NCBI RefSeq assembly: GCF_014117265.1
Contig: NZ_CP059833.1
Coordinates: forward strand, 2,449,069-2,513,068
Direction: 5' to 3'
Origin: Corynebacterium hindlerae
GTDB lineage: Bacteria > Actinomycetota > Actinomycetes > Mycobacteriales > Mycobacteriaceae
DNA: 64,000 nt
Position numbers and translations under genes: made by a program. The notes below the pieces were generated by a model. It saw only the letters and a list, made by a program, of their open reading frames with translations. It was not told the DNA's origin and did no database searches. This document shows positions 1 through 64,000 of this stretch, piece after piece (position 1 is the stretch's first letter; each line of letters starts with the position of its first letter).

Positions 1-1050
1 AGCTGTCGTTCCTCGTTGCGGAGATGCTCCGCAACCAGCACCGGTAATAACAAAAGACACCACCACGATCAGGGGATATTGGGCCACCGCGAAAGCGCCC
101 AGTATCCCCTGATTGCTTGTCAGTAGCATTCCCGCTGACATGGCCACCAGTCCCCACCACCGCAGCCACGAAGGGCACTGGGGGAGTGCAATTAGCACGA
201 TCAACCACGTGAAGTGGTGCGTCCAACTAATTGGACTCAGCAACAACCCGAGCCCCGCGGTAAGAACCAAGGACCACACCGCGTCCGTGCAGCGCCAGAT
301 CACCACTCCTGCACCGATCAACACCACAGCCAGCACGACCGGAACTAGATCGCCTCCACCCATGCGCACCAACACGCCCTGCAGGGAAGCGTTCTGAAGG
401 TAGGCGACATCTCCGACCCGGGCCGGCGTCCACAGCGCCTCGGTGAAGTAATACCAGGAATCGTGGGGCTTAAGAACGGCGGCAAGGGACGTCGTTAAGC
501 CTGCTGCTCCCGCCATGCCGATGAGACCTCGCGTATCGCGGCGCAGCAAGAACCACAGCAGGAAAATCGCTGGGGTGATTTTGATGGCGGCCGCGATACC
601 GGTCAGTGCGCCACGAGGCAACCAGCGTGGTCGGTGGCCGTAGGCGTCGGCGAGGACGAGCGTCATGAGGAAGAAATTGATCTGGCCAAAGGTTAAAGAA
701 CCGAAACTCGGCTGCAAGAGCAACATCAGCACCAGCCAATAGGGTGACAGTCGCAGCCACCGAACCACCAACCATGCGCACGCCACCATCCCCGCATGGT
801 GCAGCACGATCACCAGTGGCATCGGCAACCACGCCACCACGGCGAAGACCACCGCAGCAAATGGCGGGTAGGTAAACGGAAGCTCGGTACCGGTGACGGG
901 GACGTCAGCTGCATACAAATTCTGTCCCGACAACAGCAACCGACCACCTTGGACGTACACTTCCACATCGATCGGCGCGCGGAACCCCTGCCACGAAAAG
1001 CGCGCTGCCGCGAGGACTGCGCCCACCGCCACCCATACGAACACTGGCAT
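1..1050 (-). CDS. GT87 polyprenyl-phosphate-mannose-dependent mannosyltransferase (MptC/Rv2181-like), 3' end outside window
   Basis: The minus-strand frame is open from an ATG at 1048-1050 to the left edge, giving 350 codons with no stop, so the C-terminus is missing. The product is a multi-spanning membrane protein of the GT-C fold. Visible family marks are an Asp-bearing first loop (DVEVYVQGG, about residues 28-36), TYPPF (about 60-64), a GQINFFL helix and a late SPISWTHH segment. Relatives (GT87, formerly DUF2029) transfer mannose from polyprenyl-phosphate mannose on the outer membrane face; the Rv2181/MptC group adds alpha-1,2 branches to lipomannan. The start overlaps the pknL stop by one base (TAATG), so the two are translationally coupled. 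The MptC assignment also rests on the nearby mptA and pknL; the exact linkage made is inferred. Confidence 0.85.
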   Translation of the reverse strand, partial: MPVFVWVAVGAVLAAARFSWQGFRAPIDVEVYVQGGRLLLSGQNLYAADVPVTGTELPFTYPPFAAVVFAVVAWLPMPLVIVLHHAGMVACAWLVVRWLRLSPYWLVLMLLLQPSFGSLTFGQINFFLMTLVLADAYGHRPRWLPRGALTGIAAAIKITPAIFLLWFLLRRDTRGLIGMAGAAGLTTSLAAVLKPHDSWYYFTEALWTPARVGDVAYLQNASLQGVLVRMGGGDLVPVVLAVVLIGAGVVIWRCTDAVWSLVLTAGLGLLLSPISWTHHFTWLIVLIALPQCPSWLRWWGLVAMSAGMLLTSNQGILGAFAVAQYPLIVVVSFVITGAGCGASPQRGTTA

Positions 1051-3266
1051 TAGCGCAGTGCTGTGAGCTCGACAGTACTTCCAATATCCACCTTCGCTCC
1101 CGCGCGTGGCGACTGCGTCAGCACCCTACTGCCATCACGACGTGTGTTCACCGACAGTCCCATGTTGGTCAGGATTTGTGTCGCATCCTCCATCGTGCGC
1201 CCCACAACGGACGGAACTCGCACCCGATTGGCCACCTGCAGGGTGACCTCTGGGGAGGCGGGATCAATGAGCGCGCCGGCGCGCGCTGAGGTGCCCACGA
1301 TCTCGTACGGCACCGTACCGGCATCTGAGGTATCTTCGAGCATCACCACAAAACCAAGGCTTTCTAGCTGGGCGACAGCCTCAGTGGAGGTTTTCCCGAT
1401 CACACTCGGCATCTCCAACGCGTTGGAGACCTTCAGATTCACCTCCGACCCGCGGGCGAGCTTTGCGTGCGAACCCGGGCTCGTGGAAATCACATGCCCT
1501 GGCTTGTGCCGCTGGGAGAACTCCTGCTGCACGCTGCCAACTGTGAGCCCCGCATCCGTTAACGTACGGGTCGCGTCCTCCTGTGACATCCCTGCGACGT
1601 CCGGAACGTCCACGGGGGCGGCGCCTTTGCTTATCGACGCCGTTACCACAGATTCCGTCTTCACCGTCACGCCCGGTGACGGCGAAACACTCACAATCTG
1701 ACCTTTAGGGACGTCATTGGAGAAAACATCACCCCCAATTTCCAGGATCAAGGTACGTTCCTCCACTGCGCGCCGGTACTCCGCTATGTCGCCACTGGCC
1801 GGCAGCACCGGAACAGTAGGAAGCCCTTTGGAGATGAGTACCTCAACCTGGTCAGAGCGAGGTACTCGACTTCCAAAAGGGGGCGCGGTTCCCACCGCCT
1901 TGCCCACGGTCACGTCGTCGGAAAAGACCTCGGTGACCACCGGGTCAAAACCCGCGTCGCTCACCAGCTGTACTGCGGTAGGGCGATCCTCACCAAGGAT
2001 CTGGGGGATTTCCCCATACCTGCCGGAGCCGAACCACCAGCCACCTACCGCCACGGATGCAATGAGCAATGCGACAACAAGGAACCAAGCAATGAGCTTC
2101 GCGGTCGAGCGGTTGCTTACCGGCGTGGGGGCCTCGAACGCCACCGATTGGTCCTCACGGACGGCGGGAACATCCCTGGTCTCTGGCTCCGGGGCGATGG
2201 GTGGCATGATGGGGGGCGTGACCTGTGGTGCCGCCGGGAACGCCTCGGTGGGAGGCTCAGTGATCGGAGCTGGGGCTGGCGTCGGTTCTAGCGGTGGCAA
2301 GATACTGGTCGATTGGCTCTCCGCAGGCCGGGCCAGTGGCGGAAGGGGAGCAACCACCTCAGTAGCGCCCGTGACCACTTCTGTAGCGCGCGCCACGGCG
2401 GTATTCGTCGGCACTGGCACTTTGAAGGACGGCAGCTCCAATTCGGTAGCGACATCTTCGAGCGCTGCGAGAAACTCTGCTGCGGTAGGGAAGCGCTCCG
2501 CCGGGTCGCGGTGCGTCGCGGCGGCCACGAGTTCGTCGAAAAGCTGCGGAACGCCGTCGATCCGGGAGCTGGGCGCGGGAACATCATGGGAGAGGCGCTG
2601 CATGGCGTGCGCGATTTGAGTGTCGCCGTCGAAGGGTGTGGTGCCGGTGAGCAACTCGAAGAGCAGCACCCCCGCCGAGTAGACGTCCGACTCTGGCCCA
2701 ATATGGCCACCGTCAACCTGCTCTGGAGACAGGTAGGACACGGTACCGATGATCTTGTCTGACGTGTGTTCGGATTGAGCCACGGCACGCACCAGGCCGA
2801 AGTCGGTGAGCTTCACCCGATGATCCTTATTGATCAGCACGTTGTCCGGCTTAATGTCTCGGTGCACGAGTCCTTGCTTGTGCGCCACCGACAGGCCGGT
2901 GAGGAGGCCACGCATCACTTGGGTAGCGGCGTGGGGAGGCATGGGGCCACGCTCCGCGAGGAGTTCCCGCAGCGTGCCTCCGCTAATCAGTTCCATCACC
3001 AGGTAGGCGTGGTCTCCGGTGGAGTTGAAGTCATACACGTCGACGATGTTGGGGTGGCCCAGTTGCGCCATTGACTTAGCTTCTCGCACGAAACGAGAGC
3101 GGAAGATTGCGTCATCCAGGTAGCGGTCATCCATCACTTTCACAGCCACGCGACGGCCCAGGCGCACGTCTTCACAGCGGAACACTGTGGACATACCGCC
3201 TTTAGCGATCACCGCTTCAACCCGGTAGCGACCGTCGATGATCTCCCCAACCTGTACATTGCTCAT
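1050..3266 (-). CDS. pknL: Serine/threonine protein kinase with PASTA repeats, PknL type
   Basis: A 738-residue Hanks-type receptor kinase. The N-terminal kinase domain has a glycine-rich loop (AKGGMSTV, 21-28), the ATP-binding Lys43, HRD at 135-137, DFG at 155-157 and an SPEQ motif in place of APE. A Pro/Ala-rich linker leads to one membrane segment at about 394-412, followed outside by about five PASTA units, the second degenerate; PASTA domains bind muropeptides or lipid II in relatives. The gene diverges from an Rv2175c-like DNA-binding gene; in mycobacteria PknL phosphorylates Rv2175c, so a kinase-substrate pair is likely here. The start is the ATG at 3266. The downstream GT87 gene overlaps the stop by one base, linking signalling and envelope glycan synthesis in one transcript. 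Confidence 0.95.
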   Translation of the reverse strand: MSNVQVGEIIDGRYRVEAVIAKGGMSTVFRCEDVRLGRRVAVKVMDDRYLDDAIFRSRFVREAKSMAQLGHPNIVDVYDFNSTGDHAYLVMELISGGTLRELLAERGPMPPHAATQVMRGLLTGLSVAHKQGLVHRDIKPDNVLINKDHRVKLTDFGLVRAVAQSEHTSDKIIGTVSYLSPEQVDGGHIGPESDVYSAGVLLFELLTGTTPFDGDTQIAHAMQRLSHDVPAPSSRIDGVPQLFDELVAAATHRDPAERFPTAAEFLAALEDVATELELPSFKVPVPTNTAVARATEVVTGATEVVAPLPPLARPAESQSTSILPPLEPTPAPAPITEPPTEAFPAAPQVTPPIMPPIAPEPETRDVPAVREDQSVAFEAPTPVSNRSTAKLIAWFLVVALLIASVAVGGWWFGSGRYGEIPQILGEDRPTAVQLVSDAGFDPVVTEVFSDDVTVGKAVGTAPPFGSRVPRSDQVEVLISKGLPTVPVLPASGDIAEYRRAVEERTLILEIGGDVFSNDVPKGQIVSVSPSPGVTVKTESVVTASISKGAAPVDVPDVAGMSQEDATRTLTDAGLTVGSVQQEFSQRHKPGHVISTSPGSHAKLARGSEVNLKVSNALEMPSVIGKTSTEAVAQLESLGFVVMLEDTSDAGTVPYEIVGTSARAGALIDPASPEVTLQVANRVRVPSVVGRTMEDATQILTNMGLSVNTRRDGSRVLTQSPRAGAKVDIGSTVELTALR

Positions 3267-3281
3267 GCCAATAAGTATGGC

Positions 3282-3297
3282 GTACCGGACTCGGTAC
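3282..3297. promoter_or_regulatory. Perfect inverted repeat between pknL and the Rv2175c-like gene
   Basis: GTACCG-N4-CGGTAC lies at 3282-3297 in the 56-bp gap between two divergent genes, 16 bp from the pknL start and 26 bp from the other start. A symmetric site in such a short divergent promoter region could bind a dimeric regulator, possibly the wHTH protein encoded next to it. That binding is inference; 6-bp arms can also occur by chance. Confidence 0.4.
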
Positions 3298-3322
3298 TTG
3301 CCAGATACCCCGGGTAGACTGC

Positions 3323-3697
3323 ATGGATGTGAGTTCTATTCCATCCGCACATGATGTGCTCCCTGCAGATGAGCCAGTACTGTCCGTCCCGGATTTTGCC
3401 GAAAAAATGGGCGTGGTTGTCACCCGCGTCATGCACCTGCTCCGCGATCACCAGTTGATCGCCGTCAAGCGCGACGGTGTGAAGTACATTCCGGCTCGTT
3501 TCCTTTCCGACGACGGCCAGCTCGTCAAGTTTGTCCCAGGCGTCATCGCCCTGCTTTCCGACGGCGGGTTCACCGATGATGAAATCCTCCGCTACCTCTT
3601 TACCGAAGACGACTCCCTGCCCGGAAGGCCAGTTGACGCCCTCCATGGCCATTTGGCCCGTGAAGTGATGCGACGCGCGCAGTCGATGGGTTTCTAA
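3323..3697 (+). CDS. Rv2175c-like winged-helix DNA-binding protein
   Basis: A 124-residue protein resembling mycobacterial Rv2175c over its length: an N-terminal winged-helix/helix-turn-helix region (about 20-70, SVPDFAEKMGVVVTRVMHLL and IAVKRDGVKYIPARF) followed by a helical C-terminal part (PGVIALLSDGGFTDDEILRYLF). Rv2175c binds DNA and is phosphorylated by PknL on an N-terminal threonine; here the N-terminus has serines but no Thr in the first 30 residues, so the phosphosite may differ. There is no convincing Shine-Dalgarno; TAGACT two bases before the ATG could be a -10 box, which would imply leaderless translation from the GTG at 3329. The stop overlaps the mptA stop on the other strand by 4 bp. 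Confidence 0.85.
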   Translation: MDVSSIPSAHDVLPADEPVLSVPDFAEKMGVVVTRVMHLLRDHQLIAVKRDGVKYIPARFLSDDGQLVKFVPGVIALLSDGGFTDDEILRYLFTEDDSLPGRPVDALHGHLAREVMRRAQSMGF

Positions 3698-5154
3698 TCG
3701 CCCTTGTTTGGGGCGGGACGCTCCGCCCCAAACACATAACTGGTGAGCAGCCACGCCAGCACCGCAACCGAGGTCATCCAGACGAAGTTGTACAGCATGT
3801 GGTTGCCGCTGCCAGCAAATGATGCCGCGATCACCATGGATAGCAGCGCAGTGATGCGTCGGAGTTTTTCCTGCGCGGGGAACGTCCCCACCACATTCAG
3901 CAAACTGGTGTAGTACCAGGGCAGGGTGACGGCGTTGAACAGCACCGCAACGGTGTAGGCTGCCGCGATTCCCATCACCGCCCGCACGCGGTCCTGGCGG
4001 AACAACCACCACACCGCAACGAGCCCGGCCAGCATCATCACCTGCGATAGCGGTCTGGTGATTACTAGGAAGTTGTTGTAGTCCAAGTTCTCATTGATCA
4101 GCTGCCCCACAGGGGTCATGAGGCTGGCCAGTAGCGACGGGATCGCGAGTGGATTGATCACCTTGGAGTTGCCCGAAATCTGGGAGACCCACCCCCACGA
4201 AGCACCCGACGCCCAGGTCACAGCGCTGACCACGGCGAGAGTCAACGCCGTCATCCACGTTCCAGACACCACGAAGGACACGAAGTGGTGCCACCGCGAC
4301 GTGCCGCCCTTAACTTCCAAAAGTCGGCGCGTTGCCATCCACACGAGGAACGGCAGTACGAACACCGCGGTGGCTTTCAACGAGACCGATATTGCGACGC
4401 AGACTACGGCGAGGGCGAACCGGAGTCGTAAAGCTGCATAAATGCCGACGCTGACCAGCCCCACCATCAACGACTCGTTGTGCATTCCACCAACTAGGTG
4501 AAAGACCATCACCGGGTTCATCACGCCGAGCCACACAGCCCAGCATGGGTCCGCGCCCAGCGCGCGCGCGATTTGTGGCACTGACCAGGCGATCATGAGG
4601 AAACCGATGAGGGAGACCAGCTTGTATAGCACTACGCCTGCAGTGACGTTGTCGCCCACGATGCTGGTGATGATCTCGCCCAACCACAGGTGAAGCGGGC
4701 CGTACGGGGTGGTCGTGTTGCGCCAGTCATGGCTGACTTCGAGCAACATCGGGCCAGGGTTGACGGCAGCGCCTTGAGTGTAGGGGTCGAAGCCGTCGCG
4801 AAGCATGGCGCCCTGCATGAGGTACGAATACACGTCGCGCGACAGTATCGGGGCGGCGAATACCAGTGGCAGCACCCACCACAGTAACGTCCGGTTGAGG
4901 CTGCGCACGCTGTGCAGCCCAGGCGACAAGCGCAGCGAGCGCCCCACCAGAGCCCATGCCACGATGAAACAGAACATCGCCGTCCACAGCGTTGCGTTGC
5001 TGATACCGGCGCCGTGACCGTAGGACAGGAAGGATAAGCCCAGCGCTTCGAGGACACCACCGCGGTTGCGGATCGCGCCTGCGCCGAAGGAAGCGAGCGT
5101 CATGAAAACCGTGGCGAGGATACCCAGCCACTGTGCGCGTTGAAGTAGCTTCAC
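3694..5154 (-). CDS. mptA: Alpha-(1->6)-mannopyranosyltransferase MptA (GT-C family)
   Basis: A polytopic membrane glycosyltransferase of about 486 residues. The loop SRDVYSYLMQGAMLRDGFDP, then TTPYGPLHLWL and GGMHNES, is characteristic of the MptA/MptB group, which uses polyprenyl-phosphate mannose to extend the alpha-1,6-mannan backbone of lipomannan. The Rv2174-type MptA assignment follows from the context with pknL, Rv2175c-like and idsA genes. The frame is open upstream to a possible ATG at 5229, but that start would overlap idsA by 74 bp; I prefer the GTG at 5154, one base after the idsA stop, which keeps the conserved part from VKLLQRAQW onward. It is probably co-transcribed with idsA. 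Confidence 0.9.
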   Translation of the reverse strand: MKLLQRAQWLGILATVFMTLASFGAGAIRNRGGVLEALGLSFLSYGHGAGISNATLWTAMFCFIVAWALVGRSLRLSPGLHSVRSLNRTLLWWVLPLVFAAPILSRDVYSYLMQGAMLRDGFDPYTQGAAVNPGPMLLEVSHDWRNTTTPYGPLHLWLGEIITSIVGDNVTAGVVLYKLVSLIGFLMIAWSVPQIARALGADPCWAVWLGVMNPVMVFHLVGGMHNESLMVGLVSVGIYAALRLRFALAVVCVAISVSLKATAVFVLPFLVWMATRRLLEVKGGTSRWHHFVSFVVSGTWMTALTLAVVSAVTWASGASWGWVSQISGNSKVINPLAIPSLLASLMTPVGQLINENLDYNNFLVITRPLSQVMMLAGLVAVWWLFRQDRVRAVMGIAAAYTVAVLFNAVTLPWYYTSLLNVVGTFPAQEKLRRITALLSMVIAASFAGSGNHMLYNFVWMTSVAVLAWLLTSYVFGAERPAPNKGD

Positions 5155-5155
5155 G

Positions 5156-6250
5156 TTAGACCGCACGTTTCGTCGCCCGGATCGCAAGCTCATGGAGCGC
5201 GGCCCGGATGTGGTCGGGGAGCGGAGCATCGTCCAGGTGGGCGAGACCGGAGGCAGTCAACTCTGCAATGCGCTTTTCGACGACCTGTTGCGCGCCCATC
5301 TCATCAATAATCGCAGCTAATGTAGCAAGTTCCTGCGGATCAGCCGTCTTGCCAATTCCCTGCCGAAGCTGCTTGGCTTTCTCCGGCGCAGTGAGATCTG
5401 CCTGCCTTAGGGCTTGGGCCAGCAGCACCGTCCGTTTGCCTTCACGCAGATCATCGCCGGCGGGCTTACCAGTGATCGCTGGATCGCCAAAGACCCCGAG
5501 GATGTCGTCTTGGAGCTGGAACGCGATGCCAATGTCCTGACCGAAGCCGCGGAAAGCCTGCACGAGATTGTCGTCGGCGTCGGCGATGGCTGCGCCGATG
5601 TGCAGCGGGCGTTCGATGGTGTAGGCGGCGGTTTTGAACCGGTTGACCTTCTCCGCTATTTCGGCGCTTTCGTTCCCTGAGCTTTCCACCGTGATGTCAA
5701 GAATCTGGCCGGAGATCACCTCCGTCTTCATCGCGCTCCACGGACCGCGGACACGTGCGAGGGCAGCCGGGCTGAGACCCGAGCTCTGTAGCATTTCCTC
5801 TGCCCACGACAGTGCCAGATCGCCGATCAAAATCGCGACCCCTATGCCGAAATCTGCGGCATCGCCGTTCCAGGTGTTGTCTTTGTGAAGCGCTTCGACC
5901 CGGCGGTGTACCGTCGGGGAGCCACGTCGAGTGTCTGACTCATCGATAATGTCATCGTGGATAAGTGCACAAGCTTGAATAAATTCCAATGCGGAAACGG
6001 CGCGCAAAACGGCAGCGGGATCTTCTATCTCCGTGCCGCCCGCTCCCAAATATCCGGCCCATGCGAACATGGGGCGCATGCGCTTTCCGCCACCGAGAAC
6101 CATGTCCTCTAAGTAGGAAACTGCCTGTGTAATGACAGGATCGATGGTGTTGATAAGGGGGCGCTGGGAGTCGAAAAACTCTTTCAGGCATTCCCCGACG
6201 GCGTCGGGAAAATCTGCCAAGGTGAGAGTTCGAGCGTCCAAATTAGTCAC
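5156..6250 (-). CDS. idsA: Geranylgeranyl/polyprenyl diphosphate synthase
   Basis: A 364-residue trans-isoprenyl diphosphate synthase. The first aspartate-rich motif is in LIHDDIIDESDTRRG and the second in FQLQDDILGVFGD; both bind the Mg-diphosphates of the allylic substrate and isopentenyl diphosphate. The corynebacterial orthologue beside metF and mptA (IdsA) makes geranylgeranyl diphosphate for carotenoids and longer prenyl chains; product length here is inferred. The start is a GTG at 6250 preceded by AAAGGGAT. The gene diverges from metF across a 90-bp AT-rich region that must hold both promoters, and it leads into mptA with one base between, tying prenyl supply to prenyl-phosphate-mannose-dependent glycosylation. 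Confidence 0.9.
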   Translation of the reverse strand: MTNLDARTLTLADFPDAVGECLKEFFDSQRPLINTIDPVITQAVSYLEDMVLGGGKRMRPMFAWAGYLGAGGTEIEDPAAVLRAVSALEFIQACALIHDDIIDESDTRRGSPTVHRRVEALHKDNTWNGDAADFGIGVAILIGDLALSWAEEMLQSSGLSPAALARVRGPWSAMKTEVISGQILDITVESSGNESAEIAEKVNRFKTAAYTIERPLHIGAAIADADDNLVQAFRGFGQDIGIAFQLQDDILGVFGDPAITGKPAGDDLREGKRTVLLAQALRQADLTAPEKAKQLRQGIGKTADPQELATLAAIIDEMGAQQVVEKRIAELTASGLAHLDDAPLPDHIRAALHELAIRATKRAV

Positions 6251-6340
6251 AGCGCATCCCTTTAAGATCTGTAAAATTTGTGAATATTTTTCGGTGAAGT
6301 TGCCGTAAAAGGAACCTCTCTAAGAATAAGATACCTAGCC

Positions 6341-7267
6341 ATGGCAATAACACGACAGAAACCAATCTCATCCCTGCTAGCTGAATCCAACAAAGTCATG
6401 TTTTCTGTCGAATTCATGCCACCGCGGGACGACGCCGCTGAAGCTCGACTCTGGAAGGCCGCTGGCGCATTCAAGGACCTCGGAGCCTCCTTCGTCTCAG
6501 TGACCTACGGCGCGGGCGGATCCACGCGAGACCGTACCTTCCGCATCGCCGAGCGTCTGGCAGCACTGCCCTTAACGACGCTCGTCCACCTGACTCTGGT
6601 GGAGCACTCACGCGCCGAACTGCTGGAAATCCTGGAGACCTATGCGCAGGCTGGGCTCACCAACCTCCTCGCCCTGCGCGGCGACCCACCAGGCGACCCG
6701 TTGGGGGAGTGGATCAAGGCAACAGACGGCCTTGAATTCACCAGCGAGCTGATCGAACTGGTTCAAACAACTGAGGCGTCCCGGCACTTCGACATCGGTA
6801 TCGCGGCCTTCCCTGAAGGACATCACCGAGCTGACACCTTGGACATTGACACCGAAGTCACGCTTACAAAGCTGCGTGACGGGGCAGAATATGCCATTAC
6901 GCAGGTCTTTTTTGATGTGGAGCACTTCCTCCGGCTGCGTGATCGTCTGGTGGCAGCCGATCCTGAGCACGGTGCCAAGCCCATCATTCCCGGCATCATG
7001 CCTATTACCTCGCTGCGTTCCGTCCACCGACAGATCGAACTGTCCGGTGCAACCATGGCGCCCGAGGTGGGGGCGCGCCTGGAAAAGGCTGCGCTCAGCG
7101 GTGACGCCGCAGTGCGTGCGGAAGGAATCCAAATCTCCAGCGAGATGACCCAACGCTTGATCGACGAAGGTGTACCGGACGTGCACTTCATGACTATGAA
7201 CTTCGCCAAAGCAACGCACGAAGTGCTGCACAACGTAGGAATGGCTCCTGCCTGGGAAAAGTCCTAG
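6341..7267 (+). CDS. metF: Methylenetetrahydrofolate reductase
   Basis: A 308-residue FAD enzyme with a TIM-barrel fold, which reduces 5,10-methylene-THF to 5-methyl-THF for methionine synthesis. Family marks: [11 protein letters not shown] near residue 21 with the catalytic Glu of the EF(M)PP motif, [14 protein letters not shown] (about 53-66), LLALRGDPP (about 110-118), QVFFDVEHF and PGIMPITS. Length is normal for bacterial MetF. It diverges from idsA and converges on the GNAT gene, sharing 4 bp at the stops. No methionine riboswitch is visible in the short leader. Confidence 0.95.
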
Positions 7268-7821
7268 TTGGTAAGCGGGAGATCAGCGATCAAAATGGCG
7301 AAGGGGCGCTGATCTCCACTGAAATGGAAACCGCGTAACACATCACGGAACCCACATTTGCGATACAGCCCAAACGCGCCATTGGATTCATTATCTACCT
7401 CCGGCGTGGAGAGCATGACCCATGGCTGGGGCACGCCTTCTACGAGAGCATTAAGCAGCGCCTCGCCAATACCGCGGCCCTGCTGTCCAGGGCGAACATG
7501 GATTTCCGACAGCTCAAAACAATGAGAAAGCTGAGGGCGGAACTCGTCATACTGGTCAATACTGATGAGCCCCTTCTGAACTTGCAGATGCCACCAGTTC
7601 ATGGGCATTCCTGCATGCCCATGGGCGATGCCTAGGATCCCGCTGTCATCGTAGGCGACGACAGCGCGAAACCCTGCGCTAGCGCTCAATCGACGCCATG
7701 AGTTGATCCACTGGTCACGCAGATCCGGCGCATAATCCATCGCTGCCATGTAGAGATCCACCAGCTCGGGGACGTGGCGGACGAACTCAATGCGACTGAG
7801 CATTCGGATAGTAATGGGCAC
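7264..7821 (-). CDS. GNAT family N-acetyltransferase
   Basis: A 185-residue acetyltransferase-like protein. Motif A, which binds the acetyl-CoA pyrophosphate, is visible as [17 protein letters not shown] (about 121-137), followed by a motif B-like [21 protein letters not shown]. The acceptor is unknown. Mycobacterial genomes also carry a GNAT gene (Rv2170) in this neighbourhood between the metF region and the dcw cluster, so it belongs to the conserved flank. The start is GTG at 7821 with GAAGGG just upstream; an ATG six codons later is possible. The stop overlaps that of metF on the other strand. Confidence 0.85.
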
Positions 7822-8002
7822 CCTTCTATCGAAGCATGTCTGTGGTTGTGGTGTGTGAAAAACAAATTCTTACCCCTGCTAAAAATGTTTTAACCAGCAA
7901 AAACATCCCCAAATTAGAAAATATGTGCTAAAATATGGCTAGGTTGTCCGGGTCGACTTTTAAGGTGTGGTTACAGCAAGGAAATGTGAGGAGGAGCGGC
8001 AA

Positions 8003-8431
8003 ATGTCAACCATCGTTTCAGCAACAACAAGGTCCATCGGGCGCGGTCAAGGTAAGCGAGCGAAGTTCATTGGTCGCTCATCTGTCCTGCTTCGGGAGGC
8101 AATGCAGCACTACCGCGACGCAAACTATGCTGACGCGTTGGAGTGCGCCTACCAGGCTGCCCTCCGAGCTGCAGGTGCGTACATTGCAAGCTCGCCAGTA
8201 GCAACCCGTAGGCGTCGCCCCACTGGCGCATGGAAACAGCTGGCGCTTGTGGACTCCACTGGCAAGCAGTGGGCAGATGTTTTCTCTACCTATTCACGGA
8301 TGCGCTCGCGCGTCATGACGGGGCTGGATAGTGAAGTGTCCGCTACCGTGGTGAAGGAGCTCTTGATGCGGGTTGAAGAGTTTTTGGATGTCGTCGAAAG
8401 TGCTGATCAGGGAGGAGCCCTCGCAGCGTAG
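8003..8431 (+). CDS. SAV_6107-like HEPN-domain protein
   Basis: A 142-residue, mainly helical protein. The segment SVLLREAMQHYRDANYADALECAYQAALRAAGAYIAS (about 24-60) has the helical pattern of the actinobacterial SAV_6107-type HEPN proteins that lie just upstream of dcw clusters. An obvious HEPN Rx4-6H RNase motif is not evident, so nuclease activity should not be assumed. I chose the ATG at 8003 because GGAGGAG lies 6 bases upstream; the frame extends further up to 7967 without an initiation signal. It is followed by the DUF3040 gene in the same direction. Confidence 0.75.
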   Translation: MSTIVSATTRSIGRGQGKRAKFIGRSSVLLREAMQHYRDANYADALECAYQAALRAAGAYIASSPVATRRRRPTGAWKQLALVDSTGKQWADVFSTYSRMRSRVMTGLDSEVSATVVKELLMRVEEFLDVVESADQGGALAA

Positions 8432-8546
8432 TGCAGTTTGTAGCTACTTTTTCGCTCGCCGGGAACTTTCCCGATATTCTGGACGTTAAAGTCTATGTAT
8501 CGGCAAAAGGCCCGATGGGTAGCTTGCACTATCGAAGGAGGAAACG

Positions 8547-8939
8547 GTGTCGCTCTCTGAACAGGAACTGCGTGCACTGCGTGAGATCGAACAGTCCTTG
8601 ATGGCTGACGATCCAAAATTTAGCGCCTCGGTTTCGGGCGCCGGCGTGGACGGCCGATTCTCCTTTTCCCTACAAGGAGTGGCGCTCTTTGTACTTGGGC
8701 TTGTGCTCCTCATTGGTGGTGTAGCTCTCAGTCAGGAAACGCTCTGGTTCGTCGCCCTGAGTGTGGTCGGATTCCTGCTCATGCTCGGCTCGGGCATCTG
8801 GATGCTCCGCTCTAACGACTCCGGCATTTCGCTGTCCTCTCCATCGCGCCCCAAGAAGGCGAAGGGCTCCGGATCTGGCTCGGGATTTACCGGCCGGATG
8901 GACGAGCGCTTCCGTTCCCGCTTCGACGACGGGCGCTAA
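8547..8939 (+). CDS. DUF3040 family membrane protein
   Basis: A 130-residue protein that begins SLSEQELRALREIEQSLMADDP, the typical N-terminal signature of DUF3040 proteins, followed by two membrane helices (about 46-66 and 70-90) and a basic, Gly/Ser-rich cytoplasmic tail. It matches mycobacterial Rv2169c, which also lies between the metF region and mraZ. Function is unknown. The start is a GTG at 8547 with a strong AAGGAGGAAA site 5 bases upstream. A strong terminator follows, so transcription ends before the dcw cluster. Confidence 0.85.
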   Translation: MSLSEQELRALREIEQSLMADDPKFSASVSGAGVDGRFSFSLQGVALFVLGLVLLIGGVALSQETLWFVALSVVGFLLMLGSGIWMLRSNDSGISLSSPSRPKKAKGSGSGSGFTGRMDERFRSRFDDGR

Positions 8940-8958
8940 CCCTCCTATAACCTCCATA

Positions 8959-8992
8959 AACCCCTTCCGGTAATGGTCGGAAGGGGTTTTTC
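8959..8992 (+). terminator. Rho-independent terminator after the DUF3040 gene
   Basis: CCCCTTCCG at 8961-8969 pairs perfectly with CGGAAGGGG at 8978-8986 across an 8-base loop and is followed by TTTTT. It is 20 bases past the DUF3040 stop and separates that unit from the gene-free region upstream of mraZ. Confidence 0.9.
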
Positions 8993-9141
8993 TTACCAGG
9001 GTTGCCCCTCTTGGTTCGTGTTGACGAATACGCGCGTGGGGGAAGCATCTCAGGCGTGTCTAGGAGCCAGTCAGTGTTTGCGTTCGTAGCACTGTCGTGA
9101 GGGGTCGTGGCTGCGTTTTGCAGTGAACGCTTCAGTGAATC

Positions 9142-9276
9142 ATCGCGGTTTTTGTGCTTGTGCTGATATTGGATTGACGATGTTCGCAGGTCATGGTAGT
9201 GAAAATGGGTGGCATCGGGGGATTATCGTCAATCTAACATCGTCAAAACACCGAGCCTGGGAGCCTTGGGGGCGTG
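9142..9276. repeat. 135-bp direct repeat, copy 1, with inverted-repeat core
   Basis: This unit recurs at 9401-9535 with 127 of 135 identical bases; all eight differences are transitions. Inside it TTGACGATGTT (9174-9184) is an exact reverse complement of AACATCGTCAA (9236-9246). The same 5' arm can pair instead as GATTGACGAT (9172-9181) with ATCGTCAATC (9225-9234), so two mutually exclusive hairpins are possible. The bases of the 11-bp arms are unchanged between copies. Whether it acts as an RNA, a protein-binding array or a genome-wide repeat family cannot be told from here. Confidence 0.85.
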
Positions 9277-9400
9277 CCAGTATGGTTTGCGTGAAAGGCT
9301 CCACTGTCTCGTGGGAAGTGGTCTTCCTATCATTGGCGCCCGGCGGCGACAGTACGTGTAGATCTTGAAAGTTGTCTGGGGGTGGGGGCGCCTACGGGTT

Positions 9401-9535
9401 ATCGCGGTTTTTGTGCTTGTGCTGATATTGAATTGACGATGTTCGCAGGTCGCGGTAGTGAAAATGGGTGGTATCGGGGAATCATCGTCAATCTAACATC
9501 GTCAAAACACCGAGCCTGGGAACTTTGGGGGCGTG
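9401..9535. repeat. 135-bp direct repeat, copy 2
   Basis: Second copy of the unit at 9142-9276, offset by 259 bp and 94% identical. The long inverted arms (TTGACGATGTT and AACATCGTCAA) are intact at 9433-9443 and 9495-9505; the alternative shorter pairing is reduced from 10 to 9 bp by one transition. Both copies read as open frames of similar peptide sequence, but five of the eight substitutions change the amino acid, which does not support a conserved protein. Confidence 0.85.
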
Positions 9536-9649
9536 GAACCCGTGGGGCCTGGGAATCCTGGAAGCCAATGTCTAAGGCTGTTGAAACCGCGGTTAGCTCG
9601 TAATTTGAGTGACTCGTCCTGGTTTTTGGGGAGGTGGTGAGAAAAGTTC

Positions 9650-9664
9650 CCCACTTTGCCCCAC
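9650..9664 (-). promoter_or_regulatory. Second MraZ-like site in inverted orientation
   Basis: On the minus strand two GTGGG motifs occur with the same 5-nt spacer (plus-strand CCCAC at 9650-9654 and 9660-9664), about 190 bp upstream of the main array and facing it. Two boxes are fewer than the usual three, so binding is a guess based on spacing. Confidence 0.4.
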
Positions 9665-9845
9665 TCAACCTCATTGTGGCAGATTTTCGGTGCTTCTCTT
9701 GGGGTTTCGCTGATACTTTCCCCACAGCAACACTGAAACTATTGAGGCAAATGTTGCTAGAGGGATTAAAGTGAAAATTGTCGCAACAAGTTGTAAAATT
9801 TGTTTCTGAGAAATAAAAAGCCTCTACCTGCATTTATTGCTAAGT

Positions 9846-9902
9846 GTGGGGCGTAAGTGGGGTGTTGGGGGTTGTTAGTGGGGGAAAGTGGGGTATTGTG
9901 GG
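9846..9902 (+). promoter_or_regulatory. MraZ-type operator: GTGGG boxes with 10-bp periodicity
   Basis: Three boxes at 9878-9882, 9888-9892 and 9898-9902 follow exactly the pattern GTGGG-N5-GTGGG-N5-GTGGG. E. coli MraZ binds TGGGN direct repeats separated by 5 nt upstream of its own gene, so this is the expected autoregulatory site. Two further GTGGG motifs at 9846-9850 and 9857-9861 are spaced by 11 bp. The array ends 109 bp before the mraZ start. Confidence 0.8.
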
Positions 9903-10011
9903 TGTCGGTAGTTGGGATTGGTGACTCTTCGTTCGCGGAGGGGAACAAAACCCCAAAGACCTCGAGAAAGTTGCATCTCCCAATCGCCAACTAAGGAAGG
10001 TAGGTCCGGGA

Positions 10012-10443
10012 ATGTTCCTTGGTACCTACACGCCGAAGTTGGATGACAAGGGGCGATTGACGCTTCCAGCGAAGTTCCGCGAGGAGCTGGCTGGTGGTCT
10101 CATGGTGACCAAAGGGCAGGATCACAGTTTGGCGATCTACCCCAAGGCGGAGTTTGAGGAACGTGCTCGCAAAGCGGCGCGGGTTTCGCGAACTAACCCT
10201 GAGGCTCGCGCGTTTATTCGTAACTTGGCTGCTAGTGCTGACGAGCAACGTCCTGATGGTCAGGGGCGTATCACGCTCTCGGCGCCGCATCGGACGTATG
10301 CGGGGCTCACCAAGGAGTGCGTGGTGATTGGGTCGGTTGACTTTCTTGAGATCTGGGATGCCCAAGCATGGGCTGATTACCAGGCGGAAACTGAAGATTC
10401 GTTCTCTTCCGCAGAGGGCGACATCTTGGGGGGACTGCTGTAG
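10012..10443 (+). CDS. mraZ: Transcriptional regulator MraZ
   Basis: A 143-residue protein with two AbrB-like/SpoVT domains: [23 protein letters not shown] at the N-terminus and a second DxxGRI/T element ([14 protein letters not shown], about 78-91). MraZ forms a ring-shaped oligomer and represses the dcw promoter by binding the repeated GTGGG boxes seen 110-170 bp upstream. It is the first gene of the cluster, as in most bacteria. The start is the ATG at 10012; the AAGGAAGG upstream is about 13 bases away. The gap to rsmH is 145 bp. Confidence 0.97.
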
Positions 10444-10588
10444 TACTCGCGGGTGCGTGTAAGGACTCTGCTTGGGGGTTGATCTGCTCTGGTGTACTTC
10501 CCCGACATCAGAGCGATCCCTCCAGGTAGGGCCCTATACGTACCAGCGGACGGTCGATAACGAGAAGCAGTAGGAGGTGTAACAATTC

Positions 10589-11602
10589 ATGGAAAGCTTT
10601 GAGATCAAAGACAATCACGGCCATGTGCCAGTGATGCGCGATAGGATGGCCGAATTGTTGCGCCCGGGCGTCGAAAAGCTTGCTGCTCACGCCGTGCTTA
10701 TCGACGGCACATTAGGTGCCGGAGGCCACACCGAGCATTTTCTTAAGACTTTACCGCAGGTCAGCGTCATCGGGATTGATCGTGATCCCCAGGCCCTAGC
10801 CGATGCAACAGAGCGACTCAGCCCATTTAAAGACCGGTTTGTGGGAGTGCAAACGCGGTTTGATGGCCTGGCACAGGCTGTCGATAACGGTGAGGGTGAG
10901 ATTTTTGAGCGCGCTCGTGAGTATGGAATCGCGGGCGCGTTGTTTGACCTCGGCGTTTCCTCGATGCAGTTAGACCAGGCTGAACGCGGTTTTGCCTACA
11001 AAGTAGATGCGCCATTGGACATGCGCATGGATCCGACGAAGGGGATCACCGCGGCGGATGTCCTCAACACATATGACCACGGCCAGCTGGCCCATGTATT
11101 GAAGGCATACGGCGACGAGCGATTCGCCGGGAAGATCGCCTCGGCGGTCCTACGAGAGCGCGAAAAGGAACCATTTACCAATTCGGCTCGACTCGTGGAG
11201 CTACTGTACGCCACGATTCCAGCGGCCACCCGACGGGCCGGCGGGCACCCCGCCAAGCGCACCTTCCAGGCGCTTCGCGTGGAGGTCAACGGCGAACTCG
11301 ATGCACTGCGGAACGTGATTCCGCAGGTGTGTGACCGGTTAGCGGTAGGCGGTCGGGTGGTGTTCATGAGCTACCAGTCCCTGGAGGACAAGATTGTGAA
11401 GAAGGCGCTTGCCGAACTTACCACCTCAAAGACGCCTCCTGGGCTGCCGATGGACCTGCCAGGTACTGCACCTCAGTTCACTCTAGTGACCCGCGGGGCG
11501 GAAACCGCGACTGAATCCGAAATTGCCGAAAACCCACGTTCCGCACCGGTTCGAGTGCGGGCCGCCGAACGAATCCAGCGACCTGACGGAGGAGAATTCT
11601 AA
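10589..11602 (+). CDS. rsmH: 16S rRNA (cytosine(1402)-N4)-methyltransferase
   Basis: A 337-residue SAM-dependent methyltransferase (MraW). The N-terminal GHVPVM, the SAM loop [14 protein letters not shown] (about 38-51), GIDRDPQAL (about 61-69), [11 protein letters not shown] (about 119-129) and [15 protein letters not shown] are diagnostic. It methylates C1402 in the 16S rRNA decoding centre. The start is supported by AGGAGGTG 9 bases upstream of the ATG. The stop directly abuts the ATG of the ftsL-like gene. Confidence 0.97.
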
Positions 11603-12244
11603 ATGAGTGTCATCACCCCGCCACGCATCCCTAATCGCGCGCAGTCCACGGCACTGCTGGATCGCCCGAGCCGCCCGCTGACGCAGCCAGCTCCCCGCAA
11701 ATTCCAGCGCAAACTGGGCTCCCAACAGGTCGTTTCTGTTCGAGGGCGTCGGGTAGCTGTAGAAAAGGCGAACCCGCACCGGGTGAACATGGGAATTGCC
11801 GTGATTGTCTTCATGTTCCTCACGGTTGCTGCCGCGATGGTGCTGTCGGGTAAGTCGACGGAACAGTCGTTCCAGTTGCAGAAGTTGGTGGCGCAGGAGC
11901 AGCAGCTCGATAACCAGCTAGAAACGCTCAACCGTGATGTCGAGCAGGCAAAAGCTGCAGCTGAGGTAGCTCGTGTGGCTGCTGATAACCGGATGGTGGT
12001 CGCAGAGCAGCCGGGCATTCTGGCTGTAGAAAAAGATGGATCAGTTTCGGAGCAGCGTCCCAGTAATCCGGAAGCTGTTCGGCCTATTATTGATGTTAAC
12101 GGTGCTCAAATTCGCCCAGAACAGGCGTCAAGCAACCCGAATGAAACCAAGGCCGTAACCGATACTATTGAAGCCATCCCGCAGAACTCTTCCGTACCAG
12201 CGGTAGCGCCTTACGCACCTCGCGCGCGGGGAGCTCAGAACTAA
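11603..12244 (+). CDS. ftsL: FtsL-like septum protein
   Basis: A 213-residue bitopic membrane protein: a cytoplasmic Pro/Arg-rich tail (1-57), one membrane helix (about 58-78), then a coiled coil with heptad Leu/Val spacing (about 84-125, LQKLVAQEQQLDNQLETL), then a low-complexity extracytoplasmic tail. Size, topology and place between rsmH and ftsI match the divergent actinobacterial FtsL, which works with FtsQ and FtsB to activate FtsWI. FtsL sequences are poorly conserved, so the name rests on architecture and position. The start is the ATG immediately after the rsmH stop. Confidence 0.8.
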   Translation: MSVITPPRIPNRAQSTALLDRPSRPLTQPAPRKFQRKLGSQQVVSVRGRRVAVEKANPHRVNMGIAVIVFMFLTVAAAMVLSGKSTEQSFQLQKLVAQEQQLDNQLETLNRDVEQAKAAAEVARVAADNRMVVAEQPGILAVEKDGSVSEQRPSNPEAVRPIIDVNGAQIRPEQASSNPNETKAVTDTIEAIPQNSSVPAVAPYAPRARGAQN

Positions 12245-12265
12245 AGGGATGGGGCAAGGAGCTCG

Positions 12266-14329
12266 ATGACCCCGCCTCGAAACGGTCGGTCACATGAACG
12301 TGCTACCTCACCCTCCGGCAGAGGGTATTCGTCTCGTGATCTGTCAGCAGACCGGGTAGCTGCGGATGCGCGTCGTGAAGCTGCGGAAAAATCCAACGCA
12401 CGGCGAAACATCTCCTTCGGCGCAAGCTTTCGACCGCACCTTCACGACGCCCCGGAGTCTCGCACCCGGCGCCGCCTCAGCATCGCACGAGGCACGGCCG
12501 TAGTGATCGCCGCGGTGCTAATCGCACGTTTGGGCTGGGTACAGATCGTGTGGGGCCCTGAGTTCCAAGCGAAGGCGGAAGCGCAACGCACGCGTGTCTT
12601 CGTCGATCCCGCACGACGTGGTGCAATTACTGATCATGAAGGCGATCTGCTGGCCTACACGATGCAGGCGCGCTCGTTGACGGTATCGCCGATTCGACTG
12701 CGCCAGGAGCTCCGGGAGCAGGCGCGACAGCAACTCGCCATCGACGGCGAGTTGTCGAAGATCCCGAAAGAGCAATTAGACGGGGTGCTGAACGACAAGC
12801 TGTCGAAGAAGTTCGACCAGATGGCGACCGAGATCCCGAAGATCATCAGCGAATCTGGGGCGTCGGCATCCAAAGTGAATCCCGACGAGATCAAAGACAA
12901 GCTCACAGCGGACACCCACTATGAAGTGCTGGTCCGTAACGTAGACCCGGACGTGGCGGCGCAGATCGCGTCGACGTTCCACGGTGTAGCAGCGGACCAC
13001 CAGGACATTCGGCAATACCCGAACGGTGCCATCGCGGAAAACATCGTGGGCAAGATTTCCATGGATGGTGAAGGACAGTTTGGGCTGGAAGCAAGCTCTG
13101 ACGCTTTACTAGCCGGGGTTGATGGGCGACGAACTCAGGATTACTCAGCGGACGGCCAGGCTATCCCCGGCACGAATCGCGATCAGATTCCGGCTACCGA
13201 CGGGTCGAAGATCCAGCTCACCCTGGACCTTGATCTACAAACGTATGTGCAGCAGCAGCTTGAGCAGGCCAAGGCGAGTTCGAAGGCGAAGGAAGCCTCC
13301 GCGGTGGTGCTCGATGCCAAAACCGGTGAGATCCTCGCGATGGCGAACACGGACACGATTGACCCGATGGGGGATATTGCGAAGCAGATTGAGAAAGGCA
13401 AGAGCTTTGACAATCCTGCAGTAACGCACCCCTTCGAGCCTGGTTCGGTAGCCAAGATCATCACGGCAGCGGCGGCAATTGAGATGGGCCTGACTACACC
13501 GGATGAGGTACTTACGGTCCCCGGATCGATCCACATGTCCGGTGTGACGGTGCGTGACGCGTGGGATCACGGCGATGTTAATTACACCACCACGGGTGTG
13601 TTTGGTAAGTCCTCTAACGTCGGAACGCTCATGTTGGCAGACCGCGTTGGGGAGGACGCGTTTGCGGAGTACCTGGAAAAGTTCGGACTCGGTCGCACGA
13701 CCGGAGTGGAGCTGCCGAGCGAATCGGAAGGCCTGGTGCCAGCGCGTTCGCAGTGGTCGGGCGGTACTTTTGCGAACCTGCCGATCGGGCAGGGCATGTC
13801 GATGACACTGCTGCAGATGACCAGCATTTACCAGACCATGGCTAATGGAGGTGAGCGGATTGAACCGCGCATCGTGAAACAAGTGACGAACCCGGATGGC
13901 TCGGTGCAGGAACAGCCGGCGCCAGTGCGCACGCGTGTTGTCAGTGAGCAGACTGCGCGGGTGGTGACCGACATGTTCCGGTCGGTGACGCAAAGCGACC
14001 CGACGGGTGTGCAGCAGGGTACTGGTACCGGCGCTGCCATCGAGGGATACCAGGTATCTGGCAAGACCGGTACTGCGCAGAAGGTTGACCCCGTGACGCA
14101 GGCGTATTCCAACAGTAAGTACTGGATCACGTTCGCCGGTCTGGCTCCTGCGGATGACCCGCGGTTTGTCATTGGCATCATGCTGGACGAGCCAGAGCGG
14201 GGCGTCCACGGGGAAGGCGGCCAGAGCTCCGCCCCGCTATTCCACGACATTGGCTCTTGGCTTCTGAATCGCGACAATGTGCCACTATCCCGGCCGGTCG
14301 AAGGTTCACTAATTTTACAGGCAAATTAA
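12266..14329 (+). CDS. ftsI: Class B penicillin-binding protein, septal transpeptidase FtsI/PBP3
   Basis: A 687-residue monofunctional transpeptidase. A basic cytoplasmic tail precedes one membrane segment at about 72-95, then the PBP dimerisation domain and the transpeptidase domain. Active-site motifs are S394-V-A-K397, S449-S-N451 and K600-T-G602. It crosslinks septal peptidoglycan made by FtsW. The ATG at 12266 has AAGGAG about 5 bases upstream and follows the ftsL-like gene by 21 bp. The cytoplasmic tail is longer than in E. coli, as usual in actinobacteria. Confidence 0.97.
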   Translation: MTPPRNGRSHERATSPSGRGYSSRDLSADRVAADARREAAEKSNARRNISFGASFRPHLHDAPESRTRRRLSIARGTAVVIAAVLIARLGWVQIVWGPEFQAKAEAQRTRVFVDPARRGAITDHEGDLLAYTMQARSLTVSPIRLRQELREQARQQLAIDGELSKIPKEQLDGVLNDKLSKKFDQMATEIPKIISESGASASKVNPDEIKDKLTADTHYEVLVRNVDPDVAAQIASTFHGVAADHQDIRQYPNGAIAENIVGKISMDGEGQFGLEASSDALLAGVDGRRTQDYSADGQAIPGTNRDQIPATDGSKIQLTLDLDLQTYVQQQLEQAKASSKAKEASAVVLDAKTGEILAMANTDTIDPMGDIAKQIEKGKSFDNPAVTHPFEPGSVAKIITAAAAIEMGLTTPDEVLTVPGSIHMSGVTVRDAWDHGDVNYTTTGVFGKSSNVGTLMLADRVGEDAFAEYLEKFGLGRTTGVELPSESEGLVPARSQWSGGTFANLPIGQGMSMTLLQMTSIYQTMANGGERIEPRIVKQVTNPDGSVQEQPAPVRTRVVSEQTARVVTDMFRSVTQSDPTGVQQGTGTGAAIEGYQVSGKTGTAQKVDPVTQAYSNSKYWITFAGLAPADDPRFVIGIMLDEPERGVHGEGGQSSAPLFHDIGSWLLNRDNVPLSRPVEGSLILQAN

Positions 14330-14360
14330 AAAGCTTCACTCTTAAAAGGAGAATCCGATC

Positions 14361-15872
14361 ATGTCCATCACAGTGAACGAGTTGGTCACTCTCAGCCAGG
14401 GCCGCTTGTGTGGCGACAGCACCCCGAATCTTAGCTTCAGCCACATCACGTTGAACTCCACGGAGCTTAACGATGGATCCTTGTTTGCCGCGCTACCGGG
14501 CCTGCATGTGCATGGTGCACAGCATGCGGAAGGAACTCCGGCTGCTGCGATCCTGACTGATGAGGACGGCTACCAGATTCTCCGGGACAAGGCCGAGACT
14601 CGTCCGGTGATTGTGGCCCCCGATATTCGTGCCGTGCTGGGTGAAATCAGCGCAGCGGTGTTCGGCCACCCGTCCCATGAACTGCAGGTGTTGGGCGTGA
14701 CGGGCACGTCAGGTAAAACCACCACGACGTACCTGCTTGAGGCAGGACTCATCGCCGAAGGCCACAAGGTGGGGCTGATCGGAACCACAGGAACACGGAT
14801 CAATGGGGTGGCAGTGCCCACTAAACTCACGACGCCGGAAGCCCCGAAGCTGCAGGAGCTGTTCCGCATGATGGTGGACGAGGGATGCACGCACGTGGTC
14901 ATGGAAGTATCCAGCCACGCCATTTCCCTGGGGCGCATCGCCGGCACCCGGTTCGCGGTCGGTGGCTTTACTAACCTGTCGCAAGATCACCTGGACTTCC
15001 ACAACACGATGGAGGAGTACTTCGAGGCCAAGGCTGGTTTCTTCCACGTCGGTTCGCCACTGCGGGCTGAGCGGGCGGTGGTCATGGTTGATGACGAGTG
15101 GGGTCGCAAGATCGCCGAGATCGCGGGCGCAGGAACGGTGACGGTGTCCGCGACAGGTGACGCGGAGGTGAGCGTCGGCGAGGTGCAGACGAACGCGGCG
15201 GGGTTCCAGGAATTTGCCCTGCTTATCGACGGCCGGTCCCACCGCATCCAGCTCGCCCTACCGGGGCAGTTCAACGTGGCTAACGCCGCGTTAGCAGTGG
15301 CGATCGCGGCTACCGCCGGCAGCGATGTGGAAAAATTCAGCGCCGGGATCTCCGAAGTGGGTGTTCCAGGGCGCATGGAGCGCATTGATGAGGGCCAAGA
15401 CTTCCTCGCCGTGGTGGACTACGCGCACAAGCCCGCTGCCGTAGCAGCGGTGCTGGAGAGCGTGAAGGCCCAAACGAAGGGTCGGGTGGGCGTTGTTCTG
15501 GGCGCCGGCGGCGATCGAGACGCCACCAAGCGCCCATTGATGGGTGCGGCTGCCGTGAACATCGCTGACTACGTGCTCGTAACTGACGACAATCCTCGCT
15601 CTGAAGATCCTGCCCTCATTAGATCCGCCGTGATGGAAGGCGCGAAGAACGCCCTCGCCACCGTCACCCACAACCCGGTAGTGGAGGAGATCGGCGATCG
15701 TGGCCAAGCCATCATCGCGGCCGTTGAATGGGCACAGCCGGGTGACGCCATTATTGTGGCAGGTAAAGGCCATGAAAATGGTCAATTGGTTGCGGGTGTC
15801 AACCACCCGTTTGATGATCGGGAACATGTCCGGGACGCGCTGCGTGCCCGGGCGGAACGAAGCGGAGCTTAG
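14361..15872 (+). CDS. murE: UDP-MurNAc-tripeptide synthetase (meso-diaminopimelate adding)
   Basis: A 503-residue Mur ligase. The P-loop GVTGTSGKT is at 112-120, and DNPRSEDP near residue 412 is the DNPR motif that marks meso-diaminopimelate as the amino acid added to UDP-MurNAc-L-Ala-D-Glu; lysine-type enzymes lack the Arg. This agrees with the meso-DAP peptidoglycan of corynebacteria. AAAAGGAG lies 8 bases before the ATG. The murF start follows the stop by 3 bp, so they are probably coupled. Confidence 0.97.
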   Translation: MSITVNELVTLSQGRLCGDSTPNLSFSHITLNSTELNDGSLFAALPGLHVHGAQHAEGTPAAAILTDEDGYQILRDKAETRPVIVAPDIRAVLGEISAAVFGHPSHELQVLGVTGTSGKTTTTYLLEAGLIAEGHKVGLIGTTGTRINGVAVPTKLTTPEAPKLQELFRMMVDEGCTHVVMEVSSHAISLGRIAGTRFAVGGFTNLSQDHLDFHNTMEEYFEAKAGFFHVGSPLRAERAVVMVDDEWGRKIAEIAGAGTVTVSATGDAEVSVGEVQTNAAGFQEFALLIDGRSHRIQLALPGQFNVANAALAVAIAATAGSDVEKFSAGISEVGVPGRMERIDEGQDFLAVVDYAHKPAAVAAVLESVKAQTKGRVGVVLGAGGDRDATKRPLMGAAAVNIADYVLVTDDNPRSEDPALIRSAVMEGAKNALATVTHNPVVEEIGDRGQAIIAAVEWAQPGDAIIVAGKGHENGQLVAGVNHPFDDREHVRDALRARAERSGA

Positions 15873-15875
15873 CTC

Positions 15876-17357
15876 ATGATTCAGCTCAACGTGACAGAGA
15901 TAGCGCAGGCGGTTGGGGGCACCCTCGCCGGTGGTGTGGATCCAGCAGCGATGGTGACATCCAGCGTGGAATTTGATTCCCGCAAGATCACACCGGGGTC
16001 CTTGTTCGTTGCACTTCCGGGACAGCGGGTGGACGGCCATGACTTCGCCGGCGCCGCCGTGGAGGCGGGCGCGGTGGCCGTACTCGCGGCACACGACGTG
16101 GGTGTTCCGGCAATTATCGTGCCAGCGACCGAAGTACCGGCGTCTAACGCCGATGCTTTTGCTATGGCTGGGGATAAGGCCCAAGAAATGGCATCAGTGC
16201 TGGCAGCCATGGGTAAACTGGCTCGCCTGGTGATAGATAAGTGCGTAGCCGAGCAGCAGCTGACCGTGGTGGGAGTGACCGGTTCGGCAGGTAAAACGTC
16301 CACCAAGGATTTGTTGGCTACCGTGCTAGCACGGGCGGGGGAGACTGTCGCACCTCCCGGCTCCTTTAACAACGAAATCGGGCACCCCTACACCGCACTC
16401 CGGGTAGACGAGCAGACTAAGTTCTTGGTGTCTGAAATGTCAGCGCGGGGGATTGGGCATATTGCGCATCTGGCAGAGATCGCACCGCCATCCATCGGCG
16501 TGGTGTTGAATGTCGGCTCAGCACACCTCGGCGAATTCGGCAGCCGGGAGAACATCGCCCGGGCGAAAGGCGAGCTGGTAGAAGCATTGCCGAAACAAGG
16601 CCTCGCGGTGCTCAACGCCGATGACGAGTTCGTCTCGGCTATGGCGTCGCGTACCGCAGCACGAGTAGTGTCCACGTCGTTAAGCGGGCCTGCAGACTTT
16701 TATGCCACGGATATTCGCCTGGATGAGGTTGCTCGCGCCAGCTTCCGTCTTCACCACAAGGGAGAGCCGCAGTCATACCCGGTCAAACTGCAGGTTTTTG
16801 GGGAGCATCAAGTCTCCAATGCCCTCGCAGCAGCAGCCGTCGGAGTGGCAGCGGGGCTCAGCACGGCAGAGGTTGCGGATGCGCTGTCCTCTCACCGCAA
16901 TGCCTCGGCTAACCGCATGGATGTGCGCACCCGGGAAGACGGGGTCACGATCATTAACGATTCGTACAACGCCAACCCAGATTCCATGCGCGCCGGGATC
17001 GCGGCTCTCGCGTACACAGCACACGGTCGCGTAGAGTGCACCAGCTGGGCGGTACTCGGCCAGATGGGTGAGCTCGGCGAGGACGCGGTGGCGGAGCATG
17101 AAGCCGTGGCAGAAGTATTGGAGAAGATGCGAATTGACCGGCTCGTTGTGGTTGGGGTAGATGTCAACAGTCATGTCTTAGCCACTTCTGCGGAACAACG
17201 GGGTATAACTACCATGACTGTTGATTCCGCGGACGCTGCAGTGAATGTGGTCGACCGTGAGCTGCGGCCAGGGGATGTTGTCCTGGTCAAGGCATCAAAT
17301 TCGGCTCGGTTGTGGCGCGTCGCGGAAGGTCTGCTTGGCACGCCTAACGCTCACTAA
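15876..17357 (+). CDS. murF: UDP-MurNAc-tripeptide:D-alanyl-D-alanine ligase
   Basis: A 493-residue cytoplasmic Mur ligase that adds D-Ala-D-Ala to complete UDP-MurNAc-pentapeptide. The P-loop GVTGSAGKT (133-141), NNEIGHPYT, EMSARGIGHI and NDSYNANPDSM (the Mur-ligase C-terminal motif) are all present. Length is normal. It starts 3 bp after murE and ends 67 bp before the preferred mraY start. Confidence 0.97.
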   Translation: MIQLNVTEIAQAVGGTLAGGVDPAAMVTSSVEFDSRKITPGSLFVALPGQRVDGHDFAGAAVEAGAVAVLAAHDVGVPAIIVPATEVPASNADAFAMAGDKAQEMASVLAAMGKLARLVIDKCVAEQQLTVVGVTGSAGKTSTKDLLATVLARAGETVAPPGSFNNEIGHPYTALRVDEQTKFLVSEMSARGIGHIAHLAEIAPPSIGVVLNVGSAHLGEFGSRENIARAKGELVEALPKQGLAVLNADDEFVSAMASRTAARVVSTSLSGPADFYATDIRLDEVARASFRLHHKGEPQSYPVKLQVFGEHQVSNALAAAAVGVAAGLSTAEVADALSSHRNASANRMDVRTREDGVTIINDSYNANPDSMRAGIAALAYTAHGRVECTSWAVLGQMGELGEDAVAEHEAVAEVLEKMRIDRLVVVGVDVNSHVLATSAEQRGITTMTVDSADAAVNVVDRELRPGDVVLVKASNSARLWRVAEGLLGTPNAH

Positions 17358-17424
17358 GTAGGAACACTCAATTTTGCAGCCACCACCTTTGTGGGGGCAC
17401 GATCCAAGGACAAGTAGAACAATC

Positions 17425-18525
17425 GTGACTCAGATCATTATTAGCGGAGCAGTGAGCTTTCTCGTTGCTATTTTCATGACTCCGTTGTTGATCCGATACT
17501 TCAGCGCCGAGGGCCTAGGCCAAGAGATCCGTGAGGACGGACCCCGTTCACACATGCGCAAGCGCGGTACCCCAACGATGGGTGGCATCGCAATTCTGAC
17601 TGGCATCGTGGTCGCCTATCTGGTGGCGAACCTTTATGCGTTTTACACCGGCACACAGGCATTTACTGCGTCCGGCCTCATCGTGCTGTTGCTCACTGTT
17701 GCACTGGGCGGGCTCGGTTTCGCCGATGACTACATCAAACTGGCAATGGGCCGGAACTTGGGGCTGAACAAGACTGCGAAACTGGTGGGCCAGCTCGTTA
17801 TCGCGCTTGCTTTTGGGTTTGCTGTGTTGCAGTTCCCGGATGACAACGGCTTAACTCCAGGGTCCACTCATTTGTCCTTCCTTCGTGATATCGACACGTT
17901 TGACATCGCCGTCGGTGGCCCCATTATCGGCACGGTTATCTTCTTGGTGTTCATCTATATTCTGATTTCGGCGTGGTCTAATGCGGTGAACCTGACCGAT
18001 GGGCTGGATGGCCTAGCAGCTGGTACGACCGCGATGGTGATGGGCGCCTACACCGTCATCACGTTCTGGCAGTTCCGTAACTCCTGCGACGTGACGGTGG
18101 AACCAGGTTGTTTCGCGGTTCGTGACCCGCTTGACCTTGCGATCCTGGCAGCGGCCGGCCTGGGGGCGTGTACAGGCTTCCTGTGGTGGAATGCCGCCCC
18201 GGCAAAGATCTTCATGGGCGACACCGGTTCCTTGGCGCTGGGTGGTTTGGTCGCTGGCCTGTCGGTGGCGTCCCGAACCGAGCTGCTCATGGTGGTCATT
18301 GGCGCGCTGTTTGTGATCGAGGCTGCGTCCGTGGTCATTCAGGTGGCCGTGTTCCGTACTCGTGGCACTCGTTTCTTCCGGATGGCTCCGTTCCACCACC
18401 ACTTCGAAAACGGCGGTTGGGCTGAAACCACAGTGGTGATCCGATTCTGGTTGCTGACGGCCATGGCCTGCATGGCGGGCTTGGCATTGTTCTATGGCGA
18501 CTGGCTTGCGAACGCGAGGGTATGA
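17425..18525 (+). CDS. mraY: Phospho-MurNAc-pentapeptide transferase
   Basis: A polytopic enzyme of about 366 residues that makes lipid I from UDP-MurNAc-pentapeptide and undecaprenyl phosphate. The family motifs are [15 protein letters not shown] (the catalytic Asp pair), [25 protein letters not shown] and the MAPFHHHFE loop. The frame is open back to a TTG at 17374, but the extra residues are not membrane-like; I start at the GTG at 17425 ([14 protein letters not shown]), which matches the usual corynebacterial N-terminus. The stop overlaps the murD start (ATGA). Confidence 0.95.
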
Positions 18526-19934
18526 CCATGACCGTTTTGCCACAGGAAATACAAGGTGAGGTGCTGATCACCGGCGCCGGTGTTTCCGGAGCGGGATGTG
18601 CACGGATGCTCGCGGAACTGGGGGTTTCCGTCACCGTTGCTGATGATGACGAAACCGCCCGGCTGCGGCTGGCGGAGGCCGTGAGCGTCAAACACCTGTG
18701 CGTGGCGCAAGCAAGGGCGCGCCTGCGAGACTTTCAGTTGGTGGTGACGTCGCCGGGATGGAACCCGCGTACCGCTGTGCTTGCCGATGCCCACGCTGCC
18801 GGGATCCCCGTTATTGGCGATGTCGAGCTAGCTTGGCGCTTGGACCAGGCTGGAGTCTTCGGCGAGCCGCACACCTGGGTTGCTATCACCGGTACCAACG
18901 GGAAAACCACCACCACCGCCATGACCACGGCCATGCTACAGGCAGGTGGCCTAGCAGCGGCTTCGGTAGGCAATATCGGGGTGGCCATCGGCGACGCACT
19001 TCAGGCCCCGGAGCGTATCGACGTGTTGGTGGCAGAACTATCAAGCTTTCAGCTGCACTGGTCACATTCGCTGCGGCCGGCGGTCGGCTGCGTGCTCAAT
19101 ATTGCCGACGACCACATTGATTGGCACGGCTCCTTCCTGGAATATGCTGGGGCCAAAGCGAAGGCGTTGCTGGCAGAAGTAGCGGTCTTTGGAGCTGATG
19201 ATCCCGCGGTTGTGGCGCAAGTTCAGCAGCTGGAGGCTTCACGCCAGCTCTCCGATACCCGGAAAGTGGGCTTCACGCTCGGGAAGCCGGGTGCGGACCA
19301 GCTGGGGATCGTCGATAAGCAGCTCGTGGACAATGCCTTCGCAGCAGATGAGGTGCTAGCCTCGGCCACCGGAATTTCCCCTGCGGGCCCGGCGGGACAA
19401 CTCGATGCGCTGGCAGCTGCCGCGATCGCCCGTGCTTTGGGCGTGTCCGGCGAGGCGATTGCCACAGCACTCGCCAATTTCGAGGTGGCCGGTCACCGGG
19501 GCCAGATCGTTCATGAGCACGGTGGCGTCACCTTTGTAGACAACTCCAAAGCCACGAACCCGCATGCGGCCGATGCCGCGATGCGCGGTCTGGACAGCAT
19601 CATTTGGATCGCCGGCGGGCAGCTCAAAGACGCCGACGTCAGCGAACTCGTGCGCACCCATGCTGCGCAGATTAAGCATGCGGTGCTGCTGGGCGTCGAT
19701 AAGCAGCTGCTTGCCGACGCCCTCCGCGACGTTCGCCCCGACCTACCGATCACCCTGATTCAATCGTCCGACCCTGAGGAAGCAATGACGGACGCAGTGC
19801 GTGCCGCAGCCGACACCATGGCCGCTGGCGACGTAGTGTTACTGGCACCAGCTGCTGCATCGCTGGACATGTACACCGGGATGGGACAGCGAGGCGACAT
19901 GTTCGCTGCCGCCGCCCGCGCGATAGCTTCCTAA
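18522..19934 (+). CDS. murD: UDP-N-acetylmuramoyl-L-alanine:D-glutamate ligase
   Basis: A 470-residue Mur ligase. It shows the Rossmann-like N-terminal domain ([17 protein letters not shown]), the P-loop [14 protein letters not shown] (about 123-136), [11 protein letters not shown] and the C-terminal [11 protein letters not shown] motif. It adds D-Glu to UDP-MurNAc-L-Ala. The ATG overlaps the mraY stop by 4 bp, indicating translational coupling. Confidence 0.97.
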
Positions 19935-19957
19935 CGGTCCATCAAAGGAGTGAGACG

Positions 19958-21433
19958 ATGACAGCGCCCGAACAAGCCCCACGTCAAGGCGTGTGGCACA
20001 GAGTGACTGGCGTGTGGAGCGATCTCAGTGCGCGCCCCCTAGCGAGCTACACCATGATCATGCTCGCCGTGGGTTTCCTCACCGTGCTGGGCGTGACAAT
20101 GGTGTTCAGCTCCTCCATGACCTGGTCCGTCATCGACGGTAACTCCGTGTGGGCCACCGCGACCCGCCAGGCCACCATGGTGGTAGCCGGCATCGTGGCG
20201 ATGTGGATGGCGATGCGAATCCGGCCGGTCACCGTTCGGAGATTCGCCCCTTGGATCATGCTGCTGGCGGTGCTGCTCTTGATCGCGGTGCTCATCCCAG
20301 GAATTGGTACCGGCCGAGCAGAAGTGGGATCACAATCGTGGATCGTAGTCGGGCCGATTCGATTGCAGCCTTCGGAGTTTGCCAAGGTGGCGATCGCGAT
20401 CTGGGGCGCGGCCTTCCTGGGAGTGTCCGACGAACTGATCGCAGCGAACAAACGCTTTGGCGTGTTCACCTTTGTCTCCGCGCTTATGACGCTGCTTATC
20501 ATCGCGGAAGGCGATATCGGCATGGCCCTCACCTTCCTCGGGACCGTGGGCTTTGTCCTGCTCTTTGCTGGTGTGAGCATCCAGTACGTAGTGGGGGCGG
20601 CCGCCCTCGTGATCGTGGGGCTCGTTGGATTGGTGATGCGCGGTGGTTTCCGATCGCAACGCTTCGTGGTCTACTTCGATGCCCTATTTGGTCGCTTTGA
20701 AGATACCCGCGCGACGTCGTTCCAGTCCTACCAAGGGTTCCTGTCTCTCGCTGATGGCTCCGCCACAGGAGTCGGGGTGGGCCAGTCCCGCGCCAAGTGG
20801 TTCTACCTGCCAGAAGCGAAAAACGACTTCATCTTCGCCATCATCGGCGAAGAACTCGGGCTGTGGGGCGGCGCGATGGTGATCCTCGCGTTCCTGTGCC
20901 TGGCGTACTTCGGGATGAAGGTAGCCATGAAATCACAAAACAAATTCATGTCGCTGCTCGCTGCGTCCATTAGTGCGGGTGTGGTGGCGCAGGCCTTTAT
21001 CAACATCGGGTACGTCATTGGGCTGCTGCCCGTGACCGGTATTCAGCTGCCTATGCTCTCGGCCGGTGGTACCTCGGCGATCATCACCCTGGCTTCCATG
21101 GGGCTGCTGGCTAGCTGCGCCCGTCACGAACCCGAAGCGATTTCCGCGATGCAGAACTACGGCCGTCCGCTCCTGGACCGGTTACTGTTTTTGAAGGAAC
21201 CAGACTTGGCCGCGGTGGAAGGCACAACCGGCGTACGTTCGAAGGCGAAATCCGCGCCGCGCCGGGAACCAGTGGTGGGGCGTCCCACTACGCGAAACGA
21301 GGCCCGTAACTCAACCGGTGGTAGCGTCGATCACAGAAGTGAGAAGCGTCGGCAGGATCGCCGGCAACAAGCGCGCACACGGCAATATCAGTCGCCTCGT
21401 GGCGCGCGCCCAGAGCGCAGGAGGAGTAGCTGA
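19958..21433 (+). CDS. ftsW: Septal peptidoglycan glycosyltransferase FtsW (SEDS)
   Basis: A 491-residue SEDS protein with about ten membrane helices. GSQSWIVVGPIRLQPSEFAKVA, then GQSRAKWFYLPEAKNDFIFAIIGEELG and the late GLLPVTGIQLPMLSAGGTS are hallmark segments; the Asp in EAKNDF is the catalytic acid position in SEDS enzymes. It polymerises lipid II together with FtsI. A basic C-terminal tail of about 90 residues (rich in Arg and Gln) is cytoplasmic. AAAGGAG lies 7 bases before the ATG. Confidence 0.96.
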   Translation: MTAPEQAPRQGVWHRVTGVWSDLSARPLASYTMIMLAVGFLTVLGVTMVFSSSMTWSVIDGNSVWATATRQATMVVAGIVAMWMAMRIRPVTVRRFAPWIMLLAVLLLIAVLIPGIGTGRAEVGSQSWIVVGPIRLQPSEFAKVAIAIWGAAFLGVSDELIAANKRFGVFTFVSALMTLLIIAEGDIGMALTFLGTVGFVLLFAGVSIQYVVGAAALVIVGLVGLVMRGGFRSQRFVVYFDALFGRFEDTRATSFQSYQGFLSLADGSATGVGVGQSRAKWFYLPEAKNDFIFAIIGEELGLWGGAMVILAFLCLAYFGMKVAMKSQNKFMSLLAASISAGVVAQAFINIGYVIGLLPVTGIQLPMLSAGGTSAIITLASMGLLASCARHEPEAISAMQNYGRPLLDRLLFLKEPDLAAVEGTTGVRSKAKSAPRREPVVGRPTTRNEARNSTGGSVDHRSEKRRQDRRQQARTRQYQSPRGARPERRRSS

Positions 21434-21435
21434 TC

Positions 21436-22512
21436 ATGACGCATTCCGGACTTTCCGTAGTTGTTGCCGGTGGCGGTACTGCCGGCCATATCGAACCTGC
21501 GCTTGCGGTTGCTGATGCCTTGGTGGCAGAACACGGCGCGCGAGTGGTTGCCCTGGGGACCCCCAAGGGCCTGGAACGGGAACTGGTTCCGGCGCGCGGG
21601 TTTGACCTGGAGATGATTCCCCCAGTTCCGGTACCACGCAAACCTAGTCTTGCGCTGGCGAAACTCCCATTTCGTGTGATCAAGGCCGTGCAGCAAACAC
21701 GTGCGATCTTGAAGAAAGTTGATGCCGATGTAGTGGTAGGTTTCGGCGGCTACGTGTCTGCTCCGGCATATATCGCGGCGAAGCTGAACAAGATTCCATT
21801 CGTCATTCATGAAGCCAACGCCCGGGCTGGTATGGCCAACAAACTCGGGGTTCGGCTTGGTGGCATTGGCCTCAACGCTGTGGAAGATTCCGGGATGAAA
21901 GGTGAAGTGGTGGGCGTGCCGATCCATGCCGCGCTGACCGAACCACCGAGCTGGGAAAAACGCAATGCGGCCTACGCCAAATGGGGGCTGGATCCGGAAA
22001 AGAAAACCTTGCTGGTCACGGGTGGGTCACAGGGGGCGCGGTCGATCAATACCGCACTCAGTGCCTGCGTTCGTGACATTGTCGATGCCGGATTCCAAGT
22101 CCTCCACGCCTATGGCAAGAAGAATGCCGCACCCGAGACCTTCCCCGGATATGTGGCCGTGCCGTACATCGAGACGATGGGGCTCGCCTATTCCATTGCG
22201 GACTTGGTCGTCAGCCGAGCCGGTGCCATGACGGTAGCGGAGGTAACAGCTGCCGGGATCCCGGCACTGTACGTGCCGTTGCCTCACGGCAACGGTGAAC
22301 AGGCTCTGAACGCCACTCCCGTGGTTGATGCAGGTGGTGCGCAGCTCATCAATGACACTGAGTTGACCGGAGAACTGCTGAAAGACACCGTCATTGCGTT
22401 GCTCCGGGACGATGACTTGCGGTCACACATGGTACGGGCAGCACAGGCCACCGGTTTCGGTGAGGCTGCCACAGCCATCGCGCAAATTGTGGCCGATGTG
22501 GCGAAGAAGTAA
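21436..22512 (+). CDS. murG: UDP-GlcNAc:lipid I N-acetylglucosaminyltransferase
   Basis: A 358-residue peripheral-membrane GT28 enzyme that makes lipid II. N-terminal VVVAGGGTAGHIEPALAVAD is the glycine-rich lipid-binding loop; VVGFGGYVSAPA, IHEANARAGMANK and VTGGSQGARSIN follow, and the C-terminal UDP-GlcNAc site reads VVSRAGAMTVAEV with PLPHGNGEQALNA. AGGAGGAG lies 9 bases before the ATG, inside the end of ftsW. Confidence 0.97.
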   Translation: MTHSGLSVVVAGGGTAGHIEPALAVADALVAEHGARVVALGTPKGLERELVPARGFDLEMIPPVPVPRKPSLALAKLPFRVIKAVQQTRAILKKVDADVVVGFGGYVSAPAYIAAKLNKIPFVIHEANARAGMANKLGVRLGGIGLNAVEDSGMKGEVVGVPIHAALTEPPSWEKRNAAYAKWGLDPEKKTLLVTGGSQGARSINTALSACVRDIVDAGFQVLHAYGKKNAAPETFPGYVAVPYIETMGLAYSIADLVVSRAGAMTVAEVTAAGIPALYVPLPHGNGEQALNATPVVDAGGAQLINDTELTGELLKDTVIALLRDDDLRSHMVRAAQATGFGEAATAIAQIVADVAKK

Positions 22513-22534
22513 CGAGTAGAAAGCTGACAATCAC

Positions 22535-23968
22535 GTGAACGATGCAATAGATCTGTCTCGGGTTCACCTCATCGGTATCGGCGGCGCCGGAATGTCTGGG
22601 CTGGCTCGCATCCTGCTGGACCGCGGGAAGGTAGTCACTGGTTCCGATGCGAAGGATTCTCGTATTATCTTTGCCCTGACGTCCGCGGGGGCCAAGGTGG
22701 CCATTGGCCATGCGGCCGACAACCTCCGGTTGGCGGGGGAGCTACCAACCGTGGTGGTCACCTCTTTTGCAGCTATTCCGCAGGATAACCCGGAGCTGGT
22801 TGCCGCACGAGAAGCTGGCATTCCGGTGATTCGTCGTTCGGATCTGCTGGCGGAGCTGATGGAAGGCTACCAGCAGGTGCTGTTGGCGGGAACCCACGGC
22901 AAGACCTCGACAACGTCGATGTCTGTGGTGGCGATGCAGGCGGCTGGTCTGGATCCTAGTTTCGCAATCGGCGGTCAGCTGAGTAAGTCGGGGACGAATG
23001 CTCACCATGGCACGGGAACTGCTTTCGTCGCAGAGGCCGACGAGTCTGACGCGTCGTTGCTGCGCTACCGGCCAACCGTGGCGGTGGTGACGAACATTGA
23101 GCCCGATCACCTGGATTTCTTTAAAACTCACGAGGCCTATTTCCAGGTCTTTGATGATTTTGCAGACCGGCTCAGCGATGACGGCACCCTCGTGGTGTGC
23201 CTGGATGACGAGCATGCGGCGGCGCTGGGCGAGCGGTCCTTGGCGCGGGGAGTGAATGTGCTTGGTTATGGCACGTCGGAGGCAGTGTCTCGTTATCCGG
23301 ACATCCCGGTGGGGGTGGAGCTGACGTCACTGCGGGCGACAGATTTTGGTTCCGAAGCTGTGCTGCGGCTTGGTGGTGACGACCTCCCGGTTGATCTGCA
23401 TATCCCTGGCGCCCATATGGCGTTGAATGCGTCGGCGGCGTTGCTAGCTGGCGTGCTCGTTGGCGGGGAACCGGCCAAACTGGCTGCTGGCCTGAGCGAG
23501 TTCACGGGTGTGCGACGTCGTTTTGAGCACCGTGGCACGATCACTGCCGGTGAGTTCGCGGGAGTCCGCGTCTACGATGACTATGCCCACCACCCGACTG
23601 AAGTTGAGGCGGTGCTCACGGCGGCGCAGCAGAAGGTGGACGCGGAAGGTAAGGGGCGCGTGGTGGTTGCGTTCCAGCCCCATCTGTATTCCCGCACTAA
23701 CGAGTTTGCCGCGGAATTTGCCCAGGCTCTCTCCTTGGCGGACGAGGTGCTGGTGCTAGAGATTTACGGTGCCCGTGAACAGCCGGTTCCTGGGGTAACC
23801 GGGCAGATCATCGCGGAGAAGGTGACCAAGCCGGTGCGGTACGTGCCAGACTTTGACAAGGTGGCCACGCAGCTTCGTGAGGTGGCCCGCCCGGATGACA
23901 TCATCTTGACGATGGGGGCTGGCAGCGTCACGATGGCAGCTGGTGAGATCCTGAAAGAGTTGGCGTAA
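22535..23968 (+). CDS. murC: UDP-N-acetylmuramate:L-alanine ligase
   Basis: A 477-residue cytoplasmic ligase that starts peptide stem synthesis. It has [17 protein letters not shown] (the MurC N-terminal loop), the P-loop [14 protein letters not shown] (about 115-128), [21 protein letters not shown] and [11 protein letters not shown]. It starts with GTG at 22535, after a GTAGAAAG stretch, and abuts ftsQ without a gap. Confidence 0.97.
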
Positions 23969-24643
23969 GTGAAAGTAGCGCTGAGTCGCAAGGTCATCTT
24001 CGGTGGGGTAGGGGCGGCCGTGCTTCTGGCCGTCGTGGCAGCAGCCGTGCTGCTGTTCGTGCCTACCTTCCAGGTTTCCCGCATCGACGTGACCGGCAAT
24101 AGTGAAACCGCCGCGGAAGAAGTGGAGTCCGCATCCGGTATTGCGTTGGGTGTGCCGTTGGTGCGGCTGAACCTGCAGCAGGCCGCGGAGGGGGTTGCGC
24201 AGCTGCCGTGGGTGGCGAAGGTGAACGTTGAGCGTGATTTTCCGAGTACGGCGCGGATTGTTGTCGAGGAGCGGCAGGCGGTGCTGTTTGCACGGCGTAA
24301 CGACGGCGAGCACCTTGTCGACGCCACTGGCCGCCCATTCGTGATCCAAACGCCCCCTTCAGGGTGTGTTGAGGTGACCGGGCCCAAGGAAGATGACCCG
24401 GCCTTGTTTGCTGATGTGGTCACCGCGGTGACCGCCCTGGATCCCGGGGCGCGGGGCCACTTGGAGCGTGTGGATGCTCCGAGCAAGTTTGAGCTGAAGC
24501 TGTTTTTTGCCGGTGGCAAGGAAGTCTATTGGGGTTCCACTGAGCACGCTCATGATAAAGCGAAAGCCACATCCACGGTGTTGCAGCGCGAGGGACAGCG
24601 GTGGAACGTCAGTGCGCCTGGCTTGGTTACGCTCATCCCTTAA
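23969..24643 (+). CDS. ftsQ: Cell division protein FtsQ/DivIB
   Basis: A 224-residue bitopic protein: a membrane helix at about 10-32, then a POTRA domain (FQVSRIDVTGNSETAAEEVESASG, about 32-100) and the beta domain that binds the FtsL/FtsB partners. It starts with GTG directly after the murC stop. The 209-bp gap that follows separates it from ftsZ and probably holds ftsZ promoters. Confidence 0.95.
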   Translation: MKVALSRKVIFGGVGAAVLLAVVAAAVLLFVPTFQVSRIDVTGNSETAAEEVESASGIALGVPLVRLNLQQAAEGVAQLPWVAKVNVERDFPSTARIVVEERQAVLFARRNDGEHLVDATGRPFVIQTPPSGCVEVTGPKEDDPALFADVVTAVTALDPGARGHLERVDAPSKFELKLFFAGGKEVYWGSTEHAHDKAKATSTVLQREGQRWNVSAPGLVTLIP

Positions 24644-24852
24644 ACTGGCGTGTGGGCGCGCGGGAAAGAGCACGTCAAAACCTTAAACCTTTAGTTTAGG
24701 GTCTCGACACGCGGGGAAAATGTCCCCATCTTTTCGCCTAATATGCGTGAAGATGGAAACCACGAACGCTACCCGCAGCGTTGGCGAAAATTTAGCCTAT
24801 CCACTTTCCATTCCAGGCGAGATCCTCACACTCGAAAGGCGAGACGAAACAC
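24644..24852 (+). promoter_or_regulatory. ftsZ leader and promoter region with two small dyads
   Basis: This 209-bp gap contains an imperfect dyad CCTTAAAC-N5-GTTTAGGG (about 24680-24701), a GGGGA-N5-TCCCC hairpin (about 24713-24727) and a -10-like TAATAT at 24739-24744; no good -35 lies 17 bp upstream. ftsZ in corynebacteria is known to have its own promoters, and this is the only long gap near it. A GAAAGGCGAG stretch upstream of the ATG may serve as ribosome-binding site. Confidence 0.5.
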
Positions 24853-26130
24853 ATGACCTCTCCGAACAACTACTTGGCCGTAATTAAGGTCGTCGGCGTC
24901 GGCGGCGGTGGCGTTAACGCTGTCAATCGCATGATTGAAGAAGGTCTTAAGGGCGTTGAGTTTATCGCCATCAACACGGACTCCCAGGCGCTCATGTTCT
25001 CTGATGCGGACGTGAAACTGGACATTGGCCGTGAAGCCACCCGTGGCCTGGGTGCCGGCGCCAACCCAGAGGTCGGTCGCGCCTCCGCTGAGGACCACAA
25101 GTCCGAGATTGAAGAGACCCTCAAGGGTGCGGACATGGTCTTCGTTACCGCTGGCGAAGGCGGTGGCACTGGTACGGGTGCTGCGCCGGTCGTTGCGAAC
25201 ATCGCTAAGAAGCAGGGCGCCTTGACCGTTGGCGTCGTTACCCGCCCATTCAAGTTCGAGGGTCAGCGTCGCACGAAGCAGGCGGTGGAAGGCATCGATG
25301 CGCTGCGCGAGGTGTGCGACACCCTCATCGTTATTCCAAATGACCGTCTGCTGCAGCTTGGCGACGCCTCCCTGTCCATGATGGATGCGTTCCGTTCCGC
25401 CGACGAAGTGCTCTACAACGGTGTTCAGGGCATTACCTCCCTCATCACCACCCCAGGCATGATCAACGTCGACTTCGCCGACGTGCGCTCCGTCATGGCC
25501 GATGCTGGTTCCGCTCTGATGGGCATCGGTTCCGCACGTGGCGAAAACCGTGCTATTACCGCGGCTGAGCAGGCCATCAACTCGCCTCTGCTCGAATCCA
25601 CCATGGAAGGCGCAAAGGGCGTGCTGCTCTCCTTCGCCGGTGGTTCTGACCTTGGCCTGCTCGAAGTGAACCAGGCAGCCGAGATGGTCCAGCAGCAGGC
25701 AGACCCAGACGTCAACCTGATCTTCGGCACCATCATTGACGACAACCTGGGGGACGAGGTTCGCGTCACCGTCGTCGCCGCTGGTTTCGATGGCGTCGCC
25801 AACAACACCGCTCAGAGCGCAGCTGCTGGCGCAGCAGCGCCGGCCCAGCCAACCGCCACCCCAGCGCCTGCCGCGTCCGGTGGCCTGTTCCAGGACAGCG
25901 CTCCGGCACTTGACGAGGAGCCAGAGCAGCCGGTGGAGGAGCCAGTGTCCGACTACGAGCGTCGTTCCGATGCGGCACGTCACCGCCTGGACTCCGACCG
26001 CCGTGGCCTCTACACGGACTCTCGTGACCGTGGGTATGGGCGTCGTGAAGAGCGCCGTGACCACCGAGACGACCGCCGTGGCCGTCGCGATGACTTCGGT
26101 GACGACCTCGACGTGCCGAACTTCTTCTAA
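24853..26130 (+). CDS. ftsZ: Cell division GTPase FtsZ
   Basis: A 425-residue tubulin homologue that forms the division ring. The nucleotide loop [14 protein letters not shown] is near residue 14, the tubulin signature GGGTGTG at 103-109 and the T7-loop region around [11 protein letters not shown]. After the globular domain (to about 315) comes an Ala/Pro linker and an Arg/Asp-rich spacer, ending in the conserved tail DDLDVPNFF that binds SepF and FtsW in actinobacteria. The ATG at 24853 follows GAGACGAAACAC. Confidence 0.98.
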
Positions 26131-26141
26131 ACTTAAGGGCT

Positions 26142-26864
26142 ATGGCCCTCAACGATGATTCTCGCCCCGTCCGCAAGGTGTTTACTAACCGCGTGGGCGG
26201 GGTTTCGCATGCCCCTTACGACTCCTTTAACCTGGGCGACCATGTTGGGGATGACCCCGCAGCGGTAGCCGCCAACCGCGACCGCCTGGCGTCCGTCATT
26301 GGTTTGGCACCTGAACGCTTGGTGTGGATGGAGCAGATCCATTCACCGAACGTCACTGTGGTCAGCGGGCCGGTGGCTGAACCTGTGGAAGCGACGGACG
26401 CACTAGTGACAACGCAGCGGGGCCTGGCACTGGTTGTTCTGACGGCGGACTGCGTTCCGGTGCTGCTTTCCGATCACGAAGCCGGCGTCATTGCCGCTGT
26501 CCATGCTGGTCGGATGGGGGCGCGCAATGGCATCGTCGCCAAGACGGTGGAAAAGATGGTGGCCCTGGGCGCGGCCCCGGCGCGGATCCATGCACTCATG
26601 GGGGCTGCTGCCTCTGGCGAAAACTATGAGGTACCCCGCGCCATGGCGGAGGATGTGGAATCCCGCCTGCCTGGGGCCCTTGTGCGCACCCCACAGGGCA
26701 CGTGGGGGCTGGACATTCGCGCTGGTCTCATCAGGCAGCTGCTCAGCCTCGGCGTGACTGCCATCGATTCCGATCCGCGCTGCACCGTCGCGGATACCAG
26801 CTTCTTTTCCTATCGCAGAGAAGGAACGACCGGTCGCCAGGCAGGTGTGGTGTGGTTGCCATGA
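26142..26864 (+). CDS. pgeF: PgeF/YfiH-type laccase-domain protein
   Basis: A 240-residue protein of the YfiH/PgeF family, which removes misincorporated L-Ser from UDP-MurNAc-peptide in E. coli and acts on purine nucleosides in other members. Metal-site elements are present: WMEQIHSPNV (first His), LTADCVPVLL (Cys) and AAVHAGRMGARNGI (second His). Most family members read HAGWRG where this has HAGRMG. It lies 11 bp after ftsZ and overlaps yggS by 4 bp (ATGA), the usual actinobacterial order. Confidence 0.9.
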   Translation: MALNDDSRPVRKVFTNRVGGVSHAPYDSFNLGDHVGDDPAAVAANRDRLASVIGLAPERLVWMEQIHSPNVTVVSGPVAEPVEATDALVTTQRGLALVVLTADCVPVLLSDHEAGVIAAVHAGRMGARNGIVAKTVEKMVALGAAPARIHALMGAAASGENYEVPRAMAEDVESRLPGALVRTPQGTWGLDIRAGLIRQLLSLGVTAIDSDPRCTVADTSFFSYRREGTTGRQAGVVWLP

Positions 26865-27565
26865 GCCGTCTCGACGAACTCTCCAGCAGGCTCGCAGCGG
26901 TCCGAGCTGACATCGCCCAATACGAAGCAGCAGCGGGACGCCCACCAGGTTCCGTGACGCTGCTGCCCGTCACGAAGTTTCATCCGGCCTCAGATATTGA
27001 ACTCTTGGCTTCGCTGGGGGTCACGGCCGTAGCGGAAAACCGGGAGCAGGAAGCACGCGCGAAAGCGGCCGAGCTGCCCGACGTGGACTTTCACATGATT
27101 GGCCAGATCCAGACGAAGAAGGCCAACGCCGTCGCCCGGTGGGCCTCGTGCGTACACTCCGTGGACTCCATCCGCCTGGCCACCGCGCTATCGCACGGCG
27201 TGGACCTCGCTATTGACCGCGGGCAGCGCCCCGCCGGCACGCTGCCGTGCTACATCCAACTCAGCATCGACGGCGACACCAGCCGTGGCGGGGCAGTGCA
27301 CACCGACGTGCCAGCACTTGCCGACGCCATCTCGAACGAGCCGAACCTCGACCTTGCCGGAATCATGTGCGTCCCCCCTCGGGACATGGATCCCACCGCC
27401 GCGTTCACGGAAGCCGCCGAGGTGCTGGCACACCTGAGCTCCCAGGTAGGGCGGCCGCTCGGGTTCTCCGCGGGGATGTCTGGTGACATGGCAGCAGCAA
27501 TTAAGTGTGGTTCCACAGTCGTGCGTGTCGGAACAGCAATACTCGGTTCGCGACCACTAGCGTAA
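26861..27565 (+). CDS. YggS-family pyridoxal phosphate homeostasis protein
   Basis: A 234-residue single-domain PLP-binding protein (alanine-racemase barrel without the second domain). The PLP lysine is in TLLPVTKFHPASDIELLASLG; other family marks are AENREQEARAKA, FHMIGQIQTKKAN and the final FSAGMSGDMAAAIKCGSTVVRVGTAILG. It keeps free PLP balanced and is routinely found between pgeF and sepF. I start at the ATG at 26861, which overlaps the pgeF stop, rather than at upstream in-frame codons inside pgeF. Confidence 0.93.
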   Translation: MSRLDELSSRLAAVRADIAQYEAAAGRPPGSVTLLPVTKFHPASDIELLASLGVTAVAENREQEARAKAAELPDVDFHMIGQIQTKKANAVARWASCVHSVDSIRLATALSHGVDLAIDRGQRPAGTLPCYIQLSIDGDTSRGGAVHTDVPALADAISNEPNLDLAGIMCVPPRDMDPTAAFTEAAEVLAHLSSQVGRPLGFSAGMSGDMAAAIKCGSTVVRVGTAILGSRPLA

Positions 27566-27615
27566 AAAGCACATCACGCTGCACAGCACCCTAATAGCCA
27601 GCAAAGGATTAACAC

Positions 27616-28035
27616 ATGTCAGGTGTTCAGAAGTTCAAGGAATTCTTCGGCCTCGCACCATTCGAAGGCGAAGACGAAGCGTACTACGCAGATGAGCGTC
27701 GTTACGGCGCAGCTCCCGCATATTCCAGCGAAGCAACCGCCCGCGCCTATGAACCAGCGCCTCGCGCCTACGAACCCACCATCGTCCCAGTAGTAATTTC
27801 CGAATACTCCGAAGCCACCCTCATTGGCGAACCATTCCGCGATGGTGACGCAGTCGTCTTCGATATCGCGGACATGCCTACCGACGACGCTCGACGCATC
27901 GTCGACTTCGCCGCAGGCCTCTGCTTCGCGCTGCGAGGCCGCATGGAAAAGGTGGAATCCCGCGTCTTTGCTGTTATTCCAGAAAACGCACACATCTCTA
28001 GCTACGAGCTGAAGCGAGCAGCGCGCCTGGGCTAA
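27616..28035 (+). CDS. sepF: Cell division protein SepF
   Basis: A 139-residue protein. An N-terminal amphipathic stretch (SGVQKFKEFFGLAP) anchors it to the membrane; a Tyr/Ala-rich linker leads to the SepF core (about 60-135: GDAVVFDIADMPTDDARRIVDFAAGLCFALRGRMEKVESRVFAVIPENAHIS). In actinobacteria SepF is the membrane tether of FtsZ, replacing FtsA. AAAGGATT is 10 bases before the ATG. A terminator 44 bp downstream ends the dcw transcript here, whereas yggT and wag31 lie beyond an inserted gene. Confidence 0.96.
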   Translation: MSGVQKFKEFFGLAPFEGEDEAYYADERRYGAAPAYSSEATARAYEPAPRAYEPTIVPVVISEYSEATLIGEPFRDGDAVVFDIADMPTDDARRIVDFAAGLCFALRGRMEKVESRVFAVIPENAHISSYELKRAARLG

Positions 28036-28076
28036 GCAGGCTCCAGGTGCGGTGCAGTACTGTTCTTTGAGAGGTA

Positions 28077-28113
28077 CCAAGACCCGATCGGCATTGCCCG
28101 GTCGGGTCTTTGC
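28077..28113 (+). terminator. Terminator after sepF
   Basis: AAGACCCGA (28079-28087) pairs perfectly with TCGGGTCTT (28102-28110), with further pairing of CGG/CCG inside; the T tract is short. It marks the end of the main dcw transcript. Confidence 0.8.
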
Positions 28114-28319
28114 TTATGGGATTTTTGGGGTTTAGGGGTGGGGCAGACGCAGAAACCCGGGTTCGGAAGGAAAACGGCCAAATAGCAACTGTGAAGCTTA
28201 AATTTGCGCCGAGATCCGGGGAATGCTTCCCGGGGATTAGAGAGGAGTGCGCTCTAGCAGCCCCGGGATCCGTACGCTGTATTTGCGTTGCCTTAGCCTC
28301 CAGCACCTGTGCTACCTTT
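28114..28319. other. Spacer between sepF terminator and the fusion gene
   Basis: Some 200 bp without a supported gene. It is locally GC-rich with short GGGG/CCCC runs (for example around 28210-28265) and ends in a T-rich stretch just before the 23-bp palindrome. A promoter for the fusion gene should be here, but no clear -35/-10 pair was found. Confidence 0.4.
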
Positions 28320-28342
28320 TTTCTTGAACACTGTTTAAGAAA
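28320..28342. promoter_or_regulatory. 23-bp palindrome upstream of the monooxygenase-hydrolase gene (probable operator)
   Basis: Half-sites TTCTTGAACA (28321-28330) and TGTTTAAGAA (28332-28341) around a central C are reverse complements except for one base, and the symmetry extends one base on each side. It ends 17 bp before the ATG, where a repressor would block transcription. Size and symmetry fit a TetR-type operator, but no regulator gene is adjacent, so the protein is unknown. Confidence 0.65.
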
Positions 28343-28359
28343 TAGAGAATCGAGCAGCA

Positions 28360-30498
28360 ATGAGCGAACCATACGATGTCCTCATCGTGGGAGCAGGCCT
28401 GTCTGGGATTGCGTTGGGGGTGGAACTTGCGAAGGTTCCAGGATTAACGTTTCGGGTCGTCGAGAAGCGGGCGCGCGTGGGCGGTACCTGGGACATCTTT
28501 ACCTACCCTGGGGTGCGCAGTGACAGTGAAATGGAGTCGTACCGGTTTTCGTTCGAGCCGTGGCGGGGCACTACGCCACTGGGTAAAGGTGCGGAAATCA
28601 GGGATTACCTTGAGAATGTGGCCACCAAACATGGCGTGGCTCAGCACATTGACTTTGGTGTAGCTGTCACCGCTGCGAACTGGAACAGTGAGCAGCAGGT
28701 ATGGTGCGTCACCACGAACAGCGGGGAATATCAGGCACGCTACCTGCATATCGCCGGCGGGTACTACAACCATGAACACGGCCACCTACCCACGTGGGAG
28801 GGGGAATTCGGCGGTGAGCTGATCACTCCGCACCACTGGCCGGAGAACCTCGATTACCAGGGGAAAAACATCGTGGTCGTGGGGTCGGGGGCGACGGCCG
28901 CGACGCTGGTCCCTGAACTGGCGAAAACCGCGCAGGTGACCATGCTGCAACGATCGCCGAGTCATATGGCCCCCATGCCCAACCACACGATGAAGTTGCC
29001 GGATAACCTCAATCGGTTGCGCGCAGTAGCCACAAACCAGCTCATCATCGCGATGGCGCGCCACATGCCGAAGCTGCTGAACAAGGCGCTGGACGTGCGG
29101 CGCAGTCGGATCCTGCCGCCGGAGCAGCGCGCACATTTCCGTCCTAACTACCCTGTGTGGGACCAGCGCGTGTGTCGCATCCCGGACGGGGATTTGTTCC
29201 ATGCCATTGCCGACGGCGCGGTGCGCGTGATTACCGATCGGATCGCGCGGCTAACCCCCACGGGCATCGCGCTGGAAAGTGGAAGGGAGCTTAACGCGGA
29301 CATCATCGTCGCTGCCACAGGTTTGGAACTGCAGGCGATGGGTGGCGTAGAGATCATTGTCGACGGCGCCGCAGTAGCAGTGGGGGAGACCGCCGCGTAT
29401 CGGGGTGCGATGCTGAAAGGCGTGCCAAATTTCAGCTTCACCATCGGGTACGTCAACGAATCCTTCACGCTCCGCGCCGAGCTGGTTGCCCAGTTTGTGT
29501 GGGGTGTGCTGGAACGGATGCGCGCCAGCGGCGCTCAGGTGGTTACCCCGACGGGAGAGGTGAGGGGCACAAAGGGGCGCATCATTGACCTGAATGCTGG
29601 CTACGTGAATCGCGGTATCCACCAGTTCCCATACGTCACGGATACCGAGCCGTGGGCGCTGCACAACAGGCACTTCACTGAGGCCCGTAGCTTCCGTACC
29701 TGCGACTACACCGGTCTTGACTTTGGTGACACCACCCTGGCAGGCATCCGAGCACGCGTGCGTGGCACGGGCGAAACAGTCGTGTTGCTGCACGGCATCG
29801 GGCGCGGGCTCGAAGACTACGACGCCCTGTCCATCCCCGGCGTGCGAACCATCGCGCTAGACATCCCGGGTTTCGGAACCACCCCCGGCCTCACCCGCCC
29901 CACCATGGCCGGACTTACCGACGCCCTCTGGCGCGCACTCGATGGCGAAGACAACGTCACGTTGGTCGGAAACTCTATGGGTGGGGCATTGGCTATGCGC
30001 ATGGCGCTCGCGCACCCGGAACGCGTTTCAAAGGTCGTGCTGCTTGCGCCAAGCGGGTTTAGTACTGACATCACTTCCTCGGTGAAAATAGCCGCCTGCC
30101 CGCTGGGTAAGGGCTTCCTCCGGCTCGCCACAGGCCCGTTGCTCGCCAAGGTAGAGCGCGCCGTGGTTGCCGATCCGGCATTGGTCACCGAGGACACATT
30201 ACGTGTCGCCCAGCGCACGGCCCGGAACCGCGATTATGTACGGACCTTTGTGGCCTTGTCCCGAGAACTCGTCGGGGTGCAGGAAAGTGAGCGACTGGAC
30301 GTCGTTAAGGCATATGCCGGCCTTGGCCTGCCGACTCGCATCGGATGGGGAACAGCAGACACCATTTTGCCCGTTGGACACGCGGAGACCGCGCGGACGA
30401 TCCTGCCAGGGGCAGACATCAGGATTTTTGAAGGTGCCGGACACATTTTGCAACGGGAACGGCCAGCCGAAGTATCCGAGCTCATCCGGATGCCGTAG
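28360..30498 (+). CDS. Baeyer-Villiger-type FAD monooxygenase fused to an alpha/beta hydrolase
   Basis: A 712-residue two-domain protein. Residues 1 to about 455 are an EthA-like flavin monooxygenase: FAD loop VLIVGAGLSGIALG (7-20), GGTWDIFTYPGVRSDSEM (41-58), NADPH loop VVVGSGATAATL (172-183) and ATG-containing VAATGLEL. The Baeyer-Villiger fingerprint FxGxxxHxxxWP is present at 150-161 but with Thr156 where the His is expected. Residues about 468-712 are an alpha/beta hydrolase with HG oxyanion loop (478-479), GNSMGG with nucleophile Ser539, Asp667 and His695. The likely chemistry is ketone to ester, then ester cleavage; the substrate is unknown. It interrupts the sepF-yggT order, has its own palindromic operator, and yggT begins 4 bp after its stop. 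Confidence 0.88.
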   Translation: MSEPYDVLIVGAGLSGIALGVELAKVPGLTFRVVEKRARVGGTWDIFTYPGVRSDSEMESYRFSFEPWRGTTPLGKGAEIRDYLENVATKHGVAQHIDFGVAVTAANWNSEQQVWCVTTNSGEYQARYLHIAGGYYNHEHGHLPTWEGEFGGELITPHHWPENLDYQGKNIVVVGSGATAATLVPELAKTAQVTMLQRSPSHMAPMPNHTMKLPDNLNRLRAVATNQLIIAMARHMPKLLNKALDVRRSRILPPEQRAHFRPNYPVWDQRVCRIPDGDLFHAIADGAVRVITDRIARLTPTGIALESGRELNADIIVAATGLELQAMGGVEIIVDGAAVAVGETAAYRGAMLKGVPNFSFTIGYVNESFTLRAELVAQFVWGVLERMRASGAQVVTPTGEVRGTKGRIIDLNAGYVNRGIHQFPYVTDTEPWALHNRHFTEARSFRTCDYTGLDFGDTTLAGIRARVRGTGETVVLLHGIGRGLEDYDALSIPGVRTIALDIPGFGTTPGLTRPTMAGLTDALWRALDGEDNVTLVGNSMGGALAMRMALAHPERVSKVVLLAPSGFSTDITSSVKIAACPLGKGFLRLATGPLLAKVERAVVADPALVTEDTLRVAQRTARNRDYVRTFVALSRELVGVQESERLDVVKAYAGLGLPTRIGWGTADTILPVGHAETARTILPGADIRIFEGAGHILQRERPAEVSELIRMP

Positions 30499-30502
30499 TG
30501 TC

Positions 30503-30793
30503 ATGGGGGTGACTAGCATTACCTACATCTTGGCGCTCCTGCTGAAAATCTATTTGGATCTGCTCATCGTCCGCATCGTGATTGAGATGATCCAATCGTT
30601 TTCGCGCCAGTTCCGTCCGCCACGCTGGTTCGCACTGATCGCAGAACCAATCTTTATGGTCACGGATCCGCCGGTGAAAGCCGTCCGGAAGCTGGTACCC
30701 CCAATCCAAATGGGGGGAGTGGCCATGGATGTATCGATTCTGCTGCTGTTTTTGATCATTCAGGTGTTGCTGTTCATCGTCTTATCGATATAG
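30503..30793 (+). CDS. YggT family membrane protein
   Basis: A 96-residue protein with an N-terminal membrane helix (about 5-27), a central basic loop carrying PPRWFALIAEPIFMVTDPPVKAVRKLVPP, and a C-terminal helix (about 74-95); this is the standard YggT layout. The family sits between sepF and divIVA in Gram-positive dcw clusters and is linked to division or turgor, with no defined biochemistry. I start at the ATG at 30503, 4 bp after the fusion gene; a GTG two codons later is an alternative. It has no clear ribosome-binding site, so it may depend on coupling to the upstream gene. Confidence 0.88.
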   Translation: MGVTSITYILALLLKIYLDLLIVRIVIEMIQSFSRQFRPPRWFALIAEPIFMVTDPPVKAVRKLVPPIQMGGVAMDVSILLLFLIIQVLLFIVLSI

Positions 30794-31005
30794 TGCAGCA
30801 CAAGAGTCGTGCCCAGCTCCGACTAAATGTAAACTTAAGAGTTGATTTCTATTCAAGCGGGAAAGAAAAATGCCGTAAAACCGGGCGTTTGCTACCCATT
30901 GTTTGAGAGAATTAACTACACTGTAAAGAAATTTGCTGTGGGGAATGCCCACAGCGTGCCTCCAAAACCTTGGGGGCTGCAAAAGTATCGCGAAGGGAAC
31001 CGTCA
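30794..31005 (+). promoter_or_regulatory. wag31 leader region
   Basis: A 212-bp AT-rich gap that should hold the wag31 promoter. A plausible but weak pair is TTTGAG near 30903 with TAAAGA some 16 bp downstream. CGAAGGGAA lies about 8 bases before the wag31 ATG as ribosome-binding site. No stable hairpin was seen. Confidence 0.35.
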
Positions 31006-31998
31006 ATGCCGCTGACTCCAGCTGACGTGCACAATGTTGCTTTTAGCAAGCCTCCAATCGGTAAGCGTGGCTACAACGAGGATGAGGTGGATCAGTTCCT
31101 CGACCTCGTCGAGGACACGCTGGCACAGCTCCAGGAGGAGAACGAAGAGCTCCGCAACCAGGTAGAAAACTCCTCTGGCGCAGCTCCAGTTGCAGCGCCA
31201 GCCAACAACGTTGACGTTGCGGCTATTGAGAAGAAGGCAGCAGCTGACGCAGAGGCAAAGGTCCGCGCTCAGTACGACAAGAAGCTGGCCGACGCAGAGG
31301 CTGCTTCCAAGAAGGCTCAGGAAGAGCTGAAGAAGGCTCAGGACGACGCCCGCAAGGCTCGCGAAGAAGCCGCAGCCGCGAAAGAAGAGGCAAAGAAGGC
31401 AGCAGCCTCCAAGCCAGCTTCCGCTGCCCCTGCTGCAGCCGCCGCTGTGGCAGCATCCGGCGACGCAACTGCAGACACCCACATGCAGGCAGCCCGTGTC
31501 CTCGGCCTAGCCCAGGAAATGTCTGACCGTCTCACCGGCGAAGCTCGTGCAGAGTCCAAGGCGATGCTCGACGAGGCACGCGCCGCCGCCGAAAAGACCA
31601 TCAACGATGCAAACTCCGCATCCGCAGCAACTCTCTCCGAGGCGCGCGCCAAGGCAGACAAACTCACCTCCGAAGCTGACGAGCAGGCAAAGGCAATGAT
31701 CGCCGACGCCACCCAGCGCTCCGAGGCAATGCTCGCTGAGGCAACCACCAAGTCCGAAACTCAAATCAAGCAGGCTGAGGATAAGGCGAACGCCCTGCAG
31801 GCAGACGCAGAGCGCAAGCACACCGAGATCATGGCTACCGTCAAGCAGCAGCAGTCTGTGCTGGAAGGCCGCATCTCTGAACTGCGTACCTTCGAACGCG
31901 AGTACCGTACCCGCATGAAGACCCTGCTCGAGACCCAGCTCGAAGAACTCGTCTCCCGCGGTCCGGCTGCACCATCTGGTACCCCAGAGAACCAGTAA
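31006..31998 (+). CDS. wag31: DivIVA/Wag31 polar growth scaffold
   Basis: A 330-residue protein. The N-terminal DivIVA domain reads [42 protein letters not shown], including the membrane-binding loop with a basic residue flanked by Pro/Ile. A variable Ala/Lys-rich segment (about 80-155) follows, then a long coiled coil rich in Ala, Glu and Lys to about residue 315. It assembles at the poles, directs apical wall growth, and is essential in corynebacteria. I start at the ATG at 31006, which gives the conserved N-terminus, not at the upstream in-frame codon at 30970. Mycobacterial Wag31 is phosphorylated by PASTA kinases; the equivalent site here is not identified. Confidence 0.97.
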
Positions 31999-32008
31999 TT
32001 GAAGCGTC

Positions 32009-32047
32009 AACTCCCTCTTGTCTTACACTTGGCAAGGGGGAGTTTTT
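32009..32047 (+). terminator. Terminator after wag31
   Basis: AACTCCCTCTTG (32009-32020) pairs with CAAGGGGGAGTT (32033-32044) with a single G-T wobble and a 12-base loop, followed by TTTTT. It lies 10 bp past the wag31 stop. Confidence 0.9.
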
Positions 32048-32071
32048 GCGTTTCACTTGGAAAGGGTCCCG

Positions 32072-32224
32072 ATGACCGTCTTAACCCTAATCTTGGCGCT
32101 GGCCGCGTTTGCAGCTTTCGTCGCCGGCGCAGCCACAGGCGACGTGATGTGGTACATGCTTGTGGTCATTTTTGCGATTACCGGGCTCATCGTGTGGGTA
32201 ATGGATTTGCGCTCCAAGAAGTAG
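32072..32224 (+). CDS. Small two-helix membrane protein of unknown function
   Basis: A 50-residue protein starting MTVLTLILALAAFAAFVAGA, with two hydrophobic helices (about 2-21 and 25-44) and a short basic tail (DLRSKK). The ATG at 32072 is preceded by GGAAAGGG, an acceptable ribosome-binding site, and lies just after the wag31 terminator. Similar short membrane proteins occur between wag31 and ileS in related corynebacteria as far as I recall. No function can be assigned. Confidence 0.65.
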   Translation: MTVLTLILALAAFAAFVAGAATGDVMWYMLVVIFAITGLIVWVMDLRSKK

Positions 32225-32262
32225 CGGAGGGGAGCGACTGCGCACCCATAGCGTGCGTAAGC

Positions 32263-32268
32263 TATACT
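32263..32268 (+). promoter_or_regulatory. Probable -10 box of the ileS T-box transcript
   Basis: TATACT is a good actinobacterial -10 hexamer and would start transcription at about 32275, just before the T-box Stem I. No good -35 is present 16-18 bp upstream. Confidence 0.5.
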
Positions 32269-32275
32269 GATACGC

Positions 32276-32481
32276 AACGTAAGCACTGATCCGGCTATCA
32301 CCGGGGAGCTTTCCGGAAGAACAGCCTAGAAAAGGCCTATTAGACCCGGACGGGTGGGACCGTGACACACCTTCTAGACCAATGAAGCGGGGCCGTGAGA
32401 AACGGCCCAAGCGGGGTGGTACCGCGTCCTCATCGGGCGTCCCGGCAGCAACGAAAAACGATGTAGCTGCTAGGAGTACCT
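32276..32481 (+). ncRNA. ileS T-box riboswitch, translational type with short Stem I
   Basis: The leader contains a short Stem I around 32288-32315 (CCGGCTATCACCGG) with the isoleucine specifier ATC at 32297-32299, and the conserved T-box GGGGTGGTACCGCG at 32413-32426 whose TGGT bulge pairs with the uncharged tRNA acceptor end. No terminator follows. Instead GGTAC and TCCT from the T-box 3' side can pair with the AGGAGTACC that carries the ileS Shine-Dalgarno (32472-32476), hiding it until uncharged tRNA-Ile binds. This matches the actinobacterial ileS T-boxes described in Nocardia and mycobacteria. Confidence 0.9.
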
Positions 32482-35400
32482 ATGAACAACACGGGCCGTG
32501 TGTACCCACGGGAGGACCTCTCGGGTGGGTCGTCCAAGTTCCCAGAGATGGAACGCAACGTCCTTGAATTCTGGTCAAAGGACAAGACTTTTCAGGCATC
32601 GCTGGATAACCGCGAGAACAACCAAGAATACGTCTTTTACGACGGCCCTCCGTTCGCCAATGGTTTGCCACACTACGGCCACCTGCTGACCGGTTACGTG
32701 AAGGACATCATCCCTCGTTACCAGACGATGCGTGGCAAGAAGGTTGCCCGCGTGTTCGGCTGGGACTGCCACGGCCTGCCAGCGGAGCTCGAGGCGGAAA
32801 AGCAGCTCGGCATTAAGACCGGTGAAATCGAAGGCATGGGCCTGGCCAAGTTCAACGATTACTGCGCCACCTCCGTGCTCAAGTACACCGAGGAGTGGAA
32901 AGAGTACGTTACTCGCCAAGCCCGGTGGGTGGACTTCGACAACGGCTACAAGACCATGGACCTGGACTTCATGGAGTCCGTCATGTGGGCGTTCAAGGAA
33001 CTCTACGATAAAGGCTTGATCTACCAGGGCTTCCGGGTGCTGCCGTACTCTTGGGCAGAGCAGACGCCACTGTCCAACCAGGAAACCCGCCTGGATGACT
33101 CGTACAAAATGCGGCAGGACCCGACGCTGACGGTGACGTTCCCAGTCGTCGGTAAGCGCGGCGGTGACGTACCCGCAGAACTCCAGGGCGTGAAGATCTT
33201 GGCATGGACCACCACGCCATGGACCCTGCCTTCCAACTTGGCGCTCGCTGTCCACCCTGAGGTCGACTACGTGGTGGTGCAGGCCGAGGACGGAGAGAAG
33301 TACCTGCTCGCGGAGGCTCTCGTTGGTACGTACGCGAAGGAACTGGGCGATTACGCTACCGTTCACACTGTGAAGGGCGCGGAACTGGAAGGCCTGGAGT
33401 ACACCCCGCTGTTCGACTTCTTCAAGGACGCCCCGAACGCGTTCCAGGTCATCGTGGCGGACTACGTCACCACCGAGGACGGCACAGGTATCGTCCACCA
33501 GGCACCTGCCTTCGGTGAAGACGATATGTTTGCGTGTGCCGAATATGGCATCGATCCCGTTATCCCAGTCGGCATGGACGGCAAGTTCACCTCACTGGTG
33601 GCCCCTTACGAAGGTCAGCTGGTCTTTGATGCGAACAAGCAGATCATCAAGGATCTGAAAGCCACCAGTCGTGTCGTGCGCCAGCAGACGATCGAGCACT
33701 CTTACCCGCACTCCTGGCGCTCCGGCGAGCCACTGATCTACATGGCACTGCCATCGTGGTTCGTGGCTGTGACTAAGTTCCGCGACCGCATGGTCGAGCT
33801 GAACAAGGAAGGCATCGACTGGATGCCTGCTCACATCCGCGACGGCCAGTTCGGTAAGTGGCTGGAAGGCGCCCGCGACTGGAACATCTCCCGTAACCGC
33901 TACTGGGGCTCCCCAATTCCGGTCTGGATTTCTGACGATGAGAAGTATCCACGTGTGGATGTCTACGGATCCTTGGATGAGCTGGAGCGCGACTTTGGCG
34001 TGCGCCCAACCTCCCTGCACCGTCCCTACATCGACGAGCTGACCCGCCCGAATCCGGATGATCCGACCGGAAAGTCCATGATGCGCCGCGTGCCAGAGGT
34101 CCTCGACTGCTGGTTCGAGTCCGGCTCCATGCCGTTCGCCCAGAAGCACTACCCGTTCGAGAACAAGGACTGGTTTGATACGCACTCGCCCGCGGACTTC
34201 ATCGTGGAGTATTCCGGCCAGACCCGCGGTTGGTTCTACACCCTCCACGTGCTGGCCACGGCGCTGTTTGACCGCCCGGCGTTTAAAAAGGTTGTGGCTC
34301 ACGGCATCGTTCTCGGCGATGACGGCCTTAAGATGTCCAAGTCCAAGGGCAACTACCCGAACGTCAACGAGGTGTTCGACCGCGACGGTTCCGATGCCAT
34401 GCGTTGGTTCCTGATGTCCTCCCCAATCCTGCGTGGTGGCAATCTGATCGTCACAGAACAGGGCATTCGCGAGGGCGTACGCCAGGCTCTGCTGCCAATG
34501 TGGAACGCATACAGCTTCCTGCAGCTGTATGCTTCCAAGCCTGCCGAGTTCTCCACTGACGCCACGGATGTGCTGGACCGCTACATCCTGGCCAAGACCC
34601 ACAATTTGGTTGCCGACGTGCAAAAAGCGCTGGACAACACCGACATCGCGAGTGCCTGTGACCTGGTGCGCACGTTCTGCGACGTGCTGACCAACTGGTA
34701 CGTGCGCCGTTCCCGTGACCGGTTCTGGGCGGGCGACGAGCAGTACCCGGAGGCCTTCAATACGCTGTACACCGTGCTGCATACCCTGACCCGCGTGGCT
34801 GCTCCATTGCTGCCGATGGCAACCGAGGTGATCTACAAGGGCCTGACAGGGGAACGCTCTGTCCACCTGGCGGACTTCCCGGTGGCTGCGGACTACCCAG
34901 CGGACGATGCCCTTGTCGAGGCAATGGATGGCGTCCGCGGAGTGTGCTCGGCGGCGTCCTCGGTGCGTAAGGCAAACAAGCTGCGCAACCGCCTGCCGCT
35001 GCCTCAGCTCACCGTGGCGCTGCCTGGTTCCGAGCGCTTGGCCGAGTTCGCCCCGATCATCCGCGACGAGGTCAACGTCAAGAACGTTGTGCTCTCCGAC
35101 GATGTAGATGCGGTCGGACGCTTCGAGGTCGTGGTGAATGCTAAGGTCGCAGGCCCTCGCCTGGGACGCGACGTCCAGCACGCCATCAAGGCAGTGAAGG
35201 CGGGGAACTACACCCGCAACGGTGACACCGTGCTCGCCGATGGCATTGAGCTTCACGACGGCGAATTCACCGAACGCCTCGTCGCCGCTAACCCCGATTC
35301 CACCGCACAGGTGGTGGGCTTCGGCGGCCTGGTGTCCTTGGACATGACCGTCACCGAGGAACTGGAAGCCGAAGGCTGGGCAGCCGACGTGATCCGTGGC

Positions 35401-35610
35401 CTGCAGGATGCACGCAAGGCAGCTGACTTTGATGTCACGGACCGCATTCAGGTGGTGCTGTCTGTTCCTGCTGAGAAGGAAGAGTGGGCACGTCGCCACG
35501 CTGATCACATCGCGGCGGAAGTGCTAGCCACCTCCTTTGAGGTCGCCACTTCTCCGGTGGAGGGCACTGAGGTGCTCAAGGGCGTAGTGGCTCAGGTGGC
35601 TAAGGCCTAG
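32482..35610 (+). CDS. ileS: Isoleucyl-tRNA synthetase
   Basis: A 1042-residue class I synthetase. The HIGH-type motif is [12 protein letters not shown] (56-67), the editing domain includes [18 protein letters not shown], and KMSKSKGN lies near residue 615. An anticodon-binding domain and a C-terminal extension complete it. The HYGH form and the length are those of the long, eukaryote-like IleRS group found in mycobacteria, which tends to resist mupirocin; that phenotype is inferred. Translation is controlled by the T-box immediately upstream, with AGGAG 5 bases before the ATG. Confidence 0.98.
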
Positions 35611-35685
35611 CCACTGTTAAAAAGGGGCAAAAAGTGTGTCTAGCTTCCGTGATGGAGCAAGGTCAGGACATGTAAATTACTGGTG

Positions 35686-35770
35686 TATATTGCTTCGGGT
35701 CGTATAGACGCACAACCCTTGATCAATACTGTGATTGATACCGCACCTGTGCTAGCAGGTGCGGTTTCGT
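35686..35770 (+). ncRNA. Possible small RNA ending in a strong terminator
   Basis: A -10-like TATATT at 35686-35691, about 75 bp after ileS, is followed by a perfect 10-bp stem-loop (ACCGCACCTG at 35740-35749, CAGGTGCGGT at 35756-35765) and TTTCGT. This could give a transcript of about 70 nt. No good -35 is visible, and the stem may simply be the ileS terminator, 130 bp past its stop. Confidence 0.3.
35738..35770 (+). terminator. Terminator downstream of ileS
   Basis: A perfect 10-bp stem with a 6-base loop (TGCTAG) at 35740-35765 and a short T-rich tail. It ends either the ileS transcript or the putative small RNA. Confidence 0.75.
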
Positions 35771-36033
35771 GTCTCCGGTGACCCGGAACCATATCATTTA
35801 CTAGACGCAACAATGCCCGGCCGACGGGGACAGAATTCTTGCTCTTTAACCCTTAAGGCGAGCGTCATCTATAACCATTGTCTACCAAGCGGCCCTATGC
35901 GATGTAGTGCCCTCTTCCACCCTGAGATGGAACACGTGGACGTTATCTCAATCCACGAGCAACGCAACGTCGGAATACAAAAACACCATCGGATAGAAGC
36001 GATGTCGACCCGACACACTTTTGCTACCCAACC
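35771..36033. other. Intergenic region without a recognised feature
   Basis: About 260 bp between the ileS terminator and the end of a minus-strand gene. A plus-strand reading frame at 35759-36037 has no start signal and no recognisable product. I see no tRNA, repeat or clear promoter. Confidence 0.4.
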
Positions 36034-36636
36034 CTAAAGGATTGTTTTGGGCGCTTTTTGCAGCTGGAGTCCCACTTTGGCTAAGTAGAACGCGATGCAG
36101 CTCTCCACCACCATGCTTGGTCCCCAGGCCAAAACTTCCAGAAATAAGTTCCACCCAGTCTGGGAAGTGATGATGTAATAGGCAACCCAGAACGTCGCGT
36201 CTATCGCCAACGCAATCGCAATCCAGGATGGGAACAATGGGTGCTGTAGGAAACAATACGATAACGCGAAGAGGCCGCCAGCATAGAGAAGCTGTGCGAA
36301 CAAAAAAGAGGCGGTGAACTGCCCGATATTCGGGATATGCTCCATCAGATTGAAAACACCTGACAGCAGCACTGCACTGCCTATGAGAGCGAAGCCAACA
36401 GTGATTCGCGTTGGGACTTTCAAGAAAGCCGGCATGCTGCTTGGGAATGCGAGGACAGCACAAATGAACACAGTCGTGCTGCCAAACCTGGTTAGTGCAG
36501 AGAAGATCGAGCCGGGGTTAATGATGTCAGCGACAGACACCAGAATTAAATAAACTACCCATCCGCCTGCGCAAAAAAGCATAGCCCGGCCTTGATCCAG
36601 ACAGTCGTAGGCGGTGCCTAGACTACGCTCATTCAC
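36034..36636 (-). CDS. Multi-spanning membrane protein, paralogue A
   Basis: About 200 residues with six or so predicted membrane helices. It is clearly paralogous to the protein encoded at 37485-38126: both share YCF-x2-HPLFP-x-WIA followed by an Asp and FW-x2-YY, and an earlier (S/D)xFS-x3-RFG segment. No known family is recognised. I start at the GTG at 36636, which has GGAGA 5-6 bases upstream; the frame runs further to an ATG at 36714, but that start lacks a ribosome site and would invade the divergent promoter. It diverges from the EamA transporter gene. Confidence 0.65.
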   Translation of the reverse strand: MNERSLGTAYDCLDQGRAMLFCAGGWVVYLILVSVADIINPGSIFSALTRFGSTTVFICAVLAFPSSMPAFLKVPTRITVGFALIGSAVLLSGVFNLMEHIPNIGQFTASFLFAQLLYAGGLFALSYCFLQHPLFPSWIAIALAIDATFWVAYYIITSQTGWNLFLEVLAWGPSMVVESCIAFYLAKVGLQLQKAPKTIL

Positions 36637-36730
36637 TTTTTCTCCACTTACATTTCCGGGGATGTTACCGTCGCAGAATCTTACCAGCTTTAAGAACCTT
36701 CTATCATCACACACCGCTATTGTTAGCTAG

Positions 36731-37582
36731 GTGAGAACTGTTCCAATCATCCTGACGCTCGTCTCCGGGGTCTCGCTTTACTGTGGCGCCGCGGTGGCAG
36801 TCAGTCTGTTTGCGCAAGCTAACCCGCTGTTCGTGGCATGGCTGCGCGTAACGACGGCCGCTGTGCTGTTGCTCATTGCGGTTCGGCCATCGTGGGCGTC
36901 GTTTAGCGGTGCAGCTGGCGGAGCTGCGGCCCTTTATGGCCTGGCTACGATCGGGATGAACATGTCGTTTTACGGGGCCATTGCTGAGTTGCCACTGGGC
37001 ACAGCGGTGGCGATTGAATTCTTTGGACCTGTGGTTGTGGCCGCACTTGGAACGCGTGGTTGGAGAGACTGGGGCGCTTTGCTTCTCGCGGGAAGTGGCG
37101 TGATCCTGCTGTCGGGCGTGCAATGGTCGGGCAGTGCGCGCGGGGTAGCGTTCGCTTTGCTCTCGGCGCTGCTGTGGGCGCTATACATAGTGCTGGGACA
37201 TCGAGTGTCCCTGGATAAACCGGTGCAGGGCCTCACTGTGGGCTTCGTCTATGGTTCACTGCTGACCCTGCCCGTGGCGCTGATGATGGCGCCGCATCAG
37301 GTGGCAGCTGGCTGGCCCCAGTTCATAGGACTTGCCTTCGTTCTGGGGATTTTGTCTGCGCTCATTCCATACACCCTAGATATGAGATCTCTTGCTCTCG
37401 CCGGATCGAGCTATTTTGCATTACTCACAGCGCTGCTTCCGCTTGTGGCTACCGTAGTTGGCTTCGTGGTACTACGCCAGCAGCTCAGCGCAGTGGAGAT
37501 GATAGGGATTGTGATGATCGTCGTTGCAGTGTTTGTTCGAACGCGTAGCTCTGCATCTGTGCCCCAGCGCGAAAGCCGATGA
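36731..37582 (+). CDS. EamA/RhtA-type drug/metabolite or amino acid exporter
   Basis: A 283-residue protein with ten membrane helices in two EamA repeats. Segments such as MNMSFYGAIAELPLGTAVAIEFFGPVVVA and the second-half PYTLDMRSLALAGSSYFALLTALLPLVATVVG match the RhtA branch, which exports threonine and homoserine in E. coli; the substrate here is inferred only from similarity. The start is a GTG at 36731 without a strong ribosome site. Its last 98 bp overlap the end of paralogue B on the opposite strand, and paralogue A diverges from it. Confidence 0.82.
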   Translation: MRTVPIILTLVSGVSLYCGAAVAVSLFAQANPLFVAWLRVTTAAVLLLIAVRPSWASFSGAAGGAAALYGLATIGMNMSFYGAIAELPLGTAVAIEFFGPVVVAALGTRGWRDWGALLLAGSGVILLSGVQWSGSARGVAFALLSALLWALYIVLGHRVSLDKPVQGLTVGFVYGSLLTLPVALMMAPHQVAAGWPQFIGLAFVLGILSALIPYTLDMRSLALAGSSYFALLTALLPLVATVVGFVVLRQQLSAVEMIGIVMIVVAVFVRTRSSASVPQRESR

Positions 37583-38126
37583 TTCCCAGGGAAACTTCAA
37601 AAAGAATGAACGGGATCACCGCATACTCAGTGGGGGAACCGATGAGAAGCCCCTCGGTGGCAATCCAGTAATAGCCTGTCCAGAAAATGCAGTCCAGCAC
37701 AATTCCGACAGCAATCCAGTTTGGGAACAGCGGATGTCGGTAAAAACAGTACGCCAACGGTACCGCCGCGGCGATCATGAGGGCGTGTGATATGACTAAA
37801 GCGGTCAGTACCTGATCTATCTGCGGGAACACTGCCAGTTGCTCCCGTGCGCAGAGGAACTGCAGCGCCAAAGCTAAGAGAGCGATGACGATGCTCAGGT
37901 TCTTTGGCAAATTCAGTGACTTCGGAAGCGCGAAATTCAAGGCAATTACAGCCATTAGAATCATGAAAAACGCACCAAAACGCCCGATTCCTGAGAACAC
38001 TGAGTCTATTGGCGTGAAGTCCGCAAGCCACACTAAGGGCATAAAGCTGAGCCATCCAAGTGCCGCTAACTGCATGGCATAGCCCTGATCTTGAACCTCG
38101 TGAGGTGTGCCGAGCGTATTGATCAT
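37485..38126 (-). CDS. Multi-spanning membrane protein, paralogue B
   Basis: A 213-residue protein with about six membrane helices. The motif YCFYRHPLFPNWIAVGIVLD...FWTGYY corresponds to YCFLQHPLFPSWIAIALAID...FWVAYY of paralogue A on the other side of the transporter. The C-terminal tail is polar (QRRSSQSLSSPLR) and its coding end overlaps the transporter gene. A start at Met18 (MQLAALGWLSF) is possible. Function unknown; the arrangement of two such proteins around one exporter suggests linked roles, or a duplication with the exporter in between. Confidence 0.7.
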   Translation of the reverse strand: MINTLGTPHEVQDQGYAMQLAALGWLSFMPLVWLADFTPIDSVFSGIGRFGAFFMILMAVIALNFALPKSLNLPKNLSIVIALLALALQFLCAREQLAVFPQIDQVLTALVISHALMIAAAVPLAYCFYRHPLFPNWIAVGIVLDCIFWTGYYWIATEGLLIGSPTEYAVIPFILFEVSLGIIGFRAGAQMQSYAFEQTLQRRSSQSLSSPLR

Positions 38127-38178
38127 CTTACCAATTCTGCTATATAGGAATAATCTGAGATGCGGATAAGTATAACAG

Positions 38179-38217
38179 AAAAACCGGCTATCCCGTGAGT
38201 TGGGATAACCGGTTTCA
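38179..38217. terminator. Terminator between odhA and paralogue B (acts on minus strand)
   Basis: AAACCGG-C-TATCCC (38181-38194) pairs with GGGATA-A-CCGGTTT (38202-38215) across a 7-base loop, with one internal mismatch. Read on the minus strand it is followed by TTTTT, so it terminates odhA, 20 bp after its stop codon. Confidence 0.85.
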
Positions 38218-38236
38218 CGCTCGTGCCACTAAGGCA

Positions 38237-41200
38237 TTAGGCAAATGCTTCGTCGATAAGCGCAGCCTGCTCGAGCTGGTGCACCTTGTTGATGCCCGTC
38301 GAGGTGGAGGACTGTGCACGGCGAGATACGCGCTTCATCTTCGGTAGCTCAGGCAGCACCTCTGGCAGGTTCAGTGCGTAGAACGGCCATGGGCCTTGGT
38401 TGGCTGGCTCGTCCTGGCAGAAGCGAACCTCTTCCAGGTTGGTGAACATCTCGAAGATTTCACGGAGACGGTTGTGGGGGATTGGGTGCAGCTGCTCAAG
38501 GCGAACAATCGCGACATCCTCGCGGCCGTCCTTCTTGCGACGCTTCTCCAAGTCGTAGTACAGCTTGCCGGACACCAACAGCACCGTCTTGATCTTGGAC
38601 GGATCGCCGACGACATTGCCGAAAGCGTCCTGGATGCGTGGGTCGTTGATGACGGAGCGGAACTTCTTCACCTTGGTGAACTCCTCAATTGAGGAGGTTG
38701 CAGCCTTCATACGCAGCATCGACTTCGGGGTGAACACGACCAGTGGGCGCTTCAGCTCGCCGAGGGCGTGACGACGCAGCAGGTGGAAGTAGTTCGCTGG
38801 GGAGGTAGGCTGAGCCACCGTCATGGAACCCTCAGCACACAGCTGCAGGTAACGCTCGATGCGAGCGGAGGAGTGGTCTGGGCCCTGGCCCTCGTAGCCG
38901 TGTGGCAGCAGCAGGATCACACCAGACTCCTGGCCCCACTTAGCCTCACCGGAAGAGATGTACTCGTCGATGATGGTCTGGGCGCCGTTAGCGAAGTCAC
39001 CGAACTGTGCTTCCCAGGCGACAACAGCGTCCGGGTTACCCACAGAGTAGCCGTACTCGAAGCCCATGGCTGCGTACTCCGTCAGTGCCGAGTTGTAGAT
39101 CATGAACTTACCGCCGTTGCCCTTGGCCTGGGCCAGCTCGTGAACTGGGTTGTACTCAGCAGCGGTCTCTGGATCGATCATCACCGCGTGACGCTGGGTG
39201 AAGGTACCACGACGGACATCCTCACCCGCGAGGCGAACAACCTTACCGGCGTTAGCGAGAGAGGAGAAAGCGATGAGCTCAGCCCAACCCCAGTCGATGC
39301 CACCCTCGACGGCAGCCTTGGCACGCTTCTCCGCGATCGGAGCGACACGCGTGTGGGCCTTAAAACCTTCGGGGATGTTGTGCCATGCGCCACCGATTTC
39401 AGCCAGGTCAGCTTCGGTGATAGCGGTCTCCAGGCCGTGAGGCAGTTTCTGGGAACCGGTGATGCCCTCTTGCTGGCGCAGCGGATCCTTCTCGGCAGAC
39501 TTCACTTCGTTGAAGACGGATTCCATCTGGTCGTGGAAGTCACGAGCAACTGCCTCCGCCTCGGCGTCGGAGAGATCACCGCGGCCCAGGAGGTTGTCTG
39601 CGTACTGTGCGCGCACGCCTGGCTTATCGTCGATGACGTCGTACATCTTTGGCTGGGTCATCGATGGGTCATCGGCCTCATTGTGGCCACGACGGCGGTA
39701 GCAGATGAGGTCGATGAAGACGTCCTTACCAAAGCGACGACGGTACTCGGTGGCCAGCTGGCCCACCCAGACAACAGCCTCTGGGTCATCGCCGTTGACG
39801 TGGAACACAGGGCAACCGAAAGCCTTGGCGTAGTCAGTGGCGTAGTGGCTAGAACGGCCGGAATCAGGGGTAGTGGTGAAGCCAATCTGGTTGTTCACCA
39901 CAATGTGGATGGTGCCACCGACGTTGTAGCCACGCAGCTGGGACAGGTTGATGGTCTCTGGGACGATGCCCAGGCCAGCGAAAGCAGCGTCGCCGTGCAG
40001 CAGAATTGGGACAACAGTGTAGCCGTCTGGGCCCTTGTCCAGGATGTCCTGCTTCGCACGTGCGATACCTTCCATCACTGGGTTGACAGCTTCCAGGTGA
40101 GATGGGTTCGCAGTCAGGGTGACCTTGATTTCGCCATCGCCGAACATCTGGATGTGCTTGCCCTCAGCACCCAGGTGGTACTTCACGTCACCGGAAGCAC
40201 CAGCGGTGTCGATGGACATATTGCCCTCGAACTCGTTGAAAATCTGGCCGAAAGGCTTGCCCACAATGTTGGCGAGCACATTCAGGCGGCCGCGGTGTGG
40301 CATACCGATGACGACCTCGTCCAGGCCCTGGCCAGCAGCGGTGTCAATGGCAGCATCCATCAGCGGGATGAGAGACTCTGCGCCTTCCAAGGAGAAGCGC
40401 TTCTGGCCGACGAACTTGGTCTGCAGGAAGTTCTCAAATGCCTCTGCAGCGTTGAGCTTCTGCAGGATGTACTTCTGCTCCGCGCGGGTTGGCTTTGGCA
40501 TACCAGCCTCGAGGCGGTCCTGCAGCCAGGTGCGCTCGTCGCGGTCGAAGATGTGGGTGTACTCGGAACCAACCTTCAAGGTGTAGGCGGCGCGCAGCGT
40601 CTTCAGGACTTCACGCAGCGTCATGGTCTCACGGCCGGCGAAGCCACCGACATGGAACGTGCGGTCCAAATCCCACAGGGTCAGACCATGCGAAGCGATA
40701 TCCAGATCCCGCAGGTCCGGAACCGGCATGCCCTCCTGCTTGTACTGCAGTGGGTTGGTGTCTGCGATCAGGTGTGCACGAGAGCGGTACGCCTCGATGA
40801 GCTGCATCACGCGGGTGTTCTTGTCCACACCCGTGTTTGGCACGTCCTGGGCCCAACGGATTGGGGTGTATGGGACATGCATCGTGTCGAACACGTGATC
40901 CCAAAACACGTCGTCGATAAGCAGCTGCGACATGGTACGCAGGAACTCGCCGGACTCCGCGCCCTGAATGACGCGGTGGTCGTAGGTGGAGGTGATGGTC
41001 ACCAGCTTGCCGACGCCCAGCTCAGCCAGACGATCCTCAGAAGCGCCCTGGAACTCGGCTGGGTAATCCATGGAGCCGACGCCCACGATGAGGCCCTGGC
41101 CCTTGGTCAAACGTGGCACAGAGTGGCGGGTACCGATGCCACCTGGGTTGGTCAGGGACACCGTGATGCCCTGGTAATCATCCATGGTCAGCTTGTTCTC

Positions 41201-41962
41201 GCGACCACGCTTGACGATGTCCTCGTAAGCGTCGATGAACTCGGAAAAGCTCATCTTTTCACATTCCTTGATAGCTGCTACCACGAGGGCGCGGGAGCCA
41301 TCCTTTTGTGGAAGGTCGATAGCGAGGCCAAGGTTAATATGCTCATTGCGGATGAGGGTTGGCTTGCCGTCGACGACATCATACGAGTTGTTCATGTCTG
41401 GGTGAGCCATGATGGCCTTCACCAGGGCGTAGCCGATGATGTGGGTGAAGGAGATCTTGCCACCCTTAGTACGCTTCAGGTGGTCATTGACCATCGCGCG
41501 ATTTTCAAACATGAGGCGGGCAGGCATATCGCGCACGGATGTTGCGGTTGGAATCTCCAACGAAATATCCATGTTCTTTGCAATTGCCTTGTAAATACCC
41601 TTCAGCGGAGCCTTTTCAGCGGCAGGAAGTTCGCCAGCGCGCCCCATTGGGGACTTTGCCTTCTTCGCCTCTTCGGCCTTGCGCAGTGCAGCCGCAGACG
41701 AGTTGGATGCGGGGCCGGAGCTGGTTGGCTTCTTCGTCGCAGCGGCTGGCTTCGAGGCAGCTGGCTGTGGTGCAGCTGGGGCCGATGCGGTCTCCGGGGT
41801 TGGCTTCGATGCCTGTGCTGGTTTTTCGGGGGTAGCGGGGGCGCCTTGCTTCTCAAAAAGTTCGCGCCACTCAGGATCTACCGATTGCGGATCCTTTTGG
41901 TATTGCTGGAACATGTCGTCAACTAGCCACTGGTTCTGGCCGAAGTTACTAGCGCTGCTCAC
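38237..41962 (-). CDS. odhA: Multifunctional 2-oxoglutarate dehydrogenase E1 with fused acyltransferase-like domain
   Basis: About 1241 residues. An N-terminal E1 segment ([20 protein letters not shown]) is followed by an Ala/Pro/Lys linker, an E2 succinyltransferase-like domain ([16 protein letters not shown] and TYDHRVIQG, where lipoyl-bearing E2s usually have DHRxxDG), and a full ThDP-dependent E1 ([36 protein letters not shown]). This fusion is the known corynebacterial/mycobacterial form; it lacks a lipoyl domain and works with AceF and Lpd. OdhI-type regulation is expected, but OdhI is not in the window. I chose the GTG at 41962 because the protein then begins at the conserved SSAS; an ATG six codons upstream is possible. 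It follows the ABC exporter gene on the same strand. Confidence 0.96.
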
Positions 41963-42010
41963 GGCAGGGTCTCGCCTCATTTCCGTTGTAAAAGATTACG
42001 TCAGATTCAA

Positions 42011-42029
42011 CTGTAGTAGTTCACTACAG
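42011..42029. promoter_or_regulatory. Perfect dyad upstream of odhA
   Basis: CTGTAGT (42011-42017) and ACTACAG (42023-42029) form a perfect 7-bp inverted repeat with a 5-base spacer, 49 bp upstream of the odhA start in a 197-bp gap. It has no T tract in the minus direction, so an operator is more likely than a terminator. The binding protein is unknown. Confidence 0.4.
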
Positions 42030-42159
42030 GCTAACGTGTTTTAGCCCATAAAGTCACGCAGTTAAGCGGGGTTTTATCTAGTAACAGAACTCTACCCCTA
42101 TTGGGGTGTTTTTAGGGGGAAGGGGCACGCTTATCGACGGCCCGTTCCCCACTCGCTGG

Positions 42160-45100
42160 TTAGGGCTGCGCGTGCCACATCGTGGCATACGCGCCTTTGG
42201 TAGCGAGTAGCTCGTCATGGGTGCCATCTTCGGTTACTTGACCGGCGGATACGACGAGGATGCGATCTGCTCGGGCGGCGGTGGCGAGCCTATGCGCCAC
42301 AATTATTGATGTTCGGGTTGAGGTGACGCGGTCTGAAGCGTTGAGGATCGTGGCTTCGGTTGCGGGGTCGAGGGTTGCGGTGGCTTCGTCGAGCAGCATG
42401 ATCGCTGGTTGGCACATTTCTGCCCGCGCTAGGGCGATCAATTGACGTTGCCCGGAGGACAGTCCCCGACCTCGTTCGCCGACGGGATGGTTGAAACCAC
42501 CGGGAATTGCTGCGATCGCGGTGAGTGCGCCGACGCGTCGCGCGGCAGCGGTGATCTCTGCTTCGTTCGCCGTGGGACGCCCGTAGGCGATGTTGTCGGC
42601 TACGGTGCCACTGAACAGATGCGACTCCTGGGGGACGAGCCCGATGGTACGACGCCAATCATGCAGTGGGAAGTGCTGGATATCTGTGCCGGACGCAGTT
42701 ACTGTTCCAGCGACCGGGTCGTAGAAGCGGGCGAGCAGTTTGACCAAGGTGGACTTCCCGGAGCCGGTTGCGCCCACGAGAGCCACCGTGGAGCCCGGTT
42801 CGATGCTGAGGGACAAGTGTTCGGTAACCACAGGAAGATCGGGACCGTATCCAAAGGAAACATCGGCCATGGCCAGCGTGCCTCGGGCGGCGGTGTCGGC
42901 GCCGGGCGCGGTTCCGTTATCGGCGACAGTCGGCGCGGTGGCGAGCAGTTCCGAGATTCGGGTTAGCCCCACGGCTGCCTGCTGGTAGCCGTCGAAAAGC
43001 TGCGAAAGCTGTTGGACGGGCCCAAAAAGGAGACCCATGTACATCACGAATGCAACGAGCACGCCGGCGGAAATGTCGCCCTGGAGGACGTGGTGGGCTC
43101 CGAAACCGAGGACAGCGGCGGCCGCGAGTTCGTTGAGGGCGCCGATGCCGGGGAAGTAGAGGGCGACCGCGGTTTGCGAAGCGATTCGGGTACGACGGTA
43201 CGTGTCGGCCGCATCCTCGAACTCGCGGAGCGAGTGTGCTTCCATGCCATGCATTTGGGAAATCCGTAGCCCGGAGATGTTTTCGTGGAACATGGCGTTG
43301 ACCGTGCTGATTTCCTCGCGGGCTTGGGCGTAGAGGCGTGCGGAGATTCTACGGAAGAAGTGGGTGGCCACGATCAGGATAGGTAGCGACGCGAGCGCGA
43401 CGAGCGCGAGGCGGGTGTCGGTGGCCAGTAGCATTCCGGAAATTCCCAGCAGGGTAGCGAGCGACACAATTGCTTGTGCCACCCCGGTTTGCAGGAACGA
43501 GGAGAGCGCGTCGATGTCAGTAGTCATGCGCGTCATGATGCGACCGGACATGGTGCGTTCGAAATAGTCGAGGCTGAGCCGCATCAGGTGTGCGTAGGTG
43601 CGGAGTCGCAGGCCGAACAGAAGCCGTTCGCCGGTGCGGGCTGTGAGCACCGTTTGAACCATGGCGGTGATCCAGCTGATGAGCACAATGACGGCACCAA
43701 CTCCGGCGATGAGCCACAGAGCAGAGGCATCCTGCGCTAAGACTCCACGGTCGATGGCGAAGCGGACGAGAGTCGGGAACGCAAGGTCGGCGGCGACTCC
43801 GATGAGCAGGCAGACGATCACCGCCACGATCAGCCACCGCACCTGCCGGAACAAGGGCATCAGCCGGAAGGGCTCCTGGGTAGTGCGGGCCTGCCGGGTA
43901 TCTAGTCGCGGGCTTTCCGACGCCGGTGGCAGTTTTGCCACCTGCTCTAACAGCTCCGGGGTAGCTGGGATCGCCGCAGCCATTCCCATGCCTCCACGGC
44001 CACCGCCCCGACCCATAGGGCCGGCGACCATCCCGGCGGCTTCTTGTGTAGTGACAGCGGTGATTCCTTGTGGGTTCGGTTCTTGGCAGGGCCAGAGCTT
44101 GTCCCACTCGGGTTCGGCGCATCCTTGCTCATCAAAGGGCAAGTGTTCGCCGGTGTCCTCCCGGAAGTTCAGGTCCATCAGGCGGGCGAAGCGCGCGTTG
44201 CCACGCATCGTCGACAGCGGGCCTATCGCAGTGACCTGGCCCCGCTCGATGAGTGCGATTCGGTCTGCTAAGTCAAGTGTGGATTGGCGGTGGGCGACGG
44301 CAATGATGGTGACGTCGTGGAAGTCGCGTCGGAGCGCCGCATAAATGCGGGCCTCGGTGGTGGCGTCGATGGCTGAGGTGGCATCGTCGAGGATGAGGAT
44401 CCTCGGGCGGGCCAGTAGCGCGCGGGCGAGGGCGATCCGCTGGCGCTGACCACCCGACAAAGTGAGCCCCCGCTCGCCGACGACCTGGTCGTAGCCATCT
44501 GCTAATTCAGTGATGAACTCATGTGCCTGGGCGGCGCGGGCCGCGTGCTCGATCTCCTCTTGCGTATAGGCCCCTCCCATGGTGAGGTTCATGCGAACGG
44601 TGTCGCTGTAGAGAAATGGCTCATCAAAAACCACGCAGATGCTGCGACGCAGCTCCGCGCGGTGCAGTTTAGCGAAATCAATTGCGCTATTGCTGCTCAG
44701 CAGGGACAACGAACCGCTATCGGGCTGGTAAAACGCGCCCATGAGCTGCACCGCCATGGTTTTTCCCGCGCCGGGAGGCCCGACGAGAGTGAGAGTTTCC
44801 CCGGGGCTGACGGTGAAACTCAGCTTATCTAGGATACGGCGGTCACCGTCACGGAAGATGACATCGTTTAGCGCTAGCCCGAGTGGACCGTCAGGAATGG
44901 GAGTGGGCGTAGTTGGGTCTTGGTGTTCTGGCTTGAGCTCGAGGACGTCGAAGATACGCGACACGGACGAACGGGACATATTGATCCGAAGCGCGAGCCC
45001 GGAGAGCATGCGGGACACGGCGGTGAGGGAGGAGAGATAGGCAGCGAAGGCAACAAACGTACCGATGGTAATGGCCCCAGAGAGCGCAAGCCAACCGCCA

Positions 45101-45906
45101 AGCGCAATATTTGCCACTAATGCGAGCTGGGGGAGTTGGTCCACCATTGGTTGGAAGCGTGCGGTGAGGCGAGCGCTACGCATCCGGTCCGCATACACTT
45201 TCCGGCCAGCTTTTTCGATGGCGTCGATTTCACGTTGCTCCTGCGCAAACGCCTTGACAACGCGAATACCGGTAACAGTTTCCTCCACGTGAGTGGCGAG
45301 GTCTGCTGCGGATTGTTGCGCTGCCCAGGTGGCCGCGAACATGGGTTTTCGGGAAGCAAGGGCGCCGAAGAAGATCAGCGGCAGTGAGGCTATCGCAACG
45401 AGTGCAAGCAAGGGGGACAGCACTAACATCACGACCACCGTGAATATCAGTTTCAACACATGGCCGACGCCGAGGGGGAACATCGCCACGAGGCCTTGGA
45501 TCATGGTGATGTCCGAAATGGATCTGCTCACTACTTGTCCGACGCGGATGCGGTCTTGGCCGGGGCCATCGAGTTTTTGCAGCGCGTCGAGGATAGCGAT
45601 ACGCAGGCGGTGTTGCACGTTGATGGAAAGCAGGCCAGCGGTGTAGCGACGGCCGAACTGGGAGATGAATCTCCCGAGCGCAACGGCGACGAGCACGATG
45701 ATGATGGTGAGCAGCGGAGAGAACTGGGGGACCAGCCGAGTGGCCCAGGCTCCGGTTGCCTCGCCGAGAGCGACATCGACCGCATCTTTGGTGAGTAGCG
45801 GGATGGTGAGCTCGAAGGAGACGACACCGACGGTGGCCAGCATGGCGAGCAGCGTGGCCAACGGGGATGAGACGACGACGCCCCACAGTTTCTTGGTGTT
45901 ATTCAA
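42160..45906 (-). CDS. Fused heterodimeric-type ABC exporter (two TMD-NBD halves in one chain)
   Basis: A 1248-residue protein with two complete exporter halves. Half 1: membrane domain about 10-330, Walker A GPPGAGKT (376-383), signature LSGGQ (483-487), Walker B ILILDD (503-508). Half 2: membrane domain about 690-985, Walker A GATGSGKS (1044-1051), signature LSSGQ (1149-1153), Walker B with Glu1174 (LLDE). In half 1 the catalytic Glu is Asp508, and half 2 has the altered LSSGQ, so one ATP site is degenerate and the other canonical, as in heterodimeric exporters. A Gly/Met-rich linker (about 585-680) joins the halves. The corynebacterial aroE-ecsC-ABC-odhA order is kept. Substrate unknown. 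Confidence 0.93.
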   Translation of the reverse strand: MNNTKKLWGVVVSSPLATLLAMLATVGVVSFELTIPLLTKDAVDVALGEATGAWATRLVPQFSPLLTIIIVLVAVALGRFISQFGRRYTAGLLSINVQHRLRIAILDALQKLDGPGQDRIRVGQVVSRSISDITMIQGLVAMFPLGVGHVLKLIFTVVVMLVLSPLLALVAIASLPLIFFGALASRKPMFAATWAAQQSAADLATHVEETVTGIRVVKAFAQEQREIDAIEKAGRKVYADRMRSARLTARFQPMVDQLPQLALVANIALGGWLALSGAITIGTFVAFAAYLSSLTAVSRMLSGLALRINMSRSSVSRIFDVLELKPEHQDPTTPTPIPDGPLGLALNDVIFRDGDRRILDKLSFTVSPGETLTLVGPPGAGKTMAVQLMGAFYQPDSGSLSLLSSNSAIDFAKLHRAELRRSICVVFDEPFLYSDTVRMNLTMGGAYTQEEIEHAARAAQAHEFITELADGYDQVVGERGLTLSGGQRQRIALARALLARPRILILDDATSAIDATTEARIYAALRRDFHDVTIIAVAHRQSTLDLADRIALIERGQVTAIGPLSTMRGNARFARLMDLNFREDTGEHLPFDEQGCAEPEWDKLWPCQEPNPQGITAVTTQEAAGMVAGPMGRGGGRGGMGMAAAIPATPELLEQVAKLPPASESPRLDTRQARTTQEPFRLMPLFRQVRWLIVAVIVCLLIGVAADLAFPTLVRFAIDRGVLAQDASALWLIAGVGAVIVLISWITAMVQTVLTARTGERLLFGLRLRTYAHLMRLSLDYFERTMSGRIMTRMTTDIDALSSFLQTGVAQAIVSLATLLGISGMLLATDTRLALVALASLPILIVATHFFRRISARLYAQAREEISTVNAMFHENISGLRISQMHGMEAHSLREFEDAADTYRRTRIASQTAVALYFPGIGALNELAAAAVLGFGAHHVLQGDISAGVLVAFVMYMGLLFGPVQQLSQLFDGYQQAAVGLTRISELLATAPTVADNGTAPGADTAARGTLAMADVSFGYGPDLPVVTEHLSLSIEPGSTVALVGATGSGKSTLVKLLARFYDPVAGTVTASGTDIQHFPLHDWRRTIGLVPQESHLFSGTVADNIAYGRPTANEAEITAAARRVGALTAIAAIPGGFNHPVGERGRGLSSGQRQLIALARAEMCQPAIMLLDEATATLDPATEATILNASDRVTSTRTSIIVAHRLATAARADRILVVSAGQVTEDGTHDELLATKGAYATMWHAQP

Positions 45907-45909
45907 CGG

Positions 45910-46692
45910 TTATTTCTTCTTAGTCAGCTTCCAAAGGCCGCGCTGCTTCTTCGGCTCCTTCTGTGGCAGGGGCTGGAGGAAATCCCCTGGGATAGGGCCC
46001 ATGGATTCGCGAGTATTTTTAATGACCTGGTCCGCGAGCTTGCGGTTCGCCACGGTACCGACAACCAGCCCGACTCCCAGTGGTAGCAGCTTACCGATCC
46101 ACATGTTCCGGATACGCTTGGTGAGCCGGGCACGGGCCATTTTCATCAATTGGGCATTGATAGTGCTGAGTCCTGGGATGGTGGCCCGGTTGATTCGGGC
46201 AGCTACGTTGGCGTCTTTTCCTGTGCCGATGTCGCCGAGCAGCGTATCAACCAGCGCGGTACCAGGAGCGCCCAGTATCACCACCAGGATGAGCGCGCGG
46301 CGGCGTTCTGGATCGCGGATGTCTACACCGCGCAGGTGGGCGGAGGCCGCGGTGTACAGGGCTGCTGCGTCGAGGAAAACGAGGGATTCAGCGCCGACAG
46401 CTGCTGCACCGGTGACGAAGCCGACACCTGGTAGCGCGGAAGCAAGTCCCGCGGCACCGCCAGAGCCGGTGGCGAGACGCTTAAAGTGCTTGTCTAGTTC
46501 CAGCTGGATCTGCGCCGGGGTGGCGTCAGGATTGTTGCCACGGACCCAGCGGACATAGCCTTCCACGGCGCTGGTCTGGATGCGGACTGCGTGATCGAGG
46601 CCGTCGATAAGCATGCGCCCGCTGATACCGGCGTTTTCCTTGAGGGTGGCTGCGTCGGAGCTCAGGGCGTCGGTGATCACTGGGTTGGTCAT
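45910..46692 (-). CDS. EcsC-family-like protein
   Basis: A 260-residue protein with a helical N-terminal half, hydrophobic Gly/Ala-rich stretches (about 78-105 SGGAAGLASALPGVGFVTGAA and about 200-220 LLPLGVGLVVGTVA), and a basic C-terminus ending LTKKK. The pattern resembles EcsC-like proteins, which are membrane-associated and often accompany ABC exporters. It ends 3 bp before the ABC exporter start, so the two are probably co-translated. The family assignment is moderate. Confidence 0.7.
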   Translation of the reverse strand: MTNPVITDALSSDAATLKENAGISGRMLIDGLDHAVRIQTSAVEGYVRWVRGNNPDATPAQIQLELDKHFKRLATGSGGAAGLASALPGVGFVTGAAAVGAESLVFLDAAALYTAASAHLRGVDIRDPERRRALILVVILGAPGTALVDTLLGDIGTGKDANVAARINRATIPGLSTINAQLMKMARARLTKRIRNMWIGKLLPLGVGLVVGTVANRKLADQVIKNTRESMGPIPGDFLQPLPQKEPKKQRGLWKLTKKK

Positions 46693-46748
46693 TGGTTTTC
46701 TGCCTTTCGTTGCGGAATTCCTGGCTGGTGGCCAGGATCAGTCCAACA

Positions 46749-47561
46749 TCAATTCTGCTGCGAATATTCCTCAGCGGCCATGATTTGTTCATCGGTGGGG
46801 CGGATACCGGTGTAAAGAATGAATTGTTCGGCGGCTTGGAGAGCCACCACTTCGCCGCCATTGATAGTTGGTTTGCCTAGCCGAGTAGCGGCCTTGATGA
46901 GTGGTGTTTCCACTGGATATGCCACGACATCGAAGACGATGGTGGCCCGAGAGATCTGCTCGTCGGTGAAGGCTTGTTCGCCTTCGGCATCCCCGTACAT
47001 TCCCAGTGGGGTGACGTTAACTAACAATTCGGCATCTTCTGGGACAAAAGTGGAAAACTCCCACCCGTAGCGCGCTGCAAGGGCGTTGCCGGTGACCTGA
47101 TTGCGGGCAACGACAGTGCCGGTCATGCCGTAGTCGGCCAGTGCTGCGACTACCGCGTTGGCCATGCCACCTGATCCGCGCACCGCGACGTGGAGTTCTC
47201 GTGGCACTTGGTGAGATTGGAGCAGGTGCGCTACCGCGATGTAGTCGGTGTTGTAGCCCTTGAGGTGGCCATCGGTGTTGACGATAGTGTTGACGGATTG
47301 GATGCGTGCGGCGCTGGGGTCGAGCTCGTCGATCAGTGGGATCACGTCCGCCTTGTAGGGCATGGATACGCCCGCACCACGGATAGCCAGGCCACGTATT
47401 CCTGCAACAGCTGCCACGATGTCAGTGGGGGCCACTGCTTTATACAGGTAGTTCAGCCCTAATTCGGCGTAGAGCCAATTGTGGAACCGTACCCCGTGAT
47501 TGGAGGGGCGCGCAGCTAAAGAAATGCACAAAGTGGTGTCTCGGTCGACGAAATTAACCAT
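46749..47561 (-). CDS. aroE: Shikimate dehydrogenase-like oxidoreductase
   Basis: A 270-residue enzyme of the shikimate/quinate dehydrogenase family. The substrate site has GVSMPYK (catalytic Lys) and GYNTDYIAV (catalytic Asp); the nucleotide loop is VRGSGGMANAVVAAL, and NVTPLGM follows. The opening LCISLAARPSNHGVRFHNWLY departs from the usual SPxxHN substrate loop, so this may be a paralogue acting on a related substrate rather than the main biosynthetic enzyme. I start at the ATG at 47561; the frame stays open to 49496, but that part lies opposite real plus-strand genes. It leads the EcsC, ABC and odhA genes. Confidence 0.85.
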   Translation of the reverse strand: MVNFVDRDTTLCISLAARPSNHGVRFHNWLYAELGLNYLYKAVAPTDIVAAVAGIRGLAIRGAGVSMPYKADVIPLIDELDPSAARIQSVNTIVNTDGHLKGYNTDYIAVAHLLQSHQVPRELHVAVRGSGGMANAVVAALADYGMTGTVVARNQVTGNALAARYGWEFSTFVPEDAELLVNVTPLGMYGDAEGEQAFTDEQISRATIVFDVVAYPVETPLIKAATRLGKPTINGGEVVALQAAEQFILYTGIRPTDEQIMAAEEYSQQN

Positions 47562-47604
47562 AATGACAAGGGTAATGCGTTTTTCGATGCTGAGGAGAAA
47601 CATC

Positions 47605-48327
47605 GTGTCATTGCCTTGGGGGTCCTTGGTGGCTGAAAGTCCCCGGTTTGAGCAGTTTGTGTCTGGCGGGGCGGTGGTTTCCGGTACCGACTGGATCGCG
47701 GACTCTGTTGCTGCGGGCGCGGAGCAGTTCCAGTTGCCTCCTAAGCAGTTGGCGCAGTTGTGGTGGTACAGCTTCGGCGGTGGTGTGGTTGCACCGTCGG
47801 TGCATCTGATGGTGGGGTTCGATGCGGTTCCTTCGCTGTCATTCGATGCGGGGGAACTGCGTTGTTCTGGGTTTTGGACGGGCTTTTCCACGTCTGTGTC
47901 TGCGCCGTCTGTGGCGGAGGCCGGGGCCTGCCTTGCTGAGTCGACTGCACCGCTTATCGACCTCTTGTGCAGTGAGTTCTCATTGCGGCCGGCGCCGTTA
48001 GTGTCTTTGATGGTGGATGCATTGCGGCAGTCCGCGTTGGAGGCGGGGAACGAGCATTTCTCTCCGGCATTGGGGGTGTCGGTCGCTCGGGACTTGGTGG
48101 CGGGGTTCGCTGGGCCTGCGGGATCGTATTTCGGTGTGCTGGATGGTGAGGTGGTGTCCCTCGCAGATGCGGAAGCAACAGATGATATGTTTGTTTTCGC
48201 GCCCCGCCAGTCGTGCTGCATGGTGTACCGTTCACCGGGGTCGGGACTGTGCACGTCGTGTCCGAAACGCCCTGCTGAGAAGCGGGTGCAGGATATGATT
48301 GCGCTGGCTGATTCGTTTGCGTGGTGA
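47605..48327 (+). CDS. FhuF-like ferric reductase, 2Fe-2S
   Basis: A 240-residue protein. The C-terminal SCCMVYRSPGSGLCTSCPKR carries the CC-x10-C-x2-C pattern that ligates a 2Fe-2S cluster in FhuF-type ferric-siderophore reductases; the N-terminal two thirds is more variable. It would release iron from siderophores in the cytoplasm. The GTG at 47605 has GAGGAGA 6 bases upstream, which decides the start; the reading frame extends upstream to 47500 across the divergent aroE start. No siderophore transporter is adjacent and no DtxR box was recognised. Confidence 0.85.
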   Translation: MSLPWGSLVAESPRFEQFVSGGAVVSGTDWIADSVAAGAEQFQLPPKQLAQLWWYSFGGGVVAPSVHLMVGFDAVPSLSFDAGELRCSGFWTGFSTSVSAPSVAEAGACLAESTAPLIDLLCSEFSLRPAPLVSLMVDALRQSALEAGNEHFSPALGVSVARDLVAGFAGPAGSYFGVLDGEVVSLADAEATDDMFVFAPRQSCCMVYRSPGSGLCTSCPKRPAEKRVQDMIALADSFAW

Positions 48328-48413
48328 TTTTCACGGCGCGGTGGGGAAGTTCCGACTAGGCTGAGACGAGTCGGAGTCTCTCCTGTAGTTTTCCGGAAGG
48401 AACGTGTCACGTT

Positions 48414-49199
48414 ATGAGCTTTTTCGAAGACATCGCCGCCGCACTTGATGCGGAAGGTATCGAATCTAGGGTTAACGACGACACCATGTTCGTACCGATC
48501 ACGTCGGAACTGGAAATCCAGTTCGTCGAGATCGACCCGATCCTGCCCGCTGCCAATGTCTATGTTGCGGCAGCTGACGTCACGGAGGATGACGAGGATT
48601 TCGAGGCGGTCCTGGTGTCGGTGGTGTTCTCTGTGGAGGATGCGCTGACTACGGTTGGACGCCACGTGGCCACCGACCAGGTTGTGACCTTGCTGTCTGA
48701 CTTGTTGCTCGGAACTGATGAACGCATCGCTGACCTGGAGTTTTATCAGTCCGCCGACGATCCTAACTTGGTCATTGCAGATGTTGCGGAATCCTCTGAA
48801 CTCCGCGTGCTCGTTGACGTCCACGAAGATGTTCCCACAGCCTTTGTCGCCTTCGTCTCCGTAGATGCCAGCTACGAGGATCTTGTCGATGAAGCAATCG
48901 CGGAGGTCTGGGACGCGGAGGATACCGAAGAGCTGAGCGATGAAGATCGTGCGCGCCTGTTCGACAGCATCCAAGAGGATGTGGCGAGCCAAGTGAGCGA
49001 AATTCTTGATCTGGGCAGCTTCACGGACTTTGATCGGCTTTTCGATGTCCTCTCGCTTGCCGCAGACCAAGCAGAAGATTGGGAATCCCAGCTCACACCG
49101 TTTGACGACGACGAATTTGATGGGCCGGAAGTCTATGACATCTTCGCCGAAGAGCTTGATGAGGAATTGGACGACGACCTGGAAGACTACGAGGACTAG
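48414..49199 (+). CDS. Highly acidic protein of unknown function
   Basis: A 261-residue soluble protein extremely rich in Asp and Glu, ending in EELDEELDDDLEDYED. It starts MSFFEDIAAALDAEGIESRVNDDTMFVPIT and has alternating beta-like and helical segments reminiscent of chaperone-like folds, but I do not recognise a family. GGAAGGAAC lies about 10 bases before the ATG. It follows the FhuF-like gene after 86 bp and precedes the ABM gene by 36 bp. Low Lys/Arg content and strong charge suggest a binding or adaptor role; that is speculation. Confidence 0.75.
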   Translation: MSFFEDIAAALDAEGIESRVNDDTMFVPITSELEIQFVEIDPILPAANVYVAAADVTEDDEDFEAVLVSVVFSVEDALTTVGRHVATDQVVTLLSDLLLGTDERIADLEFYQSADDPNLVIADVAESSELRVLVDVHEDVPTAFVAFVSVDASYEDLVDEAIAEVWDAEDTEELSDEDRARLFDSIQEDVASQVSEILDLGSFTDFDRLFDVLSLAADQAEDWESQLTPFDDDEFDGPEVYDIFAEELDEELDDDLEDYED

Positions 49200-49235
49200 C
49201 TCCTGGAACCCTATCCCGTTCTGGAGGAAGCGATC

Positions 49236-49514
49236 GTGACGATTCGACTCACCGGTATGCTGCGATGCGCAACGAAGGAGGATGCGCAGCTGGTGAGTAA
49301 CTATCTGCCCGCGCATGTGGCCTTGACCCGTGCCGAGCCGGGGTGCCTGATGTTTGAGGTGACTCCCACCGAAGATCCGCTGGTGTGGCAGGTTCGGGAA
49401 GAATTCACAGACAGGGACGCATTCGAGCTGCATCAGAGACGTGTTCAGGCTAGCGCCTGGGGGAAGGCAACCAGCCACATTGCGCGTGACTACCACGTGA
49501 CAGACCTTCCCTAG
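49236..49514 (+). CDS. ABM-domain monooxygenase-like protein (YgiN type)
   Basis: A 92-residue protein with the antibiotic biosynthesis monooxygenase fold signature: AHVALTRAEPGCLMFEVTPTEDPLVWQVREEFTDRDAFELHQ and a terminal HIARDY. Such small cofactor-free dimers oxidise quinols or degrade haem-like substrates; the substrate here is unknown. The GTG at 49236 has GGAGG 8 bases upstream. Its stop overlaps by 4 bp that of a convergent gene. Confidence 0.82.
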   Translation: MTIRLTGMLRCATKEDAQLVSNYLPAHVALTRAEPGCLMFEVTPTEDPLVWQVREEFTDRDAFELHQRRVQASAWGKATSHIARDYHVTDLP

Positions 49515-50008
49515 GCAGCCGATGTTGCGGGCTTGAACAGTGACGCGGGGGATTCAATGGGCTGGAAGTGTTGGTCGACTACCCAGCAGTAGGTGGGAGC
49601 GCCTGCGCCAGCCATGCGGTGAACGGTGTATTGACCAGCGTCGGGTAGGAGTGCGCGGATCCAACTTTCCGCTTCGGTGTGGCACAGTTGGCGCCCGTCG
49701 GAGGCGGTGAGTCGAACCGTCATCAGGTAGGCCGCGGTGCGGGTCTCGCCGTAGCCGCGGATTCTGGCGCGGGCGAGTTGTCCGACGCGGCGCCGTGAAA
49801 TGGTGAAATTGATTGAAGACAATCCGAATTCCGGACTCATCCGGATGGTCGGGGGACGCCAGGTAGGGGTTTCACGTGCGAGCGAGCGGGGGTGAGACAT
49901 GGTCATGGCTACCGTGTCGAGAGCACGCTGACTGTGCTGTCGGATGTGGGCAACTGCGTCTGGAGTGGACAAGGGAAACGTACTGGTTGTGTGCTGTGCT
50001 TTGATCAT
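49511..50008 (-). CDS. Conserved hypothetical protein
   Basis: A 165-residue soluble protein. An N-terminal polar segment precedes a mixed alpha/beta part with RRRVGQLARARIRGYGETRTAAYLMTVRLTASDGRQLCHTEAESWIRALLPD. No known family is recognised. The ATG at 50008 has GTGAGG about 3 bases upstream. It diverges from the MFS transporter gene across 88 bp. Codon use and base composition match the surrounding core genes, so it is likely a real gene. Confidence 0.65.
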   Translation of the reverse strand: MIKAQHTTSTFPLSTPDAVAHIRQHSQRALDTVAMTMSHPRSLARETPTWRPPTIRMSPEFGLSSINFTISRRRVGQLARARIRGYGETRTAAYLMTVRLTASDGRQLCHTEAESWIRALLPDAGQYTVHRMAGAGAPTYCWVVDQHFQPIESPASLFKPATSAA

Positions 50009-50096
50009 GGCCTCACAATAAATCTAAATCCGGACACGATTATTAAAAACTAGCACACATGTTCGAATGTGAAACGGTGGTAGCCTGTTAAGTGCC

Positions 50097-51314
50097 ATGC
50101 CAACAAAAACCAAAATTCCCTACGAAATCTGGGTTCTCGTTGCCGGCGCGTTCATCATTGCCCTTGGATTTGGCATTATCGCGCCGATTCTGCCGCAGTT
50201 TGCGCGCAGCTTCGATGTGAGCGTTGCTGCAGCTAGTGCGGTGATTTCCGTGTTTGCCCTGTCACGGTTGCTCTTCGCGCCTTTTTCGGGAATGGCCGTC
50301 GATAAGCTTGGCTCGCGTCGGGTGTACATGCTCGGACTGGTGATCGTCGCGGCGACCACTGGAAGCATCGCTTTCGCGCAGGAATTTTGGCATATTTTGG
50401 CGCTGCGGCTAATCGGGGGCGTGGGGTCGACGATGTTTACGGTCTCAGCAATGGGCTTCATTGTGCAGCATTCTCCGCCGCAGATTCGGGGTAGGGCATC
50501 GTCGGCCTATGCGAGCGCCTTCCTGATCGGCAATGTGCTCGGCCCGGTGTTGGGCGCGCTGGTGGAGCCCCTCGGTATGCGGGTGCCATTCCTGATTTAT
50601 GGCGGGGCGTTGTTGCTGGTGACAGTGTTGGTTGGCTTCCTGCTGCGCCCGAAACCGGAGCAAGAGCAGGTCAAGGTGGCGTTGCCCGCGGTGCTGGTCA
50701 GCGAGGTCATTCACCATCCCTCTTATCAATCTGCATTGCTGTCCGGCTTTGTGAACGGCTGGGTGAACTTCGGCGTCCGTGTCGCCATTTTGCCACTCTT
50801 CGCAGCATCGGTGTTTCATAAAGGTGGTGCCATTGCGGGCCTCGCCATGGCAGCTTTTGCTCTGGGCAGCGCTATCGCCATCCAGTTTTCTGGCAGGCTT
50901 GCCGACGCCCGTGGCCGCAAACCCATGATCGTCACCGGGCTGTTGCTCAACCTGCTCTTCACAGGCATCCTAGGCTTCGCCTCGACCCCGTTAGCGGTCA
51001 TCGCGTTCAGTCTTCTCGCTGGCATCGGTGGCGGTCTGCTTAACCCGGCGCAGCAAGCTACGCTCGCAGATCTCATCGGCAATGACCGTTCTGGTGGCAA
51101 AGTTCTCGCCAACTTCCAAATGGCACAAGACCTTGGCGCCATCATGGGTCCCATCCTGGTCGGTGCCCTCGCCGACGCCTACGGCTACAACACCGCGTTC
51201 CTTTCTTGCTCCGCAGTCGCGATGGTTGCTGCGCTCATGTGGATGTTCCACGGCAAAGAAACCCTGGTTCAGCGCAAACCGCAAAAGATAACGACCACAC
51301 AAAAGCAGGCTTAA
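50097..51314 (+). CDS. MFS transporter, probable drug efflux (DHA1-like)
   Basis: A 405-residue 12-helix major facilitator. Loop 2-3 carries the MFS motif as GMAVDKLGSRRVY, helix 4 RLIGGVGSTMFTV, and the loop 8-9 repeat GRLADARGRKPMI. RGRASSAYASAFLIGNVLGPVLGALVEP resembles the antiporter motif C of drug exporters. Substrate unknown. It lies divergent to the hypothetical gene and ends 19 bp before a convergent gene of the accessory segment. Confidence 0.88.
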   Translation: MPTKTKIPYEIWVLVAGAFIIALGFGIIAPILPQFARSFDVSVAAASAVISVFALSRLLFAPFSGMAVDKLGSRRVYMLGLVIVAATTGSIAFAQEFWHILALRLIGGVGSTMFTVSAMGFIVQHSPPQIRGRASSAYASAFLIGNVLGPVLGALVEPLGMRVPFLIYGGALLLVTVLVGFLLRPKPEQEQVKVALPAVLVSEVIHHPSYQSALLSGFVNGWVNFGVRVAILPLFAASVFHKGGAIAGLAMAAFALGSAIAIQFSGRLADARGRKPMIVTGLLLNLLFTGILGFASTPLAVIAFSLLAGIGGGLLNPAQQATLADLIGNDRSGGKVLANFQMAQDLGAIMGPILVGALADAYGYNTAFLSCSAVAMVAALMWMFHGKETLVQRKPQKITTTQKQA

Positions 51315-51333
51315 TGACGGCGGTGAGTTGGAT

Positions 51334-52176
51334 CTAGATCACTCCGAGTTCACGTTTGGGATAAATGCTCCCCCTGCCATATGGCCACGACTCAATGATT
51401 TGCTGCTGTTCGGGTGGAAGCTGTTCGGAATAATGAACAACCAAGGCTCTAGTACGGTCCACCGAAATTGAAGAATCTTTAGGGAGGGCGCCCACTCGTG
51501 CGATGAAGTCTGCAAACTCGTCGAGGGTCGGGTTGGGTGCTTCAGCGGGAGAGCTGTAGCTTGCTTTCGAATCGGCGCACCCTTGGAAAGTAACGAAGTA
51601 GCCGTCCTTGGTGGAAGGTGACGAGGAAACGATGGGGGTGACCTCTTTGATTTGTGAGGCGCATTCTTCGGCGGTTTTAGCGCTGAGCTCCCGGGTGAGG
51701 GACGGTGTTTTATCGTAATAGGCGTACGTGGAAAACGAGTCTCCGAACTCGGCAAATAACTCCTCCGTATGTTTGTATTTGGTCACGATTTGGCTGGGTT
51801 CAGAGGTAACATGAATTGCCGTGGTCCCAAGCGGGAAGGATATAAAGGTCTCGTCGTTGCCTGTCAGATGTTGTTCCGCCAGAAGTGCGAACTCTTTCAT
51901 AAACTCACCGCGCTGTTCTTTGGGTAAACCATCGGGAATGTTGACCGTAGCGATTTTCCCGAATCTTGAATCAGAGACATGAATCTTTGTGCCCTTGGGG
52001 GAGACTTTGCGGATGGCCTTGCTTAGGGCTTTAGTCTCGTCTGTTTCCTTGATTCCATACTTCATCTGAGCCAACGGGTAGCGGATGAAATTAAAACTCT
52101 GGGGAGAAAGAATAGCGCCAATTGCCAGTGCAACCATCGCGATAGCAGTAAAGAGCAAAACGTTTTTCTTGGTCAT
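51334..52176 (-). CDS. Membrane-anchored or exported protein of unknown function
   Basis: A 280-residue protein with an N-terminal hydrophobic segment (NVLLFTAIAMVALAIGAIL, about 5-23) that could be a signal anchor; no lipobox Cys follows. The rest is polar with two Cys (about 175 and 211) that may form an extracytoplasmic disulphide. I recognise no family. The composition is more AT-rich than the dcw and odhA genes, in line with an accessory origin. It is preceded on the same strand by another unrecognised gene. Confidence 0.65.
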   Translation of the reverse strand: MTKKNVLLFTAIAMVALAIGAILSPQSFNFIRYPLAQMKYGIKETDETKALSKAIRKVSPKGTKIHVSDSRFGKIATVNIPDGLPKEQRGEFMKEFALLAEQHLTGNDETFISFPLGTTAIHVTSEPSQIVTKYKHTEELFAEFGDSFSTYAYYDKTPSLTRELSAKTAEECASQIKEVTPIVSSSPSTKDGYFVTFQGCADSKASYSSPAEAPNPTLDEFADFIARVGALPKDSSISVDRTRALVVHYSEQLPPEQQQIIESWPYGRGSIYPKRELGVI

Positions 52177-52231
52177 GGTTATCCAGTCGTGGAGTTGAAT
52201 GATCGTTGTTCTAGGTCTGTGATGAAACGGT

Positions 52232-52741
52232 TCAAACGGGTAACAAGCTAGTCTGGTGCGCTTCTCGACGCTGACGGCCTCTCGGTTGAGTAGCTCTCGA
52301 TCGTTTGGAAAGTGACCTCGCAGAAATCATCTCTGGGCAGCTTCGCCAGGAAACGTGATGGTGGCGAAGCGTGCCCACATACTCATCACGGGACGCGCCA
52401 GTGATGCTGGTGAAGAACCGTTGCACATAGTGATGCGACGTTTCTGGAGCATTGAGTGCGCCGATTTGCTCCAATCCAACTGTGATCGATGTGCCGTGTG
52501 AATTGTCCAGTAGCTGTTGAGGCGAAATGCCTTGGTCCACGTGACTCCGAATCATGTGCTCCCGCGAAAACCGAGACTTCTGAAACGTTAACTTGGGTTC
52601 CGGGAGCTCCAGGCTGAAATAAGCTGCAGAAGGAGTGAAGGCTCTTAACTTGAGGATTTGGGTGCGAGCGAAGAACATCACAATAGCGCTGGCTATGGTG
52701 CTGAATTTTGAGATAGCTACTACCACGTACCTGCGGTTCAT
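52232..52741 (-). pseudogene. Unrecognised gene, probably frameshifted near its 3' end
   Basis: The frame from the ATG at 52741 gives 169 residues: an N-terminal hydrophobic segment (YVVVAISKFSTIASAIVMFF) and a polar body up to about SRDEYVGT. After that the frame turns into an Arg/Ser-rich tail (WRSCPEMISARSLSKRSRATQ), while another minus-strand frame becomes protein-like (RFLAKLPRDDFCEVTFQTI) and ends at a TAG at 52248-52250. A one-base change around 52340-52375 would join the two. It may be a decayed relative of small anchored proteins such as its neighbour. A true short ORF cannot be excluded. Confidence 0.4.
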
Positions 52742-53037
52742 TGGCTCCCCCGATAGTAAGTGTTGTTTCCAGTAAATTACCCGACCGGGCCGGTTCTTGC
52801 AGGGGATAGCAATAAGGGGGTAGCTACAAAGACCCCCTTAGCAAACTTTACTGAGGTTAAAAATGTGTGTTATTGCAAGCGTATTACCCCAGGTAGGGGT
52901 GTGTTTAGTTCAATTAACGATGGTTAACCGTTTGTAAAACTGGCCTGGTCATTGTGGCAATCTCTTGCTAGAAACATGGCATGTGATTCGGATTACTGCC
53001 GAGTTGCATTGTGAATCGTTTGGAGAAGGAGAACACT
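52742..53037. other. AT-rich intergenic region before the aromatic-acid transporter
   Basis: About 300 bp without a gene. It contains a hairpin AAGGGGG (52814-52820) with CCCCCTT (52833-52839) lacking a T run, and a palindromic GGTTAACC at about 52920-52927, a possible part of an operator for the transporter. I could not place a promoter firmly. Confidence 0.4.
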
Positions 53038-54381
53038 ATGACCGTAACTGCCACGGCGCCTTCCCGCGCCGCAACCGCCCCTGAAAAGTGGCGCTCGCCG
53101 AAGCACAGGCTTTCTGTGTATGGCGTCGTTGCCATCATGTTCACCGCAATGATTTTTGACGGCTACGACATCACCGTCTACGGTGCCATCCTGCCAACCC
53201 TGCTTGCAGAAGATCACCACCTCGGACACATCAGCCCCGCTGTAGCCGGTACCCTCGGCTCTTACACCATGCTCGGAATTATGGTCGGCGCACTTGGGGC
53301 CGGCGCTATCGGTGACCGCATTGGCCGACGCCTAATGATGCTGATAGCTTTCGCCTGGTTCTCTGTCGGCATGGCAGCCGGTGCGCTGGCTACATCGGTC
53401 GCATTTTTCGGTGCGACTCGATTCTTCACCGGACTCGCCCTTGGTGTTATCACAGCCGGGGGCGGAGCTGTGATCGCTGAGTTTGCCCCAGCTCACCGAA
53501 AGAACATGTTCAATGCCATTGGCTACGCCGGCATCCCTGCTGGTGGTGTGCTCGCAGCGCTGTTCGCGATCTGGTTCGAGGATGCCATTGGTTGGCGTGG
53601 ACTCTTCCTTATCGGAGCTACCCCAATTCTCTTCCTCCTTCCGATGGCGCTGATCATGCTCCCGGAATCCCCACGCTGGCTCACCGCCATGGGGCGCCAT
53701 GACCGTGCCCGTGCTATCTGTGACAAATACGACTTCCCAGCAGAACAATTCACTGCGGAACAAACCATCGTCGCAGCCTCCGGAGAAAAGAAAGAAAAGA
53801 TCGGCTTCGGGGCAATCTTTTCCCGCACGTACATTGTGGCTACCGTGCTTATCGGCATCATGAGTTTCATGGCCATTATGGCAGTCTACGGACTCAACAC
53901 GTGGCTACCACAGATCATGAAGGAAGCTGGCATTTCCGCAACCAGCGGCCTCTACACCCTTGTTGCCCTTAATTTCGGTGCCGCAGCCGGAGCGTTGGGA
54001 GCCTCCAAGGTGGCGGACATGATCGGCCCGAAACCAGTTATCGTCTTTACCTTCAGTGCTGCAGCCCTATGCATGTTCGTTATGCCATACCTTGTCTCCC
54101 CATTACTAATGTACCCGGCCATCGCCATCACTGGCATGGGAGTTACTGGCACTCAGATTTTGATTTACGGTATGACCTCAAACTACTACCCAACCCAGGC
54201 TCGTCAGGCTGGAATGTCCTGGTCTTCCGGGTTTGGTCGCCTCGGTGGAGTTGTGGGGCCAACTCTCGGAGGTGTCCTGATCACCTCGGGGTTCGGAGCA
54301 TCCGATGCCTTCATGATCTTCGCGGTGGCCACCGTGATCGGCGCCATCTGTACCATCCTTATTCCGCTCAAGCGCCGGTAG
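53038..54381 (+). CDS. MFS transporter, aromatic acid:H+ symporter (AAHS) family
   Basis: A 447-residue, 12-helix transporter. MIFDGYDITVYGAILPTLL near residue 40 is the DGYD signature of the PcaK/BenK/VanK family, which imports benzoate-type or hydroxybenzoate-type acids; GAIGDRIGRRLMM is the loop 2-3 motif, and helix 11 has SGFGRLGGVVGPTLGG. The exact substrate is unknown because no catabolic genes are adjacent. I start at the ATG at 53038, with AAGGAGAAC 4-5 bases upstream; an in-frame start at 53011 lacks this. It stands alone between accessory genes and the restriction-modification pair. Confidence 0.9.
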   Translation: MTVTATAPSRAATAPEKWRSPKHRLSVYGVVAIMFTAMIFDGYDITVYGAILPTLLAEDHHLGHISPAVAGTLGSYTMLGIMVGALGAGAIGDRIGRRLMMLIAFAWFSVGMAAGALATSVAFFGATRFFTGLALGVITAGGGAVIAEFAPAHRKNMFNAIGYAGIPAGGVLAALFAIWFEDAIGWRGLFLIGATPILFLLPMALIMLPESPRWLTAMGRHDRARAICDKYDFPAEQFTAEQTIVAASGEKKEKIGFGAIFSRTYIVATVLIGIMSFMAIMAVYGLNTWLPQIMKEAGISATSGLYTLVALNFGAAAGALGASKVADMIGPKPVIVFTFSAAALCMFVMPYLVSPLLMYPAIAITGMGVTGTQILIYGMTSNYYPTQARQAGMSWSSGFGRLGGVVGPTLGGVLITSGFGASDAFMIFAVATVIGAICTILIPLKRR

Positions 54382-54411
54382 CCGAGTCCTCCGGAGAATC
54401 TGGTGGAGATG

Positions 54412-55389
54412 TTAGAGCGGACGGATTTGCTTTAATGTCTCCATCATTTTTCTTTCTACAATTGAGGGCGTGTGACTGAAACTCGGAGCAATCACCTCGG
54501 GATCTTCAGGGGCGGCGATACGCCACCAGGAGTCTTCAAGGAAGACTTCTCCGTCACTGTCATTTAAGTGATCGGTAGGGTACAGGCGCACTGAGATGGA
54601 GTCGCCGTTGTGGGGAACTGGAATCTTAAGGATCTGTGCGAGCATTTGATGAAATTGATATTCGCCGAGAATAACAATTCCATGCTTTCGGAGGTGGCTG
54701 CGTGCCCCGCCGTTCCCGCGTAGACGTTTCATATAGTCCTTTTGCTGAGCGACTGTGGCAACGGTTCCGCGAGGGATTAAAATTCCCTGGATTAATTCAA
54801 ACAACTTGTTGATCTTTTGCTGGCCTGATGGCGCCCCGAGAATCTTCTCTCTAATTTCGTTTGGGGCATGTAGAAGGATATTCTTTGGCATCGGATGATC
54901 TAGCCAGGCCCACTGTATCTTGGAGCGATTGACGGCTGTGATTGTTCGTTTCTGATCTCGATTAGAACCCTTGCTTAGGATCTCTTCTGTGATACGAATG
55001 AATCCAAGACTCCAAGTAGAAGTGGTGTCGTTCGCGTGGCATACCATTGCAACATGTCCCACAGCTTCATTTGGGATCATCCAGGAACCCATTTTTTGGG
55101 AAAATTTGCAGTCAACCTCAATTCCAGCAATTTTGTAGTCCAGTACGTCGCCATCTTGAATCAGATGGTGGAAGGCTCGCCGGATGTTGATTTCAATAAG
55201 GGTTCCAAAATGGGTTTTCTCAGTTTTAGTTAATTGATTCCAGTGATAGCGGCCGGTGTGAACGCCATCGTAGATTTGGTCGAAGGTTTCCCGAAAAACG
55301 CGTGACAGCAACTCTCCGTGAGGGTCTGCGGAGCGAAACAGTGAGACAAGCTGACTTTCCGCACTTTGATCCGTTGGTGAATCGAACAA
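54412..55389 (-). CDS. NaeI-family type II restriction endonuclease
   Basis: A 325-residue homologue of NaeI along most of its length: TGRYHWNQLTKTEKTHFGTLIEIN, DYKIAGIEVDCKFSQKMGSWM, TVATVAQQKDYMKRLRGNGGARSHLRKHGIVILG. The nuclease residues appear as Glu66, Asp84, Asp93 and Lys95. NaeI has the ligase-like sequence LYDG around Leu43, and here it is IYDG at 39-42. NaeI cuts GCCGGC after binding two sites; the same target is likely. The start is a TTG at 55389 with AAAGGGG about 9 bases upstream. It diverges from its methyltransferase. Codon use is more AT-rich than the core genes. Confidence 0.93.
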   Translation of the reverse strand: MFDSPTDQSAESQLVSLFRSADPHGELLSRVFRETFDQIYDGVHTGRYHWNQLTKTEKTHFGTLIEINIRRAFHHLIQDGDVLDYKIAGIEVDCKFSQKMGSWMIPNEAVGHVAMVCHANDTTSTWSLGFIRITEEILSKGSNRDQKRTITAVNRSKIQWAWLDHPMPKNILLHAPNEIREKILGAPSGQQKINKLFELIQGILIPRGTVATVAQQKDYMKRLRGNGGARSHLRKHGIVILGEYQFHQMLAQILKIPVPHNGDSISVRLYPTDHLNDSDGEVFLEDSWWRIAAPEDPEVIAPSFSHTPSIVERKMMETLKQIRPL

Positions 55390-55417
55390 CTGTTCTACCC
55401 CTTTCGTTAGGTGTCTG

Positions 55418-56500
55418 ATGGATATGGCATGCTATCTAACTATGGAGAAGCTAACGTCGTTGGAAATTTGCGCCGGGGCCGGTGGCCAAGCACTGGGGCT
55501 TGAGCAAGCTGGCTTTTCTCATGTCGCTGCCGTAGAAATCGATGCAGATGCCATCGAGACTCTTAAGCTTAATAGAGATAACGATTCACTCCCCCCTGAA
55601 CAGAGATGGAATGTCTTGCATAAAGATGTTCATGAACTTGATGGTTCAGCCTATGACGGGATTGACCTATTCGCCGGTGGTGTTCCCTGCCCGCCGTTTT
55701 CAATCGCAGGAAAGCAGTTGGGGCAAGACGATGAGCGTGACCTTTTCCCGAAGGCTCTTGAGTTGGTGGAAAGTAGTCACCCCAAGGCGGTGCTGCTAGA
55801 AAACGTGCGCGGGCTTGCGGGTCCGAAGTTTGCCAACTATCGAGCGCAGATTGTTCGTCGACTCAATCACCTGGGATATGAAGTCATCTGGCAGGTGATA
55901 TTGGCATCTGAACATGGAGTTCCACAGCTTCGACCTCGCTTCGTTCTGGTCGCATTACAGCGCGAGTATGCGCCGTATTTCTGGTGGCCGCGTCCGAAAG
56001 GAACTCCGCCAACTGTTGGTGAGACTCTATATGAGTTGATGGCAGCAAACGGATGGCCCGGTGCATCGGCTTGGGCGGCAAGAGCTGACAGTATTGGTCC
56101 TACTTTGGTTGGTGGTTCGAAGAAGCATGGAGGTCCGGATCTCGGGCCAACTCGTGCTCGGGAAGGCTGGGCAAAGCTGGGTGTGAAGGGATCCAGTATT
56201 GCGGAGGAAGCTCCGGGAGAAGCCACTCCGGTTGATGAGATGCCACGCTTGACTGTCAGGATGGCAGCGCGTATCCAAGGGTTTCCAGATAGTTGGGAGT
56301 TCTATGGCCGTAAAACAGCTGCATATCGTCAGGTGGGAAACGCCTTTCCTCCGCCTGTTGCCAAAGCGTTGGGAGAGTCAATTCGTGCCGCGCTCTTAAA
56401 GGATGATGAGTTACTATCTCAAGCGATTGCGAGTTCGGAAGCTGACGGGTCTATCTCCTTGAGTGGGCCTGGAACGGGAGTTATACGGAATATTCTGTGA
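55418..56500 (+). CDS. DNA (cytosine-5)-methyltransferase, partner of the NaeI-type enzyme
   Basis: A 360-residue m5C methyltransferase. Motif I is LEICAGAGGQALGLEQAGF, motif IV GGVPCPPFSIAGKQL with the catalytic Cys, motif VI LLENVRGL, motif VIII LRPRFVLVAL, a target-recognition region at about 190-275, motif IX RMAARIQGFPDSWEFYG and motif X AYRQVGNAFPPPVAKALG. It protects host sites from the adjacent nuclease, presumably GCCGGC. The ATG at 55418 has AGGTG 5-6 bases upstream; an ATG at 55442 (MEKLTSLEICAGAGG) is also possible. Only 28 bp separate it from the nuclease start. Confidence 0.93.
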   Translation: MDMACYLTMEKLTSLEICAGAGGQALGLEQAGFSHVAAVEIDADAIETLKLNRDNDSLPPEQRWNVLHKDVHELDGSAYDGIDLFAGGVPCPPFSIAGKQLGQDDERDLFPKALELVESSHPKAVLLENVRGLAGPKFANYRAQIVRRLNHLGYEVIWQVILASEHGVPQLRPRFVLVALQREYAPYFWWPRPKGTPPTVGETLYELMAANGWPGASAWAARADSIGPTLVGGSKKHGGPDLGPTRAREGWAKLGVKGSSIAEEAPGEATPVDEMPRLTVRMAARIQGFPDSWEFYGRKTAAYRQVGNAFPPPVAKALGESIRAALLKDDELLSQAIASSEADGSISLSGPGTGVIRNIL

Positions 56501-56763
56501 TTTCGCTGGGGGTGAAAAGCAGATTCTATCCGCAGCGTTGTGAACTGCGATGCTTTTAGATCTCCTTTAAGAAGCCTTACTAGGTTGAATAGTCAAGGAA
56601 CTTAAGCTTTTCCATTCATAACTAGTAGTCATGGCTAGATTGGGTGTAAGTGAAAACATTTGCTGCTGGCAGAACTCTTAGGTCCTGGAACAAACTTCAA
56701 AATACTGTGGCCCGGCACACTGACTTCGCATTTCGTAGCAAATTAGCGTAGCCTGGGTGGACG

Positions 56764-58752
56764 ATGAGTAACACCGAGAACGTTGCCAGCGGCGTCGAAG
56801 AGCTGGAAAATGTCACAACGTCGGAAACTCAGGACAATTCGCTGGACGTCGAACAGGACGTCAGGGATGCGAACACTTCTGAGGACGACTCCACGCAAGG
56901 TTTCGATAAACTAGGGCTTCCTGCAGAAGTACTAAAGGCTATTGCCAAGGTTGGTTACGAAACCCCATCCCCAATTCAGTCCGAAACTATTCCATTGTTG
57001 ATGGAGGGCCGCGATGTTGTCGGCCTCGCGCAGACCGGTACTGGTAAAACTGCAGCGTTTGCCCTCCCGGTGCTGTCGCGCATCGATAAGTCTGTTCGTG
57101 CCCCGCAGGCGCTCGTGCTGGCCCCTACCCGTGAGCTTGCACTGCAGGTAGCTGACTCTTTCCAGGAGTTTGCTGACCACCTCGGTGGAATCAACGTGCT
57201 GCCGATTTACGGTGGTCAGGCTTATGGTATTCAGCTGTCCGGTTTGCGCCGTGGCGCGCAGATCGTCGTCGGTACGCCAGGTCGCGTCATTGACCACTTG
57301 AAGAAGGGCACGCTGGACATTTCCGGCCTGCGTTTCCTGGTTTTGGACGAAGCCGACGAGATGCTCAACATGGGCTTCCAGGAAGACGTCGAACGCATTC
57401 TGGAAGACACCCCAGCTGAGAAGCAGGTGGCACTGTTTTCCGCGACGATGCCGAACGGTATCCGTCGCATCTCCAAGCAATACCTGGTTGACCCAGCAGA
57501 AGTGACGGTGAAGTCCGAAACCCGGACGAACACCAACATCACTCAGCGCTTTCTTAATGTTTCACACCGCAACAAGCTCGACGCACTGACCCGCATTCTG
57601 GAAGTCACCGAGTTCGAAGCGATGATCATGTTCGTGCGCACCAAGCACGAAACCGAGGAACTGGCCGAGAAGCTCCGCGCCCGTGGCTTCTCCGCAGCGG
57701 CCATCAATGGTGACATTGCGCAGGCACAGCGCGAACGTACCGTGGACCAGCTCAAGGACGGTCGCTTGGACATCCTGGTGGCCACCGACGTGGCAGCCCG
57801 TGGTTTGGACGTGGAACGCATCACCCACGTGTTCAACTACGACATTCCGCACGACACCGAGTCCTACGTCCACCGCATTGGCCGCACCGGCCGTGCTGGC
57901 CGTTCCGGCGAAGCGATCCTCTTCGTCACGCCACGCGAGCGTCGAATGCTGCGTTCCATTGAGCGCGCGACTAATGCGACGCTGGAAGAGATGGAACTGC
58001 CGACCGTGGATGAGGTTAACGAGTCCCGCAAGGCTAAGTTCGCCGACTCCATCACCAACTCTCTAGAAGACTCCCAGTTGGCGCTGTTCCGTTCCCTGGT
58101 CAAGGCCTACTCCGAGGAACACGACGTTCCTCTGGAGGACATCGCTGCCGCGCTGGCCACCCAGGCGCAGGCTGGCGACGAGTTCCTGATGAAGGAACTG
58201 CCACCTGAGCGCCGGGATCGACGCGACCGTTTCGATCGCGACGACCGCCGTGACCGTGACCGGGGTGGTCGATTTGAGCGTCGTGACCGCGGTTCCCGCT
58301 TCGAGCGCAGCCAAGACATGGACGTGTACCGCCTTGCCGTGGGTAAGCGGCAGCACGTACGCCCTGGCGCTATCGTTGGCGCCCTGGCGAACGAGGGTGG
58401 CCTGTCCTCCAAGGACTTCGGTCGCATCATCATCGCCGTGGACCACACCCTGGTAGAACTGCCGAAGAACATGCCGGCTTCTGTGCTGGAACGCCTCGCG
58501 GACACCCGCATTTCCGGCCAGCTCATCCACATCGAGGCTGCTCCTGGCGCTGACATGAACCAGCGTCCTGGTGGCTATGGTGGTGGACGTGGCGGCTACC
58601 GGGATCGTGATGATCGCCGTGGCGGCCGGGGCCGCTTTGATCGGGATGATCGCCGTGGCGGCCGAGGCGGCTATGACCGTGATGATCGTCGTGGTGGACG
58701 TGGCGGCTACCGGGATCGTGATGATCGCCGTGGCGGCCGCTACGATCGCTAG
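56764..58752 (+). CDS. deaD: DEAD-box RNA helicase (DeaD/CsdA-like)
   Basis: A 662-residue helicase. An acidic N-terminal extension (1-45) precedes the Q motif, Walker A AQTGTGKT (about 88-95), PTRELA, TPGR, LDEADEM (DEAD), SATMP, ATDVAARGLD and HRIGRTGRAGRSG. After an Arg/Asp-rich spacer, the segment MDVYRLAVGKRQHVRPGAIVGALA and following is a DbpA-type RNA-binding domain, and the tail is RGG/RDDR-rich. Such enzymes unwind structured RNA in ribosome assembly and in the cold. A strong bidirectional terminator follows. Confidence 0.95.
   Translation: MSNTENVASGVEELENVTTSETQDNSLDVEQDVRDANTSEDDSTQGFDKLGLPAEVLKAIAKVGYETPSPIQSETIPLLMEGRDVVGLAQTGTGKTAAFALPVLSRIDKSVRAPQALVLAPTRELALQVADSFQEFADHLGGINVLPIYGGQAYGIQLSGLRRGAQIVVGTPGRVIDHLKKGTLDISGLRFLVLDEADEMLNMGFQEDVERILEDTPAEKQVALFSATMPNGIRRISKQYLVDPAEVTVKSETRTNTNITQRFLNVSHRNKLDALTRILEVTEFEAMIMFVRTKHETEELAEKLRARGFSAAAINGDIAQAQRERTVDQLKDGRLDILVATDVAARGLDVERITHVFNYDIPHDTESYVHRIGRTGRAGRSGEAILFVTPRERRMLRSIERATNATLEEMELPTVDEVNESRKAKFADSITNSLEDSQLALFRSLVKAYSEEHDVPLEDIAAALATQAQAGDEFLMKELPPERRDRRDRFDRDDRRDRDRGGRFERRDRGSRFERSQDMDVYRLAVGKRQHVRPGAIVGALANEGGLSSKDFGRIIIAVDHTLVELPKNMPASVLERLADTRISGQLIHIEAAPGADMNQRPGGYGGGRGGYRDRDDRRGGRGRFDRDDRRGGRGGYDRDDRRGGRGGYRDRDDRRGGRYDR
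58582..58739 (+). repeat. Tandem repeats in the deaD C-terminal coding region
   Basis: A 47-bp sequence at 58582-58628 recurs exactly at 58693-58739, with a diverged unit in between. The repeats code for Arg/Gly/Asp blocks. Exact identity suggests recent duplication or conversion and likely length variation between strains. Confidence 0.8.
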
Positions 58753-58763
58753 CAGCGCATAAG

Positions 58764-58801
58764 AAAAGCGCCTCCCAGATCCAACCGGGAGGCGCTTTTG
58801 T
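58764..58801. terminator. Bidirectional terminator between deaD and the DUF2269-like gene
   Basis: AAAAGCGCCTCCC (58764-58776) pairs perfectly over 13 bp with GGGAGGCGCTTTT (58787-58799), loop of 10. Flanking A and T runs make it active for both convergent genes. Confidence 0.93.
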
Positions 58802-58806
58802 TGTGA

Positions 58807-59274
58807 CTAGATAAACATCAAGATCGCGGTGACGAACCACAGCAGCGCGAAGATGCCACCGAACATGGACAGCTGGCCCTTGGCCTTGTTCCAATCGGCG
58901 ATCTCGGTGTCAGCTGGCACCTCGTCAGCATCGAGCAGCCCGAGTGCACCCAGCATCTTCTTCTGGCGTGGCAGGATCAGGAAGAACAGCACCGCCCACG
59001 CGACCACAGACAGGCCCACTGCGGCGTGGTACTGGCCTTGCTTCAGGTACGCAGAATCGGTCATGAACACGCCAACACCCAGCAGCGGGACCAGCAGGGA
59101 CAGCATGCCGTAGGTGCTGGAGATGTTGTGGAGCAGTTTCGCAGCGCCACGAGCGGTGTCATCGCCGGAGTGCGCAGCCAGAGCCTTCGCATGGAAGGTA
59201 GAGGTAGCCACGGTGACCGGGCCGAGGAACAGCACCGCGGACAGGATGTGCAGTGCGGTCATGATGGTATCCAC
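58807..59274 (-). CDS. DUF2269-like membrane protein
   Basis: A 155-residue protein with four predicted membrane helices (about 5-25, 50-72, 84-102 and 134-154). TALHILSAVLFLGPVTVATSTFHAKAL resembles the DUF2269 start. Function unknown. The start is a GTG at 59274; an ATG at 59262 is an alternative. It converges on deaD with a shared terminator. Confidence 0.72.
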   Translation of the reverse strand: MDTIMTALHILSAVLFLGPVTVATSTFHAKALAAHSGDDTARGAAKLLHNISSTYGMLSLLVPLLGVGVFMTDSAYLKQGQYHAAVGLSVVAWAVLFFLILPRQKKMLGALGLLDADEVPADTEIADWNKAKGQLSMFGGIFALLWFVTAILMFI

Positions 59275-59313
59275 AGGGGTTGAGCCTTTCCAGTTAGGGG
59301 TTTTGTCAACGTC

Positions 59314-59946
59314 TCACCCTAGCCAGCCCGCCGGGAATTCGCTAACCGAGCAGGCTCGCTGCATCACCCGCCGGTCTGAACGGGGGAGAGGTAACTCATA
59401 GGCAGCCGCCACCGCGGCTAACCGACGCGCATACCAACAACCCCGCCGCACCTCCGGCATCCACTGGCTGGGAAGCAGGTCAGACTTCTCTTGGTTCGCC
59501 TGCGCCGATACCGCAACCAGGTTCGATGGATCGTTGGCGAAGCGTTTTCGTTTCTCCGCCGGCCACGAGTGCGCTCCCAAATCCCAGGCAGCGCGAAGGG
59601 GAAAAATGTGGTCGATCTGGATGTCCTCCGGGAGGCTGGAGCCTGTGTAGGGGTCTGTGACTGAGGTCGGGGTGATCTCGCAGCCCGCAGCTACAGCGGA
59701 TTGAAATGTTTGGGACAGGATGAGGTGCCGGGTGGTGCAGGACTGGCCGTCGATAAGCATGGGTGCCCAATCTCCGAAGGCTGCCCGGTCGTAGCCCAGC
59801 ACGGACTGGCGCTGTGGCACGCTACCTACCCGAGCTAAAGAACTGTTCAACGAAGGGGTGTCGGTGGGGTAGACAGGCCGATAGATCAGGGCGGTGACAA
59901 TGGTGAAAAAGACAAGGACGAAAAGAAAAAGGCGGCTAGGCGTCAT
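59314..59946 (-). CDS. Exported HNH nuclease (DUF1524/GmrSD C-terminal type)
   Basis: A 210-residue protein. An N-terminal hydrophobic segment (LFLFVLVFFTIVTALIY, about 6-22) targets it to the membrane or outside. The catalytic core reads DIQIDHIFPLRAAWDLGAHSW followed by RKRFANDPSNLVAVSAQANQEKSD, the HNH beta-beta-alpha metal site of DUF1524 proteins; four Cys (about 69, 85, 170 and 199) could make disulphides, fitting an extracellular enzyme. Homologues in actinobacteria are often secreted DNases; the biological role is open. Confidence 0.87.
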   Translation of the reverse strand: MTPSRLFLFVLVFFTIVTALIYRPVYPTDTPSLNSSLARVGSVPQRQSVLGYDRAAFGDWAPMLIDGQSCTTRHLILSQTFQSAVAAGCEITPTSVTDPYTGSSLPEDIQIDHIFPLRAAWDLGAHSWPAEKRKRFANDPSNLVAVSAQANQEKSDLLPSQWMPEVRRGCWYARRLAAVAAAYELPLPRSDRRVMQRACSVSEFPAGWLG

Positions 59947-59994
59947 ACTTAATTAGACTGCTCAGCCACCCCAAAAGGTTGCAGCGAATTTTTT

Positions 59995-61545
59995 TTAGGC
60001 CTCGCGCACCATCTCAGAGGTGAGCACACCCTTGACCTTCGACAGCTTCACTGACTTATCGAACTCGCGGTTGATCTCCTCGGAAGGAGCTTTAGTCAGC
60101 AGCGTCACCACGACCATCAAAACGATGTTGGCGATGAAACCAGGGACGATCTCATACATCAGATCCGACAGGGCGCTCTGGCCCCACGCAAACGACACCA
60201 CAGCACCGGCAATCATACCCGCGATAGCACCAGGAGCATTCAGGCGCTTCCAGTACAGCGACGCAATGATGATCGGACCGAACGCGGAACCGAACCCGGC
60301 CCACGCGAACGCCACCAAACCGAGGATCGAGTCAGATGGATTGGCTGCCAGCACACCCGCGATCACGGAAACGGAGAGAACGGCGATACGCGACATCCAA
60401 ATCAGGTTCTTCTGCGTTGGCTGGCGCTTCACCACGATCATGTACAAATCCTCGATCAGGGCAGAGGACGTCACCAGCAGCTGAGAGGCAATAGTCGACA
60501 TGATCGCTGCTAGGACAGCGGTGAGTACCAGGCCTGCGATCAGTGGGTGGAACAGGATCCGGCCCATGTCCAGGAAGACGGTTTCGAAGGCATCGCGGTC
60601 CGTGACGGCGATGTGAGGGTTCTGTGCGAAAAAGACTGTGCCGATCATAGCGGTAAAGACCGCGCCCACTACGCAGAGCAGCATCCAGAACACGCCGATC
60701 CGGCGGCCGCTGGTGGCGTCGGAAGGCTTACGCATCGCCATGAAGCGCACGATGATGTGTGGCTGCCCGAAGTAGCCCAACCCCCAAGCCAGATTGCCGA
60801 TGATGGCAGCGAGAGACACACCGGTGATCATACTGAAGTAGGTCGGGTTACCCTCGCCGGAGGTGTAGGGGCCGTAGTCATTCATGGTCTGCCACCCGAA
60901 GATATCCATCGGATTCTGCAGGGCGAAAAGCGCCATGATTGGGACAATGATGAGCGACGCGAACATGATCAGGCCCTGCACGGCGTCGGTGTAGGACACC
61001 GCCAGGAAGCCGCCGATAAAGGTGTACGCCACCGTAATGACCGCGACTATCAGCATGCCGGTGAGGTAGTCGCCACCGAACGTGGACTCAAAGTACTTGC
61101 CGCCCGACACCATTCCGGAGGACACGTAGAAGGTGAAGAACACCAGAATGACGACTGCAGAGACCACGCGCAGAATGCGGGATTTATCATTCAGCCGGTT
61201 TTCCACGAAGCTCGGAACGGTAATCGAATTCTTGGCCACCTCTGTGTACGAACGCAAACGGGGAGCGATCCACTTCCAGTTAGCCCAGCAGCCGATCAGC
61301 AGGCCAATGGCGATCCACAATTCAGAGAAACCAGAGACGAACAGTGCACCCGGCAGACCCATCAGCAGCCAGCCTGACATATCGGAAGCACCCGCAGAAA
61401 GTGCTGCGACGGCGGGGCCAAGCCCACGACCACCCAGCATGTACTCGTCATACTTCTTCGTCTGCGTGTAACTCCAATAGCCAATGCCGAGCATCAGCGC
61501 CATGTAGATCACGATCGCAATGATGAACCAGGTCTGTTCACTCAC
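59995..61545 (-). CDS. putP: Sodium/proline symporter
   Basis: A 516-residue SSS-family symporter with 13 membrane helices. Typical are LGGRGLGPAVAALSAGASDMSGWLLMGLPGALFVSG (helices 1-2), WGLGYFGQPHIIVRFMA and ILAAIMSTIASQLLVTSSAL. The Na site serines and Asp of PutP are kept in ASDMSGW. The frame starts at a TTG at 61563, but that sequence includes GGAGG, which is the ribosome site for the GTG at 61545; I start there. Osmotic or proline-dependent control is usual; no operator is evident in the 245-bp gap upstream. Confidence 0.93.
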   Translation of the reverse strand: MSEQTWFIIAIVIYMALMLGIGYWSYTQTKKYDEYMLGGRGLGPAVAALSAGASDMSGWLLMGLPGALFVSGFSELWIAIGLLIGCWANWKWIAPRLRSYTEVAKNSITVPSFVENRLNDKSRILRVVSAVVILVFFTFYVSSGMVSGGKYFESTFGGDYLTGMLIVAVITVAYTFIGGFLAVSYTDAVQGLIMFASLIIVPIMALFALQNPMDIFGWQTMNDYGPYTSGEGNPTYFSMITGVSLAAIIGNLAWGLGYFGQPHIIVRFMAMRKPSDATSGRRIGVFWMLLCVVGAVFTAMIGTVFFAQNPHIAVTDRDAFETVFLDMGRILFHPLIAGLVLTAVLAAIMSTIASQLLVTSSALIEDLYMIVVKRQPTQKNLIWMSRIAVLSVSVIAGVLAANPSDSILGLVAFAWAGFGSAFGPIIIASLYWKRLNAPGAIAGMIAGAVVSFAWGQSALSDLMYEIVPGFIANIVLMVVVTLLTKAPSEEINREFDKSVKLSKVKGVLTSEMVREA

Positions 61546-61790
61546 GTGTGTTCTTGCCTCCAATGGTCAATAGGGAATGTGGGGACCGATAAGCCCTAAC
61601 GCTCCATGGTAAGAAACCTAGCCATAATGTGACGATTTTCTCACTCCAAGTGAGCTGTTTAGTTATCTTAACGTGATAGAGCTGTGACTGACTCGGTTTT
61701 GCGCAGCTTTTTTGTGTCCGAGGTCACTGATTGTCCGCTAGATGAACTCCGATGAGTGGAACCACCTAACGGACTGGTACAAACAAATGT

Positions 61791-64000
61791 ATGACCTCGC
61801 ACCTGCTCCACGGCTTTTGGACCAAAACGTCCGGGCTCCATCTGTGGATCGAGCAGGTCGAAGGACACCGGATTGTCCTCCCGGATAACCTCTCCGAAGG
61901 GGACCTTCCGCCGCAGGTCATGGCCATCATCGCTGGGAAAAGCTTCCGGCATATGCGCCGCACGACATTGCGCACCCCCAAGGGTAGGGAAGTGACCCTG
62001 GACATTCCCACCGCCGCCTACACCCCAGAACAAGCAGTGGACGTGTTATCGCAGCTGGCGGTGTTTGACCTCGAAACTCCTACCACTCCCACAGTTGGCA
62101 GAGCTGCGATCGCTCCTGATTTGCTCTGGTTGATTCACGCATTTCTTGGACTGGAACGCTTCGTGCGCGCCGGGCGCCTGGTGCTGCGTCTGCGCTGGGA
62201 TGACAGCAAGTGGTGGCCACAGTGGCAGTTGGCCACGGGGCTCGGGGAGCTGGGGTGGATCGCGGAAATGACGGCTTCTGCCCCCGGGGTGGTCGTGGCT
62301 AACGGCGGTTCGGGGGTCATGGAGGACATCGCCGATGAACTGCCACATTGGATCGCGAATGCGCTGCTCAAGCCACTGTATGAGTTGCCACGCCCCTACC
62401 CGTGGCACGAATTCGTCGGAGCGTTGCTTGGATCTACCCCGATCCGGCGGGGGAGTCCGCAGCTGGTGGCGCTGTTGAAAAAGTGGAAAGACTCGATCGC
62501 TGGTGAAGACGTCTCCCTGGTGGTGATCGTGGAAGAGCCGGCGGAAGAGGAAACGCCTGCTGATGATCGCGGCTGGATGGTGCGGGTGCAACTGCGCCTC
62601 GGTGTCGATTCGCCCCGCCCAGTGCGTTTTCACCAGCTAGACCCCGCGACGAGAAAACATGTGGAAAAGCACTATGAGAAGTTGAGCTCCATAGCGCCTG
62701 TGCTTGCCGACGAAGCGGGTCGCAGCCACGCGCGTACCGCAGTAGAACCAGTGGCGATGTCCGAGTCAAGCGATCTGGACGTCTCCCTCACCACGGAGCA
62801 GATGGTCGGATTCATCACGAACGATGTGACGCGACTTCGCGACGCCGGATTCACCGTCCTTCTCCCCAAAGCGTGGTCCGTGTACGAACCGAAACTCCGC
62901 CTCGACCTGCGCGAACCAGGGGACGCCCCACTCGGGGCCACGAAATCGCTCATCGGCCTGGAACAGTTAGTGGAATACGACTGGAAAATGAGCCTCGGGG
63001 ACCTGGAGCTTTCCGACGCTGAAATGCGCGAGCTCGTTGAATCCAAAGCAGGTCTGGTCAAGCTGCGTGGCCAGTGGGTACTGGCCGATAGTGGTGCTTT
63101 GCGAAAAATCTCTGCCTACGTGGAAGAACTCAGCCAAGGGTCCCGTAAAACGCTCAAAAAGCGCATGGAAACCGCCATGATGGAGGCCCAACTCGCCCGC
63201 GCCAACGGCGACCCCAACGCGGAGGAACTGGAAGAAAAAGCGCAACAGCTGTTGGAAAAGTTTAATGCGGGGCTGGAAGAGATCGCGCAGGTAACGCTCG
63301 CACAGCTGCGCGACCTCGCGCTGCGACTTGCGGAAAGTTCACCGATCGAATTTACCGCCACCGGATGGCAGTCTGCGCTGCTCGGCGGCACCAACACCCC
63401 GGCCCCCAAGCGGGTCGAGCTGCCCGACACGATCCATGCCGAGCTGCGTGAATACCAGCGCCGGGGCGTGGACTGGCTGTGGTGGATGAGCCAAAACGGC
63501 CTCGGCGCTGTGCTGGCCGACGATATGGGTTTGGGGAAAACCCTGCAGCTGCTCTCCCTCCTCGCGGTGGAGCGCCAGCACAACCCAGAGGTGGGACCCA
63601 CCTTGGTTGTGTGCCCCACCTCTGTCGTTGGAAACTGGGCTGCAGAAGCCGCAAAATTCGTTCCCTCTCTGGTCACCATCACCCACCATGGCAGTAACCG
63701 GCTCACAGGGGACGCCTTCCTAGCACGAGCCCAAGCAGCAGACTTGGTGATCACCAGCTACGGAGTCGTAAGCCGCGACTTTAGCCTCCTGGGCCAGCTG
63801 AAGTGGGATCGAGTGGTGCTGGATGAAGCGCAAGCGATTAAGAATTCGGGGACCAGGGCGTCGAGAAGCGTGCGCTCGCTTCCCTCCGCACACCGCGTGG
63901 CGCTGACCGGCACGCCCGTGGAAAACCGGCTGTCGGAAATGCGTTCCATCCTCGACTTTTGCAACCCTGGCGTGCTCGGATCGGCCAGCTTTTTCCGTAA
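61791..64000 (+). CDS. SNF2/SWI2-family helicase, 3' end outside window
   Basis: The frame runs from the ATG at 61791 to the right edge without a stop, 736 codons. The N-terminal 500 residues form the SNF2-associated bacterial domain (MTSHLLHGFW start, then many helices). The ATPase domain starts with ELREYQRRGVDWLWWMS, Walker A ADDMGLGKTLQ, VVCPTSVVGNWAAEAAKF, LDEAQAIKN (DEAQ motif II) and ALTGTPVENRL. HepA/RapA-type enzymes of this group remodel nucleoprotein complexes; the role in actinobacteria is unknown. No clear ribosome site precedes the ATG. Confidence 0.92.
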   Translation, partial: MTSHLLHGFWTKTSGLHLWIEQVEGHRIVLPDNLSEGDLPPQVMAIIAGKSFRHMRRTTLRTPKGREVTLDIPTAAYTPEQAVDVLSQLAVFDLETPTTPTVGRAAIAPDLLWLIHAFLGLERFVRAGRLVLRLRWDDSKWWPQWQLATGLGELGWIAEMTASAPGVVVANGGSGVMEDIADELPHWIANALLKPLYELPRPYPWHEFVGALLGSTPIRRGSPQLVALLKKWKDSIAGEDVSLVVIVEEPAEEETPADDRGWMVRVQLRLGVDSPRPVRFHQLDPATRKHVEKHYEKLSSIAPVLADEAGRSHARTAVEPVAMSESSDLDVSLTTEQMVGFITNDVTRLRDAGFTVLLPKAWSVYEPKLRLDLREPGDAPLGATKSLIGLEQLVEYDWKMSLGDLELSDAEMRELVESKAGLVKLRGQWVLADSGALRKISAYVEELSQGSRKTLKKRMETAMMEAQLARANGDPNAEELEEKAQQLLEKFNAGLEEIAQVTLAQLRDLALRLAESSPIEFTATGWQSALLGGTNTPAPKRVELPDTIHAELREYQRRGVDWLWWMSQNGLGAVLADDMGLGKTLQLLSLLAVERQHNPEVGPTLVVCPTSVVGNWAAEAAKFVPSLVTITHHGSNRLTGDAFLARAQAADLVITSYGVVSRDFSLLGQLKWDRVVLDEAQAIKNSGTRASRSVRSLPSAHRVALTGTPVENRLSEMRSILDFCNPGVLGSASFFR

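Follow-up and report, generated by a model that had tools for sequence, protein, structure and literature searches.

A duplicated palindromic unit upstream of mraZ

The window analysed here is a 64,000-nt stretch of the Corynebacterium hindlerae genome (NZ_CP059833.1, positions 2,449,069 to 2,513,068). Within it, a DUF3040 gene (8547–8939) and mraZ (10012–10443), both on the plus strand, enclose an interval that an earlier reading of the letters alone (the sequence-only reading) had described as gene-free, and we likewise find no plausible gene between 8939 and 10012. A unit of 135 nt occurs twice on the plus strand of this interval, at 9142–9276 and 9401–9535, with 94% identity and a start-to-start distance of 259 bp. 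The copies differ at 9172, 9193, 9194, 9213, 9221, 9224, 9263, and 9265; all eight differences are transitions, and none of them touches the 11-bp arms of the inverted repeat. Sequence comparison confirmed the duplication, and the list of positions confirmed the pattern of differences, both as originally described. The motif TTGACGATGTT, with at most one mismatch, has eight matches in the window against 0.83 by shuffling, and five of the eight lie inside the two copies.

Each unit is composed of an 85-bp palindromic core and its flanks, the flanks of the first copy being partly common to loci b, c, and d of the same genome. The cores (a1, 9161–9245; a2, 9420–9504; both plus strand) match the covariance model described below with 104.6 and 104.5 bits, respectively. 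In a1, the outer left half-site TGCTGAT (9161–9167; mostly TGNYGAT in the family) is followed 14 bp further on by the inner left half-site TGACGAT (9175–9181), and the minus-strand half-sites ATCGTCA are located at 9225–9231 (inner right) and 9239–9245 (outer right). The corresponding half-sites of a2 are at 9420–9426 and 9434–9440 on the plus strand and at 9484–9490 and 9498–9504 on the minus strand. Part of the spacer between the tandem copies (9277–9400) resembles the spacer of another tandem pair in this genome (G000:C1:919674/919863).

Other features of the neighbourhood are direct repeats GGGCGTAAGTGGGGTGTTGGGGGT / GGGGGAAAGTGGGGTATTGTGGGT at 9849–9903 upstream of mraZ, which we take to resemble MraZ boxes, and an mraW RNA motif (RF01746, 51.6 bits) at 10446–10554 between mraZ and rsmH. 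Rfam gave no match to the element at the gathering score, and a permissive search of 9100–9600 returned one match with an E-value of 4.5. A promoter reading of the element (TTGACG plus a −10 box) was rejected, as a consistent −10 box was absent by eye.

The repeat family of C. hindlerae

A DNA search of the 2.68-Mb genome with the first copy gave 19 matches, of which 16 are separate copies spanning 81–135 of the 135 bases, the remaining three being short reverse matches within two of these copies. The covariance model built from the 16 copies (R1) found 45 matches in the genome. Each of 22 full copies was matched on both strands, since the element is nearly palindromic, and the remaining match is a weaker, apparently decayed copy. 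The window copies therefore belong to a family of palindromic DNA elements dispersed over the genome, a possibility that the sequence-only reading had listed. Its fallback, a chance local duplication without wider meaning, has a negligible probability: the two window copies have common flanks and do look like a local tandem duplication, but 20 further full copies elsewhere in the genome refute that reading.

The 22 full copies are distributed over 14 loci, seven of which hold two or three tandem copies with start-to-start distances of 146–259 bp. The neighbouring genes are mostly unrelated, and some have no Pfam match. They include cobN/fxsA, tex/asparaginase, phosphoglucose isomerase/VTT, biotin ligase/carboxyl transferase, whiB/LGFP, a subtilase/eccB pair, tilS-like/ftsH, cytochrome bd genes, a LepA-type GTPase gene, and mraZ, among others. 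The copies lie in both orientations relative to these genes, and some are located between convergent genes (loci g and l). All 14 loci are taken as intergenic, with a reservation for loci f, g, i, j, and n, where an open frame runs into a copy. At locus f the recognisable domain begins well past the copy, and the frames at the other four were judged by eye to be spurious, too long, or intruding by a few bases. A coding function of the element was rejected because every frame is interrupted in at least one of 23 sequences (frame +1 is open in 17 and has one stop in six) and because the families of other species vary in length.

Each arm of the 85-bp core is 22 bp long and contains one 7-mer twice with a 14-bp period, in the family mostly TGNYGAT and then TGACGAT on the left and ATCGTCA twice on the right. 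This doubling accounts for the "mutually exclusive hairpins" of the sequence-only reading as a register slip: the second pairing joins the inner word of one arm to the outer word of the other and is no separate hairpin, the 11-bp arm being an off-register pairing within a 22-bp arm of the palindrome. The inner arm is nearly invariant and the spacers are variable, with the loop mostly retaining AGG, TGAAAA, and GG blocks. Only one indel was found among the 22 full copies. At the spacer positions of these copies (weak copy o excluded), 109 of 154 pairs were paired, compared with a shuffled mean of 112.2; there is thus no covariation, which favours reading of the element as double-stranded DNA.

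It is the sequence of the arms, rather than their pairing, that is conserved, and a structured RNA (a switch, a small RNA, or an mRNA stabiliser) is highly improbable. Several of nine folded copies (some of the nine, though neither window copy, folded as the reverse strand) do fold better than their shuffles, with z-scores down to −8.6. Among 15 short-loop copies from four genomes of the genus (11 of them from genome G067), spacer covariation was 0.342 versus 0.225 after shuffling (5 of 500 shuffles as high), and 59.2% of cells were paired versus 53.9% (46 of 500). This weak signal could also be explained by shared descent. Against an RNA stand the nearly invariant arms and lack of covariation in the C. 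hindlerae copies, the marginal or absent folding advantage of the window copies over their shuffles (z = −1.92 and −0.49), the presence of copies in both orientations to genes, and the absence of an Rfam family at the gathering score. The RNA with switchable folds proposed in the sequence-only reading is accordingly unlikely.

Mobility by an ordinary transposase was also considered. The elements are dispersed, mostly have 5'-TG...CA-3' ends, and carry 22-bp inverted arms, as expected for miniature inverted-repeat transposons moved by a DDE or HUH enzyme. Several observations nevertheless make this origin distinctly improbable. All 40 matches to the arm in the genome with zero or one mismatch lie inside known copies; with two mismatches, 16 matches were found elsewhere, and six in a reversed control. 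No target-site duplication was seen by eye at the element ends in alignments with flanks, and the element length is fixed apart from the single indel. The Y1 transposase (PF01797) is absent from C. hindlerae and from genomes G128 and G067, and it is present in 5 of 14 control genomes. An IS481-like transposase gene (rve and HTH by Pfam) adjoins a palindrome in genome G033 (L292 3534–4985) and lies between 21-bp direct repeats; it was rejected as the mover, since its ends differ from those of the palindrome. A Transposase_mut gene adjoins a copy in genome G079, and that locus was checked for further arm copies.

The same layout with other words in the genus

Searched as DNA against 242 Corynebacterium genomes, the sequence of the element was found in C. 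hindlerae only. R1 gave weak matches in G067 and G128, and both genomes have repeats of their own with the same layout and other words (TGACGA in G067 and TGGCCAT in G128). Two further models were built, R2 from six G067 copies and R3 from the 15 copies of four genomes mentioned above. R3 is mainly a sequence model, its base pairs being one column off, and the spacer pairs given above were recounted in the correct register. Searches with R2 and R3 led to genomes G033, G158, G079, G116, G095, G091, and G187. With an E-value threshold of 0.01, R3 matched at least 31 of the 242 genomes under stricter filters. Inspection of 23 R3 sites from eight genomes identified 21 as member-like and two as non-members (in G090 and a second site in G079). 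The member sites have the form TGNYGA-N8-TGNYGA...TCRNCA-N8-TCRNCA, although one or two half-sites deviate in some of them, and are often enclosed by CGCAnA...TCTGCG. Allowing up to two mismatches, a layout scan recovered 20 of the 21, the exception being a G033 site (L330). R2 matches in G001, G175, G144, G077, G093, G034, and G191 were rejected as coding or terminator-like by eye.

Overall, the layout A6-N8-A6...A6'-N8-A6' is present with different A words in at least 10 of the 242 genomes including C. hindlerae, a number that is a lower bound because the searches were filtered. A loop pattern was rejected: it matched four of the 242 genomes versus two for its reversed control, with unrelated sequence behind three of the four, and missed C. 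hindlerae itself. An 18-mer pattern scan of genome contigs gave three records from other phyla. Viral contigs yielded 74 stretches with TTGACGATG...CATCGTCAA, none convincing by R1 (best E-value 0.15), and plasmids and phages gave no match with copy f as the query.

One of the at least 12 copies in G067 occupies the same position as the window copies, between a DUF3040 gene and mraZ, and the MraZ proteins of the two genomes are 84% identical over 124 residues. As a rough estimate, the chance of a single shared mraZ position by coincidence is ~0.1. Among 19 Corynebacterium mraZ loci, R1 and R2 matched at the window's own locus only; a scan of 30 mraZ loci for inverted repeats was insensitive, missing even the window's copies. 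G033, G116, G095, and G187 have a common site beside an AMP-binding enzyme gene, apparently the same gene by sequence (Pfam on the G033 protein). Sites common to several species imply that copies can persist by descent, unless the sites are favoured ones. Palindromes with different words were also observed downstream of apparently the same 5'-nucleotidase-type gene in G067 (L283) and G095 (L382 7006–7071).

The 14-bp period was compared with other periods by a layout scan that requires the same 6-mer twice at a given spacing, mirrored in the other arm, with at most one mismatch. In 400 kb per genome, spacing 8 gave 11 sites in C. hindlerae (outside the known loci), seven in G095, and none in G001, while the control spacings 1–7 and 9–16 gave 0–2 sites each in the three samples. 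With a spacer-pairing filter, the numbers were 10, 7, and 0, respectively. A further 380 kb of C. hindlerae contained 14 layout sites, and two were found in the 400 kb of G001 when two mismatches were allowed. The strict scan misses both window copies, whose outer word is degenerate. Helical phasing was rejected as a constraint: the inner half-sites are 28–30 and 51 bp apart for TG-type words, and all the families shown spread over 27–64 bp.

The words found in C. hindlerae include CCCCGA, CCCGG, CGAGAC/TTCGAG, and GTAGAG, some in tandem arrays, and those of G095 are TGGTGA, AACCGG, CCTGGG, and GTCGAG. A second C. hindlerae family with CCCCGA is located at L358 19043–19528, L359 589–827, L401 17271, and L074 1820, with tandem arrays of two or three copies at two places. 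A third family (TTCGAG/CGAGAC) is found at L402 5095–5842 and 18084–18500, L403 11209, and L351 18531, with an array period of ~330 bp. The fourth, (A)CCCGG with long loops, is found in L353, L357, L361, L364, L393, L398, L407, and L408, and the GTAGAG family is also present in L398 and L406. Several loci in G095, G187, G033, and G158 hold two palindromes ~22–40 bp apart, the second with a word different from that of the first. Such paired-word loci, found in four species in all, are L336 3135–3200, L338 2901–2966, L341 3146–3211, L327 3091–3159, L330 3131–3199, and L344 3080–3143 and 13609–13669. GTCGAG palindromes occur in a repeated region of G095 (L380 18480 and L388 18086), and the L388 copy is adjoined by genes that look IstA/IstB-like in sequence.

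A DUF559-type nuclease gene adjoining the palindromes

In G095, a 333-codon gene assigned by Pfam to DUF559 (PF04480) lies between two palindromes. Relatives of this gene are found beside palindromes in G116, G067, and C. hindlerae, and G128 has such a gene ~5 kb from a GGCCAT element, with a palindrome of a new word (AGTAAA/AGTGAA) at the 3' end of the gene. All five gene loci had been chosen for an element within ~5 kb, with the distance from gene to palindrome determined afterwards in base pairs; in G128, the palindrome that touches the gene is not the element for which the locus had been chosen. Searching 2.11 Mb from these genomes with a profile found the five DUF559-type genes and one weak match (E-value 0.17, G095 L370), and all five genes lie within ~110 bp of a palindrome. 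At the 3' end, the palindrome overlaps the gene by 3–7 bp in C. hindlerae, G116, and G128, with the stop codon within the first half-site; it is 7 bp past the gene in G095, and G067 has none at this end. Upstream palindromes are located at a distance of 62 bp in G095, 106 bp in G067, and ~74 bp (a weak copy) in C. hindlerae, and none was found upstream of the gene in G116 and G128. The gene is thus flanked on both sides in G095 and C. hindlerae and on one side in G116, G128, and G067, the near-palindromes scoring on both strands.

The complete proteins of G067, G116, G095, and G128 score above the curated cut-off of PF04480. The protein piece of C. hindlerae has no Pfam match even at an E-value of 1, and it joins the family by tblastn (best 5e-23) and by a custom profile (4e-34). 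The linked protein models as an AbiEi-like two-domain N-terminal part followed by a Vsr-like (homing-endonuclease-like) nuclease domain. Asp233, Glu242, Asp244, and Lys248 are invariant in 31 aligned DUF559 sequences, a set without those of C. hindlerae and G128. By eye, the C. hindlerae gene, which lies beside copies n and o, has an in-frame stop and Asn at the place of Asp244 (E-x-N versus E-x-D in the family), suggesting that the family may no longer multiply in this genome. In the same genome, a PemK/MazF-like gene (L076 5254–5796) adjoins the weak element copy and this DUF559-like remnant.

Not every palindrome family has such a neighbour. In the 36% of the C. hindlerae genome that was read as sequence, there is one DUF559-type gene, and no partner was found there for at least four other period-14 families. 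No DUF559 gene was found in the stretches of G033, G158, G091, G187, and G079 searched by profile, and the neighbourhoods of two more distantly related DUF559 genes, carried on Tsukamurella plasmids, lack such a palindrome. Among viral contigs, 222 stretches matched a DUF559 pattern and none was confirmed; phages gave no DUF559. The partnerless families, the other position of the palindrome in G067, the palindrome species without the gene in the searched stretches, and the Tsukamurella genes all count against a pairing of gene and palindrome.

A rather unlikely alternative is that the palindromes are operators only, through which a DNA-binding protein (DUF559 or another) represses its own and other genes without any mobility. 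AbiEi-type N-terminal domains are described as autorepressors acting on inverted repeats (PMC7319586), the half-sites are conserved by sequence and not by pairing, and palindromes lie ~60–110 bp upstream of the gene in three genomes. On the other hand, the neighbours of the copies are mostly unrelated housekeeping genes, convergent pairs included (loci g and l). Moreover, the palindrome is nearest the 3' end of the nuclease gene in four of the five cases, versus the promoter in three of five, and copy number seems strongly species-dependent among the matches listed. The regulator-binding sites suggested in the sequence-only reading survive in part: four conserved half-sites resemble protein sites, while the candidate binder is a nuclease.

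We consider the best explanation, with a probability of roughly 0.6, to be that the palindromes and the DUF559-type nuclease gene form a pair like REP/RAYT. REPs (also BIMEs) are short extragenic palindromes in many, often clustered copies, and the gene of one nuclease, the REP-associated tyrosine transposase (RAYT), is bounded by the same palindromes (PMC2817692). The Corynebacterium elements are likewise dispersed palindromes in many copies with an adjoining nuclease gene. They differ in that C. hindlerae, G067, and G128 have no Y1/HUH transposase of the IS200/IS605 kind and the linked gene encodes a Vsr-like DUF559 nuclease, in that palindromes are present on both sides of the gene in two genomes only, and in that the arms contain a period-14 direct repeat whose word varies between species and families. 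AbiEi antitoxin operators are 23-bp inverted repeats (PMC7319586), similar in length to those observed here, and the N-terminal part of the linked protein is predicted to have the AbiEi-like two-domain fold. In the present case, a nuclease domain follows the modelled fold, and the palindromes occur throughout the genome.

Small stem-loop repeats of C. diphtheriae (Cod-1, Cod-3, and Cod-5) have been reported with 140 bp in 17 copies, 170 bp in 23, and 74 bp in 35, and ERIC, NEMIS, RUP, and the Rickettsia palindromic elements are also small dispersed stem-loop repeats; no partner gene is named for the Cod repeats in the available part of this source (PMC2267715). Judged by description only, the Cod repeats are similar as small stem-loop repeats in a Corynebacterium and may be relatives of the present families. 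To our knowledge, ERIC, NEMIS, RUP, and the Rickettsia elements have neither the period-14 half-site layout nor an adjoining nuclease gene, unlike the Corynebacterium elements. I-Bth0305I, an intron-encoded phage enzyme and homing endonuclease with a Vsr-like domain, is predicted to have its catalytic domain fold in common with the linked protein, and no intron was seen at the Corynebacterium DUF559 genes.

The REP/RAYT-like reading starts from what is observed, namely the family, its layout, the genome-specific words, the tandem copies, and the adjacency of the nuclease gene. Going beyond that adjacency, we infer that the nuclease binds the half-sites and drives, or once drove, multiplication of the element. 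A sequence-specific protein, most likely the DUF559 protein with its AbiEi-like N-terminal domain joined to the Vsr/homing-endonuclease-like domain (PF04480), would recognise the four half-sites in double-stranded DNA. The N-terminal domain would recognise the words and the Vsr-like domain would nick or cut the DNA. Repair, or homing-like copying, might then spread or maintain the palindrome and give rise to many gene-free copies, and the nuclease gene would travel or be retained with a palindrome at one or both ends, in the manner of RAYT genes and their REPs (PMC2817692). A wider version, in which many families use one scaffold (A6-N8-A6...A6'-N8-A6') with different six- or seven-base words, each with its own AbiEi-Vsr nuclease copying the palindrome, is put forward tentatively, at somewhat less than even odds.

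The pairing was not found at the title and abstract level in published work on Corynebacterium repeats or MITEs, DUF559, and Vsr-like endonucleases, with subscription journals mostly outside the scope, and the proposed pairing of this repeat family with an enzyme would be new. It would explain intergenic repeats of several Corynebacterium genomes that could be mistaken for local regulatory sites. If the REP/RAYT-like reading is true, REP-like pairs of nuclease and palindrome would have arisen with a nuclease unrelated to RAYTs; in the wider version, this would be an independent origin with an antitoxin-like DNA-reading domain of fast-changing specificity. The REP/RAYT-like reading would also give a role to the poorly understood family of DUF559 proteins with an AbiEi-like part, and the genus would offer a natural series of matched nuclease–word pairs from which DNA specificity could be read.
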